Source: Endomychus coccineus
Taxonomy: Eukaryota; Arthropoda; Insecta; Coleoptera; Endomychidae
NCBI GenBank assembly: GCA_958510875.1
Contig: OY294070.1
Coordinates: forward strand, 3,534,001 to 3,598,000
DNA length: 64,000 nucleotides
Direction: 5' to 3'
A program made the position numbers and the translations under genes. Of the stretch, positions 1 through 64,000 are shown piece after piece. Every line of letters starts with the position of its first letter. The stretch's first letter is position 1. The notes beneath the pieces are model-generated. The model was not told where the DNA came from. It saw nothing but the letters and a program-made list of their open reading frames with translations, and did no database searches.

Positions 1-64
1 GTTTGAAATATTTTAATTATCTTACAATACATGTAGGTTATTCAGGAATTTGTTATCATTGAAA

Positions 65-972
65 CTATAGGTTTATGGTAACTGAATAACTGAAATAAGA
101 GACATAAGTTTGAGACTTGATATCCTCTAAATATCTGGAAAATACCGCGTCAATGGTGGCCCCATATTTTGTTGTGGATTCTTGTGGATCATTATTCATT
201 TTCAAATTCAATTTTTCCGAAAGAAAAGTTGTCAACCGCTCTGATTTTTTATCAGCGAAGTTGATGTTGAAATCGCCAGCCAAGATAAGTGGAAATTTAT
301 TACCATTTGTACCAAGTATTTTCGATCCTTCTTCAGTGTACTCCAGTAAAGTGCGATGAATAAAATGCTCTACCTCGTCCAATTTTGGATTCGGAGAAAT
401 GTAAATTGCTACCATGACTATGTGTAGGCCATTTCTAAGTTTGCATAAGCACGCACAAATATCTCCAAAAAATGAGCGCCTAACATTAACATCGCTAACG
501 TGTGCAATATTTATTTCAATATTCGGAGTCATAATATTAGTTACATTATTATTATTTTGGTAAATAGCTACCCCACCTTTTGGAACAGTATCTCGTTTGA
601 ATTGAACAATACAATTGAAATTAGGTATTTCAATCGGATTATCATGCGCCATGCAAGATTCGGTAAGAAGTAACACATTTGTTTGTCTCGTAACTGAATC
701 TTGTAAATCGTATTTGTGACTATTTTGACTTTGGCAATTGAAAGTCATTATTGAAATGCCATTTCTATTACTAAGGAAATCTAAGACACTTTGAGCTGTC
801 GTCTGAACACTATTTAAAGGCAGTCTTTTGAATTCTTGCAACAAAGATGCAGTCGATGCAGCTTGCCTTCGATTATTATAAAACTTGAATGTAGAATTAT
901 CGTTTTTTGTCGTGATATACAATTTTTCAATATTAGTCACCCGAGAGAGCGCAACATAAACGAGTTCCTGTT
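65..972 (-). pseudogene. Helentron-type Helitron RepHel C-terminus: helicase motif plus EEP endonuclease
   Basis: The minus-strand reading frame begins with VYVALSRVT (about 945-970), the closing motif of PIF1-family helicases. It runs for about 300 codons into an endonuclease/exonuclease/phosphatase fold. Visible endonuclease signatures are TFNCQS near residue 68, LLTES near 93, GGVAIY near 123, LAGDFNINF near 220 and TIDAVF near 263. A PIF1 helicase followed by an EEP domain is the order known for Helentron (Helitron2) replicases. The frame ends SYFSYSVTINL; related proteins normally carry a His after the SY pair, so the last catalytic residue looks lost. A stop lies immediately upstream of the helicase motif, and the Rep and main helicase domains are absent. 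This is a truncated, probably inactive copy. Confidence 0.75.
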
Positions 973-1032
973 ATTTTTCGTTACGGAATTTCTTGATTCG
1001 GTCGTCGCGCTCAAAGCCCGCGATAAAAGCTA
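971..1032. repeat. Direct repeat, copy 1, next to the Helentron tail
   Basis: These 62 bases recur at 2119-2180 in the same orientation with one difference seen. The repeat begins exactly where the helicase reading frame breaks and ends where a LINE tail begins, so it may be a Helentron terminal or internal repeat. Confidence 0.7.
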
Positions 1033-1035
1033 TAT

Positions 1036-1067
<32 letters not shown>

Positions 1068-1783
1068 TTTTACTCTGATCAATAGGTATAAAACCCAATT
1101 AAAGATCAGGACGATGCATACAAAAATATATAAATTAACAATTATTATCTAAACTAAATCTAAATAAAACTATATTCTAGTCCGAGAGGAGACAAAATCA
1201 AAAGAAAGAATAGCCAAAAATATTTAACACAGAAATGAACAAAGAGAAAAAACAAAGAAAGAGCTGGTAAAATATGAATATTGTGTCATCGCAGTAGGCG
1301 AGCAATCTGTTTTAGGCTAGAATTAAAAATATCATATTTAGTACTAGTGTCATTGGTGTTGTAGGCATGGCACATGCAAAATAATGGAGATAATTTAAGT
1401 AGGTTAGTACGAGGAGTTTGGAGGTAGAAAGTATTTGCAGACCGTGAGTTCAGCCGAAGAACTAGAAAATTGACTCTTTCCAGCAGCATGGGGCAGTCAA
1501 TTAGGTTATTAAGCAACTTGTACAGACTGGCCTGGAGTACATAATTATTTCTGCGAGAAAGCGATGACATATTGAATTTATCTAACAGGAAAGAATTAGG
1601 AATGCCCCTGATAGGATAAAAACCGTCTGTCCTGAAGGACAGGTACTTCAGAAAGCGGCGCTGAACAGATTCCAGGGCATCTCTATGAACGGCATAACCA
1701 GGGAACCAAACCACAGATGCGTACTCAAGCCGCGATCGCACAAATGTTATGAACAACAATTTGAGCGTGTCTATGTCTGAAAA
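1033..1783 (-). mobile_element. 5'-truncated Jockey-type LINE with (TAAA)n tail
   Basis: The minus frame 1759-1286 gives 157 residues with the post-reverse-transcriptase signature of Jockey-like LINEs: RSRLEYASVVWFP near the start, then LESVQRRFLKYL. The catalytic reverse transcriptase is missing, so the copy is 5'-truncated. About 250 bases of 3' UTR follow and end in a pure TTTA repeat at about 1033-1062 (TAAA on the element strand), the normal tail of these elements. The sequence left of the tail (agctata) and right of the 5' end (tatatgcaatagctta) rejoin to match 2170-2192, so the LINE inserted into repeat copy 1. Confidence 0.75.
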
Positions 1784-2118
1784 ATATATGCAATATATGC
1801 AATAGCTTAATAGAAACAGGTACTCTCAGGTCTCTGCTACGCGCGTCTAACGTATAAACTCTAACTGACGCGTAGCGAGCTCCTAGAGGCATATGTCAAA
1901 ATGATTTCGTTCGTAGCTAATTACATAGGACGTCTGGAGTTCATGCAATTATGTTTTTAGATAATTCGAACCTTCTAATTTCGATAGGCCACGTGAAAAT
2001 TTCGGAGTCTAAAGCGCTAGAGTCTTATAACATTCGTGTAAATAAGAGAAATTTCTCACTTTTAGAAACTTCAAATTAATTAATTAATTTGACACATGTT
2101 AGGTGTTTAGGTCTTACA

Positions 2119-2192
2119 TTATTTTTCGTTACGGAATTTCTTGATTCGGTCGCCGCGCTCAAAGCCCGCGATAAAAGCTATATGCAATAGCT
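2119..2192. repeat. Direct repeat, copy 2, uninterrupted
   Basis: This matches 971-1032 and then continues with the sequence found beyond the LINE at about 1784-1800. It is therefore the empty-site version of the first copy. The 1801-2118 stretch between the copies has no coding sign. Confidence 0.7.
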
Positions 2193-4050
2193 TAAAAATG
2201 TTCTCCTACTCAGAACAAACAAAATATAGCTCAGTTTTTCATTGTACCCCTATGATCTCGGCAATTAGGGGTTCATGCGAAAATCTTTATATTCGTAATA
2301 AGCGACCACAAAAACATAAACAAGAATTTTTTCAATAACTAATACTCGAGTCAGTTTTCCTCTTCGTAGGGGTAGAAACACATCTATACCTTTTTATTAT
2401 GTAAAGTGGATACCCACCCTGAAGTTGAAGAATCCGCAAAAAAAAAAAAAAAAAACGACCGTTTCGATTTTAAACCCAGCCAGAATCTCAATGATTGACT
2501 AATTTATCATAAAATTGGTCATATTATCCATATTATTAATATTTTTTCGGGGGTGGTTTTGGGGGGTTGAAATAGGCAAGGAGTGATGGCAATAAATTTA
2601 AATCTTTATTTGACCTCCAATAAAGTTGTTTAACATGTTGCCATCATGTTACCTTGTAATCCGCAAGGTTTAGTCAAAAATTGAGAAACAAAACCATTTT
2701 TGGTCCAAATAATGGCCAATTACTCGGAAATGGACCAATAACTTTCGATGGCGTAGGGTATCTTAACAATTTCCAACACCAATGAACATTTTCCACCAGG
2801 TTTGGGAGGGTTAACTTGCAGGCCATTTTCGGTTCAATTTTAACTGGTCAGCCTGATAAACCAACACGATAAAAAATGAAGGCACATGGTGGAAGTGTAT
2901 AGGATTGGCATGCTTTTCAAGTAACCGCAACTTGAAAAGGGTTAACCTCCAGTAAAAAAAAAATGCGGATGCTGTATCTCGAGATCTAGCAGTCGGGGAA
3001 AATTCGGTCTGTGAGATGAATTGGTCATTGAACCGTCCTCTAACGATAAACCATAGTGCCATCGGGTTAATGTTCAGACCATCAATATCGCTCTGGGTCT
3101 TAGACTATTATTGTGGAGATGTCGCAAAGAGTTTGATTCACATTATTGGTGGCATGTAGTGGATTTGATAATTAACTCTTTTTTCGGTACAATTTCTAAA
3201 TTCAGCACCACATTCTATAATAATTGTAAAGTTTCCAATAACCATGTACAAATATAGAACATTTCTGTTCTGAAAAATAGAACGTGGTGTTTTAATGAAA
3301 TATATAAAGCGTCAGGTCTGCCTTTCAACCCGGTACTCATGCATTACTTCAAACTTTTGTTAATAATTGTTTTCATCTGTCTGTTTTCGACGTTGTTATT
3401 TTACGGCAATTGTATTTAATTAATACGGTCTCTTGTCCTTCACCATGTTATCATTCACTCAATTCCATCGAAATTGTGAAAATAATGAAGGGAAAAGTGG
3501 AAATAATATTATCAACCCGTGTTTAATTATCTTTACGTTGCTAAGTAGGTACTCACAAAATTACATTATGGCTCAATTATCCCTTTTATACCACTGCATT
3601 ACTTATCTACGAATCACAATGTACTGACCGTATTTATTAGAAATGAAACATTATTAACGAGCACCATTTGTAAAATATATTGAGAAAAGAATCCTATTTG
3701 AATTGTAATGATATATTAAATAATCCAGAGTGTGGATTTAGAGAGGATACCAGTACGGAAGATTTGATATTAGACGAGGAAATAACTAATTCCACCTTCC
3801 ATCACTGGCGCAGTTGGTAGGATTGAGCTGCGGTTGTCTGCATTCGATTCGGAAGGTAATTTAGAAAGAAATGTTGGGCCCCGTTTGTTTTTTGCGGAAA
3901 AAATTTATTGCATTTCTACAGCGAAAAAATGCATTTTTCTGAGTGCACTTCTTCAGGTGAATGAATAAACGGACTCGAATTAGTTTCTCGGGGGTTTTTG
4001 GGGTCCCTGTGATCACGAATATGATGTCCAAAAAATTCCTCGAGGTCCCC
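2193..4050. other. No gene seen; AT-rich with poly-A at about 2438-2454
   Basis: Short open frames here show no recognisable domain. An A-run near 2438-2454 could be an old retroelement tail. No promoter or RNA gene was recognised. Confidence 0.5.
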
Positions 4051-4055
4051 TTGAA

Positions 4056-4440
4056 TTATTGCCGTTTATTTCGAAGAAAAATTAACGAATTTCGAGAAGA
4101 TGACGTATATATCCGGTCTCCGGTTTGGGGGTTATAGGCATAAGGAAAGGCCTGACTAGGCAAAGAGTTCCACAGCTTGGCCGTTCGATAGAAAGTCTGG
4201 TAGGAAGAAGTTTTGTAGGTCTCGAGCTTGATAATAAAGAGATGACCAGCTTGGGCTCGTCTAGTCCGCCTATCTGGAATTTCTCGTGGTGGTACAACAG
4301 ACGAGATTTCTGACGAACACCGACCATGGAAATATCTATAGAAAAGGCAAAGATCGCCCACCTTTCTACGATGTTCTAGAGAGGTTAATTTCGGTGTACG
4401 TTTGGAAGTTGCACTTCAAACATGTGAACGGTACTCCAAG
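4056..4440 (-). pseudogene. LINE reverse transcriptase C-terminal fragment
   Basis: The minus frame 4361-4056 encodes 101 residues that look like the extreme C-terminus of a Jockey-like LINE ORF2: LFYRYFHGRCSSEI, RRTRRAQAGH, then RTAKLWNSLPSQAFP. The RTAxLWNSLP motif is typical of the end of these proteins. Related DNA occurs in the same orientation at about 26100-26340 and in shorter form at 7509-7691 and 28430-28505, so one LINE family left several tails here. No reverse transcriptase core is present. The frame is open but incomplete and is a relic. Confidence 0.65.
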
Positions 4441-5340
4441 ACATGTCAGTTGTACCTGACATCATCATATAAGGGACTGTGGAATCCGCCTTCTTTGGGA
4501 AGATGCAAGCTTGAGTTTAGGTTGCATTAAACTACTAGAACTCCATTTCCAAAATCGTTGTCAGATATTCATAAATTGCGTCAATTTGTTCATGGAAAAA
4601 ATCGTCTCATTAGGAGACGCTGAACTTGCAAAAAATCACCGGAAAAGTTATATTATTCAGAGCAGCGAAGACACAGCGTATTATTGACCCGCCGCCACCA
4701 TTAAAACTAACTCTCACAACCGATCTGGAAAAGAGGTGGATAGATATAGTTGGAATTAAAGTTGGCCGAGGCAGGCTAGGATGCTATGAAATTTTAATAA
4801 TGGTGCTCGGGTTGCTGTTTGCTTGCTCCGAGTTGACGTGGGCTCTGAATCCCTCGAGTCTTTATATAAAGTATTTACTTCTTTCGGTGTAAATTTGAGT
4901 GAGCGTATTGGTGACTCAACGTCTCACACGGCAAATATTACTCTGGCGAAACGGTCCACATCAATTTCCACGTATAGAGTCGAAGCGTGTTTCTATTCGC
5001 TATGCATTCTGAATAAAATATTGCAAATTTTCGAATAAACAGTCTTTGATATGTTTGACATCTGAATATTATTCGTATACACATTATTCGACAGTGAGTT
5101 TTTTATGTTGCCAGCGTCAACAAGTGGTAGCAAACGATATTTGGCAATCAATATGATAACGAGGCGAAGCGCTGTTCACTACAAGAAAGAAATGACATCA
5201 TACTTGGTCACTCTTACAACTAATTCACTTCAACAATTTCACTACGTATGTGACGCGTTATCTTCGTCAAACCAGGTCTTTTTCATTATTACAGTTAGCA
5301 ACACATAACAGAATTGCCAAAACACCAGTATATTAAACTG
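4441..5340. other. No gene recognised
   Basis: Open frames of 60-90 codons lack domains. The part nearest 5340 may be decayed N-terminal sequence of the adjacent DDE transposase, but no motif supports a boundary. Confidence 0.4.
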
Positions 5341-5711
5341 AAAAATGAAGGTTTAAGTCTATTTGTTTATCTTGACGGAACATGGATCTTCGAAGATGGT
5401 ATTATACTGTAGGTCATTCTTGGCAAGATTCTAGCACTAAAACTGTGTAACGTGTTTTAATGAATTTAGAAGAATCACCATCGTTGTGGATAATGATTAA
5501 AATGCCAACAAGCACTCCCCAGAAATGTGATAAATGGAGTATTATTCCTACCTTATGATAACACTGTTCTAGATCTTGGTAAACATGAATACGTAGCAGA
5601 TATGTCAGCTAAAATATGGCCAATGAAATGCTTCGTCTACCACCTTCCTTACCATTACATGTTTAAGCCCATTAAACACACCTGGGTTATCTCAAAACTA
5701 CTACAGGGATC
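5341..5711 (+). pseudogene. Decayed DDE_3-type (Tc1/mariner-IS630 superfamily) transposase, 5' part
   Basis: Translation across several stops and frameshifts gives FVYLDGTWIFEDG (about 5360-5400), matching the YLDETW first-aspartate motif of DDE_3 transposases. TIVVDND follows near 5475, the second-aspartate motif. Then CFVYHLPYHYMFKPIKHTW near 5630-5690 resembles the LPPYHxxxNPIExxW block carrying the last acidic residue; here the glutamate appears as Lys. The gene is interrupted after 5711 by a hAT element, and the same reading resumes at 7415. It is clearly dead. The exact subfamily is uncertain. Confidence 0.55.
5704..5711. repeat. Target site duplication (left) of hAT copy A
   Basis: CAGGGATC is repeated exactly at 7415-7422, flanking the 5712-7414 element. 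An 8-bp duplication is the hAT hallmark. Confidence 0.93.
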
Positions 5712-5838
5712 CAGTGGCGGCTCGTGAACTTTTTAAGAGAGGAGGCTGGACATAAAACGTTTTTGTAAAAATATACTCTATTCAGCCAATTAATTTAACC
5801 TTTGCACAGTGACCTTACCAGCTACTTCAGTGACAAAA

Positions 5839-6480
5839 TTAATTCTTGCCAAGCAAGAACCAACGTGGAGGTGTAGAGTTTCTCTTAGCAAAACATTTTT
5901 TGTTCGTTTTTTTCTTCTTTGGATTTTTGATATTTTTTCTTTTTTTTTTATTTTTCATATTTTTTTTTTCATTATTTTTATTTACTTTTTTATATATTAA
6001 CGGAATTCTACGGTGTTTAGTTTGCGAAAAATGATCAATAATATTATCATAAAATGTATGATTTTGTTTTAAGTGTTTTACTGAATCTTTTTCAATAGAT
6101 ATCAAACTAACATTGTATAAACGATTTTGGCCCATTGTATTTCGCATGTGAGTTTTAATTCGTTTGATAGTAGAAAATGATCTGTCCACCGATGCCGACG
6201 TGACAGGAATGGTGACTGTCAAACAAAGTAGTTTATGAAACTGAGGTAAAACTTGTTGCAAATAATTGTCTATCATATATTTTATCATATCGGCGTGAAT
6301 GTCGTACTGGCCTAAAATATCTTTATCCGAGTATATAACGCATAATTCATTGTGCAGTGCTATTTTATCAAAAAAAAATATATTTTAGAACTAAGTTATC
6401 TAAAAGTGTATTGGGAAACTCTTTTGAAAAAGATTCGAAAAATCTTCTATTCGTCAAGTCGAAAAACTTCAATTCACGTA
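5839..6480 (-). pseudogene. hAT copy A: C-terminal dimerisation region
   Basis: Reading from about 6480 leftward gives FFDLTNRRFFESF, then (after a frame change near 6370) DKDILGQYDIHADMIKYM and the diagnostic TSASVDRSFSTIKRIKTHM, which is the hAT dimerisation motif. The open part from 6288 to 5839 is 149 codons and ends in a lysine-rich stretch created by the A/T-rich 3' region. The standard motif is SxERxFS; here Glu is Asp. Without the DDE core the fragment cannot transpose. At most it could make a dimerising domain. Confidence 0.8.
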
Positions 6481-6562
6481 AATCGGAAAATCGAATCTCA
6501 ATTTGACCTTTAATAGTATCTAAAATTTCATAAAAAAAGTTGTTTATAATGTAGTTTCTTGT

Positions 6563-6862
6563 CTACCAAATTATATGTTTTCCTCCTTTACCAATATTCT
6601 GTTTACCGGTTAATTTAAACTTAATACTCGATGTAATATGTTCCTGCGATTTTTCATGTCTGTCTATACCACGAGCTAAATTTTTCAAATCATCATAACC
6701 CGAGTGCCCCCAACATGAAGTTGTATCAGATGTAAATAGCAAGCAATACCAGCAATATAATTTATTGTGTACCTCAGATCCCGTTAACCATAAATATTTT
6801 TTATAATTGTCAGTATCAAATGATCGATTTTGAAACATACCTGTCATCACTAATCCTTTCAA
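6563..6862 (-). pseudogene. hAT copy A: TTF-type zinc finger domain
   Basis: The 99-residue frame contains YLWLTGSEVHNKLYCWYCLLF, with the paired Cys of a TTF-type zinc finger, then GYDDLKNLARGIDRHEKSQEH, which supplies the His ligands. This is the N-terminal DNA-binding module of ZMYM1-like hAT transposases. The frame extends a few codons upstream (RPLPDLKGL) beyond the first Met. It is nearly identical to 15248-15547. It ends in a stop just before the deletion junction that removed the catalytic core. Confidence 0.8.
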
Positions 6863-7414
6863 ATCCGGTAAAGGCCGTTTATTACTAAAAACACTTTTCT
6901 GTCATATGTTAATCAACTAAATGGATTTTCTAAGATCTCAGCAACTAAATCAATACTCATTTCAACGTTTAATAACCAAAGAACTCTTTGTTAATAACTC
7001 ACCGAACAGATTAATTATAACTTAACCTTACATCGCATGGCGAAACAAAAACAATAACTGACGGAGCACGTGTCGCTGTCGCAGTAAGTATCGTATTTCA
7101 TACGACCGACCGAGTGCGTACGAGAAGCTAGCCTACATAGAGTGTTGCCATATTCGCTGTTTTACCTTATTTGGCAATTGAACTGGTTGGAAAAACGGCA
7201 ACTGTGTTGACCACACTTATTTACCGTTTGAGATATATAGAGAATCTAGCCTCTGGCCACTGTTGCCAGATTAAAAATAACTACTGAGAACGGGGAATTA
7301 ATTGTAAAATTTAAAGAATTATCAGAGAAACAGGAAATAAAATGGAGAATGATCATTAAGATAAATTGGTGAGGAGGCTGAGCCTCCTTAACCTCCTTCG
7401 AGGAGCCGCCACTG

Positions 7415-7500
7415 CAGGGATCACGTTGGCACAGATGGTAGTTCGGAGAGAAAATCAGTTGCAAAGAGGAATGAGGCTGAGAACACCAACACCAGAATAT
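7415..7500 (+). pseudogene. DDE_3-type transposase, continuation after hAT insertion
   Basis: Removing the hAT element and one target duplication joins 5711 to 7423. The reading then continues YRDHVGTDGSSERKSVAKR without a stop for about 30 codons. This supports insertion into an already old transposase gene. The C-terminus cannot be defined. Confidence 0.45.
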
Positions 7501-7508
7501 GGGAAAGA

Positions 7509-7691
7509 CTACTCGATATACTCATAAAGTAAATAATTCCGTGTTTTTTTATACTTTGACCTACAATGTTCAAAGAAAATCGTGTGAGGCAGCGGTGGAA
7601 AGTTGAAAGAGGAGTAAAGTATGGTAAGAAAAAGTTCGACAGGTCTCGAGCTAGACAATGAAGAGGTGACTAGTTTGAATCTTTCCGTCAT
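7509..7691 (-). pseudogene. Short LINE C-terminal fragment
   Basis: The minus frame reads KLVTSSLSSSRPVEL, with the bases of 7640-7680 resembling 4210-4250 (the HLFIIKLETYKT segment). It is a shorter and more decayed relative of the 4056-4440 fragment, with frameshifts. Confidence 0.4.
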
Positions 7692-7739
7692 TCAATACCA
7701 AAATATAGATTTTTGGTAGGTGCCATTGAATTTGGATGC

Positions 7740-8655
7740 GATACAAACAGAATCAGTAACTGAATGGGGAAACACGGACCTGTGAACCATTTTGCAAGTA
7801 AAGATCTGGCACACAGACAGGTCCAAGACCGAAAAAGGTGTAGGTGCAGGAGTATATTCTAAAAACCCAAAGACTAGTTTCAGCTATTATTAGGGCAAAC
7901 ATACTTCCGCCTTCCAAGCAGAAGTGTGTGTAATCCTTCAATGCGTGAAGCCATCGAAGATGAGCTGATCCATATATTGACAAACAGCCTGGCTGTACAT
8001 AAGGCACTAGAAAGTCAGGAAGTGACATCCCGACTGATATGGGTATGAAAAGAGGAACTGGAAACACCAGCAGGCTGGAACCGCGTTAAGCTGATCTGGG
8101 TGCCGGGACATCAGGGAACTGCGGGCAATGAGAAAGCCGACGAACTTGCAAGAAGAATCCAGATCCAGACTACAGGGGTACCTAATCGTACAGCACGAAG
8201 ATCTGTAGGAGACTGGATCCTAGAAAACCACTGGGAAAAAATCCCAAGAAACAAGAAAAAGTACATCAAAAGAATGGACTTGCATGGACAAGATCTGACT
8301 GTACAGTGGCGACCAGACATGACAAACCTTGCGGTAAGAATCCAGAAACAGTGACACATGTACTCTGTAAATGCGAGGCGCTGGATCGCAAAAGACCTGC
8401 AGGCGAACCAGAATTATACAGTTCTCAGTCAGTAGAAGACTTGTACAAACTGTGTAAGGAACAAAAGTGTGGGTATTGTGATCAAACAATACAGAGATGA
8501 GACACAATGGGCCAGCAGACCTAAGTGTCACCGGAAGCAACACCTACACAGGGGATTTAGATTTTAGTGAGTGTGCCTGGAAAAGTGACTCTCATAGTAG
8601 ACCATGAGAGTCAAGGCTCATAACCATAAAGGATTTTCTTCACCTCAGCAAAAAA
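7740..8655 (+). pseudogene. LOA/I-group LINE, RNase H region and 3' end (copy 1)
   Basis: This is homologous to the RNase H half of the LINE at 17160-19700. WHTDRSKT (7810-7835) corresponds to the first RNase H aspartate segment, WYTDGSKT in the better copy. LIWVPGHQGTAGNEKADELA (8094-8153) is the closing RNase H motif with its His and Asp. Several stops and missing blocks break it, for example around 7890 and 8045. The 3' end is shared with copy 2: both finish with ggrttttcttcacctc followed by an A-rich tail. It is 5'-truncated and inactive. Confidence 0.75.
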
Positions 8656-9596
8656 AAGCAGAATCAGTAAGCAGGTACTTTATTTCCCTTCACACATTTG
8701 GTCAACACTACAATAAATTACATTTGAAATTACAAATAATGTTCATTTGAACACATTGAAGACCTACTTCACCCGACTCTAATGGCGGACCTTGAATCAT
8801 TTCTTTCTTAACGTGAACAGCGTTTAGTTAATTTGCCACAGAAATTTCGCTGATATTGGTAACATTACAAACTTGTACGTACATTTATAAGCAAGTCCAA
8901 ACAACACATTTGCCCTTCAGACTTCGTACTGATAACGTAATGAAACAATAACGTATCATCTTACTTGACATGACGAGCCTGACAACTGAAGCGTAGGTGT
9001 CGAGAAAATTAAATCGACGACAGGCGAGGATAGATAGTTGTTTTTGTATCCTACGTGTTACGTATACGTTATACGGGATCCATACACACAAGATCCAAGG
9101 ATCCGTCTGTACTCTGAAATTCCATTCTCCAGCATTGTAACCAAGCAATGCATATGCAGGAGACGTGCCAGGCAGTCGTCTTTTAGCCTGGTGCGAATCC
9201 GCCCCTTCCTGATTAAGTCTAATATTGTAATTAAGAGTCGACTTGTATCTGCTTGAGACGACCGACATCCCCACATAACCTCCTTGCATATTGTTAACAC
9301 AAAACCCATAGAATAACTCATAATATTACAAGAGCCATTCGCGACGGCTTCATACGGCGCCGAAAGAAATGGGAAATGGAAATGGGTTCCTACACTAAGA
9401 CCTAAGGATTATCTAAGAGACCGTAAGGAAACTACTTCGTTTGTTTATTATTTCATACTTTAAAGGGATATTACATTATCAAGTACAATTTTCTTCAATG
9501 TAAAGAGAATTAGAAACAAATGAATATATGAATATACTCATTCATCTCATTTTGGTTTTCACCAGATAATGATGATAGTGTTTCTAGTCCACATCG
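8656..9596. other. No gene recognised; repeat sequence at 9495-9596
   Basis: Open frames at 8885-9321 overlap on both strands and show no domain. From about 9495 the sequence is the downstream flank of the hammerhead family, read on the minus strand. It matches 42365-42440 inverted, and part of it matches 13010-13070. Confidence 0.45.
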
Positions 9597-9690
9597 ATCA
9601 GTAATGTCAGAAACGTATAGTTCCAGGCAGCTGTTTCGCACTTCTCATAGCGCTCATCAGTGGAACGAGCAAGTTCGCTAATCGACCATA
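9597..9690 (-). ncRNA. Hammerhead ribozyme, degenerate copy
   Basis: Read on the minus strand, GTTCCA (9666-9661) is followed by CTGATGA (9660-9654). A GCGC/GTGC stem II encloses an 8-nt loop. Then come GAAAC and AGCTGCC, and finally TGGAAC, which pairs perfectly with GTTCCA as stem I. The order is that of a type I hammerhead. The cleavage triplet is GCC (plus 9626-9628) instead of the GTC in the 42.3 kb copy, so the U needed next to the cleavage site is lost and the copy is probably inactive. Flanking DNA downstream is shared with the 42.3 kb locus. Confidence 0.7.
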
Positions 9691-9836
9691 ACATGGTAAA
9701 AACACCAAAATATCCAACGATCTAAAAAGTTTGGAGAGCTGTTGGTTTTCTATCTTCAAGATAAATTCTATACTCTATTCTACCTAAAATAACCTCTTAA
9801 CATTATAAAGACGCATGTACGAATTTGCAAGGTCTT

Positions 9837-9864
9837 CTGATGATGGTCGTCAGACCGAAACGTA
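9837..9864 (+). ncRNA. Hammerhead-like core of the GAAACGTH type
   Basis: CTGATGA is followed by T, a perfect GGTC-GTCA-GACC hairpin, then GAAACGTA. The core nucleotides and stem II are right, and GTA is a permitted cleavage triplet. However, stem III would be only AC/GT with no loop and no stem I pairing is visible. Similar cores occur near PLE sequence elsewhere in the window. It is weak evidence on its own. Confidence 0.35.
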
Positions 9865-9989
9865 CGTAAATACGTAAATAATAAGCGTAATGTGTTAGTG
9901 TGACCTATTTCCCGAGAACTTATATGAGTTCTTAGTGCGTTTTTTGTCATCCTCCTTTTACAAAATATTTCATATACCTCCACGTATTT

Positions 9990-11310
9990 TTTCTTCGATT
10001 ATAAAGGAAGTAAGCTCGAAGACTCTTCTCGAGCGGCATTTAAAATGTCTTCAGAACAATTTTCTCGCTGTGCTCGCTCGTACTCAAAAGCCATTTTCGT
10101 AAAGCTTTGCTTTTTTTAACTTGTTGTATAATATACTGTGTTAACGGTGAAACGTGAGTTCTCGCCCCCATCTCGAATTTCACATTTTTCGTTTTTACAA
10201 AAGGTAAATATAATCTCATATATTTAACTTTTCTCTATTTTATAAAAGTCGTGTTTATTCAACTTCACATTACCTAATATTCCAGTAAGTGCAGTTCCTG
10301 AATTCAAGCAAGTCCAGATGTTTAGTCTTTATCGAGCTTGACAAGGCAGCACACCGAGTTATCTAATCTATCCTGTAATATTTCCAGCGTGTCTGTTATA
10401 ACATATTTGCCTCACCCCTACACGCCATCCGATGCTACTTTGTAGCATCCATCAAGTAGTCTGTCATTACTTCCGTTATTTTAATGGATTACACCAACAT
10501 TTCAAGAAACTATTTTCAAATTATCACATTCGATAAATTAAGAATGAATTTACGAGAAACGTTATTTTCAAACCGCATTATCTGATTATTCTATGTACAT
10601 TTAGTTGAAGAAACGAAACGTCGCAAGAATCAACATTTGCAGTCCTCCATATGCCGTCATGAAACTTGGCTGGTATTATTCATCAAATTGTAATAAAAGT
10701 TGCTTAGTCCCTGAATGTCATCTAATAAGCTAAAAGGAAGTATATTGTTGTCATATAGAAGAACCCTGGATTCTTCTCTTGTGGGCTTGAATATACAGAT
10801 GTCCCATTTTATGGTAGCAATACTCTACCAGTCGATAACCCATCCAAAATTAGGTCGTCACAAATAATAAAACATTTTTTACAAACGCTTCTTAAACGGA
10901 ATTTAATTGGTGTTGAAAACACTCATAGGATCCTATTTTACCAAGGTTGCAACAGATACGAGAGACACCGTCGAGCGACCATAGTCACGTGACGTGAACT
11001 ATCGCTTGACAGGGAGCACCCCAAATATCCTTTATAGTACAAGGCCTACAAAGTTAGTACAAACTGACGCCATCAACTAGAGGTTTGGAGAAGAGACGTA
11101 GCTTATGACAGTACGGTGTAATCTAAACTTGACTGTGACAGGTGATAAATATTACAATTTACCAAAGTTTCGTCTATTTATTGTGGAAAATTATATGTTG
11201 CGCCCGTTCGTAAGGTGTCTTCGTGTGATTGGCTTCCTGAGGGAAGTTTATGTTGGTTCTGATGAATAGGATGAAATTTAATCGACCCAACAAATGTTAG
11301 TTGGAATAAA
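9990..11310. other. No gene recognised
   Basis: This is moderately complex unique-looking DNA without long open frames, tails or terminal repeats that I could recognise. Confidence 0.4.
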
Positions 11311-11314
11311 CGTG

Positions 11315-12040
11315 GCGCAGGAGGGCGCGTCAAAAGCAGGAGGCTACGGCGACTACGCTCTCTGCGGCTTCATAGCCGAAGACAGCCCTCCCGAAACCGC
11401 TCAAGACACAGGGGTTTTCGGGCACCTCCAAAGGGGTCCTTGGTGCTCCTACAACAAATAAGGCCCAGCCGGGTGGATTCGGGGAGGCGGGGGCCTTAAA
11501 ACGCACTATCGTTATACCCCGCCGGAGCAAAAACGCGTATGCAAACGCCCTAATCCTGCAGGTTGTTATCTTCAGAGAGGACATCTTGGAAACAGGGTTT
11601 TCCAGCCGAGGTCATGGAGTTTTATGACGCCGTGGGGAACGTGCTTCGCCCTTCCGGAGGAGATTACCCCTCCACGATTCCATTCCACCAGGATTTGAAA
11701 TAGATGTCTGTTATTAACAGCAGTGGAGGCCGCCTCCAAAGAGTGGCTGCTAAATAAAGTTGTCGTCGGAAAAAGCTGGGGGGATGCGGTCAGTCTCCGG
11801 GCAGTGGAGTCCTCAGCTCTTCCTAAACAGACACATGCCATGGGTGCCTGGAAAGAGGCATCTTTCAAACCAGGCCATATTAAATGGTCTGGAAAAATAG
11901 AACCAGAGGCTTCCCTCTTCCAAATGAGGAGTTCTCGAAAAACAGTTCGCTTGGGAGACAGTTTTTTACATAAAAAAAGCAAATGGTGTGCAACTAAGGA
12001 CTTGGTTCACGACTGTCATTATGCCATAGCATACGGGTGA
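11315..12040 (+). pseudogene. Possible LINE ORF1 fragment resembling DUF4780
   Basis: The final 105 codons (11723-12040) include AASKEWLLNKVVVGKSWGDAV and ALPKQTHAMGAWKEASFKPG. This resembles the DUF4780 domain of insect non-LTR ORF1 proteins: substrate Trp-Leu, then a W-G-A core, then a proline before the last strand. Upstream (11315-11600) is Arg/Pro-rich in one frame and reads GALKRTIVIP in another, so frameshifts are likely. The stretch is GC-rich compared with its neighbours. A short related piece lies near 13540-13605. I rate the domain call tentative. Confidence 0.4.
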
Positions 12041-14545
12041 CTAGCCGCAACATATCCTCTTCTGACGTCACGATCGAGCGCCCAGGCCTTATGTAAATAG
12101 AGGGTATTGGTGTAGACGATTGTTTAGCGGATATAAATGATAATATCATTCAAACAAATAAAGTACGCCATTAGACATATCGAGTTTGTACTATACTCCA
12201 TCAACACAGTGTATAAATGAGTGATGATTTTTGTTATGAAAACATTTGTAGGAAAGCTAATGTTATGTTGAAAACCAAATATCACATATCAGTCGAGGAA
12301 AGCAGATAGCACTTGAAAGATATCACATTGCCGTAATACTTGGAGGCTATTTTGAGACAAAAAATCATAATTAGAAGCTACAAACACAGGCGGCAAGCCA
12401 TAAATCGTACACCGAGATGTAAGGAAATGACGAATAAACATTCGCTTGTCTTTGAAAGCAGATGCTCGCGCGTCCTCCTCGGCATCTAGGTGAACTCGGG
12501 CGCAGGCGGCGGCATCGTTTAAAACAAAAGAAGGCAATAAAAATTCCGCGTCACTAACGTCAAAACAAACATTAAATTCGTGGATTCGTAATTGGTGCCG
12601 AAGGGTATGTTGCCTCACGTTTTTTAGCTTAAGAGATTTATGAAACTAGACTATACGCGAGTGAGACGTCGTCTCTCCGGTGCTCCGGAGAATTTTCCAA
12701 GTTTAAAAGATCAAAATAACACATTCAAATTAACTATGACTCGGTCGGAATTAGATGTGACAGATAAAAGACACACAACAGCGTCTTTCACGAATGTGTA
12801 ATGGCTTATTTGTTGTTCATTTGCCGTAAAGCTGTAAACATATGTTATGATGGCTTTCCATTAAAGAGTTTGATGGCAGTGTAATAGAATAATAATATGT
12901 TGAAATTTAACGTTATCTCCCTTAGAGTAATTCTGGATTCTCTTGAGACATTGAACAATAATAATTTTATATGTTGATACCTTGATTACGACTAGAAACC
13001 TGTGAGGGAATCAGAAACAAATGAATATATGAAATATACTCATTTATCTCATGTTGGCTCTTGTTGTATGTTGGCGTGAGTCAGAAGCATTGTATTGCTT
13101 TACAACATAAAGTAAAACGCTACCATGTATTTGGAGGGATGGACCTGGTCACATGTTGTACGATGCGCCCATTTACTTTTTACAAACTTAGACAAAATGA
13201 AATATCCATTTCCTAAGTTAATTCGTTTCATAATATAATGGTATAAAATTCGAATTAAAACACTTTGCTTTCGAATGAAAGTTCAAGGCGGTGGCCAAAC
13301 CATTTTGCGGGAAAGATGAGCCTAATCTAAATTCGATATAATATAATAGAATATCCTATTTAGAAAAATGTATGTTACAAATTCGATATCTCGGTAACTA
13401 AGAGATCAAGTGTTGGTTGAGTTTCGCATTTTAATGCTGGATAATGTGTTAAAAATAAATTAGAAAATTTCCGATTGAATCCGGTGATATGCGAGTAAAA
13501 CCGAATAAAACAATTTCCATTAGAGGACACGTTTTTTTACATTGAAAAGGCAAATGGGGTGCAACTAAGGATCACGATCGAACGTGCAGACCTTGTGTTA
13601 TAGAGGGTACCGACCTGACCGTAGCCGCTGGTTTTTCTCACGAACGCATTTTCTCATAAAATTACGATTGCATTTTAAAATTATTGGTCGTATGATAATT
13701 GAAAACATTTGACTAGGCATTACAGAGTTTAGAATCATGCTATTGAGGAAAGATATCGTTCACTCATTTGTGTCTACGCAGCTTTCAATATCAAATCAAC
13801 AAACGAGTTCGACCAATATAACGTTGCCCCGTATGACAGATAGCAAATTCACGCAATGTCAATCGACAAGACCTTGTGTAGCGTATTGTTTTCGAAATAT
13901 GGTCGAGAAATTCCAAGAAACAGAAACGAGCATGCAGCCAAAGGACGGGGGAACCCATTACGTCAAAGTATTAGTTCTGTCCGGACGGACGGAGAAAGAT
14001 AAATTCGTGAACGTCTCAAACAATTACTGTCGCGCCCGCCTTTTGAAACCCTAACAAGTAAAAGAGAAAAATTTACAATGAAGAAAACAAAAACGAGGCC
14101 GCGCGATCCGTGGACGGTGACTGATACAGTACTGACTCGACAAACAACTGAACATTATTCAAAATGTCAACGCCAACATCGATCCCCGGCAGTGTGTTCG
14201 TTGCAGGAATTCGACTACAATAACTCGCTTAATAATCTAGCAGGGTTTCGAACAATGCGGCCCCGCATTCAAATAAAACGAAAGAACCCACTTCCACCGT
14301 CGTTTTTCTGGCGGAAATTCCTCTGAGCACAAATTCATTTTATAATTATTTTAATCACAGCGTTCGCCAAATATTTAAATACGCTATCAGTGCGCCCCGC
14401 GTTTAATATCGAAAGACTTCCTGAACATTTTTGTCGCTACAAGCTTCCCGTAAAATTGCGTCGTTTGAAAGAAACTCCACGGATTTTATTGCCTGTAATA
14501 AGCCAACGCCCCTCCAAATACATCGATGCAGCTAATAAAGGAGAA
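12041..14545. other. No gene recognised; small repeat pieces
   Basis: Sequence at 13010-13070 matches the flank of the hammerhead family (9495-9550). Sequence at 13535-13605 resembles 11960-12115. Three open frames at 13737-14578 on the plus strand (105, 82 and 62 codons) are GC-richer and consecutive but have no domain, signal peptide or splice-site pattern I can support. Confidence 0.4.
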
Positions 14546-14637
14546 TATGCATTTGTAGATGATTGTAAATGTCGATAATTTGTGGTAATTCTTCACATTT
14601 TGGCATCTCGCCTCGATTTTATCTCGATTATGAGGCG
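14546..14637. repeat. Direct repeat flanking hAT copy B, left member
   Basis: Bases from gcatttgtagatgattgta onward resemble 16612-16737: the same order of cttcacatt, a tggcrtctc segment and gattttatctygatta, with an internal insertion of about 30 bases in the right copy. The hAT element lies between them but outside both. Confidence 0.6.
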
Positions 14638-15247
14638 TTGTTATTCTCATTTGCCAAAATAAAATAACTTATGTTTCCTAATTCGTAGTCTATGGCGTAG
14701 GGGGCAGTGGCGGCTCCTCGAAGGAGGCTCAGCCTCCTCACCAATTTATCTTAATGATCATTCTCCATTTTATTTCCTGTTTTTCTGATAATTCTTTAAA
14801 TTTTACAATTAATTCCCCGTTCTCAGTAGTTATTTTTAATCTGGCAACAGTGGCCAGAAGCTAGATTCTCTATATATCTCAAACGCTAAATACGTGTGGT
14901 CAACACAGTTGCCGTTTTTCCAACCAGTTCACTTGCCAAATAGGGTAAAACAGCGAATATGGCAACACTCTATGTAGGCTAGCTTCTCGTACGCACTCGG
15001 TCGGTCGTATGAAATACGATACTTACTGCGACAGCAACACGTGGTCCGTCAGTTATGGTTTTTGTTTCGCTACGCGATGTAAGATTAAGTTATAATTTAT
15101 CTGTTCGGTGAGTTATTAACAAAGAGTTCTTTGGTTATTAAACGTTGAAATGAGTAGTGATTTAGTTGCTGAGATCTTAGAAAATCCATTTAGTTGATTA
15201 ACATATGACAGAAAAGTGTTTTTAGTAATAAACGGCCTTTACCGGAT

Positions 15248-15547
15248 TTGAAAGGATTAGTGATGACAGGTATGTTTCAAAATCGATCATTTGATACTGA
15301 TAATTATAAAAAATATTTATGGTTAACGGGATCTGAGGTACACAATAAATTATATTGCTGGTATTGCTTGCTATTTACATCTGATACAACTTCATGTTGG
15401 GGGCAATCGGGTTATGATGATTTGAAAAATTTAGCTCGTGGTATAGACAGACATGAAAAATCGCAGGAACATATTACATCGAGTATTAAGTTTAAATTAA
15501 CCGGTAAACAGAATGTTGTTAAAGGAGGAAAACATATATTTTGGTAG
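15248..15547 (+). pseudogene. hAT copy B: TTF-type zinc finger domain
   Basis: The 99-residue frame carries the same zinc-finger ligands as copy A (KLYCWYCLLF, then RHEKSQEH). It differs from copy A at only a few residues (CWGQSGY for CWGHSGY, QNVVKGG for QNIGKGG). It stops at TAG shortly after HIFW, as copy A does, so the truncation is inherited. Confidence 0.8.
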
Positions 15548-15679
15548 ACAAGAAACTACATTAAAAACAACAATAATAAAGATTCTTGACCCAGTATGAA
15601 TTATATATAAAAATTTTAATATATAATTATAAACAACTTTTTTTATGAAATTTTAGATACTATTAAAGGTCAAATTGAG

Positions 15680-16170
15680 ATTCGATTTTCCGATTTACAT
15701 GAATTGAAGTTTTTCGACTTGACGAATAGAAGTTTTTTCGAATCTTTTTCAAAAGAGTTTCCCAATACACTTTTAGATAACTTAGTTCTAAAATATAAAT
15801 TTTTTGATAAAATGAATTATGGGTTATATACCTACTCGGATAAAGATATTTTAGGCCAGTACGACATTCACGCCGATATGATAAAATATATGATAGACAA
15901 TGATTTGCAACAAGTTTTACCTCAGTTTTATAAACTACTTTGTTTGACAGTCACCATTCCTGTCACGTCGGCATCGGTGGAGAGATCATTTTCTACTCTC
16001 AAACGAATTAAAACTTACATGCAAAATACCTACAATGGGCCAAAATCGTTTATACAATGTTAGTTTGATATCTATTGAAAAAGATTTAGTAAAACACTTA
16101 AAACAAAATGATACATTTTATGATAATATTATTGATCATTTTTCGCAAACTACAAACCGTAGAATTCCGT
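15680..16170 (+). pseudogene. hAT copy B: C-terminal dimerisation region
   Basis: The reading QIEIRFSDLHELKFFDL leads into GQYDIHADMIKYMIDNDLQQ and TSASVERSFSTLKRIKTYM. This is the hAT dimerisation motif with its canonical Glu, unlike copy A. A 4-base insertion relative to copy A near 16028 shifts the frame; beyond it the family sequence (SLISIEKDLVKHLKQ) continues in another frame to about 16140. No ATG supports independent expression; the open stretch starts within the domain. Confidence 0.8.
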
Positions 16171-16611
16171 TTATATAAAAAAAGTTAATAAAAAAAATAA
16201 AATACGAAAAATTTCAAAAAAAAAGAGAAAAAATATCAAAAATCCAAAGCAAAAAAAAAAATGAACAAAAAAATTTTTTGTCAAGAGAAACTCTACACCT
16301 CCACGTTGGTTCTTGCTTGGCAACAATTAATTTTGTCACTGAAGTAGCTGGTACGGTCGCTGTGCAAAGGTTAAATTTATTGGCTGAACAGAGTATATTT
16401 TTACAAAAACGTCCAGCCTCCTCTATTAAAAAGTTCACGAGCCGCCACTGGTAGGGGGCTTTATTATATACAGTGGGAGTATGGGAAAGTTATTTTATTA
16501 CCAGGGTGCGTTTTGCCAAAATGAAAACAGGTTATGCTTCACAGTATAGAAATGAGGATTAGTTTCAAAGAAACCATTATTGCCTCTAATAATTATATTT
16601 TTGTCAGATTA

Positions 16612-16737
16612 CTATACATTTGTAGCTGATTATAAATGTCGTTAATTTGTCGTAATTCTTCACATTTAGTGATGCCCTCGAGACGAGACAAGTTTGGCGT
16701 CTCACCTGGATTTTATCTTGATTATTATTACTAGGCA
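16612..16737. repeat. Direct repeat flanking hAT copy B, right member
   Basis: This is the partner of 14546-14637. It is about 160 bases outside the hAT right end, as the left member is outside the left end. The pair would be about 300 bases apart without the hAT. It is an older local duplication. Confidence 0.6.
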
Positions 16738-17169
16738 GCGCCGACAAGTGCCAACAACTCGGAAAATATACATTTTTTCTAAATTTTCCAAAGAAACTTG
16801 TTTATTAGGCATATTAAGTTAAATGCTCCAGCCATTTTCAAACGTCTAGGATTCACTCTTCCCTTGGTACCACCCCCTCAAACTTAACTTGACAATTTTA
16901 CGTTTTTTTAGGAAAAGACGACGATATCTCCCCAAATTTCCGATTATCGCATTCCAATTCCCACACACCAAGTATCATAAAAATCCATTTACTAGAAAAA
17001 ATTGATACTTTTTTATTTATTTGTTCAGCTTCATTGACTGGACTAATTGCCTAATGAGGTATTTCGGGTGACTATTTATAACCTCCAAACTTGGGAAGAG
17101 AAATTCCAATACCTTTCTCGTCCCCCAACATTTCACACCTTGATACAAGGATCCAAGGAAAGTTGAAGA

Positions 17170-18340
17170 ATGGCTAAAAAGGTGGTGACCTATGACAAGG
17201 TTCAATGGGCTATAAACTCATTCAAACCATATAAATCACCGGGCTTGGACGGGATTTACCCAGTACTGCTGCAGAAGGGGCCAGAACTACTGCAGATCAG
17301 GCTTTGCAATGTACTCAGAGCCAGCCTGGCTCTAGGGTATATTCGGGAATCATGGAGAAATATTAGGGTTACTTTTATTCCGAAACCTGGGAAAATTGGA
17401 CAGGAAACGGCAAAGTCCCAAAGACCGATTAGTCTCATGTCATTCGAACTCAATACTCTAGAAAAGCTAGTAGATAGACACATAAGGGACGGTGTACTGG
17501 TAGAAAAACCAGTGCACCGCGACCAATATGCCTACAAGACAGGCTGTTCAACAGAAACAGCACTCCATCAACTTGTAAAAAGGGTGGAAGAAACTCTGGA
17601 AAATAAAGAAATCCTTCTAGCGGCTTTCCTAGACATAGAAGGAGCTTTTGACAACACTTCAATTGATTCAATCATCAGGTCCCTCAAACACAGAGGAATC
17701 GAGGAACCATGTGTGGCCTGGATAGACTCAATGCTGAGGAACAGGATGATACATTCAACCATAATAGAGGAGACCGTAGTAGCCCGAGTGGCCAGAGGAT
17801 GCCCGCAGGGGGGAGTACTTTCTCCGCTCCTGTGGAACCTGGTCGTGGACTGGCTACTGAGAACCCTCTAGGAGAAAGGATACAGAACCCTTGGATATGC
17901 CGACGACAAAGTGGCCATGGTACAGGGAAAATACAACTCCACGGTCAGAGATCAAATGCAAAAGGCTCTGAACCTGGTGACAACATGGACGGATTCAGAG
18001 GGACTGAATATCAGTCCCCACAAAGCCACCATAGTAGCATTCACTCGTAAACGCAAGACAGAGGACTTGGGACCTCTGAAGATTCGAGGAGAAACCGTAC
18101 AGATAAAAGGGGAAGTCAAATATCTCGGGGTTATACTAGACTCGAAATTGACTTGGAACCAACATCTGGGCAAAGTAATCAAAAAAGCGGAGACCTCATT
18201 ATATGTGGCCAGACGCTCCTTTGGGAAAAAATGGGGGTTACGACCGAACATGCTCTACTGGTTGTACAACATGGTGATTAAACCCGCAATAACATACGCC
18301 TCTTTGGTATGGTGGCCTAAAACACAACAAAGAGGGACCA
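17170..18340 (+). pseudogene. LINE reverse transcriptase (copy 2)
   Basis: Recognisable blocks run in order: NSFKPYKSPGLDGIYPVLLQ, RVTFIPKPGK, AKSQRPISLMSFELNTLEKL, then AFLDIEGAFDNTS (first catalytic Asp), GCPQGGVLSPLLWNL, and GYADDKVAM with the catalytic ADD pair. After the active site come VKYLGVILDSKLTWNQHL and GLRPNMLYWLYN. A single TAG at 17869-17871, between the GVLSP and YADD blocks, divides the reading; all else stays in frame to about 18340. Neighbouring RNase H follows after a frameshift. It would be inactive as translated. Confidence 0.85.
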
Positions 18341-19451
18341 TGACAAGGTCCAGAGACTTGCATGTCTTGGGATCACAGGGGCTATGAAATCTACGCCCAC
18401 TGCAGCAATGGAAACACTACTGGGATTGCCTCCCCTCCAATTGGTAATCCAAGGAGAGGCCAGGCTTGGTGTTTTCAGAATACAAAATACACTGGAGAAT
18501 GTTCACATTGGGCCAGGACACATGAGTATCGTAAAAATCGTGACCAGGGACGTGCTACGCATGAGAACAGATCACATCCCAAAGCGATACTCTTTTAACA
18601 ACACATTCAGGGTATCAATACCAGAAAGGACTGAATGAGAACATACAAACCTGAACGACATTCTACAGGGAAAGATCTGGTATACAGACGGGTCTAAGAC
18701 TGAAAAAGGTGCAGGTGCAGGAGTATACTCAAGAAACCCAAAGACTGGCTTGAGCTATTCATTGGGTAAACACACCTCTGTCTTCCAAGCAGAGGTATAT
18801 GCAATCCTCCAATGTGTGAAGGAAAACAATCGGAGAGCCATCGATGATGAACAGATCCACATATTGACAGACATTCAGGCTGCACTTAAGGCAATGAGAA
18901 GTCAGGAAGTGACATCCCGTCTGGTATGGACATGCAAAGAAGAACTTGAAATACTGGCAGACCGAAATCGCTTTGAGCTGTTTTGGGTGCCAGGACATCA
19001 GGGAACGACAGGCAACGAAAAAGCCGACGAACTTGCAAAAAGAGGGTCAGTGAACGCTCCAGATCCAGAACAGACAACGGGGGTACCAAAACGTACAGCA
19101 CGAAGGTCTGTAGAAGACTGGATCATGGAAAACCACAAAGAATACTGGGAAAAAATCCCAGGAAACGCACATGGGAAGAAATACATCAATGCCCCGTGTA
19201 ACAAAAGAACGACAGAACTATTAGCACTAAATAGGGAAAAAATAAAAGTCGTAATAGGGCTCATGACTGGCCATGCGCCAGTAAAAGGGCACCTAAACAA
19301 AATGGGACTGTACAATGGCAACCTGACATGCAGATTTTACACAGAAACAGTGACACACATACTGTGTAAATGCGAGGCGCTTGATCGCAAACGACAGTCA
19401 ATTTTTGGAAATCTAACGGCGAACCAGAATTATACAGTTCCCACCCTGTAA
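18340..19451 (+). pseudogene. LINE C-terminal region with RNase H and zinc knuckle (copy 2)
   Basis: After the frameshift the reading is KVQRLACLGITGAMKSTPTA. It then meets a TGA at about 18636 where copy 3 has TGG, and enters RNase H: WYTDGSKTEKG (Asp), AEVYAILQ (Glu), ILTDIQAAL (Asp) and LFWVPGHQGTTGNEKADELA (His, Asp). The usual DS at the third position reads DI. A Cys/His cluster (CKCEA preceded by TVTHIL) lies near the C-terminus, as in other LINE ORF2 proteins. The frame ends at 19451. Confidence 0.85.
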
Positions 19452-19700
19452 AGGACTTGTACAAACTCGTACAAGTACAAAAATACTTGAGTGGATACCG
19501 TAAATATACGAAACATAGGCGAGATACAATGGGCCAGTAGCCTTAAGTGTCACCGGAGGCAATAGCCAGACAAGCCTACAAAGGGGATGAAGTTTTTAGT
19601 GCCTGGAATGGTGACTCTCACAGTAGACCTTGAGATTCGAAGGCTCATAACCTCCCCATAAAGGGTTTTCTTCACCTCCACAACAACAAAAATAAAAAAA

Positions 19701-21110
19701 CCTTTCACAGCTGCCTCTAGTCAGAATATAAAAAATATATGAATCAAACAGGATTTTTCCGATATTTTGCTATTTATTCAAAAAAAAATTCCCAAAGATA
19801 GCTTTGAATCCCCTCTTCACTACACACCAAGCCACATTTAAATTTGTAATGATCAATAAACATATAGTGTACTCAAGTTTTATATGAAAAGAAAGTACTC
19901 ATATTTCGAATGAGTTTTTCTTGTTTCTGTGTGAAATATAAGGCTATCAAGGACACGACTCCTGAATGTCAATAGGTATTATACGTTTTCCTCAATTGGC
20001 TGACTCTCTTTATAGAATATTTTATTCAACGCTAAGGCAATTTTAATATTCGATGGCCGTATTGAATGGAACTTTCAGATTGGTTATTGTACGAAATTGT
20101 ATGCAATAAAGTTGTGTCAAGGTGTCACATTCAATCTAATCCTTATTTAAATAAATATTCGGGTCTCGGCATCCATCGCACAGAACTCTGCAAGATTATA
20201 AATTTGATTTATGATGCGTTAGGCCTTGAGGCCTAATTGAGCTTCACTTTCAGTTAATACAAGGTATCTGAATTTGACGCTATAAATAAAATTGTTTCAG
20301 CAGCTTTCAGAGATTCCCTGCTAAACTGGTGGGAAATTGCTAATTAAGATCTCTAATTAACAATTAACCCGAATCGAGAATGATGAACAAACTTGCAATT
20401 ATTTTAAATCTGCTCTAGTTAATGACTTCGATGTACTGCTTCGCGACCTTTTTTTTTCTAACTCGCTTCGAAGTATGTTAACGGTGACAAAGAGTTAATT
20501 TTCTAATTTAACTACTCGGGAATTTTTGAGAATCTGTTGAGACTCGAGGATGTTCAGAGAAACTCCTGGGAAAAAATATTCGAAAACAGTGAGTTCATGC
20601 TAAAATCGGATTTCCAACAGGCAAACACACATCAAGTTTTCTTTGAAAGGAAGAACACAGAAGTGACCTCCTACCCTGTCCACAGCTTTGCGGAGGATTG
20701 TACACTTCATACCGTTTTCTCTTTTAGAGTCAGAAGCCAAGACAGAGGGAGGAAGAAGGAATAAATGAGCACCTGGCGAAATTTTTGAAATAGGAACTGA
20801 TAATCTAATTGAATGAAATAAGAATTACTTTGTTTTCATACCACTTTAAACCCCCAATTATTCACGCGGGGTCAAAATGACCCTACACTGCATTCTGTCC
20901 CCAATAATGGGTTTTTCATGTTTGTAATAATTTTCGAATAACAGAATATTGCCTCGTGATCAGTAGAAGCACCTTACAGAAAGAATACATACCTTTGAAT
21001 GAGGTCTACATGAGTATATTCTTACCTGCAAGAAAAAAAAATTAACTAATTAGTATTATACAGATACTTCTAAAGTCTATTAATCAGAACTTAAAAGAAA
21101 ACAAATTTCT
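19701..21110. other. No gene recognised
   Basis: AT-rich sequence with one open frame at 20537-20764 (75 codons) without a domain. Nothing else was recognised. Confidence 0.4.
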
Positions 21111-21114
21111 TGGA

Positions 21115-21960
21115 CGGTGCTCTGGATATTTATCAGCGCGATCTGTAAGGCACTTTTTTATAACTTGTTGGTGCAACTGAATTAAAGTGAAGATATCGTT
21201 GAGACCAAACTACGAAGCCACGAAGTTTTCATTTTTCCATCTTTTCTAAGTTGTTATTTCTTGTGCTATATTCATGGCCGTACATTCTTTTTTGTAAATA
21301 TTGTTTAGAGATTCCAGTATAGGTTCCATCACAATCTAAACAATTCAATTTATACACTGTGTGGGTTTGTTTATCTTTAGGTATTACAGGTTTTAGATTT
21401 GAGAAATATTTCCCAACACAGTTAGTAGGTTTATGCGCAACATTTATATCATACTTTTCAAACTTTTTTTTTGATTTTCTCTGAGGTCTCCGGAATGTAT
21501 GGTAAAGTTATAAAATTGTCTGTATTACCTTTTATGTTATTTTTATACGACGAACCATTATAGATTTTGTTTATTCTTTCTTTAATGATTGGATTGAAAA
21601 AAGTTTTTGGGTAGCCATTCAATTCTAGTGTATTACGAACAATTTTCAAATTTTTGGGGCGGTCATCTGCGTGGGACAATTTTATCGCGCGGTCTGTCAG
21701 GCTGTTAATGACACTTTTTTAATAACAAGCTGGTGCAACGGAATTGAAGTGAAGATAACGTTGAGACCAAACTTTTTTAGTAAGCCACGAAGTTTTTATT
21801 TTTCCATCTGCATCATGCCTAATGTTCATATCTAGTAAATTTATGTTTTTGTTCATTTCTATTTCACAAGTAAATTGAAGTTTACAGTGGAAATTGTTAA
21901 ATTTAATAATCACGTATTGAATTTTATCATTGGGAACACACATTAGACAATCAATTTGTG
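21115..21960 (-). pseudogene. Penelope-like element: RT C-terminus, GIY-YIG domain and partial tandem copy
   Basis: Reading leftward from 21960, CLMCVPNDKI follows where the YVDD core would stand. Then KLQFTCEIEMNKNINLLDMN, WSQRYLHFNSVAPACY and TLPYIPETSEKI are the standard PLE blocks after the active site. KYDINVAHKPTNCVG and NCLDCDGTYTGISKQYL (21440-21260) then start the GIY-YIG endonuclease, followed by GHEYSTRNN. At 21115-21235 part of the reverse transcriptase appears again (matching 21680-21805), so a second truncated copy lies directly downstream. Frameshifts break the coding. Confidence 0.85.
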
Positions 21961-22840
21961 CCAGTGAACGTTAGTATTAGCCATCTGTGTTTCTTGATTT
22001 ATGTACTTTTGATGTTCACATATCTTGAAATACGTATATTGACCACGTTGTCGATGGTATTTCAAAAGATCAAAGTTTAATAATAATAATAATAAGTTAT
22101 TCCTTGCTACACAATAACACATCGAGAAAGAAAGAAGCGGAGGCGTAAACAGTCACATATTTCTGTGGCATAAATGGGGTGTTATAAATACGCCTCTAAC
22201 GCGATACTAAAAGCACATGTTGACGTGTGATTTAACGTTTCGGAAAGTATCAGGTATCGCCCGGGTTGGCGTAGATGAAGTCATCATCTTGACGTCTTCA
22301 CTTCGTTACTCTATCTTTCTCCAGCTCTCTGTCTCCCTTCCAAACGGTTGTTTCTAATTTCGTTAGCGTCTCTGATTACTACGGGCACACAAAAAATCGA
22401 CCGCAAAAAAAAAACGCGTTCGCCGCTTCTTCACGACAGATTTAAATCATGCACATTTCATGTGCTCGCGTTTCGAGCGTTAGTTATGACTCTAATAAAT
22501 TAACACTTCCCACATTCATTATTTTATACGATAACTGCTGTCTTTCAACGGTTAATAATAGCGCGATGAGATCAAATTAATATATACTGATTTGAATAAA
22601 AAAGCAGCACCCAGTATTAATTTATTTGAAATTTTCAGATATCATGTACAGTGTAAGTTCAAAAATCCGGAGAAATACTTCATTTTGCTATACATACACT
22701 GTCTTTCCTTCATTTAATACTAAAATATATAGTTTTTTCTGAAATCGATCAAGAATGCCTACTTTCTCGGAGCAACTTCAGACCCCAAAATACGTTAATC
22801 TGATATTTTAGTCCGTTGCTAAGCAACGAAGTTCCCCGGA
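21961..22840. other. No gene recognised; CpG-containing unique sequence
   Basis: The stretch 22190-22600 has more CpG and pyrimidine runs than its surroundings and no element signature. It could be host regulatory or intronic DNA. Nothing specific can be named. Confidence 0.35.
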
Positions 22841-22864
22841 CCGAAAACAGTCCGGGAAAATTTT

Positions 22865-23005
22865 TGCCGACCTAGGCCAACGTTTCGCCAACCATGTACT
22901 GGTGGCATCTTTAGGAAAGGTTCAACTGAAACTGATATTCAGTTCAGTTCAATCCTCAAGCTTGCCGTGAAGATCCCATCTGGAATGGTTGGCGAAAAGT
23001 CGGCA
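22865..23005. repeat. Inverted pair of PLE-type hammerhead-like motifs
   Basis: On the minus strand (about 22915-22878) CTAAAGATGCCACC is followed by GGTTGGCGAAACGTTGG. On the plus strand (22967-23003) GTGAAGATCCCATC is followed by GGTTGGCGAAAAGTCGG. Both resemble the 59855-59889 motif CTGAAGA...GGTTGGCGAAACGTC. They face opposite ways directly upstream of PLE coding sequence. Their catalytic cores carry substitutions, so these are relics. Confidence 0.5.
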
Positions 23006-23319
23006 ACAAATCGTGCTATTGTTACGCGGAATCCATCCGGAAGTCAAGAATTTTCAAAATTACCTATCCGCGGAAGTCAAGATATCCAACCTCCACAGAG
23101 ACGAAATCAAGAATAAATCAAGAACCCTGAAAAAAAATCTTCGTACCAAACTGGTGAGTTCACTTTGTTCCCTTACTTTTCTTTGTCGTTGTTGTTGTTG
23201 ATCATAATTTGATTCTCATTTTCTTTAAAATATCGTATCCCATAAATTCACATTCGTCCAAAAACATATTTAAGCGCTCTAGTTTAGCTTTGATTCGGGA
23301 ACGAATTGATTATACTAGA

Positions 23320-24020
23320 CGCGAGATTAATTCTATCAATATAACTCTTTGGCCTTCACCTTGAACTCTCGAATACCCTTTCAGCATCCGATTGGTTGTT
23401 TCTCGACCGAATTATTTATGATCACGTCAATCAAATTCGTACCCTCAATTCCAAACGTCATATTCAAAAATGCAATAAGCTTCTTGCCTCCCAAAGCCAT
23501 CGGCACCAACATTACAAATCAACCCCTCTTGTAAATACTGTGGTTAATTTATCTTCACATACCCTTTTCTGAAGCCGAACAATCAGTTCTATCTAAAAGT
23601 CCTAATTTCGTTTTATCCCCCAAAAATATTCCTACGACATCCATTATTTCTGCTGTAGAAGCATCCCTACATAAGGTTTCACATCTCGCAGCAAATGAAA
23701 TTCGTTTCGAAACTGCAAAATTCTTCGTCTTTCCAACATTCTTGAATCTAATTGCCCTTTAATCCAAGCTCTCAATTCCCTCAAATCAAATGCTGATTCA
23801 GCTGATAAAGGAAACTCCACTGTTGTCATGAATAGTTCAGATTCCCAGTTTCTCCCGTCATAGTCAATATCTCCATGGAAACTTTTGGCGAAATGTTAGT
23901 TTGGATATGTCGACGACACTTTTGTTATTTGGCAACATAGTCGCGAAAGAAAATCTTGTTCCCTTCCTCAATCATTTAAATTCATTACATCCTAATATTC
24001 TTTTCACCATGGAAGTTAAC
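23320..24020 (+). pseudogene. Penelope-like element: N-terminal region and YVDD core
   Basis: IIYDHVNQIRTLNSKRHIQK (about 23405-23465), NTVVNLSSHTL, then VLSKSPNF, IPTTSIISAVEASLHKVS and ADKGNSTVVMNSSD (about 23800-23845) are successive N-terminal PLE blocks. After a gap, GYVDDTFVIWQHSRE (about 23900-23945) is the PLE reverse transcriptase active site, and NSLHPNILFTMEVNS follows. The palm and finger region between 23850 and 23895 is deleted. A GTGAGT at about 23153 follows the upstream coding-like stretch; PLEs can carry introns, but no matching acceptor was established. Confidence 0.8.
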
Positions 24021-25015
24021 TCGAAAGTAAAAAGTAACTACTATTTTAAATAATTACTTCCATTTACTGTTTTTTTTCTTCTAACATTTGGTAATACTAC
24101 AACTGTTTTTGAATTACATTTAATTACAAATCATTTTTATTATTTGATATAAAGTAAAGAACTCCAAATTATTGTGTTTGTAACATAGTTAATTGAATCA
24201 ATGGGTTTGTTGTATTCAAATACATTGAAAACCTGCTCAATCTGACAACAGTGTAGCAGCTTCAACTTCTTTCTTCCGTCGATTATACCATATAACTATA
24301 GAGCACCCACCATGGTGGTATACACAGATTTACTACTTACACGAAATGATTATGTCGTAAATGGATTGTTATGCAATAGTTTCAAACTTCCAGAGAAATA
24401 TGCAAATATGTGAAAATCTACACTGCAAATGCAAAAATACGATTTGCATAAAATGCCAAGTATAATAATTATCAGTATAGGGGGATAAAATGATGAAGTT
24501 CGATGTGCATATGTTCGGTTGTGTGTAATAAACATGACATAATCCATATTCATAAGGGCGCCTGCCGGGGTATGTCAAGTTGGAGCTGCTTGCGACATTT
24601 TTAGCTAATACAAGATGGCGTTTATAGATTATTCACGTCAAGATAAATTTGTATTTCGGGTAACATTTTATCTCTAATGTTGCCGCTGCTACGTTTTAGC
24701 CTGAGAGCGTCAAAGTTGCATCTTATTTATGTTTAATGGTTCCTTTGGAAATAATTCGATAGAATATTTACGTCTTTTGCAAGACGCTCCAGACTCCGTT
24801 CCACTTTACAAACCATCAGCCATTCAGACGTGTCAGCGTATGACCGTGTCAATTCACGTTGCAGTGTAACAAATTTAATCGATTAATTTTGTCCGCATTA
24901 CGTATACCGAAAATATGTTGTTGGATATCGCTACTTTAAGTTTTCTTCATAATACATGAACGTTAACGAAATTAAAATAAACAGAAAGGCGCTCAGAATG
25001 AGTGTGTCAGACGGT
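24021..25015. other. No gene recognised
   Basis: AT-rich sequence. Overlapping minus-strand open frames at 24350-24578 have no domain. Confidence 0.4.
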
Positions 25016-25019
25016 TCGG

Positions 25020-25882
25020 AGTCAAAGGGACCATAACAGCATTCACTCGTAAGCTCAAATTAGGGGCTTGGGATCTCTAAAGATACGAGGAGAAACTGTA
25101 CGGATAAAAGGGAAAGTCAAATATCTCGGGGTGACACTATACTCGAAACTGACTTGGAACCAACATCTGGGAAAAGTAATACAAAAGCGGAGACCTCATT
25201 ATTTGTGGCCAGATGCTCCTTTGGAAATAAAATGGGGGCTACGACCGAACATGCTCTACTGGTTGTACAACATGGTGGTTAAACCCGCAATAACATACGC
25301 TTCTTTGGTATGGTGGCCTAAAATACAACAAAGAGGGACCACGACAAGACTAAGGTCCAGAGACTTGCATGTCTTGGGATCGCAGGGGCCATGAAATTAA
25401 CGCCCACTGCAGCAATGGAGACACTACTGGGATTACCTGCTCTCCAATTGGTGACCCAAAGAGAGGCAAGGTTTGGTGCCTTCAGAATACAAAATACGCT
25501 GGAGAATGTTCACATTGGGCCAGGACACATGAGCATCGTAAAAATTGTGACCAAGGACGTGTTAGGCATGAGAACAGATCACATTCCAAAGCTGTACTCT
25601 TTTAACAACACATTTAGGCTATCAATACCAGAAAGGACTGAATGGGAACATACAAACCTGGGCGACATTCTACAGGGAAAGATCTGGTATACAGACGGTT
25701 CTAAGACTGAAAATGATGCAGGTTCAGGAGTATAGTCAAGAAACCCAAAGACTGGCTTCAGATATTCTTTGGGTAAGCACATCTCTGTCTTCCAAGCAGA
25801 GGTATATGCAATCCTCCAATGTGTAAGGAAAAAAATCGAAGGGCCATCGAAGATGAGCAGATCCACATATTGGCAGACAGTC
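25020..25882 (+). pseudogene. LOA/I-group LINE fragment (copy 3)
   Basis: Nearly the same as 18035-18880 of copy 2. It starts after the YADD core and runs through LKIRGETVRIKGKVKYLGV, GLRPNMLYWLYN, TPTAAMETLLGLPALQ and WYTDGSKTE, then stops abruptly inside RNase H at about 25882, where similarity to the LINE ceases. It keeps TGG at the codon that is TGA in copy 2. It shares the frame change between the WWPK segment and the KVQRLA segment. Both ends are truncated. Confidence 0.8.
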
Positions 25883-26099
25883 AAAATTCTCATAATTCAC
25901 TTGGAGGTCAGTAACCTTCGTGAAATTTTGCAACTACATTTTGGTTTTGATTTTTGCATGTACGCAAAAAGGTGTGAGGTTAAAGGCATCAGGGATGACC
26001 TCACTATAGAAAATATGGGACGACTTCGTCGTTCCATAGAAGATTGAACTCTGGCAGGAAGATAATAGGCAGTTCATGAGCTGAGCAATTAAGGGATGA

Positions 26100-26340
26100 C
26101 CAGTTTCAGTCTGAGTATCTGATATAGTCCGTGGTGTAATTGCAGACGAGATTTCCGATGAGCACCGACCTCGGGAATATTTATAGATAAGGAAGAAATC
26201 CCACCTCCTTTCTATTCTAGAGGGGTCAATTAATTGGTAAGTGTGACTTAGTAAATGTATTCTTTTCAGAATAGAATCTGCGAGGTTCTGCGTATGTTAA
26301 GGAGCTGAACCTTAACACACGTGAACGGTACTCTGGCGCA
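26100..26340 (-). pseudogene. LINE C-terminal fragment, relative of 4056-4440
   Basis: The bases cagacgagatttc-gatgarcaccgacc and the following atatttatagataaggaag match 4300-4350, and acacgtgaacggtactc matches 4423-4437. The orientation is the same. The coding frame is broken. Confidence 0.5.
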
Positions 26341-28035
26341 GCTCGAATAATATATGCTTTGTGGATCGACAATTTCGCAACAACTCTAATATGATTAAAT
26401 TAAGCTAACCTTAGTTATTAACAATCGTTTTCGAGTTGCTGATTCCAAATTTGAACATTCTTCATCCTGGTTTTTTTTTAGCCATTCCTACCTTACAAAA
26501 ATATCTAGTCTACAGTGTCTTTGTGCCTTTGACGCAGATGTGTAAAATTAGTTTTCTATATAAACCTTATGAAAAAATATTGTATGCAACTCGTGCAAAA
26601 ATTGTTCATTGCACTCGACGTGTTCTCCAATTTCAAGTCAGGTGCAATAAGCACTTTTTTTTTGCACTTATTGCATAAATAACTACAACGGTAAAAGCGT
26701 TTTACATTATTGTATAGTCCGCGTTAAAAAAAAAACACAACAAATAAACATTCTCACATATTGGATAGATGTTAATCATAAGTTGGGATTTTCGAATGTA
26801 AATATTTGCTGTCATACTTCCTATAGGAAATTTAGTTTTTGTTATCGCTCATTCACACACAACGTCAATATTTGATCTATTCGTTTAATTCGATCGTTTT
26901 ATTTCGGAATAGTTTTATATGATTTCGTTTGGAGTGAACCCGATCTACATATCCGATTTCATCTTAACGACAAGGTTCATAAAGAAATCACACGACGACA
27001 CGTTCGGTATTCAGACGATTTTTAATTTTAGTTCATTTTCATATTTTTTAAATGGCGATATTACAAATTCCTCACTCTTTTATAATTTACCATTGAAAGT
27101 TGACTAGAAACATTTTAATTAAGTACAGGCAACGTTTTCATTAAAGCTCGTGAGCTGTTCAATTTAAAATACAATTTTCATCAAATCTCATTTATGTGAT
27201 AAGAGTAAAGTTCCTTAGTCCTATAATCGATTATCTATACACTATTGATAAGCAGTCGGTTTTTTATTTGCAAATCACCTGTACTATTTATGCATGTACA
27301 AATACGGAATCAATTTTGCATGTGTTCTATGAGTTAATTAACATGTTCCATTAAACCGTTATTTGAACCAAAAAAAAAACACTTACACTTGAGGACCCCA
27401 GGCAGTTTCACCGACAGGACCGGTGGTAGTTATACCACCAGGGATAGAAAACCCCATTTGGAAATGCTAAAGCACCAAGTGATCCAATCTACCAGAAGAT
27501 GTTCTTCTGGAAGAATTATTCACCAAACACCACATTGATTCAGTTCTGAAGAGTTTCAAAGGAACGACGGGGATAGTGCTGGACATACAGCCCCCAAAAC
27601 AATGCATTGGATGAATAACAAACACATTTTATGTTAGCAATCAATAGACAGAGTGAAGGTTGATCTAGGTCAAACAGTGACAACTTCAACTCTAAAAGAG
27701 GGTTGTTGGTTTGGATCAGTTGGTGTGTAGCATTTCCAAATGGGTTTTCTGTAACTCTGCCGGAGGTGGTAGATGACCCAATATTGACTTCTTCGTGTTA
27801 CTGGATCTACTGATAAGCTTAAGAGAAATTGAAACAACTTTGTGGGATTCTATCAGTATATACATAGATTTGTTGAATATTTCCTCTTAGCGAAGCGAAC
27901 TATAACAAAGACCTCAATAGAATTTATGGTATTGCCAGTTCTCACCAATACGATAAATCTTAAATAAGCGAATTCAACTGAAAACATTCACTAAACAAGA
28001 ACAAGAAGTTCAAATCGTTCACTTATAATCCTTTC
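26341..28035. other. No gene recognised; a T-run hairpin at 26640-26677
   Basis: TGCAATAAGCAC and TGCACTTATTGC form an inverted pair around a run of nine T. The stretch 27395-27800 is GC-richer and lacks open frames. Neither could be assigned. Confidence 0.35.
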
Positions 28036-28039
28036 TTCG

Positions 28040-28423
28040 CTGATACACTAACTAATACATTCAAGAGAGTTAATGTAAACCTACATTTAAATGCAGATCT
28101 AAATCAAACACGCTCAGTAAAATTTTAGATCTCGATAAATCAGGTACAAATAGAATCCAGAGCAATGGCTGTGATAAATGTTATGTTGGATTAACTAGGA
28201 GGAATATTTCTAGCAAGTTAGAAGAGCATTTTTATTATGCTCGTACTAATAACATTGATGGGTCCGCAGTAGCAAATCATATCTTACTAGTACTCCAATA
28301 TACCCGAGATCAGTTCAAGGAACACGAGTTTATAAGTAATTATTTGTTACTAATGACTAATGACATTATTCACTACCTGGAATATAGTCAAGTGTCAAGT
28401 GTGACATCACCAATGAGAAAATA
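28040..28423 (+). pseudogene. Penelope-like element: C-terminal GIY-YIG fragment
   Basis: An open reading from about 28139 to the TAG at 28421 translates as SGTNRIQSNGCDKCYVGLTR, then RNISSKLEEHF and SAVANHI. This matches the GIY-YIG endonuclease of PLEs: the CDKCYVG strand, the Arg of GLTRR, and the EH pair. The first tyrosine position is lost (SGTNRI for SGIYKI). No start codon is present, and upstream sequence is frame-broken. PLE GIY-YIG domains nick target DNA for priming; this isolated piece cannot act alone. Confidence 0.75.
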
Positions 28424-28429
28424 GTCCCT

Positions 28430-28505
28430 TATAAATAAAAGAGCTTCAGTGTATGTTTGGGAGTTTAACTCTAAACTTGTGAGCGTAACTCCAGGACAGG
28501 TCGAA
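28430..28505 (-). repeat. Short LINE 3' fragment
   Basis: The string agcttcagtgtatgtttggg followed by a cttgtgagcgtaactccagg segment resembles 4390-4440. It is a third small tail of that family. Confidence 0.45.
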
Positions 28506-28539
28506 CATGTGATTTTTAGATTTTGAGAAGCTGTTGGTT

Positions 28540-28563
28540 GGTCTCTCTCTCCCTCTCTCTCGT
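28540..28563. repeat. CT-rich microsatellite
   Basis: A tctctctctccctctctctc tract, followed by a short GCGCGC run. Confidence 0.8.
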
Positions 28564-28629
28564 GCGCGCAGACCTCTTCTTTGGAACATGTCCCGAGCAT
28601 GCTCGATAGATTAAATGTCTTAACAGGAA

Positions 28630-29840
28630 TGTCGGGTGAGCACCGTATAAACCACCAGGCGAAGATGGAATCTTCCCGGCTCTCCTACAAGAGGGTCGGG
28701 AAATCATCATCAAGGTATTGGTGAAATCTTCCGATTTTGCTTTAACACTGGCTTTCTTCCAAAGCTTTGAAGGGTAGTGAAAGTAGTTTTCATTCCAAAG
28801 GCGGATAAAACTGATTATACTCAAGGTAAGGCTTTTCCGCCCTATCTGTCTTGCTTCGTACCTATTAAAGGCAATGGTGAGACTGATTGACAAACACTTG
28901 AGAGATGGCCCACTGAAAGACTATCCCTTACACTGTCGTCAACACGCCTTCCAAGTTGACCTCTCGACTGGCTAATCACCTTCTTTGTCCAACTTGCAGT
29001 GTCGCCACGTGTTTGCCATCTGTCCTGCCCTTTTTTTGTGGTTCTCTTTCTGGCCATCATCATTGTGCCTGGAAGTCTGCCTCCTACCGTGTGCAAGAAA
29101 CATGCCCCCCCATCAGACCTATTGGGGGATACCCGGCTATTACCTGTACCGGCTCTTACACCGTTTGGTACACAGATGCAATCCTCAACAGCCCTTTTCT
29201 CTGAAGAGATATCAACATATTAGTCCGGTGGATTGATGCCATGCTATCTAGGCGTACGATAGAAGTGCAACATAAAGGATGTATTGAACAAGCCACCACT
29301 ACAAAAGGCTGCACACAAGGAGGAGTCTTATCCGATTTTGTGTTGTCTCGAGGTCGATGAAGGATTTGGAAGAGGTAGGTTTTTATTCCCAAGCCTATGC
29401 CGAAGACTGGGTTGGTGACACCTTTGGGCGGCACTTGGGAACTGCTGGTGACGCGACGAGGGGCTCAGGATCAACCCTGACAAGACGGATATTGTACTGT
29501 TTACGAAGAAACGAAAGCTGGGCACGCTGTCAGAGGTTGTTTCCTCTGGTCAGCTTCTGCAACTCAAAGGGTCGGTGAACTTTCTGGGAGTAATCCTAGA
29601 CTCTAAGCTGACCTGACGCGAACACCTCCAATATCGAGTGAAGAAGGCATCTGCGTCCTTTTGGGCGTGCAGGAGAGCTTACAGCAGCACATGGAGATTA
29701 CAGCCAAAGATCCTTCATTGGATCTATACCGCTGTGATTATCCCCTACCCCTCAACTGATGATGAGGAACGCCCTCGAAAAAATTCGCCTTACAATACAC
29801 AATACACCCACGGTTCAAATCGACACTATCCTGTATAGAT
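28630..29840 (+). pseudogene. Second LOA-like LINE, heavily decayed
   Basis: Frames interleave: GEDGIFPALLQEGREI (about 28660-28705), VVFIPKADKTD, VRLIDKHLRDGPL, then after a gap IDAMLSRRTIEV, KGCTQGGVLS (about 29310-29335), QAYAED near 29395 in place of YADD, PDKTDIVLF, NFLGVILDSKL, and WRLQPKILHWIYTAVI (29690-29740). The order matches copy 2 at 17.2 kb, but the sequence is clearly a different family. It has many stops and frameshifts, and no RNase H was seen. Confidence 0.75.
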
Positions 29841-30595
29841 CCGGCTCAACAGAATAGTTCTATCTCGATGGAAATAAATTGTTATTTGTCAATCTATCCA
29901 TTTAATCAATTATCTAATTTCTTCCGTCTATATAAAACCAACACCGTAGATTCATTTCGGAGATCGTTTTATTCAGTGGCATTATCGAGTAAAACAAGGC
30001 CAGTGTTCGGTAAGTAGATTCGAGATATTTTTTCCGATTAATCTACTAGAGTAGTTTTAAAAACACGAGAGTGTTGAAGTTAGAACACGCATTAACAAGA
30101 TTAAGTTATTCTATTAAGATAATTATCTGTGAAGTTCCGTCTTGATGGTGTTTTTGTCGCATAGTAGACGAGGAATTCAAATTGTTCCGACAGTAAATAT
30201 AAATTAACAACGTGAATGAGTCAATAGCGGCTCCATATTTGAAATTACCACCAGGATGAAAAACGTAGTTATTACTTTCAATAACTCCGTCAACCTATTT
30301 TTCAGCGTTTATTTGTCCACAATATATTTTAGCAATATTCCTGTGTGATAAGCGAAATGATGAAGATTCGGGAGGTCATTAACAGTTGATTGGATACATC
30401 GCCTAAACGATTCAAAGTAGTCGTTGAATGAATTGAATTCACGTAGTTCTTTTTGCAAAGTCTACAGCGTTATGGATTAATCTATTTAAATGAAACATTA
30501 ACCACACTTCAACAATCATTGGCATATATACTTACAAAATTAATTATTATATTATATTTCGCTCAGGTGAACTGTCACATTATAACTTAACCTAA
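29841..30595. other. No gene recognised; possible weak TATA at 29929
   Basis: TATATAAAA at 29929-29937 precedes TTCAGTG at 29972-29978, but the spacing of about 42 bases is too long for a standard TATA-initiator pair. No open frame follows. Confidence 0.3.
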
Positions 30596-31260
30596 ACGTG
30601 AATTATGAATAATCAAAGATGGATGATGCCTCGATGAAGAATTTCACAGTTAACAAAATGTCATTATTCGACTTCTCATGTTATAACTAAGGTTGGATTC
30701 GAATGACAGATTTTCCATGCATATACCTTCAAAATATTGGAAAATTCGAAGGTTTTGCAAAACACGCGTAACCTCTCAGATCCGTTCTATATGACTTTAG
30801 AACCCTACTCATACCGATTTTTCGGATTTATTCGAAGCTGTACGTGAATTATGAACCTTCAAATGTGGATGATGCCCTGATGAAGGACTTCCCGGTTAAC
30901 GAAACGTCGTTATTCGACTTCTCAGGTCATAACTAAGGTTGGATTCGAATTCCACACCTGAAATAACGTTAAAAACCAAAGTTTCATTCGATTCTAAGAG
31001 ATCGAAAAAAATGCCAGATTTTCCATGCATATACCTTCAAAATATTGGAAAATTCGAATGTTTTATAAAACTCGCATAACCTCTCCGATGCGTTCTATAT
31101 GACTTTAGAACCCCACAAATACCGATTTTTCGGATTTATTAGAAGCTTTACGTGAATTATGAACCTTCAAATGTGGATAATTCCCTGATGAAAATTCGAT
31201 TTTTTTCAAATACGCGTAACCTAAATGATGTAAGGGTATCAAATCTCTCTTAGTCGCGGA
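30596..31260 (+). repeat. Tandem repeat array with hammerhead-like cores
   Basis: Three units begin with (c)gtgaattatgaa (about 30596, 30843 and 31150). Unit lengths are about 245 and 309 bases, then a partial third. Shared blocks include ccatgcatataccttcaaaa and tatatgactttagaaccc. In unit 2, CTGATGA (30877-30883) is followed by GTTAACGAAACGTC ending at 30908; unit 1 has this mutated and unit 3 keeps only CTGATGA. Tandem long repeats bearing such motifs are typical of PLE pseudo-LTRs, so I infer a PLE origin. Confidence 0.6.
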
Positions 31261-31506
31261 TAAACTATTGTTACTATTTTATCACTTGTTTGCCGACAGC
31301 TACAGTGAAGTTTTGAGTGCCAGAGAATTTTAACCAACCAATTAATAAATTGTTCCTAACTAGGGGATTCAAACACTCAAATTTCTCCAGGTTAAATTAG
31401 CCTGAAAATATGAGGAATAAAAAGCTCATACCGAGTGAGTGTGATTGAAATTTACTTATGAGTCAGAAATTAAATCGGTTTATACACACTATGGAATAGT
31501 AATTTT

Positions 31507-31624
31507 CCTAACAAGTGCGGAAAGTGATGCTTTCCCGCACGCGACTGCCGTTAACCCGAACGACGCGGAGCGGAGTTCGGGTAAGCAGTCGAGTGCGGGA
31601 AAGACACTTTCCGCATGAGTTAGG
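31507..31624. repeat. Long hairpin at the 3' side of the Crypton
   Basis: The left arm 31507-31561 and right arm 31573-31624 pair in blocks: CCTAAC/GTTAGG, TGCGGAAAGTG/CACTTTCCGCA, CTTTCCCGCAC/GTGCGGGAAAG, CGACTG/CAGTCG and ACCCGAAC/GTTCGGGT. They surround a GC-rich loop of about 11 bases. A structured subterminal site next to a recombinase gene could be its binding site. Confidence 0.85.
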
Positions 31625-31722
31625 AACAATACTTTTTCTACAAGCGTAGGAAACAAATTCATTTTTTCAATTATTTATTCATGCAAATGGAAACAACTAA
31701 CAAGAGTAACATTTTCTATCCA

Positions 31723-32877
31723 CTAATTATTCGTAATATTTATTGTAAATGTACAATTTGATGCATTATGTAAATTTATAGCGGAAGCCAGCATATTTTT
31801 TGAAGATGGCTGATTTCCTGAAGAAGAAGGTAACTCGGGCAATACATTATCGAAAGAAATCGAATGTGCAGGCACAGGCATCAAATCGTCGCCGATCGAT
31901 ATAGACGTGGATGATTCTAAAATGCACCCGGAAGACGATGTAGTGTTCAAATTGAGAATTTTGTTGGACATTTCTTTTTTTCGATTGGTGGAGTCTTCTA
32001 AATACCCCTCTGCAACTGAAGTCGATTTCCATCCTCCTAGGCGTTTGGTATTAGTTATACCCACACCACAGTCAGCAAGTAAAGTGGCTGAGGAACGCCT
32101 GAAGCTGTGACCAGTGTAAAGCTCTGGATTTTGAAGGCGCAGATATACTGCTATTTCGGAGGGTATCTTTCCTATGGTATTGATTCCTACACATTGCACA
32201 GTACATTTTCCACTTTTGTAATACAAGAATAAACGACGGTGAGGAGTCTCTTTTGGACGTAAATGTACATAATTTCTGTATACGTTCAAAAAATAACCAT
32301 CATTTGCTTCTTCAGATATCACGAAGGATCTAGAGGAATGATTTTTGGAATCCTTGATATTAACAATTATCAGGTTTTCTTTGTCGTCTATGTCGTCAAT
32401 GGTGAGTTTTGTCAGCTCTTCTCGTTTGCAAGCACCAGCTAATCCAAAAATTGCTACTAACTTAATCATGAGGTATATGTCATCGGGTGCTTCAGTCATA
32501 AATTTTGAAACGTCTTCTTGAGTGAAGATTTTGGCCTTTTTCGGTCGAAAACCGACATTCTGTTTTTTAATGAATGCAGTTATTTTGTAAAATTTGCTAA
32601 TATCCAAATTTTGCTTTACTTTGAATACACTCTTCAACATTGAATATCTTGCCCATAAAGTGTTCGGCTTCCATGTTTTAGACATTTCTAGAAAATAAGC
32701 CAAGAATACTTCTTCTTTATTTGGTGTTTTCACTTTTTTATTGTTGCACCATTCAATAAAACTCGTGTATTGCTTCTCATACCTTTGTTTAGATTTCGTT
32801 GGCAATAACTCTAAGTTCGCATCTGTAGCTGCTTGCACGATTTCTTGTGGAAGTTCTTCATCAGATGAATAATCCAT
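31723..32877 (-). CDS. Tyrosine recombinase (Crypton), intact 384 aa
   Basis: The protein starts MDYSSDEELPQEIV and runs uninterrupted to the stop at 31723-31725. The N-terminal 110 residues resemble the core-binding, SAM-like domain (YEKQYTSFIEWC, then NTLWARYSMLKSVF). The catalytic domain keeps every expected residue: Arg152 in CKREEL, a Lys at 175 or 178 (NIKDSKN), His257 and Arg260 in GHSFRRS, Trp283 in LGGWKS and the nucleophile Tyr292 in AEGYLED. The C-terminal 90 residues are Ser/Asn-rich and probably disordered. The first ATG is used because upstream sequence is non-coding. It would cut and rejoin DNA at the element ends in the nucleus. This is the best-preserved enzyme in the window. 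Confidence 0.88.
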   Translation of the reverse strand: MDYSSDEELPQEIVQAATDANLELLPTKSKQRYEKQYTSFIEWCNNKKVKTPNKEEVFLAYFLEMSKTWKPNTLWARYSMLKSVFKVKQNLDISKFYKITAFIKKQNVGFRPKKAKIFTQEDVSKFMTEAPDDIYLMIKLVAIFGLAGACKREELTKLTIDDIDDKENLIIVNIKDSKNHSSRSFVISEEANDGYFLNVYRNYVHLRPKETPHRRLFLYYKSGKCTVQCVGINTIGKIPSEIAVYLRLQNPELYTGHSFRRSSATLLADCGVGITNTKRLGGWKSTSVAEGYLEDSTNRKKEMSNKILNLNTTSSSGCILESSTSISIGDDLMPVPAHSISFDNVLPELPSSSGNQPSSKNMLASAINLHNASNCTFTINITNN

Positions 32878-33308
32878 TGTGGCAATTTCACTGAATCGAA
32901 AATTTTATATAAGTAACGCTTTGTCTGTCACTCTGACAATTACAAACAAATTTGTGTATTGATCGGCATGACAACATCAATTGTTACCTACTCGTTATCA
33001 GATCAATCAAAGCCTATATATAGGGTGATTTTCATAACAATACATTTTTATTTATCAATATTTGTTCATTTTTTCAATAAATAGTGCAAAATGATGGATG
33101 ATTTTGAACAAACTCACTTAGTATTGCAACAAAAAAGCTTGAACTTTCATATTTTGTCACCCACCACTTATATTTTACGAGGATATCATATAAATGTTTT
33201 TCCCGCACTAGTGTGGGAAAACTTTTCCCGCACAACTGTGGGAAAATGACACTTTCCAAACTGAATTGCGTGCGGGTAGAGGGTGAATCACGCACGCTTG
33301 TAGGAAAA

Positions 33309-35070
33309 AAATATTACAAAATGGATGAGTACAAAAGGTGACTGATATTGGAATATGAATGGGTGAAAGGAATGAAACTAAATCTACAACACAACTATTA
33401 ACAAAAATGTTGAGAACTAACTCTCAGCTAACTTAGGAGATATACACCGAAATGTTAGTAAGATTTCATATTATCGATAGCCTGACCTTACGTTGGTGAA
33501 ATTATACTTCTCGTCTGAGTAAGGCCACAATTCTATCAGAGATGCACCTCCTTAATTTAATACTGTCCTCTTGACTCAATTACAGACCTCTTGGAACTTT
33601 ACAGCAGACTCAGTCGAAGAAAAAACACTTAGGGGAGGCCTGTAGACCCCTAGGAAAAAATCCTAGAGTATAGGGTTAAATTTCTTTTCCACAAAAAGCA
33701 TTAATTGCGTTCTTCGAATCACGCTATCTCGAGTTCCAATTCCTCTGGTTTCAAATCACACAGCGTGTGTCAAAATTGGGATTATAATTCCTTTACGGAC
33801 GCATCCATCCATATACCAATAATTCCAAACCAAAATGACGAATGATGTCTTTGATTTTAACAGAAGGAAAATCCCAATATGGTTTTTTAAAATAACGTTT
33901 CACACCTTTTCTGTTAAAAAAATACCCAACGATGACTGCTCTCTAAAAACTCACCAGAGAACCGTAAAGTGGAATTCACACGTTACAATGATCCAAAAAG
34001 GATCGTTAGACCACCACAAATATAAAAAAACTATAGGGCCGTCGAGGTTATATAAGCCTATGGACGACTCAAACCTAAATCAGACCCTGATTGTACGGAG
34101 ATGAACTACGAGTGAAATGGAATAATAATATTCTAACAAGTTAAGTATAAATTGTGTTGGTATGTTGTTCTAGATTTCATTTGAGGCAATAACGGGATAT
34201 CATTGAAGTATGAAATGATGCAAAAAAACAAACAGCAGGGACTGTATTGCATGTACTATCGCATTGTAGACAGAAGGAAAAGCGGTAGGCGGGGAAAGAA
34301 ACGGTATCGATGCGGAGGGACCCAGATGTTGTTTTAGCGTAACCATACGATTGGAAAAGATTAAATGGATGAACATCTCCCCGTCTTTAGTCTGTTTGTT
34401 TTCGATAAAATGAATTGAATCACTTCGATTCAGTGAAAATGCTATTTTATTCGGGAAAGGTATTATACGCTGCATCCGAACGACTAATGACGCTCGTTTC
34501 TGATTCGCACTTCATCAATAAACAGATAATAACGTCACAATGATGCTCTTTTGTGAGCTCCTTTTTTTTTGGCCAGAATATCGACAGTTATGGCGCGATT
34601 GATAAAACAGATATTCGGATGGGAATACTCGACATAAAGGAGAAATGAAAACTGGTACGAGGCGCCGGCAATTAACGAAGAGGGAAGTTTTGTAGAAAAC
34701 AATGAATCAAATTGACATTGAGGAAGTGATTGCTAGATATGCAAAACCAGCCGCAGGAGATCATAATTCAATACTTGATGCAATAACTGCATCATCCAAG
34801 AACTTAAATTGCACTGAGACTTTTATACTTGTATATGTTATATGGAGTCATTCACATCGTACTATGAACTGATTCTCAACTAGTCAGCAGTATGAGCGTT
34901 ATTATAATTCGTTTATTATTATTATTTCTAGGTGCATTATTGTAAAATGTAAAACATTCATTCATACTTCTGACTGTGATATAACAAGTAGCTCTATGAA
35001 TAAGAGCCCTTCGACTACCAATTAGCCGAAGTTTACTCTGGTGATGGTACTTGGTAGTATTTTTAGTGGA
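33309..35070. other. No gene recognised
   Basis: Open frames at 33835-34104 (plus, 89 codons) and 34200-34475 (minus, 91 codons) have no recognisable domain. No terminal repeats were seen. Confidence 0.4.
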
Positions 35071-35074
35071 TAAT

Positions 35075-36150
35075 GGTGAATGGTGGGAAAAGTCCCTGAA
35101 AAATGAAACAAGAAATGATTTATTTGGTAAAGACTTATTTTATTTTTCCTCTCCTTGAAGACCCGATACAACGTTTTTCAATCCCTTCCAAATAATACGA
35201 TTTCGGCAATTCTTCAAAATAGGCGTTTGTTTCAGCGATGACCTCATCGTTGAAGCCAAATCTCTTTCCGCAGAGCCATTTCTTCAAGTTTGAATATGAA
35301 TAAAAATCGCGGGGGGTCAAATCTGCAGAATATAGTGAATGACGAACCAATTCGCCATTGCGACTGAGGACCTGTGGTCCGGTGCGTTGTCCTGGTTGGA
35401 AGAGCAGTTTTTTCTTTGACAAATGCTCTGCATAATATACGCCGGTGATCGTTTTGCCTTTTTCAAGGTAATCGATATCGACGATACTGTGTGCATACCA
35501 AAAAACTGTCGCCATGACTTGGTTGGCCGATAAACCCACATTGGCCTAGTTCGACTTCCGATTTGCCAGGACCGTTCCACTGTTTCGACTGTTTTTGGTG
35601 TATTGTGATGGATCCTTGTTTCGTCCACGGTTACGAAACGGAGCAAAATTCCTTCTTATCGCACTTTAACATCGCCAAACACTCCTTTGAAGTTTCCACA
35701 CGGTCGCGCTCGTTGTCAACAGAGAGCGAATACGGCACCCATCTGAAGATAGCTTTCTCATATTTAAAAATGTAAGCAAAATGTTTCGTACCCGTTCAGT
35801 TGAAATGCCCATAGTCTCAGAAATCTCGTGTATTTCAACTCGCCGATCGTCCAATATCATACCATTAATTTTATCGACGATTCCTGGAATCGTTCCACTA
35901 GATGGTGAGGAGTCCCCAAAATGTTTAACAAGCGATGCTTTGGTTTGCTTAACGTTCTTTCCACGCAAGAAATAATGCTTAATTAAGAAGCGGAATTCAC
36001 TTTTTGCCATATTTACAAAAATCTTCAAGGTTGCTGGGTTTCGATAGGTGTGAAAACAAAACATAATGTAGTTATCAATCAGTACTGCGTTCTAGTTAAA
36101 GATGGTACATCACAAATGTCACATAGGATTTTCGATTGCGGCGCCATCTG
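35075..36150 (-). pseudogene. mariner transposon with frameshifted transposase (copy 1)
   Basis: The transposase starts MAKSEFRFLIKHYFLRGKNV (ATG at 36010-36008) and continues with the helix-turn-helix and EIHEISETMGISTERVRNIL. The catalytic motifs are FVTVDETRIHHNTP (Asp 1), FQ-QDNAPDHRSS (Asp 2) and YSADLTPRDFYSYSNLKKWL (third Asp), fitting a DD34D mariner. At least two frameshifts split it into overlapping frames 36064-35666, 35646-35317 and 35539-35135. The 3' terminal sequence around 35075-35105 resembles, inverted, the TTTCAGGG ends of copies at 37.75 and 40.63 kb. Confidence 0.85.
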
Positions 36151-36272
36151 TGTTATTTCACACTATGGACACTCGCAAGGTATGATTTTGTTACCAAAGC
36201 CAAAGTTGCTGAAGCGTTTGACATGCACGCTAAATTTGGCCGCGTGCAATTCCTCAATTCAAGAAATCTAGA

Positions 36273-36605
36273 GTTTACAGGCTGAGACGTGATGACTGTA
36301 ATGCCTTGTACATAGGACAAACTGAACGCAGTCCGAGTGTAAAAAAAGAGGTCTTTAATTAGGCGAATCATCTATTCGACCATAATCACAAATTCACTCT
36401 TAATCCCAATATTTTACACATTCAAAGAAAAGGACATAAGCTCAATATTCTAGAATCCATAGCAATTTTAATACTTCCAAAAAACAATAGTAACATACTA
36501 TTAAATGACCAAATCGATACCTATAATTCACCAATTTTGTACCTCCCATCCAAATCATTGTCTACCCCATCCCTCAATTTATACCACATTCAGATTGATT
36601 TCTAA
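36273..36605 (+). pseudogene. Penelope-like element: GIY-YIG C-terminus
   Basis: VYRLRRDDCNALYIGQTERS begins at 36273, the GIY-YIG motif as VYR...LYIG. A TAA at about 36359 interrupts. FDHNHKFTLNP, ILHIQRKGHKLNILESIAIL and NDQIDTYNSPIL follow, the conserved ending of arthropod PLE proteins. The reverse transcriptase is absent. It lies directly beside the N-terminal end of mariner copy 1, on the opposite strand. Confidence 0.8.
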
Positions 36606-37495
36606 TATTTAAGGACATAATTTTAGCTTTTGTTGATAACTCTTAGCTTTGAGACTGCCTGATTCTGGTGAAACGATTTGCCAGCATTACTTTCTAAATT
36701 GAATGTTGCAAGTTCGGTGTAAATTGGATTCTAATTTTCCAGCTTCCGAAAGTGAAAACCTAGATCCGTGCCTGTGTGGGACTGTGATCCTTCAATGGGT
36801 AAACTGCACTTTGGCCAACCTTGAAGCGACCCAACAAAGTACATAATGCAATAACCCGTAATATGAATGTCAGGAAAGAAAAATGGTTAATGGTTACGAA
36901 AATAATTAACACCATCTAAAAATAAATAGAGATAATAACTTAAGCTGTAAAGTGTAAGAACATTACAAGGGCAATTTATAACGAGTTGTTATTTATTTTA
37001 GCTTGTTAAATAGTCGCTTGAAATAAATCTTTTTAATGTACAAGTGAACGACATATGTTACTGGCTGTGGTATTTTTCGAGAATGCATATGAAATTTTAG
37101 CTTGCATATAAACAGCTTAGTTAAAATCGTGAAGACAGTTGAAATGTCGGCTTCCTGTTATGATTCATATTTCACATTTCATCTCCGGCACCGTTAGCAG
37201 GCACAATAAAAACGAGAGCAGATTTAACTACACTCTAAAATAAGTCTACGTGTAACTCGGCAGAGGTTATTTATTTTCGCAAATAAACTTTATCAACTTT
37301 AGTTGCATTGTGTTATAAGCCAAGTAAATCATACGTCGAAGACGACTTGTCCAGTTGAACAGCTCACTATTCAAACTTTTGCTCTTTCACTACATTCAAT
37401 TTCATTATGTGCTTGTCAAAAATTCACGGCCTGACTATTAAGGAAACGGCGTATTTTTCAACATAATTGTATCGACGATTTCTGGTACCACAACG
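36606..37495. other. No gene recognised
   Basis: AT-rich sequence without long open frames or recognised repeats. Confidence 0.4.
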
Positions 37496-37499
37496 AAAA

Positions 37500-37770
37500 T
37501 CAGTAAGCCACTTGTGAATTTTTCCAATCGATGGTCCCCATGATGTTTAACAAGCCATGCTTTTTGTTTGCGTAATGTTTTTTCCACGCAAGAAATAATG
37601 TTTAATCAAGACGCGAAATTTGCTTTCGGTGGGCGTCAAAACAAAACCGAATGACATATCAGTCTGAAAAGTTTAAAGCGTTCTAGTTGAAGATGGTACA
37701 TCACAAATGTCACATGGGATTTTCGATTGTGGCGCCATCTGTTTCATTTCAGGGAATTTTCACCTTGCCC
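37500..37770 (-). pseudogene. mariner fragment (copy 2), N-terminus and end
   Basis: This matches the start of copy 1: the segments giving VEKTLRKQKAWLVKHHGD and KNIMFN in decayed form, then gttctagttgaagatggtacatcac as at 36090-36112. It ends GTTTCATTTCAGGGAATTTT, which is likely the element terminus. The rest of the gene is missing. Confidence 0.65.
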
Positions 37771-37947
37771 TCGAATATAAAATGATTGAATTAAGCACTA
37801 CAAATTTTAGGGCAAATCTCGATATGCCAGTGTTGCCCCTTTCCACTGTCAACCATTTCCATTTTGTGCTTGCCTAAAGTAGATGGTTGGAAAACTGCAA
37901 GAGTGTTGCAAGTCTCGCAGCAAGAACAAGTCCAAGACCAGCTCAGT

Positions 37948-38002
37948 CTTGGTCTTGCATCATTGTGTTTGTGTCTTGGTACTTGCATCATTGTGTTGGT
38001 GT
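37948..38002. repeat. Two-unit 28-bp minisatellite
   Basis: The units cttggtcttgcatcattgtg and cttggtacttgcatcattgt (first 20 bases of each) lie side by side. Just upstream CAAGACCAGCTCAGTCTTG is a short palindrome. Confidence 0.7.
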
Positions 38003-38039
38003 CTTAGTCTGGCATTGCCAGTCTTGATCACTTTGACCT

Positions 38040-38690
38040 TTTTGGTGGAGCTTTCATTTTTCGCCTGCATTCCATCGACTCCCTTTTGGACAAAGGATCA
38101 TAGAAGAGCACCACGTTTTTGATCCCTTTGGCAATTGTCTTAGATTTTCACAGGGTTCTCTCAACAGATCTCCAAATAGTATTGAGCAAATTCAACGCGA
38201 CGCTGGCTTGGGGACCCATCTTACACTAACTTTAATCATACCCATATGTTCGCCTTTCCTGTTCTAGCGTTATCTTTCAAGGATTCTTGCTCCATTCGAA
38301 ACCGTTTTGACCAATCTTTTACCACTGGATAAGATTGTGAACTTTGTGAGCTTTGAAGGAAAATACCTTCTCTTTGATGATCGTTCCATCGATACTATTT
38401 TTGGAAAAAGGATGATAGTAGAGCATCAAGTTTTCCATCTCCTGTGACAATTGTCGTCAACAGGGTTCCCTCCACAGGTCTCCAAAAAGTATCGAGCAAA
38501 CACAACGCGACGCTGGTTTGGGAATCCATCTTGCACTAAATTTAATCATGCTTCATTCGAAACCGTTTTGACCAATCGTTCACCACCGTACATCCTATCT
38601 AACCGATCTTCAGATGCTTTGAGGGAAAATACCCTTGATGATCGTTCGATGAGCCATTTTCGTCGTTACCTCTGACATCGGGATGAGCGT
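38040..38690 (-). pseudogene. Tandemly duplicated mariner-like transposase fragment
   Basis: Two segments of about 300 bases (38040-38340 and 38341-38640) repeat each other: cagggttcyctc, gtattgagcaaa, caacgcgacgctgg, gaaaccgttttgaccaatc. The minus-strand reading of the better copy gives ALCLLDTFWRPVEG and TTIVTGDGK. This resembles the mariner segment leading to the IVTGDETW first-Asp motif, with DET changed to DGK. Several stops interrupt it. The family call is tentative. Confidence 0.4.
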
Positions 38691-39645
38691 GTGCCAGTTG
38701 TAAGAAAACTAATCAACGTTGAATCAATTTTTGTTTTCTTCAAGGCTCATAAAACTTTAACTTGTGTGTTTGATCAGCCCCGATACCTGAATCTATGTCA
38801 GAGCGGGATGTTTTAGTGCTGTTCTGGTATATTCGAGATCTGAATATTTCCCGATAGTACAAATAGCTTCATCCCAGTTGGTAGTTGGATATAGCAAGAA
38901 GATGATAACACTCATAAACTCGACAACATAAAACTTATATGCAATATTATACCGCGCCCTTTTCAGTTCCGTATTAAACTCGAGGAATATTTCCATATAT
39001 GCGGATGGCGGCAGAAACGGCAATTTCGCGAAAGAGAGAAATTCGTGGTTTAATTTTGTGCGGAACGAGATTGAGAGATTTATGAATGTGAAAGGTTACA
39101 TCAAACAAGCCGGGACTACGCCCGAGATGTATGCATAGGACAAAGACTTTCACGTGTTGGCAAGCGAGAGATAAGCCGTCTAGATTTAGGACCTAAGAAT
39201 TGGTGGAATCGCGACCTACCCAACCTATTACCCCACTGCGTACGTACAGTGTTCTGACTAGCTTGAACGCCTGCCGGTTCCCTTATCTGTGGCTATGTGG
39301 TTCTTCCTAACCCTTATATTTCGTCGCCGCGAAAGAATGAATAACGTGTCCGACCGCACATTACATCGAATTAGATGTAAAATCGCGCTGAATTATTAGC
39401 TGTGAACGGGAATCGGTCGAAAAATCACGTTACGCTTATCCTTTCCACACAGGAAATGGACCGTTTCCATTTTTATTCTTTCGGATGAACAGTAATTCAC
39501 ATATAACGTTAATGTTAATTTCTTAGGCCGTGAACATCCCTCTTGTCAAATTTTTGGCGATTTATAGTAACTAACTTAGGACATTATACTAGATTTAGGG
39601 CTTTCTTGTAGACTTTTTGTACTAATTTGAGTAAAAACTGTCTAT
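38691..39645. other. No gene recognised; CpG-containing sequence
   Basis: The stretch 39040-39480 is richer in CpG than neighbouring repeats and has no element signature. Possibly unique host DNA. Confidence 0.35.
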
Positions 39646-39649
39646 TTCA

Positions 39650-39770
39650 CAGGTGAATTGAAGTTTACAGTGGATATTGTTAAATTTATTAATCACGTAT
39701 TAAATTTTATCATTACATTAGGCAATCATCTATATACCGTTTGAAGGATACGGGTTGGAAATCTAGTGAA
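39650..39770 (-). pseudogene. Short PLE reverse transcriptase fragment
   Basis: The bases ggtgaattgaagtttacagt and the following attgttaaattta-taatcacgtatt match 21870-21945, in the same orientation. This is the KLQFTCEI / FNNFHC region just after the active site. Confidence 0.65.
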
Positions 39771-40149
39771 TGTAACAAAAAACGATAGTAGAAGTCGTTA
39801 CTTTATGATAATTTATCATTATGATTAAATGAAAGAAGAATTACTTTGCTTTTATACAACTTTTGATAATAACATGAAATGGTTACTATTGTTTCAACAC
39901 AAAAACAGATAAAAAATTATGAAGGAAAACATAAACATTTCAAGTATAAATAGGCCCTAAAGTACAATACGGCCAATGAGATTACAATTACGAGTAAGGG
40001 ATCATCGGAAGTTCCAAAATTGTCCATTACAATAATTCTTATTTAATATTCTAAGAGTGCTTTGAAAGACAAAGGAAAAGATCGCACAATAAAACGAATA
40101 GCCATCGATAAACCATAAACCATTGAAGTATCTGCAAATCACCTTTGCC

Positions 40150-40425
40150 TTCTCGAAACTGAAATTGCCTCTGCGCTCTCAAAGATTGAACATTGGTGTA
40201 TGAATAACAATCTAACATTGAACAAAAGTAGAACAAACTGCACCATCTTTACGTCAAGCCATAGCAGACTGCAAATTCCAGAAACATTAAATTTAAATAA
40301 TTACATTTTGGAAATGAAGGATTATTCGAAACGTCTTGGACTAAATATAGATAAAAACCTCAACGGGTGTAAAGAAATCGAACAACGATGTAAAAGGCTG
40401 TTCTATCATTTATAGTTTACGTGTC
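40150..40425 (+). pseudogene. LINE reverse transcriptase thumb fragment
   Basis: LLETEIASALSKIEHWCMNN continues with NLTLNKSRTNCTIF, LNNYILEMKDYSKRLGLNID and KNLNGCKEIEQRCKRLFYHL. This is the region after the YADD core in Jockey/CR1-like elements (W-N-L-N-KT, then LG-ID-L-W-H). The segment before 40150 is out of frame and the copy ends at 40413. It is about 90 codons of a far longer protein. Confidence 0.7.
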
Positions 40426-40435
40426 ATGAAACCAC

Positions 40436-40650
40436 AAATGTTTTATCCACGCAAGAAATAATGTTTAATCAAGACGCGAAATTCACTTTTTTTCAAGGTT
40501 GCTTGGTTTCGATGGGTGCCAAAACAGAACTGAATGACATATCAGTCTGAAAATTGTAATGCATTCTAGTTAAAGATGGTACATCACAAATGTCACATGA
40601 AATTTTAGATTGTGACACCATCTGCTTTATTTTTCAGGGCGTTTCACATT
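40436..40650 (-). pseudogene. mariner fragment (copy 3), N-terminus and end
   Basis: Matches copy 2: ccacgcaagaaataatgttt, then gttaaagatggtacatcac, ending TTTTTCAGGGCGTTTCACAT. It is cut immediately after the LINE fragment. All three mariner fragments have the same orientation. Confidence 0.65.
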
Positions 40651-41460
40651 GACCTCGCACTAAAGAATATGTCGAGACAGAAAAGTTTCAGAAAGGATTG
40701 GTCTTACACGTTGCGATTTTTTATTTTGAAATTCCAGGAGGAGTTGCTGATTGAACACTCTGTTGATGACAGATGCCAATAAGTATGGAACTTAAAAACG
40801 GCACACACCAAATTTAAATTTTAAAATTTAGTCTGGTTAAAGAAAAATTGGCAAAATGTGTTGTAAACTAACTCTGTATAAGGGAATAACTCCGCCAGGA
40901 GGCTCCAAATTGAAAAATTTTACCTGAAAGACCGGAATTACTTTTCAAATACCTTATTTAAAGGAACGCACATCATTCTGAAACACCCTGTATATCAAAA
41001 ATGTTCAGATCTTGGCATACGAAACGAATTACTACAATTGATTTAACGAAACCGTACTGCCACCGATGACCGGAGTGACATTCAAGGCCTAAGTACTATT
41101 GCCTGCATTTTATCAAATAATATCTGCACTGCTGAAAAGTATACCGTAAGGCAACGAACTTATTCCCGATAGTTTATTACATCCTTATCTTATTAGAATG
41201 TTCACAACAACCCTATGTTTACTCAATCTGCCGATATAAACGGGATTCATCCGACTGTCTCTATTCCGCGTAATAAATAATGTATAGAGGAGGCGGCTTA
41301 CCTTGGACAAGCCGCACGAGACCCATGTCACTAACCGTGCCGGACACGTGGTATTTTATTCATTCTCGCCATCTAACCAGGCGAATCTCAACAAATTATT
41401 GATTAGTTTCGAAATGGGACTGCATCAGACTGTCTCTCGACAAATCGAGCGCGCGAGAGA
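40651..41460. other. No gene recognised; possible mariner-type end near 40995
   Basis: CACCCTGTATA at about 40987 has the CAGGGTG-type terminus seen at 42552 and 44752. No partner end was located. The stretch 41270-41460 is GC-richer and leads into the core promoter. Confidence 0.35.
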
Positions 41461-41462
41461 AC

Positions 41463-41498
41463 TATATAAAAGTTAGTGGCGGTCTAGAGCAATCAGTA
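41463..41498 (+). promoter_or_regulatory. Candidate RNA polymerase II core promoter
   Basis: TATATAAAAG at 41463-41472 is followed by TCAGTA at 41493-41498. Counting from the first T of TATAAA (41465) to the initiator A (41495) gives 30 bases, the standard arthropod TATA to initiator spacing. The initiator matches the TCAGTY consensus except at the last base. Transcription would run rightward into 41500-42000, which has no long open frame, so it could be a host first exon or a retroelement promoter. Confidence 0.5.
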
Positions 41499-42094
41499 GC
41501 TTGTCAGCTGCAAGAGACTCTGACTAGCCACACGGCATAAATAATACACGCGCTAACAAGTTTGCAGACAATTAATTAAATACCACTTGTCGATTTTCGC
41601 GTCAGCTACAGCTTCACAATTTGTTTCAATCTAGGTTATATTCGGAAAATGAATGGGTTAGAGTCAGTGTCAGAGCAAACTCTGTAGTGTTTTACCTCTC
41701 CCCCCTCACTCTGTAGACGAGTGCTCTCGCTCCGAAACTATTGATGCTTCAAACTTTCTAAATAAATTGTGCCGTTTAGAATAGAAGCTGGCTGAAGTGG
41801 TAGAGAGTTGCTTGGGTCGAGGACAAGCTTGTTTGTGAGTTGCTCACATAATGGGGGCGAGTATTGCTTATATGTTGCCTCTAGAAAATACACCTGGATT
41901 TGAACAGAATATGAGAAATCCAACTTAGAAATTCCAACAAATTTTAGTCAGATCGATCCATTAATATTGATATATGGCCAGTTTTACTGTCACTAACTCG
42001 CTCAATCACGCTAGCAATTCTTCCATTGTGTTTCTCAATATTTTCCGCTCAAACAACAATCGTTCGTATATATCCAACAATTTTTATCTTCCCC
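41499..42094. other. Possible transcribed leader; no gene recognised
   Basis: Downstream of the promoter candidate the first ATG (41649) opens only a short frame ending at about 41684. A GTGAGT occurs at 41835, but no exon can be defined. Confidence 0.3.
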
Positions 42095-42195
42095 AGAGAA
42101 AAAAGTCAAATATATCATTAATATATAGGATGTAGATACAATGTTCTAAAATTGATCCTTGTGGAACTGCAATATCGATATCTACTTTCTATTTA
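42095..42195 (-). pseudogene. LINE reverse transcriptase fragment
   Basis: The minus strand reads AVPQGSILEHCIYILYINDI, the GVPQGSILGPLLFILYINDI block just before the YADD core of Jockey-like LINEs. The flanks are not recognisable. Confidence 0.65.
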
Positions 42196-42255
42196 CTTTG
42201 ACTTGTATATTTCTGCCAGATGGAAAGGATCCTACTAATAAGGTATTTCTAGTAC

Positions 42256-42370
42256 AGATCTATCAGTAACGTCACAAACTTATAGTTTGGTCGTTCCACT
42301 GATGAGCTCTATAAGGCGAGCGAAACAGCTGTCTGGAACTATAAGTTTGTGACGTTACTGATCGATCTGG
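42256..42370 (+). ncRNA. Hammerhead ribozyme, type I, complete core
   Basis: All parts are present in order. Stem I is GTTCCA (42294-42299) pairing with TGGAAC (42335-42340). The core CTGATGA is at 42300-42306. Stem II is GCTC (42307-42310) with GAGC (42319-42322) and an 8-nt loop. GAAAC follows at 42323-42327. A minimal stem III has AC/GT and loop AGCT, and the cleavage triplet GTC is at 42332-42334, so cleavage would fall after C42334. Beyond an internal loop on the 5' side, 42256-42285 pairs with 42341-42370 with one mismatch. The short stem III (palindrome ACAGCTGT) suggests it works best as a dimer, as reported for retroelement hammerheads. Confidence 0.88.
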
Positions 42371-42551
42371 ACTAGGAAGACCTCATCATTATTTGGCAAA
42401 AGTCAACATCAGATGAATGAGTTTATACTGTTATGATTTCAACAAACATAAAACATAATTGTAAATATATATTTTACCGAGAGATTAAAAATATAAAAGT
42501 TAAAAAAGGAAGTGATATGGAATGAAAACGTTATTTAAAAGTTATGTTATA

Positions 42552-44752
42552 CAGGGTGTCCTCGAACTGCGGGGCCAAAACAAAACCGAAGATTCTTTGA
42601 TTCGAAAAAAAGTTGATGAGCCTTTTTACTTTTGCCTCAAGTGTCTTGTTTACCCGGTAGAGGGCTTCAAAATTGCAAAAATAATTTTGTTTTTTCGGTA
42701 TAACTAGAGAACGTGATGGAGAACTTTTACAATATTTAGCAGGTGAGTTACTGTCAATAATGGCAATTTTTGAGAGTGGAGCACAGAGCCTTAGAGACCA
42801 TAGAAATGGCTCAAACTTGAGGATGTAACGGGAAAAGTGTCCAGAACTTTTTTGTGGTCAATGTAATTCACTCTATATTTTTTATGTAGATAGCTCATCT
42901 AATTTGAAAACTTTTCTTAATCTTAGAAAATTTTGATAAAATCAACGGATTAGCTTGAAAAAATTAATTTTCGAGTCTCTGCAATTTTGGCTTACTTACT
43001 TGATTAAAATACCTTAGTTGCCTTTGCTTTTCTAATGTCATTTTGGCATTTGAAGAATTTATTCTCAAAACTGTCAGCTTTTACTTTGCTTTCCGTAAAA
43101 ATTTTATAAAATTATGGCTCAAAATTTCACTAACACTGAAATGGTTGATATGTTATTGATTTATGGACTTTGTCGTTGCAATGGCCGGAGAAGGGAAAGA
43201 TATCCGCATCGCAGAATTCCAAATCGGCAAACCTTCGCGAAACTGGCAAATTTGAAGCAAATCGCAGAGAAACTGGACGCAGACGGACAAGAAGGACGTT
43301 AGAGCTCGAAGAAGCGATACTGGAAGCGGTTGAAACTGAACCTGGGATAAGCACACTACGTTTGGGACTTCGTATTGGAGCCTCAAAATCATTAGTTCAT
43401 AATGTACTGAAAGAAGAACTGTTGTATCCCTATCATATTAAAACAGTTCAAGAGTTATTGCCCATGGATCCAGGTCATCGGCTAGATTTCTGTAATCAAA
43501 CCCCAATTTTTGTAGAAGAATTCTGTTCACGGTCGAAGATACTTTCACGAGATGTGGTCTTTTTAACCTCCATAATGAACATTTCTATGCTGATGAAAAT
43601 CCTCATGAAACGGAAGTTACATATTTTCAGAATCAAACTAAAATCAATGTTTGGGTTGGAATTGTGGATAACTTTATTATTGGCCCTACCGTTATACCCG
43701 ATCGATTGAACGGGGAGAACTACTTGAACTTTTTGGAACAAAGGCTACTTGAACTGTTGGAAGACTTGCCCTTACACATTCGTCGTGGCCTGGTTTATCC
43801 ATGATGGTGCACCTCCTCATTTCACATTAGCTGTGAGGCGACATTTGAATGCGAAATATCCAGATCGCTGGATAGGTAGAGGACACGATGCACCAGTGAA
43901 CTGGCCGGCCCGCTCCCCTGATTTGACGCCCTGCGACTTCTTTCTATGGGGCGCTTTGAAGGCGAAAGTTTATGCAGCTCCAGTAAACACACGAGAGGAA
44001 TTGTTGCAACGAATTAATCATGAAGCGGATTTATTGAAGAATGATCCTGAAGTACTAGCCAGAGTTCAATCCAATTTCTTGAAACGAATTAATTTGTGTA
44101 TTCAGGAAAACTTCGAACAATTGATGCCTTAGCGATTTCTCAGAAAGTTTTGTTGTTTCTTTTAATTTAACATTTGTTTTTCCTAAATAATAACATCGTT
44201 TCCCCATTTCTATTGTTTTTATAATTTTTACGGAAAGCAAAGTAAAAACTGACAGTTTTGAGAATAAATTCTCCAAATGCCAAAATGACATTAGAAAAGC
44301 AAAGGCAACTAAGGTATTTTAATCAAGACTCGAAAATTATTTTTTTCAAGCTAATCCGTTGATTTTATCAACATTTTCTAAGAGTAAGAAAAGTTTTCAA
44401 ATGAGATAAGCTATCTACATAAAAAATATAGAGTGAATTACATCGACCACAAAAAAGTTCTGGACACTTTTCCCGTTACATCCTCAAGTTTGAGCCATTT
44501 CTATGGTCTCTAAGGCTCTATGCTCCGCTCTCAAAAACGGCTATTATTAACAGTAACTCACCTGCCAAATATTGTAAAAGTCCTCCATCACGTTCTCAAG
44601 TTATACCGAAAAAACAAAATTATTTTTGCAACTTTGAAGCCCTCTACCGGCTAAACAAGACACTTGAGGCAAAAGTAAAAAGGCTCATCAAATTTTTTTC
44701 GAATCAAAGAATCTTCGGTTTTATTTTAGCCACGCAGTTCGAGGACACCCTG
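42552..44752 (+). mobile_element. mariner-superfamily transposon with about 540-bp inverted repeats
   Basis: The element begins CAGGGTGTCCTCGAACTGCG and ends with its complement CGCAGTTCGAGGACACCCTG. TA duplications flank it at 42550-42551 and 44753-44754. The inverted arms, about 42552-43110 and 44215-44752, match with few differences along their whole length. The central kilobase holds one transposase gene on the plus strand. Arms this long are unusual for mariners, which mostly have about 30 bp. The arms' close match suggests either recent activity or gene conversion. Confidence 0.9.
43114..44132 (+). pseudogene. DUF4817/mariner-type transposase, frameshifted
   Basis: The start MAQNFTNTEMVDMLLIYGLC (ATG at 43114) is the DUF4817 N-terminal domain. 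After a frame change near 43240 it reads ETGKFEANRRETGRRRTRRT and STLRLGLRIGASKSLVHNVL, a helix-turn-helix. The catalytic part, after another shift near 43530, contains EDTFTRCGLFNLHNEHFYAD and TKINVWVGIVDNFIIGP. A last shift near 43790 gives FIHDGAPPHFTLAVRRHLN (Asp 2) and RSPDLTPCDFFLWG (third Asp). The protein would be about 340 residues if continuous. Three breaks make it inactive. Confidence 0.82.
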
Positions 44753-44754
44753 TA

Positions 44755-46588
44755 TAATTATTATAGTAAATAAAAGAATGTACAATGATAAAAACCAAAT
44801 TGTAAAATAAATTATAAGAAAGTAAAGTGTAAAGTGAAAGAACGTACAGTGCTACGAAGTGAAGAAATCATTACTTGAATGATTTAAGACTATCTACAAA
44901 TAGATATTAATAAGAATAGGTTAAGAATTGGTAATAGATATAAGTTAGTATTAAGATATTTCAGTTTATACAAGAATGTATACGTTCAATTCATATTTGA
45001 ATCATTTATCAATTTTAAATTGCAACAACTGTCAAATGTTATCTAATAATAAGAATTAATAGGTTATTTGAAACATAATCAGATGAAATGATGAATCAAT
45101 TTGTAGGGAAAAATGCTGAGAATATTAATTCAGATATTAGAAATAACAATAATTTGAATTCTTTTGTAAATATGCAAAATAATGAATCTTTTGAAATGCT
45201 CACATGCTATTGGTGGATGTTGCAACAATGGACTAGAAATGCACAACAATTAAAAAGTCAGGATAGGGGAAGTAAAAATAAATGCCAAAATGTTCTAGAA
45301 CAATTACCTCATTGGTTAATTCACATTAAGGGGAATAGTTCTTTGAGAGACTTATAAATAGGAGACTCAAGGAAGGAAATTCAGTTTGCAGTAACATTTG
45401 AGAAGAGCCTGTGCTTTTCTGCAGCTCATTAAATTGAAAATCATAAAAGTTTGCACCAAGTTCAAAAAACCGTGTTGGAAAGCCTGGAAAATGCTCTTTG
45501 CAACGGTGTCATGGCCTACTAAAGTTTTCATTTAAATTAAATGAAAGTTTGGCATATATCTCGAAAACGGTGAGACCGACAAAAAAGGTACAAACTGCAT
45601 TGGATTCTACGTAAAAAAAATCAATAAGATAGGATGAAAACATTTTTCAAAATACTCACACAAGGGCCGCTACAGAAGTCTCCTGAAATCGAAGGTTTTT
45701 CAACATTTTGGCTGTAGTTTAAAAACTAAGAGACATATAAAAAATCGGTCTTCACCAGCGTTGTTTTCTCGAAAAAAGAGCAGGGTCGTGAAAACCGCAT
45801 ATTTCTATCTTTAAAAATAAGCGAGATACCTTACAAAACCAACGAAATCTGAACAGCCTGTACTATGTATCCAATTTGGAGAACGAACATTAATATGTGA
45901 ATCAATGTTCGTTTTGTGCAGTTTATCCACCATATCGACCTGTGTTACCCTTCACCGTTGATGACGCACAAATAATTGTATTTGCTCGACATTGCACTGT
46001 TTCGATATTTACTTCAATCATTTGATAATATCATTTGCAGTGTATGCGCCGACCCAAATTTTAATGGCAATAAAATGTTTTATTTAATTCGCACGAATCG
46101 ATTCGAACACGCGAAATAAAATACCGCCGAAATCGAACTTTAAACATTGGGTACGTAGGAGGCGCGCGCGCGCGACGTACAGCTACCGAAAATGCATTAA
46201 CGTAAAAACGTTTTTTCCAATTCGATTAAATATTACAATATCTTCAGACAATCAATCAAAACGGGAATGTGTCAAGGCTCGCGCCGACAAAAACAATTTA
46301 TTTGAATTATGTCCGAATTGTAATGCCTCCGCCCATTAATATTCGTTCCTTGTGCCTCGGCATTGATTTGTTTTTCATTATTAAAACACGAACGTGGGAA
46401 TTATTAGAGATATAAATTACGAAATCCTCTTTTATGCGAGCGCGGAAATTTGTAAATTATCAACCTGTGATTGCGGGAGTTGCAAAAATAACACCAACAA
46501 TAGCCACGGAACTAATATTGGACCAATTGACACTAGGATACTGGGAGAGGCAAGAATAGAACTTCTGAAGCTTCAGAATACGATTAGA
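44755..46588. other. No gene recognised; possible MITE remnant at 45480-45880
   Basis: An open frame at 45088-45357 (89 codons, Asn/Gln-rich) lacks a domain. The stretch 45480-45880 has the feel of mariner-related non-autonomous DNA, ending agcctgta. The stretch 46030-46420 is CpG-rich (including CGCGCGCGCG near 46164) and looks unique. Confidence 0.35.
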
Positions 46589-46613
46589 TAGATATATAGA
46601 TAGATAGATAGCC
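46589..46613. repeat. GATA microsatellite
   Basis: A short run of tagatagatatatagatagatagatag type repeats. Confidence 0.8.
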
Positions 46614-46677
46614 GGCCTTATGTCAAATATGAGTTATAAAAATTGAATGTGGTGCATTGATTGATTTCTATTTACAG

Positions 46678-46695
46678 TGGCGCCCAACGTGGGGC
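46678..46695 (+). other. Orphan tRNA-Lys primer binding site of an LTR retrotransposon
   Basis: TGGCGCCCAACGTGGGGC is the exact complement of the 18 nt at the 3' end (including CCA) of animal tRNA-Lys(CUU). It stands one base after TTTACA, a normal LTR end. The downstream sequence has no gag or pol reading frame, and no intact LTR start was found upstream. It is the remaining junction of a largely deleted LTR element. Confidence 0.7.
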
Positions 46696-46939
46696 CTCTT
46701 GCGTCAGTCTTCTGCTTCTCCCGCCATCGGATTGACATACTTAGCTTGGGCTACCAAACTACAGAGGTCGAGGTTGTTTATTTCCAAGATTAAATATCTC
46801 ATCGGAATAATAAATAACCATTAAATAAAATTATTAACGTCCAAACGTTACAAGTGGGACATCTATTCATAGATGGCGTGAGACATTTCGTTCTTTTCAC
46901 TACGTGTTTGGCTGGTTTTGACTTCCTTCAGCAGATATC

Positions 46940-47010
46940 CTCCAGTAACGTCGAAAACTTGGGCATGTTCCACTGAGTAGCTTCAGCTAACTAGCTCCTA
47001 TGTCGTAGGG
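46940..47010 (+). ncRNA. Hammerhead family relic, 5' half
   Basis: CCAGTAACGTC followed by GTTCCACTGAGTAGCT resembles 42266-42310 (CAGTAACGTC, GTTCCACTGATGAGCT). The core is altered (CTGAGTA) and no GAAAC/GTC half follows in register. Inactive. Confidence 0.45.
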
Positions 47011-48180
47011 GCAAGCATCAGCCTGCTATGTATGTGAAAGTTTATACACATATATAATTAGGAAGTATATTTTGATGTCAAAACTGCAATTGTTCTGAAT
47101 GTACACTGCCTTGTTAGTTTGTTGAATTTTTGACAGGGTCGTTTTTTACATTTTTATATATTTTTGTGAATACTAGGTTAGCAAGTGATTTGAAAGTTTG
47201 TTTTTGTATTTGATTGATTTTCGATGCCCTTGTACACATGTATATATTCAGATGTATTTTTGAATAAATGTTAATTCTTTCGAAATAATTTTATTCATAC
47301 TGATCTATAATCCACATTGTACAATACAATAAGTCAAATTCTTCGGTGTGAGCTGGAAATTATTCATAATATCCGGTTATTTCGATAAATTAATCATACT
47401 CACCAAGCGTAATGGGGATTATTCATAATCACCGGAGTTTATGCATAATTTCCGATTCATTACATTTATCGTAACATATATATTTCAAAACTGCTTTGTA
47501 TGCACTGCACACCAATGAAGATTATTATTATTATAAGTTGCATCATCTCTTTTAAAATTAATGTAGATCGTCATCGATCTGCTAGTCCAACTTCCAGATT
47601 AACTATACCCTCGTGCGCCGTACCGCATCCGCCAAAAAAATATTAAACAGGGATGAAGACACGAAATGCTTTAACCTGTTTTATATTCACAAAAAAAAAT
47701 ATTTACTCGGAGTAGAGTAGAGAGAAGTTGGCATAGAAATATGTGTTCCGTGGCCTATTTTAAATTCTGCTCGTCGACAATTCCTACTGTTGGAAAATTC
47801 AGAACGTGTGAATTCAATATCAAATGATTGACATCCCCTTTTTGATGTTCCAAAGTGAACCCAACCGCGCCCGCTCCCCACCTTACGCTCCACTCTTTCT
47901 CACTGTTCTCTCTAACTGACAGAGGGTGTGTAAATGCACGCTCCCAGACCGATTTTTCACAAATTCGTTATGTACAAAGGGCAAGCGGATACATAACAGA
48001 TGGCGGTGTGTTTTATATAAGTGTCGTGCATCATAGTAAATATTTGAAGGTAACAAGTGTTTATTTCCTTTGGCTGCGTTTAGTATCTAGTGTGACTCGT
48101 GGAACAACAGGATTTGTCAGAGGAAGAATCATTTCAGGCAGGTGCGAGTTCATTCAGTCTTTTATTCCATTAAAGACCGT
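47011..48180. other. No gene recognised
   Basis: AT-rich sequence. An open frame at 47855-48280 on the plus strand (141 codons) partly overlaps the minus-strand LINE and has no domain. Treated as chance. Confidence 0.4.
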
Positions 48181-48181
48181 T

Positions 48182-48890
48182 TTACAATTCGCAATACTCT
48201 TGATCATCAGCATGCGCAGTGCAGAAATTGATTGCAAGTCTTGCCATTTCAAGACATTGCAAAGAATCGGTCCGGTTTGATATTAATTGCAATTTGCGTG
48301 CAACTATGGGGGGAAATATCTGAGTGTCATCAGTAAACATCTGCATCTTAGACTGCCTTATACTCTCAAATATATCGGTCGTATAGATCAGAAACAGTAA
48401 GGGACCAAGCACAGAGCGCTGCGGAACCCCAGAAGTAATATAACGAACCGACGACCTTTCACCCCTGCATTCAACAACCTGTGTCCTCTCACCAAGATAA
48501 GACTTCAAAAAAGTACAAACTGTATCGCTGAAACCATAAAACCTCAACTTGGCTACTAGAAGGGAGTAGTCCAGCCTATCAAAGGCTTTTGAAAAATCTA
48601 ATAATACCAATGCAGATGCATGTCCTTGGTCTATACTTCTCATGATATCATCCACAATATTAGCCAAGACTGTTACCGTGCTGTGGCTCCTTCTAAATCC
48701 AGATTGCAGATCCGAAATAATTCCTACTCCAGTAATATATGTGTAGATCTGTCTGTATAGAATCTTTTCCAGGGCTTAACCACACAGTGGTCTTAAATCG
48801 GAATATGACTCAGGATCAGTGACTTTAGGCAAGGGTTTCACAATGGAAAGTTTCATAAGGTCGGGAAGAATCCCATCTCCAGGCAGCAAT
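48182..48890 (-). pseudogene. Jockey-type LINE reverse transcriptase fragment
   Basis: From 48890 leftward: GDGILPDLMKLSIVKPLPK, DLRPLCG, ALEKILYRQIY, LQSGFRRSHSTVTVLANIVD, VLLDFSKAFDRLDYSLL (catalytic Asp), RYITSGVPQRSVLGPLLFLI and FTDDTQIF, which is the YADD box read as FTDD. The main frame 48667-48182 is 161 codons; a TAA after DLRPLCG interrupts upstream. In GVPQR the usual GVPQG glycine is Arg. The thumb region and 3' end are absent. Confidence 0.85.
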
Positions 48891-48894
48891 TGTG

Positions 48895-49540
48895 TCAACT
48901 TATCTGTCCCGCTCCTCGGGCTTCATTGGATGGATGGTATAGGGGCTCTAGATGGGAAAGCGGTAATAGTGCAGGTACCATAATCTGCAGACATGTGGAC
49001 GAACAAGTGGTTACTTCCACCACATCGTTGATATGGAGCTGAAACGACATATCCAAGACATATCCCTGTGGAACACCAGCGTTTGTATCCATTGTACTAC
49101 TACAGGTAGATATTCCCCATATTTTTCAATAGATTTCTGCCATACATGTTACGTAGGCAAGCAGGACTCCTGTTGATCTCTGCAGACGAAAGCCATATTG
49201 CCGTTCTTCACGATTTTGGAGTTCTCTAGGTATTTGGGATGTTGATTCCTTTCTCCATCCCAGATACTATGCCTTGGGTCTATAATTATCCGGTTTTTGG
49301 GATTGGTTGGACTCTAGCTGTCTTCCAGCTGGAAGGAAACACACCAAGTTTGTATGAAAGGGTAAACAACCTGTAGAAAACTTGTGTTAATTCAGGAGCA
49401 CATTCCTTGAGAACGACAGGTGGAATTCCGTGTGGCCCCATAGCCTTCTTGGTATTGAGATCAAGCAGATATAGACTTTCCTTAGGTTGGAGAGATAATA
49501 GGAAAAATCCATATGTACAGGCATACGTTGAACGAAACAA
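48895..49540 (-). pseudogene. Second LINE reverse transcriptase fragment
   Basis: The frame 49540-49286 reads LDLNTKKAMGPHGIPPVVLK, ECAPELTQVFYRLFTLSYKL and SSWKTARVQPIPKTG. This is the N-terminal RT block KA-GPDGIP...P-SWK with Asp replaced by His. At 49092 TNAGVPQGYVLDMSFQLHIN supplies the GVPQG block, so the palm between 49285 and 49095 is decayed. It ends where the 48182-48890 fragment begins. The two are separate LINE copies in the same orientation. Confidence 0.75.
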
Positions 49541-50382
49541 AACGTCTTTCTCTGTGGATATTTCAAATACAGCGTTTGATTATACTCGACTCGTTCTCAG
49601 CGACAAAATATATATGGGAAACACGCGGGTTGTTTACAATTCAACGGCCATATCCCGTTCTGTAATCTATTTTCGACAGATCGATTAATAGCTCTGTCAT
49701 CTGCGCTTAGAGAATGGGTCAGGCTGACGTGAATTTCAACGCCTATATTCGTTTTATGCTCGAACAAGTGTAATGAAAATACACGTCCTAGACATATTGC
49801 GTATCGAATATCAAACCTACGATCTCCGGTTTTTTTTTATAGAAAACATACGTATTCAATCGCACGGAAGTTGAGAAAGATGGAAGAATTTGCGATATTA
49901 ATGGTGTTGAAGCAGAATTCTTTAAAATCATATGTTATATACTATTACTGTGCTTTCCATGAAAATCTGAACACCTACCTAGAGGAGTTGATGTTTTTCA
50001 GAAAGTGTATTTAGGCTTGTACGAAAATGATTAAAATTTCCCATGATTTCACATCAATGGTAAATAAAAATTAATTGTTCACGTGACTTCCCTCATTTTT
50101 GTACGCAAAATAGGTTTCGGACAATATTGCTGGTCAAACGTATGGTTCTAGCAACAGAAACTTTATTGGAAATGATTTAGAAAACCGCTAATGAAAGAGA
50201 TTAAGATATACTTTATGTTCCATAGAAATTTTACTCACATACTTTACATAATGTATTTTACTACTTTGTGTTTGATACTGACAAATATATGAAATGAATT
50301 ATCAAAATTAGCTACATAGTAAACGCACAAAATAGATTGTGACTTCACATTTTTTTGAGCAGATTACAATACTTTCCTTATA
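49541..50382. other. No gene recognised
   Basis: AT-rich sequence without supported features. Confidence 0.4.
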
Positions 50383-51254
50383 GTCCAGGCTATGAACCGG
50401 AAAATAAAAAAAAAACATGTTAGTTCGAATCAAAAAATTTTTTTTGCATTAGCTTCGGCAGGTTCTCAGAATCATTCATACACCTCAAAACCTCTTGGGA
50501 ACCCCAACCCCACACATTGTGTGCGAAAATGGCCCGAAATCTCTACAAAAAACGTATTTTGGCATTTCGAGTGCACCTAGTAGGTTTTTTGGGTCGCTGA
50601 ACACGAATCCGAAGCCAGATTTACTTGGAATCCATCGTAGGGATGGTAAAATCGACAAAATTAGCCAATTTTGCACCCCTAATAGTTATTTTGCAATTTA
50701 CGTGTTTTTGGCATTTCGAATGCTCCAAGGCGGTTTTTTGGGTCGCTGAACACGAATTTGTAGCCACATTTACTTGCAATTCATTGTAGGGGTCGTAAAA
50801 TCGACGAAATTGGCCAATTTGGTTGATTTGATCACCCCAACGATGAACTTCAAGTAAATCTGGCTGCGGAATCGTAGTCAGCCACCCAAAAACCCTCTTT
50901 GGTGCATTCGAAATGCCAAAACACGCATATTGCAAAATAACATATTAGGGGTGCAAAAGTGGCCAATTTTGTCCATTTTACCACCCCTACGATAGATTCC
51001 AAGTGAATCTGGCTTCGGATTCGTGTTCAGCGACCCAAAAAACCTCCTAGGTGCACTCGAAATGCCAAAATACCTTTTTTGTAGAAATTTCGGGCCATTT
51101 TCACCCCCAATGGGTGGGGTTGGGGTTCCTAAGAGGTTTTAAGGTGTATGAATGATCCTGAGAACCTGCCGAAGCTAATGCGAAAAAAAATGTTTGATTC
51201 GAACTTACATGTTTTTTTTTCATTATAGCTAAAATCCCGGTTCACAGCCTGGAC
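50383..51254. mobile_element. Foldback element, 872-bp palindrome (copy 1)
   Basis: It begins GTCCAGGCTATGAACCGG and ends with the near complement CCGGTTCACAGCCTGGAC, flanked by TA on both sides. Each arm is about 430 bases and contains two degenerate units of roughly 150 bases. Each unit holds gcatttcgagtgcacc, gggtcgctgaacacgaa and gccagatttactt, so the order is unit-unit-inverted unit-inverted unit around a centre near 50825. No coding capacity. A shorter relative is at 56953-57579. Confidence 0.85.
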
Positions 51255-51276
51255 TATTACACTATATATAATATAA

Positions 51277-52160
51277 GTGCATATTAACTATTTAGTAAAG
51301 AAACTAAGATCTATTATATTTAAAATAAAACAATTAAGTAAATTTCTAAATCTGCCTCAACTAAAAATAATTTATTATGCCCTTGTTGAGTCAATAATAC
51401 AATACGGAATCATTGGATGGGGTGGAGTAAAGAAAACCTACTATAAAAAATTAGAGATAACACAAAAACGAATTTTAAAAATCATTCTTAAGAAACCACC
51501 ATTATTTTCCACCTCTAAGTTATACAAGGAAGCAAATATATGTGATTTGTAGGAGCCAGATTATTCAATTGTATGCTTGATTCGATTGCAAATAAAACAT
51601 ATTGCAAAAATATAACTAGACATATCAAAATATGGATTCTTAATTCTAGATACACAAGTTTTTAGACTGAGCCTTATGTGTCCTTACGTACTATATTTTT
51701 ATCTTCTTTAATTTGAATCTGTATTTAGTAAAATTTCTATTGAATCTAAATCTATAAAAATGCTGCTAAACATAGAAAACGATGGATTCTTAATATTAGA
51801 AATATCATACAAGCTGTAGACCAATCCTTATAAATTATTACATATTATATAAATTTATTGAAAATTAAAAATTTTCTCTTCTTTTTTGAATCCTATTGAA
51901 TCTAGGTCAACGCATTTACAATAATAAAATAATAAAATGTAACATACACATTTTGGAAATATTATATACACCTAATTACTTTTATTTTTCTTTTGAACTT
52001 ATTTGGAACTCTTGTATTCAATAATAAGTAATTCTCTTAAATTAACTAAATTAACAACTACAAGTCAATGTAAGTCAATGTAATGTAATGTAATGTAATT
52101 ATTATTATTATTATTATTGAATAAATTATTCTTATTCTTATTCTTATTCTTATATAGGTA
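51277..52160 (+). pseudogene. 5'-truncated LINE with microsatellite tail
   Basis: The frame 51277-51552 encodes INYLVKKLRSIIFKIKQLSK, then LKIIYYALVESIIQYGIIGW, the post-RT Y-ALVES-I-YGI-GWG motif of Jockey/CR1-like LINEs. It stops at TAG in NICDL. About 520 bases of AT-rich 3' region follow, then a compound tail of TAATG, TTA and TTCTTA repeats (52079-52156). Its 5' end lies 20 bases from the foldback element, so the foldback may have inserted into or beside it. Confidence 0.7.
52079..52156. repeat. Compound microsatellite tail
   Basis: Successive runs of TAATG, TTA and TTCTTA repeats close the LINE at 51277. Simple-repeat tails of this type mark target-primed insertions. Confidence 0.85.
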
Positions 52161-54230
52161 CTAAGTTTAGTGAGGGAAGTGAAAATATGGAAATATATGT
52201 TTTTGCATTTTTTTGGAAATATCACATATCTGACTATTGAATAATATAAAATTGATTTTAAAAGTTGAGTTCTACCTTTACTTCAACTGCTTTTACCTTT
52301 CGAATATCATGCCAGTGAGAAGATGCCAATTGTCGTTGCTGATTTTATTGGCGTTTTACCATCCTCTGCTTACAGAATAATCAACAAGGTGCAGATTTGA
52401 GGCTTCGTTATAAAATAAATTGTATTACAAACAAAATTGTGTTGTTTTTTAATCCGTTGAATCGTTGAAACTTATTCTCTTGGATCTTGGAACACTACAG
52501 TTATCAATTTTAGATTCGTTATTCGTCAAACGTATGAATCGATTTTCTCATCATCGAAACCTAATTCTGATGAAGTTTCATTACAATCGATTAGGTCGAG
52601 CAAGATCGAAATTTGTCCATACCTAGCCTCACGAAATTTTCCAAAAATCCAAAAAATTTAAAATGCCTTGATATCGCTAGAACTTATTCTCTGGGATCTT
52701 TGAACAATACCGTTAACAATTTTAGATGCAATATTCGTCAAAAGTATGAATTTATAGAGGTTATGGGTTATGGAATAAATAGGATTCTTGGTTTCTACGT
52801 GCTATAACTTGATTATTCGCCGTCTGAGGTTAAAACTAACGTTAGAATCGATTTTCTCATCGTCGAAAACTTTTTTAACCCCAATTGAACTCTAACGTAC
52901 CTACTTTGAATTCACTTCAAACAGAACAAACCAAAATCTGAAAAAAATGGCAAAACGCAGTGCTGCCTACCGCACATCTAACATTATTTATTGAACAAAC
53001 CTCGTAAGCCTACGATCCATGCTTATAACATCACTCGATTTCTCGACACAAATAAAGAAAGAATATCTGAAACGAAGTATGCAATGTTGGTTTTTTTCGG
53101 CGAGCGGTCACATGAAGAGCTTCGTATTGTTTGTTTTACCCTGTCCACTTTGGATTCTTTCCGAAACGGTGGCTCACGTTTATATCGATAACCGATACAA
53201 TACACGGGCATATTTTGATTGAAACGTATTCAACGTTTACGGCAAATTAGTTGTTCACAACTCAACATCGATTTGGTATGTTGGAAGTTCCCAGAGTACG
53301 GGGGGAAAGGAGGCAGCCGGCGAAATAAATATGCATAAAAAGGAACGTGGAGTAATCCGTTGTTTAAAATTGCCTTCTACTCTTTTAATATCGCTGAAAA
53401 AACTTCAAGAACATAAATTGCACCGTAACTGTACAACTCGGTGTTTTGACGTGTTTTAAAATAGGTTGAACAAGTTGTAACAACATCAGGATGAAAACGT
53501 TTGGAACCAATTGAAAGTGTGGGAACATTGGCATATGTTAAATTCCGTATTAGGGATGTTACGATACTTCGAAAAGTATAGTTATTTCGTATCGATACGG
53601 AGAGCAACAAAAGAAAACGATGATCCACACAAATAAATCGATATCGAGCCGTTGTTCGATTCGGGATATTACTAGATGAAAATTGCATTAAAATCAGGTT
53701 ACAAATCTTGAAATTTAGTACGTAAGAACTAACGGAGAGGAAAAACATCCTATAATTCTTCACACTGTGATATCCCGGAGATTCCTCCTAAATTTGATAA
53801 GTTACAATATTCTATTTTCTTATGTCATGTGTATGTTTATTGTTTATAAACATACAACGTCTATTTGTTATTGTTTATATATCATTATAAATAACGTGTC
53901 AACGAGGTTGTGACCCTGCGTGCATAACATGAATGTCAATGCCGGCAAGTAGGCCAACCTTCGCCCAACTATTAGGAGAGGAACAAGGATTCTCCCTTGA
54001 GAATAGATATTTAAGTCTTGAGTCGAAGTCATAGATAACAGTCATATATAGTCGTTAGTTATAGTCATAAGTATGTCAGCTATCTGTGATAGTTATAAGT
54101 TATTAGTGTATTAGTGAATATTAAACCGATACATCACATTTCGTAAGCAGTGTTGTGATTCCAACCATTCAACCAACTTCTATCATAACGCAGCACCGAA
54201 CCTTCTACCTCATGACACGTTATAGGGCGA
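52161..54230. other. No gene recognised
   Basis: Two related stretches containing attctctgggatcttt-type sequence (about 52475-52495 and 52685-52705) suggest an old local duplication. A minus frame at 53377-53763 (128 codons) has no domain. The stretch 53880-54180 has LTR-like composition but lacks proven ends. Confidence 0.35.
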
Positions 54231-54300
54231 CACTGTCAGCCCTACCAATCAGTATTATAGGGCGATCCATGACGGCCCTATCATCAGATATTACAGCACT
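54231..54300. repeat. Two tandem units each with a small hairpin
   Basis: TATAGGGCGA...GCCCTACC and TATAGGGCGA...GGCCCTATC occur about 35 bases apart. Each unit can fold through TAGGGC/GCCCTA. Role unknown. Confidence 0.6.
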
Positions 54301-54640
54301 GTAGAAAGTAGTCGAAATTTCTAAAATGGAAGATGCAAGCCAAGACGTGAATGTGAAGTGATCTGATGTAAAAAAATGTTTGTTTCAATGTAACTATGTC
54401 AATATAATAGTATATTATTATTATTATTAACTAAGAACAGGACGAGGGAGCGTTGAGGTCCCCAAATGCATAGGCCGAAACCCTAGGCACCCCGTGTCAC
54501 GTGTCACCTAGTGAGGCGGTTCTCACCGACGAGTGTTCACCATCACCAAGCCACCAAAGGGTAGTTCCTGTACGAGGGTGTTCACCATGTTCCCCCGGGT
54601 GAACGATTTCTAAAGAGGTTAACACCAACTTCGTGATGTA

Positions 54641-55800
54641 CGAGGGTCGTCCGTTGACTCTTTAGAAAAATGCAAGAGATGGCGCGCGCGTGGCTACAAT
54701 CGTTTGTTTTTGGAAAGTGTCATTACTCAGTGGACGGCTATTGAAGTTTTTTATATATCGCCCACGTGTTATTATTTTTATCGTCGATTAAATTAGAGTA
54801 CTTTTGTTTATTTAAAAAAATGGAAAAAAGTGAGTTTGGAGTTCAAATTTAATAGGTTCAAAGCCACAAGACATTAGAGCCGAGTTGGATGAAGCTTATG
54901 GCACATCTGCACCGGCGTTTGCCACTGTTCACAATTGGGTAAATGAGTTTAAACTTGGCCGTACTTCGACAAAATGTGAACATCGTTCGGTACGGCCAAT
55001 AGAAGTGGCTACCCCAAAAACTATTGGTAAAATCCATGATATGGTGTTGGGAGATCGGAGCATTAAAGTGCGGGAGATGGTTGAGGCCGCAGGCATTTCA
55101 CAAGGTAGTGTTTACAATTTTAGTTCAAAAATTGGGTGTTAAAAAAGTTTCTGCAAGATGGGTGCCGCGTTTGCTTACAGAAGAGAATAAACGCAATCGT
55201 GTGGTTGAATCTCAGGCTATTTTAACGCCTTTTCGTCGCAATCCGGATGAGTTTCTTCTTCGATACATAACTGTCGATGAGACATGAATACATTACTACA
55301 ATCCTGAGACCAAGGAACAATCGAAACAGTGGGTTTTTGCATCCGAAAGGGCTCCGATAAAGGCTAGAACGGTGAAATCGGCTGAAAAGGTTATGGCCAT
55401 CGTTTTTTGGAGCGCATGGAATTATTTACATCGACTACTTAGGAGAAGGAAAAACTGGAGAGTATTACGCGTCGTTATTGCACCGGTTGAATGATGGAAT
55501 AAAAATTAAACGGTCTCATTTGGAAAAGAAAAAAGTCCTTTTTCATCAAGACAATGCACGAGTTCACACATGTGTAGTTGCAATGTCCAAATTTGTCGAA
55601 TTAAAGTTCGAATTATTGGAAAATCCACCGTATTCGCCAGATTTGGCCCCCAGTGACTTCTTCCCATTCCCAAATTTAAAAAAATGACTCGACGGACGAC
55701 GGTTTGGGACGAACGAGAAGCGCCAAAAATAATATTTTGCAAATAAAATGTGTGTTGCTGTTCAAATACTAATTTCGCGACCACAGCGTGAATTTACATA
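54641..55800 (+). pseudogene. mariner transposon with broken transposase
   Basis: A TA followed by CGAGGGTCGTCCGTTGACTC (54641) is the likely left end. The transposase begins near 54821 (MEKSEFGVQ) and continues QDIRAELDEAYGTSAPAFAT, IGKIHDMVLGDRSIKVREMV, LRYITVDET (Asp 1, then TGA where Trp is expected at about 55285), FWSAWNYLHRLL, KVLFHQDNARVHTCVVAMSK (Asp 2) and YSPDLAPSDFFPFPNLKK (third Asp). This is DD34D mariner. Frameshifts occur near 54852, 55130 and 55420. No right terminus was found. It differs from the mariner at 35 kb. Confidence 0.85.
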
Positions 55801-55859
55801 AATTATTTACTATTTCGCTACAGCGTTTTGAAAAGTTTGTTTTAAGGTTACATGTCACC

Positions 55860-55938
55860 TCAAAATGAAAAATTGTTAGTTTGTCATTTGGGGGGGAGGG
55901 GTGTCATGACCCCCGTGACCCCCCTGGATCCGCGCCTG
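55860..55938. mobile_element. Orphan hAT-type element end
   Basis: The sequence ends GGATCCGCGCCTG, the complement of CAGGCGCGGATCC, a terminal sequence common among hAT elements. It is preceded by a G/C-rich stretch. The partner end and matching duplication were not found, so this is a lone end. Confidence 0.4.
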
Positions 55939-55989
55939 CCTACTATGTGGTTAGAATTCCAGTACATTTTTACGCAATCCAGTACAATT

Positions 55990-56130
55990 TAAAATGCCGC
56001 CGCGGCAACACTGCCTCTGCCGGAGTGGTTGATCAGTGACTTCATCGTCTGCCTCGTTTCACTGAAGAACTTATGAGGAGATCGAACAGCTGTCTGGAAC
56101 TAATAGACGGGCTGTCACTGTTCAACCTGA
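55990..56130 (+). ncRNA. Hammerhead family relic
   Basis: GTTTCA precedes CTGAAGA (56072-56078), then CGAACAGCTGTCTGGAAC ends at 56100. GTTTCA can still pair with TGGAAC using one G-T wobble, and the GTC triplet survives. GAAAC has become CGAAC and stem II pairing is poor, so activity is unlikely. Family membership is clear from AACAGCTGTCTGGAACTA, shared with 42324-42342. Confidence 0.55.
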
Positions 56131-56952
56131 AGATTCAAAAATTTGCGTAACTATACATTTGTAAGTGCAATGGCGAATTCGCTATGTGTAGTATAATCGC
56201 AAAACAAGCGTGTAACACACATATATCGGTTATCATCTAGTATTGTGATGATTATTATTCATAATGCTATACTTCATCATTTTCTGTCACCTGTCTGCGA
56301 CTGGCTGGTGCTGGTAGAGCCCGATTCAATTTGTAAATTATGAATCGGATCGATCTATCTCGGTAAACTACGACTCGCAATCAGGTAGTAATGTCGAACT
56401 GGGTTGAATGTATGCATCCCACGTTCGCGTAATAATTATTATTATTGTAAGCCGTACACCAAATAACACGTATAAATTTTATTTTGCGCGCCGATAAGTG
56501 CTATTAATATGTTAATGGCTGGAATCGGAAATAATTATATTCGACTCGACACGTGTTCAAAAACTGAATGAGTAATGCTTTGGGTGGATTATAACAAAGC
56601 CAACCAAAACTGATATAATTCAACATTGTTTTGATTAAACCCATCAATTTGACTATCAAATTTATTTTAAGGAAATATATGAATTCTCTCTAATGATCAA
56701 CATCCTTTAGATTGATTCATTCAAAACATGAGAAACAAATTATGATCGAGGGTGTTCTAGGAAACATTACAGGACTTTTCTAAGAAACGTGGCTCGGAAT
56801 CTCCAAAATTCCTAATAAAATGAATGAAAGAATTTGATTTTGCAAACTAGCAACGATTGTATTTATACATAGTTTTATAATAATAAACCCTAGTAATTCA
56901 AAAGTGACCACAATACAAGTGGAAAACGTAAATTGAGTTCCATTTCCATATA
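56131..56952. other. No gene recognised; CpG-containing unique sequence
   Basis: The stretch 56160-56560 lacks element signatures. Nothing else supported. Confidence 0.35.
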
Positions 56953-57579
56953 ATCCAGTCTGTGAACCGGGATTTTAGCTATAATAAAAAATAAGTTGTA
57001 AGTTGGAATCAAAATATATTTTTTGCATTAGCTTCAGGAGATTCTCAGGATCATTCATACACCTTATAACCTCTTGGGAACCCCAATCCCACCCATTGGG
57101 GTGAAAATGGCCCGAAATCTCCCCCAAATTTGCAACATGCCAAGTCTTGAATTGTATTTTCTACAAAAAAAGGTATTTTGACATTTCGAGTGCACCTAGG
57201 AGGTTTTTTGGGTCGCTGAATACGATCCCGAAGCCAGATTTACTTAAAATTCATCGTTGGGGTGTTGAAATCAACGACAAAATTCGCCAATTTTGCACCC
57301 CTAATATGTTATTTTGCAATTTACGTGTTTTTGTCATTTCGAGTGCACCAAGGAGGTGTTTTGGGTCGCTGAACACGAAACCGAAGCCAGATTTACTTGC
57401 AATCCATCGTTGGGGTGGTAGAATCGACAAAATTGGCCATTTTCGCCTCCAATGGGCGGGGTCGGGTTTCCCAAGAGGTTTTAAAGGTGTATGAATGATC
57501 CTGGGAACCTCCTGAAGTTAATGCAAAAAAACTATTATGATTCGAACTTACATTTTTTTTTCCGGTTCATAGCCTGTAC
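56953..57579. mobile_element. Foldback element, shorter copy 2 (627 bp)
   Basis: It begins ATCCAGTCTGTGAACCGG and ends CCGGTTCATAGCCTGTAC, with TA on both sides. It contains two forward units (from about 57175 and 57335) like those of copy 1, but only the outer 100 bases or so of the inverted arm. The two central inverted units of copy 1 are missing, so it no longer forms a full palindrome. Confidence 0.8.
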
Positions 57580-58678
57580 TAATATTCCTACGTAAATTCA
57601 GTCCCACTGATAACATCATACTACGTAAATTGAGCCCCGGGTTTCAATACAATTCCCAGAATATTCTTATAAATGAGTGTTAAAATTATGCCGATTATAT
57701 ATTTGCATTCTATATCGACAAGGTTAGGTTAAAAACAAATGGGGTTCAATAAACAATCATTATTGGTTATTGCGCAAATAGTTACTTGCAATAGTACGTT
57801 GTGTACAAGGACTTAGTCATATAACACACAATAACGACAATTCGACGACACGTGAAACACAGGTCTAGAAATTAAAAGCCGGTGAATTGTATACCTTTCG
57901 GCCAATTTGCAGTTTGACTAACCATGTAATTTCTCAAGATGAAATGAAATGAATATTCTTCTTCGATGGTGAATTCTATTGAAATTTTTTTCCGACGCTA
58001 CAAATAGCGTTACCCCATTGACAGGGATGATGTTCCTTACCAAAGGTCCCCCCCCCCATCTCCACTGCCCAATGAATATAGTAGTTCCTATTCAATTCAA
58101 AACCATAAGTTCACCCAGCTCGTCACAATGAAATAGTTAAGCGATACACCCCTAGTGTTTGAGAACACAATGAAATTTAAAACATGAAGGCTGTCAGTTT
58201 ACAATAAGGCAAAACGAATTCTACCTACCCTCACCTTTACGATTAAGGGGATGATGGATCATGAAACGTTCGAGGGTTTTCAAATCTGGGCCTTTCGACG
58301 TACGCAGTGTACATCGAGAAATGTCTGCAATCGCGAATTCTTCGAAGCCGAGCACTTTTAAGGGACTTATGACTGGAACATGTTAATTGCCATTACAAAG
58401 TCCTTATTTGAAATGCAAAACGCTGGAAAAAACTAACCGCTAAACCGTTGATATACAACCCGGTTTTTTTGTACGGACTGGAACAAAAAAAAAGGGAAAA
58501 GAACCTTTTGCCGCTAAAATAACAGAATATGAAAAGTGCTCTCCTTTAAATTAACGCGCGTTTTTGTCGTTGAATTTTCGGTTCAACCGGAAGTTGGATA
58601 GAAAATAAACCGTCGCCGTCGCATGAAAAGGATTATACCAATATTGTCGTTGTAAATTATTATAGCTCGCTTTCCTTA
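57580..58678. other. No gene recognised
   Basis: A C-run lies near 58050. No open frame or terminal repeat was recognised. Confidence 0.4.
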
Positions 58679-59562
58679 AGGTACCTGTACACTGTAGATT
58701 TTTTCTCGTAGAGTTACTCTAGCTAGAGCTCTCTAGATTTAGTCTAGAAGTGTACACAACATATAGAGCGTTCTAGCGGTTGCCTCTCTAGGATCTAGGT
58801 AGACTAACTAGAGTAGACGAAAATCTACAATGTACACGGAAATAGACACTATAGCTAGATCAGTCTAGATCTATTTGTTCAGTTGAATAGACCACCACGT
58901 GGAAATATTTGAACAGTTTTTTCGATATTGTTTTGTTTTTTATAAATATATATTTTTCTACATTTTCTTTTGCATTTATTTGTACAATGGCCGATGTTGT
59001 GTGGGACAAGCAAAAAACCTATAAACTAATTGAGCTTCTTGAATCGTCTCCTGAACTGAGGAATTGTACACTGAAAGAATACAGAGACAGGCAGCTAAAG
59101 GCAAAATGTATGGAAACAATTGCTCAAAAATTGGAAATGAGTTCTGCAGAAGTTGGTAGAAAGTTACACAATCTTCTGTGCCAAATGAATAGTGAACTAC
59201 GAAAGATAAAAAATAAGAAGAGTGGAGCAGGTGCAGATGAGACCGTGAAAAGCTCTTGGGAGTTTTTCGATTCACTGAAATTCATGACTGGCATTTCTGA
59301 ATGTGTGAAGACTGTCGGCACAGTACCAAATGCTGCAACGCGTTTGCGGTCCGACATTTTTCGTACAAAGAAAACGAACTAACAGCCAAAATGCTCTCTC
59401 AATAAGAACTATCTAGACTATCAAGTTTGATAGTAGATTTGATCTATGCGCTCTCTATGACTGCTCTAATTAGAGCACATTTCACTCTAGTGTAAACACA
59501 CTTCTAGTGCAGTCTAGCTAGAGCGATCTAAATCTAGCTGTATTTATCTCTACAGTGTGCCT
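58679..59562 (+). mobile_element. PIF/Harbinger element carrying only a MADF gene
   Basis: The 884-bp element has ends AGGTACCTGTACACTGTAGA and (complement of the right end) AGGCACACTGTAGA. It is flanked by TTA at 58676-58678 and 59563-59565, the usual PIF/Harbinger target. Both subterminal regions are crowded with TCTAGA/CTCTAG-like strings, candidate protein-binding sites. Autonomous relatives encode a transposase plus a Myb/SANT- or MADF-like protein; only the latter remains here. Confidence 0.75.
58987..59382 (+). CDS. MADF-domain DNA-binding protein of a Harbinger element, 131 aa
   Basis: Starting at the second in-frame ATG, the protein opens MADVVWDKQKTYKLIELLES, the first helix of a MADF domain. 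CTLKEYRDRQLKAKCMETIA and VGRKLHNLLCQMNSELRKIK follow, then SSWEFFDSLKFM, the closing MADF motif with Trp-Glu-Phe-Phe. The upstream ATG at 58909 would add 26 hydrophobic, T-rich-coded residues and is less likely. There are no internal stops. In Harbinger elements such proteins bind the transposon ends and import the transposase into the nucleus. Its C-terminal 25 residues are basic and have no known motif. Confidence 0.8.
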   Translation: MADVVWDKQKTYKLIELLESSPELRNCTLKEYRDRQLKAKCMETIAQKLEMSSAEVGRKLHNLLCQMNSELRKIKNKKSGAGADETVKSSWEFFDSLKFMTGISECVKTVGTVPNAATRLRSDIFRTKKTN

Positions 59563-59720
59563 TTAGAGACCTGCATAACTCGATATGTCCAAGCTAGTTC
59601 TTTTAACTAACATAGGACATAACATTTAACGATTTTCATTAGTTTAATAAATAAATGTTAATATAGTTTCGCTAACACAATAGCTTCTTCCTAGCTTACT
59701 ACTTAATATATAACATTATG

Positions 59721-59760
59721 ATAATCTAAGGATAGATGGTTATTGGAATTTAACCTAATT
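59721..59760. repeat. Inverted repeat arm, left
   Basis: GGATAGATGGTTATTGGAAT and flanks are the inverse of 60812-60849, with few mismatches over about 36 bases. The pair encloses a PLE-type motif and a LINE reverse transcriptase. Confidence 0.8.
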
Positions 59761-59854
59761 GGGTTTAACCCATTTAGGGTTTAAACAATAAGCTGCTATT
59801 GAAAAATCTTGGCTTCCAGATGGATTCCGCGTCACAATAGCTCGACTTGATGCC

Positions 59855-59889
59855 GACGTTTCGCCAACCATTACAGGTGGCATCTTCAG
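59855..59889 (-). ncRNA. Hammerhead-like core of PLE type
   Basis: On the minus strand CTGAAGA is followed by T, GCCACC, a TGTAAT loop, GGTTGGC and GAAACGTC. The core fits CTGANGA...GAAA. Stem II is GCCA-CC with GG-T-TGGC. The GCC before the core and GGC after the GTC could form a 3-bp stem I. Stem III would be just AC/GT. The same motif precedes PLE coding sequence at 22.9 kb. Confidence 0.45.
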
Positions 59890-59939
59890 GGCAGGCTTGA
59901 GGCTTGAACTGAAAACTATTTTAGCTGTTTTCAAATGCA

Positions 59940-60811
59940 AATCAAATTTTAGGTCAGAGTCAAATATGATACCCAGGTTTTTTTACGGAATTCACAACAG
60001 GTAGAATGGTGTCATCAATTTTAATTGTGAAGTGTAAAGCATCGAGTGACATTTATTTTTATTCAATTTTAAGTTGTGTTGCGTGATGTGATTTAGAATA
60101 GTTCCATAGTTGTGGATGTTTAGGTGGTATATAATTGTGTATCATCTGCATAAGCCTGAACTTCAGAGTACTGCATAGAGGTCAAGATATCACTGGTGTA
60201 GATTATGAAGAGCAACGGTCCTAAGATTGATCCTTGAGGCACACCAGAAGTAACATTTAGTGTTGACGACATTTCATAATTATAACATACCGATTGACAG
60301 CGATTCGAGAGATATGAAAGAACTAGAATGACTACCTCATCCGCGAATCCATAATATTTCAATTTTAAACATAATAATGTGTGAGTTATAGTATCAAATG
60401 CCTTTGAAAAGTCTAAGGCAACTAGTGCTGTCAACTCTTTATTATCAGAGTTTCGAATAATGCCATCTGTAACATGAACGAGGGCTGCTGATGTGCTATA
60501 CCCACTTCTGAAACCTGCTTGACAATCAGGAATAATGTTATGTTCATTTAGATATAAAAGTACTTGATGATGGAAGAGTTTTTCAAGTATTTTCGAATGC
60601 GCAGAGAGAATACTTATTGGACGGAGGTCAGTGAAGTTTGAAACTTTACTCAAAGGTCTGACAATAGCAATTTTCCATAGATTAGGAAAATAGCATTTTT
60701 CTAAGCAACAATTGAAAATATGAGCTAGATAATTATCAATAATAATAATTCTCCATTGTTGAATTTGAATAATTAGATTTTCCGTTTGCTACAAGTTCAT
60801 CGTTTAATGCC
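59940..60811 (-). pseudogene. Jockey-type LINE reverse transcriptase
   Basis: From 60720 leftward: AHIFNCCLEKCYFPNLWKIA, IVRPLSKVSNFTDLRPISIL, CQAGFRSGYSTSAALVHVTD, ALVALDFSKAFDTITHTLLC (catalytic Asp), SGVPQGSILGPLLFIIYTSD and AYADDTQLYTT with intact YADD. The main frame 60653-60120 is 177 codons and stops right after the YADD box. Beyond it LKLNKNKCHSMLYTSQLK and GIIFDSDLKFDLHLK (60065-59950) follow with frameshifts. The 5' half and the 3' end are missing. The left side joins PLE-like sequence at about 59940. Confidence 0.85.
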
Positions 60812-60849
60812 TTGGGTAAAATTCCAATAACCATCTATCCTAAGATTAT
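60812..60849. repeat. Inverted repeat arm, right
   Basis: Inverse of 59721-59760. See that entry. Confidence 0.8.
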
Positions 60850-61724
60850 CCCTTTTGTCCTAAATCAGTACTTTGTAATAGTGAAAATCGAACTTTTAAT
60901 AGTTATTTCATTTAAAAACACGTGTACAATTTGACCTCTTTATCTGTTTCTAATTATTTGCAATATTCCTAAGGGTGAGGTGTTACAATATTTATGTTAT
61001 GCTCTATGACATGCTGTAAAATGGTCTGCGATAGTCACAATTCAATTTGTACATTAAAACTCTGATAAAATCATGTTCTAATATCCTGTAATGAAGACGA
61101 AAAGGAGCAGCCGTACTTTCGCCAAACGACATCTAAATGATTATTCATTCGGGCTAATTTGCAAAACGGTTAGAAATTTATAAAGCAATTAGCGTAAATT
61201 TTAAAAACTTCACCGTCCTCGCAATTGGTTATGAAGGGAAAAGAAACGAGGGAATAATGAAAGTTTCCCTACCGAACTTTTTATGACGACTCTGTAGTAG
61301 AGAGTGCGGCCGCGACTAAAGAAACACCAGGAAGCGACATCGACCTCGGGGGGCGGGTGGTCCATTTCCTCGTATCGATCGTTTTGTTCTCTCTAACGTT
61401 GTCTACTCTGCATCGCCGTTCCACACACATATATACATACACCAGAGACTTGGAGACGGGTGTTCGGACACCTCTACATAATCTTAAATATGCTTATCTG
61501 GTCGGTTTTAACTTGATGTGAACTCACGCAACCCTATATTGTTTTGTTTCCGAACATAAAACATTTTATTGGCACAATCTGTGTAATTGTATACAGTTGT
61601 GTTGTTCTTCAACTTCACTATTAATAAAAGTGGAACTCAAATCGTCCAAAAGATGCGAGTAACCAAAGAGTTGTATTGAATCGGGGATACCAAGTTGAGT
61701 TCCGAAATTTATTGCCCCCCTAAA
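60850..61724. other. No gene recognised
   Basis: Mixed unique-looking sequence; 61290-61450 is CpG-containing, followed by a short CA/TA repeat. No coding sign. Confidence 0.4.
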
Positions 61725-61880
61725 TTATAGTGCAGACCGAAAGAGGCGGAAAAAACTGCCTCACACATCCTGTTGGAACGCCCAACATTGACATCCCTCT
61801 GGCACCGACACTTCGGAGAATCAAAACTGCTCCCAAAAGAACCTAAGTGATCAAACGATGATGACGATGATGAGGTACCA
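61725..61880 (+). pseudogene. LINE 3' end with Cys/His remnant and GAT-repeat tail
   Basis: The plus strand reads CRPKEAEKTASHILLERPTL, then WHRHFGESKLL. This is the C-terminal knuckle of RNase H LINEs (C-x-E-EETAEHILxxCP) with the first cysteines altered. It ends in a gatgatgacgatgatgagg run, the usual tail of such elements. Only about 50 codons remain. Confidence 0.6.
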
Positions 61881-62540
61881 AGATTTGACCTTGTTGGATA
61901 CTTTCATCGGGTCACGAATCCAGTGGAGTTGATATGAGTAGGTCGAATAATTTGGAGAACCAGGGCAAACAATTTTTCAGAATACTCCTGAAGAACCTAG
62001 TCTTCAGTGAATTGACTTAATATAGTGACGCTAAAATCGGCTCGGTTCCGTTGACGAGACCGAGACGTTGAAAAAATTGTCCGGAACTGAGAATCGGGGT
62101 CGCTTGCTTAGTTGTACAGTATTCGTTTGATATTTGGCTGGATAGCAAGTTCTCTTTTAAATTGATATTAAACGATATTCACATACCCCTTAGCCAAGTG
62201 GATTTAGTTTCACAATGAAATTTAAATAATTAAATACGTAAAAACGTATTTTGCCTCTCTTATAATTCGAACGCAATTATTATTTTTCTACTTACTTGGT
62301 GGTAACATATTTGAAAAACGAAATGAGAAAGGGAATTGAGATCGGACACCAATAATTTACCTGTAACAAAGAAAAAAATCAATTTCATTGCAAATTAACA
62401 TAATCAAACATAATGAAGGTAACATGATAAGCGAGTCTGAAATTTTGGTCCAGATTTGTGCACTAGCATGTGACATTTGTCATGAATGAACGTAACCATT
62501 TGGCTACTTTGAAGGAGAAGTAACATCACCGCGCCCAAAG
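61881..62540. other. No gene recognised
   Basis: No supported feature. Confidence 0.4.
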
Positions 62541-62552
62541 GACAGAGTAACA

Positions 62553-63045
62553 ATGCTCCAATGCCTTGCGGTACCAACCACACTAGTGAGAAACATAAAA
62601 CATCTGGTGCCACCCTGTAAGACTCGTTTTGCCATCACGACGAGTCTTGACAGAATTGATAACATTCAAGCGGGGTGTTTTCTAACGAGACAACGACTCT
62701 TGTTCAACATATCACTGCTGCCGCTCTCCATTGCGTTAAGATGGACTCGTGGATATTACTTTGTACCAGCGAACGACCGGTGGCATCAGATAACCCATTT
62801 ATTTTACATGGATGATCTGAACCTGTATGCCTCAGGGGAGAAAAATCTCTATCAAGCTCTCAACGTGGTTCAAGACACGAGCCGTAGGCATGGAGTTGGA
62901 ATTGGACAAAAGCGCAGAATTCCATTTGAGGAGAGGACGATCTCCGCATCGAAACGCTCCGCTTGTCAACCAGGCTAAGCTTCGGCTAATTCCTTCGTCC
63001 ATCTTCATGATGGACTTAATTTCGGTCGCCCGTAACAACTTAAAA
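62553..63045 (+). pseudogene. R4/Dong-like LINE reverse transcriptase fragment
   Basis: NIQAGCFLTRQRLLFNISLL corresponds to the GIFQGDSLSPLLF block in decayed form. ALRWTRGYYFVPANDRWHQI, THLFYMDDLNLYASGEKNLY (YMDD active site) and VGMELELDKSAEFHLRRGR follow, the last in another frame. YMDDLKLY with KC-EF downstream is characteristic of R4/Dong-type and related restriction-endonuclease LINEs. A frameshift near 62885 splits the YMDD block from the MELEL block. Similarity ends at about 63040, where the G/C-rich hairpin region begins. Confidence 0.7.
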
Positions 63046-63046
63046 C

Positions 63047-63099
63047 GGGGGGCCCCCGGCTAGCGGGGGGATTCAGTGCTGAAACGAATAAATCCCCCC
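63047..63099. repeat. G/C-rich hairpins
   Basis: GGGGGGCCCCC at 63047-63057 is self-complementary. GGGGGGATT (63065-63073) pairs perfectly with AATCCCCCC (63091-63099) around a 17-base loop. This sits between the two R4-like fragments and is probably UTR structure. Confidence 0.8.
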
Positions 63100-63746
63100 T
63101 TTGCACGGGGTGCCCAACAAACTTGCACTACTATCTAGCACTCCTGGTCAGGGGCCCCTCAAAGGCGAAACCTGTCAATCTGACTCTGCCCGGGTCAAGC
63201 CGGGATGGAAAAATAAGTAACTGAGTCCCCCCGAAGGGGGAACGGAGCTTGGCCAAGTCCCTCACCTGTCGCCAGGCTTGGGACCTGTTACCAGGGAAAC
63301 CTCGTGGAGGTGCCCGCACAGTTACTACGAAAAACATGTAATAACTGTCTCCGCGCCACCGTCTGTGTTAGCTTAAGGCTCAGACAGCGACTCGCCCGAT
63401 GGTACGTTCAGCCTGCATGCTGATTTCCAACAACCTAACTAGATAACCGAACTAACATCGATTCTGAGGGGGAGACGGGTGTAGAGAGACCCCCTCCATC
63501 CTCGGACGTCACAAGACACATAGTTAAAACTTAAACCTAAGTTAAAACAGGACTTGGACATGACTAGAAAATGACTAGAGGATACACAAAATAGTCCACA
63601 TGTTGTTAAAACTTAATAAATATATAATAAATATTTAATAAGTGTTAAAATGGGGTTAAAATATAAATAAATACGACACAGACATATAAAACTACTGTAC
63701 CAACGGGCTATTTGACCAGAAGCTTCCCACCTCCGAGGCTTCACAA
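63100..63746 (-). other. Probable 3' untranslated region of the R4-like LINE
   Basis: The stretch 63100-63530 is GC-rich and structured, and 63530-63700 is AT-rich. There is no open frame. It directly follows the stop of the minus-strand C-terminal fragment, so a 3' UTR is the simplest reading. Confidence 0.45.
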
Positions 63747-64000
63747 TTACCTCGGACGTGGTCCGAGGGGAGCGTCGTAGTCCATGAACATGTGATATAG
63801 TTCGATGGAGCTACGATGGGCCATTAACGAAATAGTTAATAGCGTTTTTCGATCTTTGATGCCCAACATGGCAAGCGCTCTGATCGTCTCCTTGGGCATC
63901 GCTCCCCTTGTTCCTACTACAATTGGTAGGACTTCTCCAGCACCCACTCCGTACAAGTGCTGAAGGTGTGGTAATAGTCGGCTATATTTTTGTAACTTGT
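63747..64000 (-). pseudogene. R4/Dong-like LINE C-terminus, cut by window edge
   Basis: The minus frame reads LYGVGAGEVLPIVVGTRGAM, PKETIRALAMLGI, TISLMAHRSSIELYHMFMDY. VIPVVVGxRGAIPKxT...LGI and a final SIEIYHxFMDYD are the conserved C-terminal restriction-like-endonuclease-adjacent sequence of R4/Dong-type LINEs. The frame is open to the window end, so more of the gene may lie to the right. The stop is at 63747-63749. Orientation is opposite to the fragment at 62553. Confidence 0.7.

Follow-up and report, generated by a model that had tools for sequence, protein, structure and literature searches.

The window, by which we mean the whole stretch of 64,000 nucleotides of Endomychus coccineus DNA that was analyzed, carries a type I hammerhead ribozyme at positions 42293-42339, and this motif is genuine, with a full core, three helices, and a cleavage triplet. 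In order, it consists of GTTCCA, CTGATGA, GCTC...GAGC, GAAAC, AGCT, GTC, and TGGAAC, with adjoining pieces sharing bases. The ribozyme sits within a larger inverted arrangement, and the features of the locus are as follows, with unit positions referring to the 394-bp repeat unit described below:

42238-42286, minus strand: antisense arm, unit positions 53 to 5, a reverse-complement copy of the 3' flank of the element itself, which supplies the 5' strand of the outer stem (93% in the mosaic alignment to the 394-bp unit)
42255-42284, plus strand: 5' side of the outer helix, 30 bp with 42340-42369 and one mismatch, at 42261 (sequence reading; fold)
42287-42426, plus strand: sense arm, unit positions 348-394 and then 1-96, containing the ribozyme and its 3' flank (mosaic alignment, 92%)
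42293-42298, plus strand: 5' strand of stem I, GTTCCA (sequence reading; Rfam Hammerhead_1 alignment)
42299-42305, plus strand: core CTGATGA (sequence reading; Rfam Hammerhead_1 alignment)
42306-42321, plus strand: stem II, 4 bp formed by GCTC (42306-42309) and GAGC (42318-42321), with an 8-nt loop (sequence reading)
42322-42324, plus strand: core GAA, i.e., G12, A13, and A14 (sequence reading; Rfam Hammerhead_1 alignment)
42325-42332, plus strand: self-complementary ACAGCTGT, with a 2-bp stem III (42325 with 42332, 42326 with 42331) and an AGCT loop (sequence reading)
42333-42334, plus strand: predicted self-cleavage position, between C17 (42333) and T (42334) (from the sequence and the Rfam alignment)
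42334-42339, plus strand: 3' strand of stem I, TGGAAC, with 42334 being unit position 1 (sequence reading)
42340-42369, plus strand: 3' side of the outer helix (sequence reading; fold)

Direct reading of the sequence recovered the individual pieces named in the original prediction, namely CTGATGA, the 4-bp stem II, GAAAC (42322-42326), the GTC triplet (42331-42333), and the perfect 6-bp stem I (42293-42298 with 42334-42339). The invariant core, which it had called complete, held up base by base as well as in the alignment to Rfam Hammerhead_1, and the minimal stem III that it described proved to be a 2-bp helix with a palindromic loop in a hammerhead of type I. Its cleavage point, after 42334, was one base off, as the position lies after 42333 and the 5'-OH would be expected at 42334. 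The covariance model search that had been suggested as a check was positive in one respect and negative in another: Hammerhead_1 (RF00163) matched 42293-42339 over the full model with 33.4 bits and an E-value of 6e-07 in 221 bases, sharing the core, the three helices, and the cleavage triplet, but this score is below the gathering score of 34, and a search at the gathering threshold accordingly gave no match in the 64-kb window. In an E-value scan of the full window, the entry for this hammerhead was Hammerhead_HH9 (26.9 bits, E 0.018). The predicted fold includes an internal loop in stem I together with the stem II hairpin loop, while the consensus of the family to which the ribozyme belongs has a stem II of 5 bp with a 6-nt loop, versus 4 bp and 8 nt in the window copy. 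Judged from its sequence, the window hammerhead is plausibly cleavage-competent, and two molecules could share an 8-bp helix via the palindromic ACAGCTGT at 42325-42332. Newt satellite ribozymes likewise have a very short helix III.

The 30-bp outer extension with one mismatch that had been described around the ribozyme is present at 42255-42284/42340-42369, and the fold extends this helix further out. The fold of 42250-42375 lies 10.6 s.d. below 200 shuffles, largely because of this long outer stem. The stem is nearly perfect because the segment 42238-42286, which includes bases absent from the normal 5' flank, has replaced the normal 5' side with the reverse complement of the 3' flank. In the family consensus fold, the 6-bp stem I and the internal loop are already followed outward by a helix of ~20 pairs, some of them wobble pairs. 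The near-perfect 30-bp stem of the window copy is the product of an insertion rearrangement. Forcing the hammerhead fold has a calculated cost of 7.4 kcal/mol in the window copy versus 4.4 in the consensus, so that the replaced 5' arm mildly opposes the ribozyme fold. The window copy is a head-to-head insertion whose right end is truncated: it stops at unit positions 53 and 96, the latter (the right end) at neither of the two sites preferred by the family, and an abutting-repeat test found no flanking duplication (p 0.59). The original prediction regarded the locus as separate from other elements; it is instead one truncated copy within a dispersed retroelement family of its own.

Additional family pieces occur at four other places in the window, none of which is inverted (a 32-base match at 1022-1053 was set aside as a simple ATTT repeat):

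9496-9724, minus strand: second family copy, whose hammerhead has the cleavage triplet GCC (mosaic alignment; weak HH9 match, 25.4 bits)
12996-13063, minus strand: family fragment, unit positions 67-135 (mosaic alignment)
46853-46982, plus strand: family fragment, unit positions 241-369 (mosaic alignment)
56053-56102, plus strand: family fragment around the ribozyme, unit positions 351-394 and 1-8, with stem II and GAAAC altered (mosaic alignment)

The surrounding DNA has 24 reading frames of ≥110 aa. The ten that were scanned with Pfam yielded three RVT_1 pieces, Exo_endo_phos, Transposase_1, hAT, Phage_integrase, and one MADF, with two frames matching nothing. Pieces of the MADF and mariner types are in keeping with an arthropod host, and probably an insect. 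A mariner element had been placed close to the ribozyme, and this remains plausible by eye from a DDE-like frame at 43749-44132, but Pfam gave no match there or in 43170-43709. The Phage_integrase (tyrosine-recombinase) domain (E 3.8e-09) belongs to an uninterrupted 384-aa frame at 31723-32877 on the minus strand, which presumably derives from a Crypton- or DIRS-type element. In three places, one and the same sequence of ~200 bp is fused to unit position 241 at an identical junction, once in the window (46655-46870) and twice at locus L014 (1767-1946 and 3781-4001), where the two copies are ~2 kb apart. Near these L014 copies is what we take to be a primer-binding-site-like stretch, and the ~200-bp sequence is perhaps an LTR-type element that captured a piece of the retrozyme. 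A short match at locus L026 (91-1484) is found nine times, for the most part with a period of 171 bp, indicating that a 171-bp tandem repeat lies next to the element.

When the 906-Mb genome was searched at the DNA level, at least 92 aligned pieces were returned, obtained from 40 scored places out of 2986 first-look places, with matches on five contigs of 38-306 Mb (C1, C2, C3, C5, and C6). The 40 loci that were fetched, including that of the window (L048), contain 65 stretches homologous to the ribozyme plus its 3' flank. From these, the consensus unit is 394 bp, counted from the base 3' of the cleavage site, and it stands head-to-tail. It has a GC content of 39%, its fold lies 7.4 s.d. below 60 shuffles, and 63 aa is the length of its longest reading frame, the joints of three joined units included. 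A jumping alignment found eight unbroken arms longer than one unit, spanning 440-881 nt (L010, L013, L017, L021, L028, L037, L042, and L044). When 50 kb was sampled at five arbitrary places independently of the query, one further element was found, which is not inverted; this suggests a very high copy number, of which so small a sample permits no estimate. An exact scan for a 24-base ribozyme stretch found none in bacterial, archaeal, or viral contigs, although such hosts say little here. When the 39 other loci were scanned with Rfam at the gathering threshold, the only passing match was a diverged relative at L047 (2910-2955, minus strand). This second hammerhead exceeds the gathering score with 39 bits and has GAAACAGCTGTC in common with the family, but its stem I is GTCTCA/TGAGAC versus the GTTCCA/TGGAAC of the family, i.e., two base pairs are changed on both strands, and it probably represents a sister family. 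Three individual copies should also be mentioned. One at L053 (6435-6851) makes one full circuit of the unit, from 41 to 43, and a piece covering 39-71 comes after it, which fits a circular or oligomeric template. One arm at L025 (2649) stops at the hammerhead cleavage point and one copy at L010 (1688) starts at unit position 2, each as if from a cleaved RNA template and each a single case.

The inverted arrangement of the window copy is a recurrent form in this family. We defined elements as clusters of mosaic segments of ≥20 bases with gaps of ≤60 and ≥120 aligned bases, dropping smaller clusters and permitting a 300-base gap by hand at L038, and obtained 47 elements at the 40 loci (window included), 27 inverted and 20 in a single orientation, a ratio in which the inverted share is inflated because the query held the inverted junction of the window copy. 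All 27 inverted elements are arranged head-to-head. The 3' ends of the elements are concentrated at two sites, with 23 of 74 falling at unit positions 44-66 and 35 of 74 at 118-141 (peaks at 57 and 130; these classes were set after inspecting the data), and in the consensus the words at the two sites are alike, CTTATCATT and CTTACATT. In 18 inverted elements both ends fall within these classes, and 17 of them combine an end near 57 with an end near 130 (random-matching p 0.0003), the exception being L047 with two ends of the 57 class; the remaining nine inverted elements, the window copy among them, have at least one end outside both classes and were left out of this count. The single-orientation elements end at 130 in 11 cases, at 57 in two, and elsewhere in seven. 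Separately, seven of these 20 copies begin at unit positions 215-242 (L014, L018, L020, L024, L026, L032, and L043), some of them at a word, AATGT...ACATT, mirroring the 130 end.

Many of the inverted elements are also flanked by short direct repeats. Abutting duplications at p≤0.05, relative to a control of 1495 cross-pairings, were found for 13 of 27 inverted elements and 2 of 20 single-orientation elements; in an earlier and looser test, which did not fix the place of the repeat, 7 of 27 inverted elements reached p<0.05 (four of them p<0.01), as did 2 of 20 single ones. The clearest examples are TATTGTTACTTG (L011), ACAATTCTATA (L013), TCAAACATAGTCA (L016), and TGTAACCAAAAAT (L038), of which up to a few bases may be element-derived. 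As the duplications embrace both arms, the most natural reading of an inverted pair is a single insertion. The insertions favor AT-rich sequence, given that the first 10 flanking bases are 73% and 77% AT at the two kinds of end versus 64% in the loci. We see no way in which the query bias would create the one-of-each ends or the duplications; an unbiased set of copies would be needed to show so. Microhomology at the inverted junctions averaged 2.3 versus 0.6 in a crude permutation (p 0.0002), a result that we do not build upon, since only 9 of 27 junctions were scorable and all were placed by the aligner. Likewise, we give no weight to the fact that junctions cluster at the ribozyme, since a junction of this kind was part of the query.

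The alternative that each head-to-head pair represents two independent adjacent insertions or a recombination product can draw upon the several family pieces within one 64-kb window, as chance neighbors do occur. However, such events are hardly reconcilable with 27 of 27 pairs being head-to-head, with ends near 57 pairing with ends near 130, and with duplications flanking the whole pair in 13 of 27, and we rejected this as extremely improbable. Inverted arms with short flanking duplications would also be expected of a fold-back or inverted-repeat DNA transposon (MITE-like) that carries a hammerhead by chance, but here the arms are unequal in both length and end position, 20 of the 47 elements have a single orientation, some arms contain multiple units, and both outer ends are 3' ends of the unit, so that this too was rejected as very improbable.

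The family is an old burst, with its regions being 6-12% off the consensus. At the 11 core positions the divergence is 5.9%, compared with 7.0% for the ribozyme as a whole and 7.2% for positions 7-57, and it reaches 10.6% in 216-323 and 12.2% in 324-353. The lower values at the ribozyme are no sign of selection because the query favored that part. Private variants common to different loci make up just 0.033 of changed sites, as expected for a burst from near-identical sources followed by independent decay. These values also bear upon whether the window locus might be a stand-alone ribozyme gene under selection, for which the intact core of the window copy would speak. The core is equally intact in 27 of the 54 family units covering the 11 scored core positions, which means that the window copy is not special, and core divergence is close to that at positions 7-57. 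The existence of the family and its decay thus leave a selected gene scarcely credible.

The family closely resembles the metazoan non-LTR retrozymes, for which Cervera and de la Pena (2020; PMC7229834) name insects among the hosts. As described there, these have a type I hammerhead, a unit of 150-450 bp arranged head-to-tail, GC below 50%, no coding capacity, strong self-pairing, and target-site duplications longer than 4 bp. The present family has a unit within that size range arranged head-to-tail, is non-coding with low GC, and has duplications of >4 bp when they are present, which excludes the window copy; its copies differ in being mostly short and truncated. The very short helix III is shared with the axolotl retrozyme hammerheads covered in the same study, one class of which also has a palindromic loop and whose cleavage is improved by dimers, but the sequence and host are different and dimer formation here is only predicted. 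In the portions of that study that we consulted, we did not find a recurrent head-to-head form with two alternative end sites described, and the word 'inverted' is absent from the main text; head-to-head retrozyme insertions were similarly unreported in the literature that we consulted, of which our coverage is incomplete, and we claim no priority. The same source considers Penelope elements a strong candidate for retrozyme mobilization on the grounds that the two kinds of element co-exist and have type I hammerheads and a tandem arrangement in common, and a curation guide states that metazoan retrozymes may depend on Penelope elements. The original prediction was right that hammerheads of this kind are known from Penelope-like and related retroelements.

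The likeness to Penelope-like elements extends to the form of the insertions. According to the rotifer Penelope study (PMC3846280), these elements have inverted pseudo-LTRs (pLTRs), one of which may carry a tail at its 3' end, and several insertions are flanked by duplications of 8-10 bp, which one family lacks. The lizard PAc enzyme (PMC11167929) cuts and extends both strands at AT-rich sites and has two internal RNA start sites, the stretch between which constitutes the tail, while its ribozyme is dispensable for insertion in vitro. Our family has the same inverted head-to-head repeats, a tail on one arm, short duplications, and AT-rich targets, with the window copy exhibiting these traits in part, and its hammerhead is similarly close to an internal region where reverse transcription would start. 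Unlike Penelope-like elements, there is no coding region in the 394-bp unit, the equivalent of the tail (unit positions 58-130) is 73 bp rather than 30-40 bp, and helix III of the ribozyme is 2 bp long and closed by a palindromic loop. As the head-to-head form, the pairing of ends, and the duplications all match published Penelope traits, they point to Penelope-type machinery. It is therefore probable that the window copy is a decayed fossil of a non-autonomous, non-coding family of the metazoan retrozyme type, inserted by such machinery, with the Penelope enzyme itself inferred. Several observations run counter to this: the window copy has neither a duplication nor a right end (96) at one of the two sites, inversion is absent from the one element found independently of the query and from all four other family pieces in the window, and PAc insertion is independent of ribozyme cleavage (PMC11167929). 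In addition, a duplication is absent from some of the rotifer Penelope insertions that have inverted pLTRs (PMC3846280).

A related reading is that the family is not a retrozyme and instead represents pseudo-LTRs, either solo or truncated, that derive from an autonomous Penelope-like element of this genome and have lost its coding part, which would entail the same ribozyme and insertion mode. A ribozyme in a terminal repeat, tandem and inverted repeats, a tail, and duplications are indeed all features of Penelope pseudo-LTRs, and an ATG overlaps the CTGATGAG core here, much as the PAc frame begins just past the core, at stem II (PMC11167929). On the other hand, a stop is found by eye 16 codons after this ATG in the consensus, three joined units contain no frame longer than 63 aa, and the multi-unit arms pass from unit to unit with no coding part in between. 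Penelope hammerheads are also minimal, lacking helix III or loop contacts, according to a review, whereas the ribozyme here has a 2-bp helix III. We consider the pseudo-LTR origin rather unlikely, and retain a retrozyme-type family inserted by Penelope-type machinery as our preferred explanation.

As for how that machinery might generate the copies, the sequence itself displays the ribozyme motif and the family with its tandem unit, together with the duplications, the head-to-head rule, and the pair of end sites, and a possible series of events can be built around them. Oligomeric transcripts would be cut by the hammerhead, perhaps as dimers via the palindromic stem III, to provide a unit-length or possibly circular RNA template, and reverse transcription would start inside this RNA at one of two sites, near unit position 57 or 130. 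If both ends of the cut target were primed, two cDNAs would meet head-to-head, creating an antisense and a sense arm as well as a short target-site duplication. We tentatively suggest, at somewhat less than even confidence, that a Penelope-type enzyme starts cDNA at 57 and 130, one per end of the cut target, and that the cDNAs are joined head-to-head, often across stem I. It should be noted that PAc in vitro has no start-site difference between strands (PMC11167929) and thus does not explain the one-of-each pairing. In an alternative that differs in mechanism only, the head-to-head copies may have arisen by self-priming (snap-back) rather than by priming from both target ends, as has been proposed for such palindromes in rotifer Penelope elements (PMC3846280). 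Junctions are often near the stem I inverted repeat, as self-priming would have it, though the query favored such junctions, but there is no obvious reason why self-priming should yield unlike outer ends (57 versus 130) in 17 of 18 elements. The arms of a single element share 28 of 749 changed sites (0.037) versus 0.033 between unrelated loci, a comparison that cannot separate the two mechanisms, while same-orientation units within one element share 32 of 484 (0.066), 21 of which come from L033 alone. Self-priming is a serious but doubtful possibility.

The mover of animal retrozymes is unproven, and Penelope-type insertion scars are present in copies of this family. With such scars, the proposal that Penelope elements are the mover becomes countable in any genome with retrozymes, and the one-of-each rule for the two end sites provides a specific, testable constraint upon Penelope-type insertion. 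If two-ended priming is true, it would identify the mover of animal retrozymes and would supply a single mechanism for both the tail and the inverted repeats of Penelope elements.
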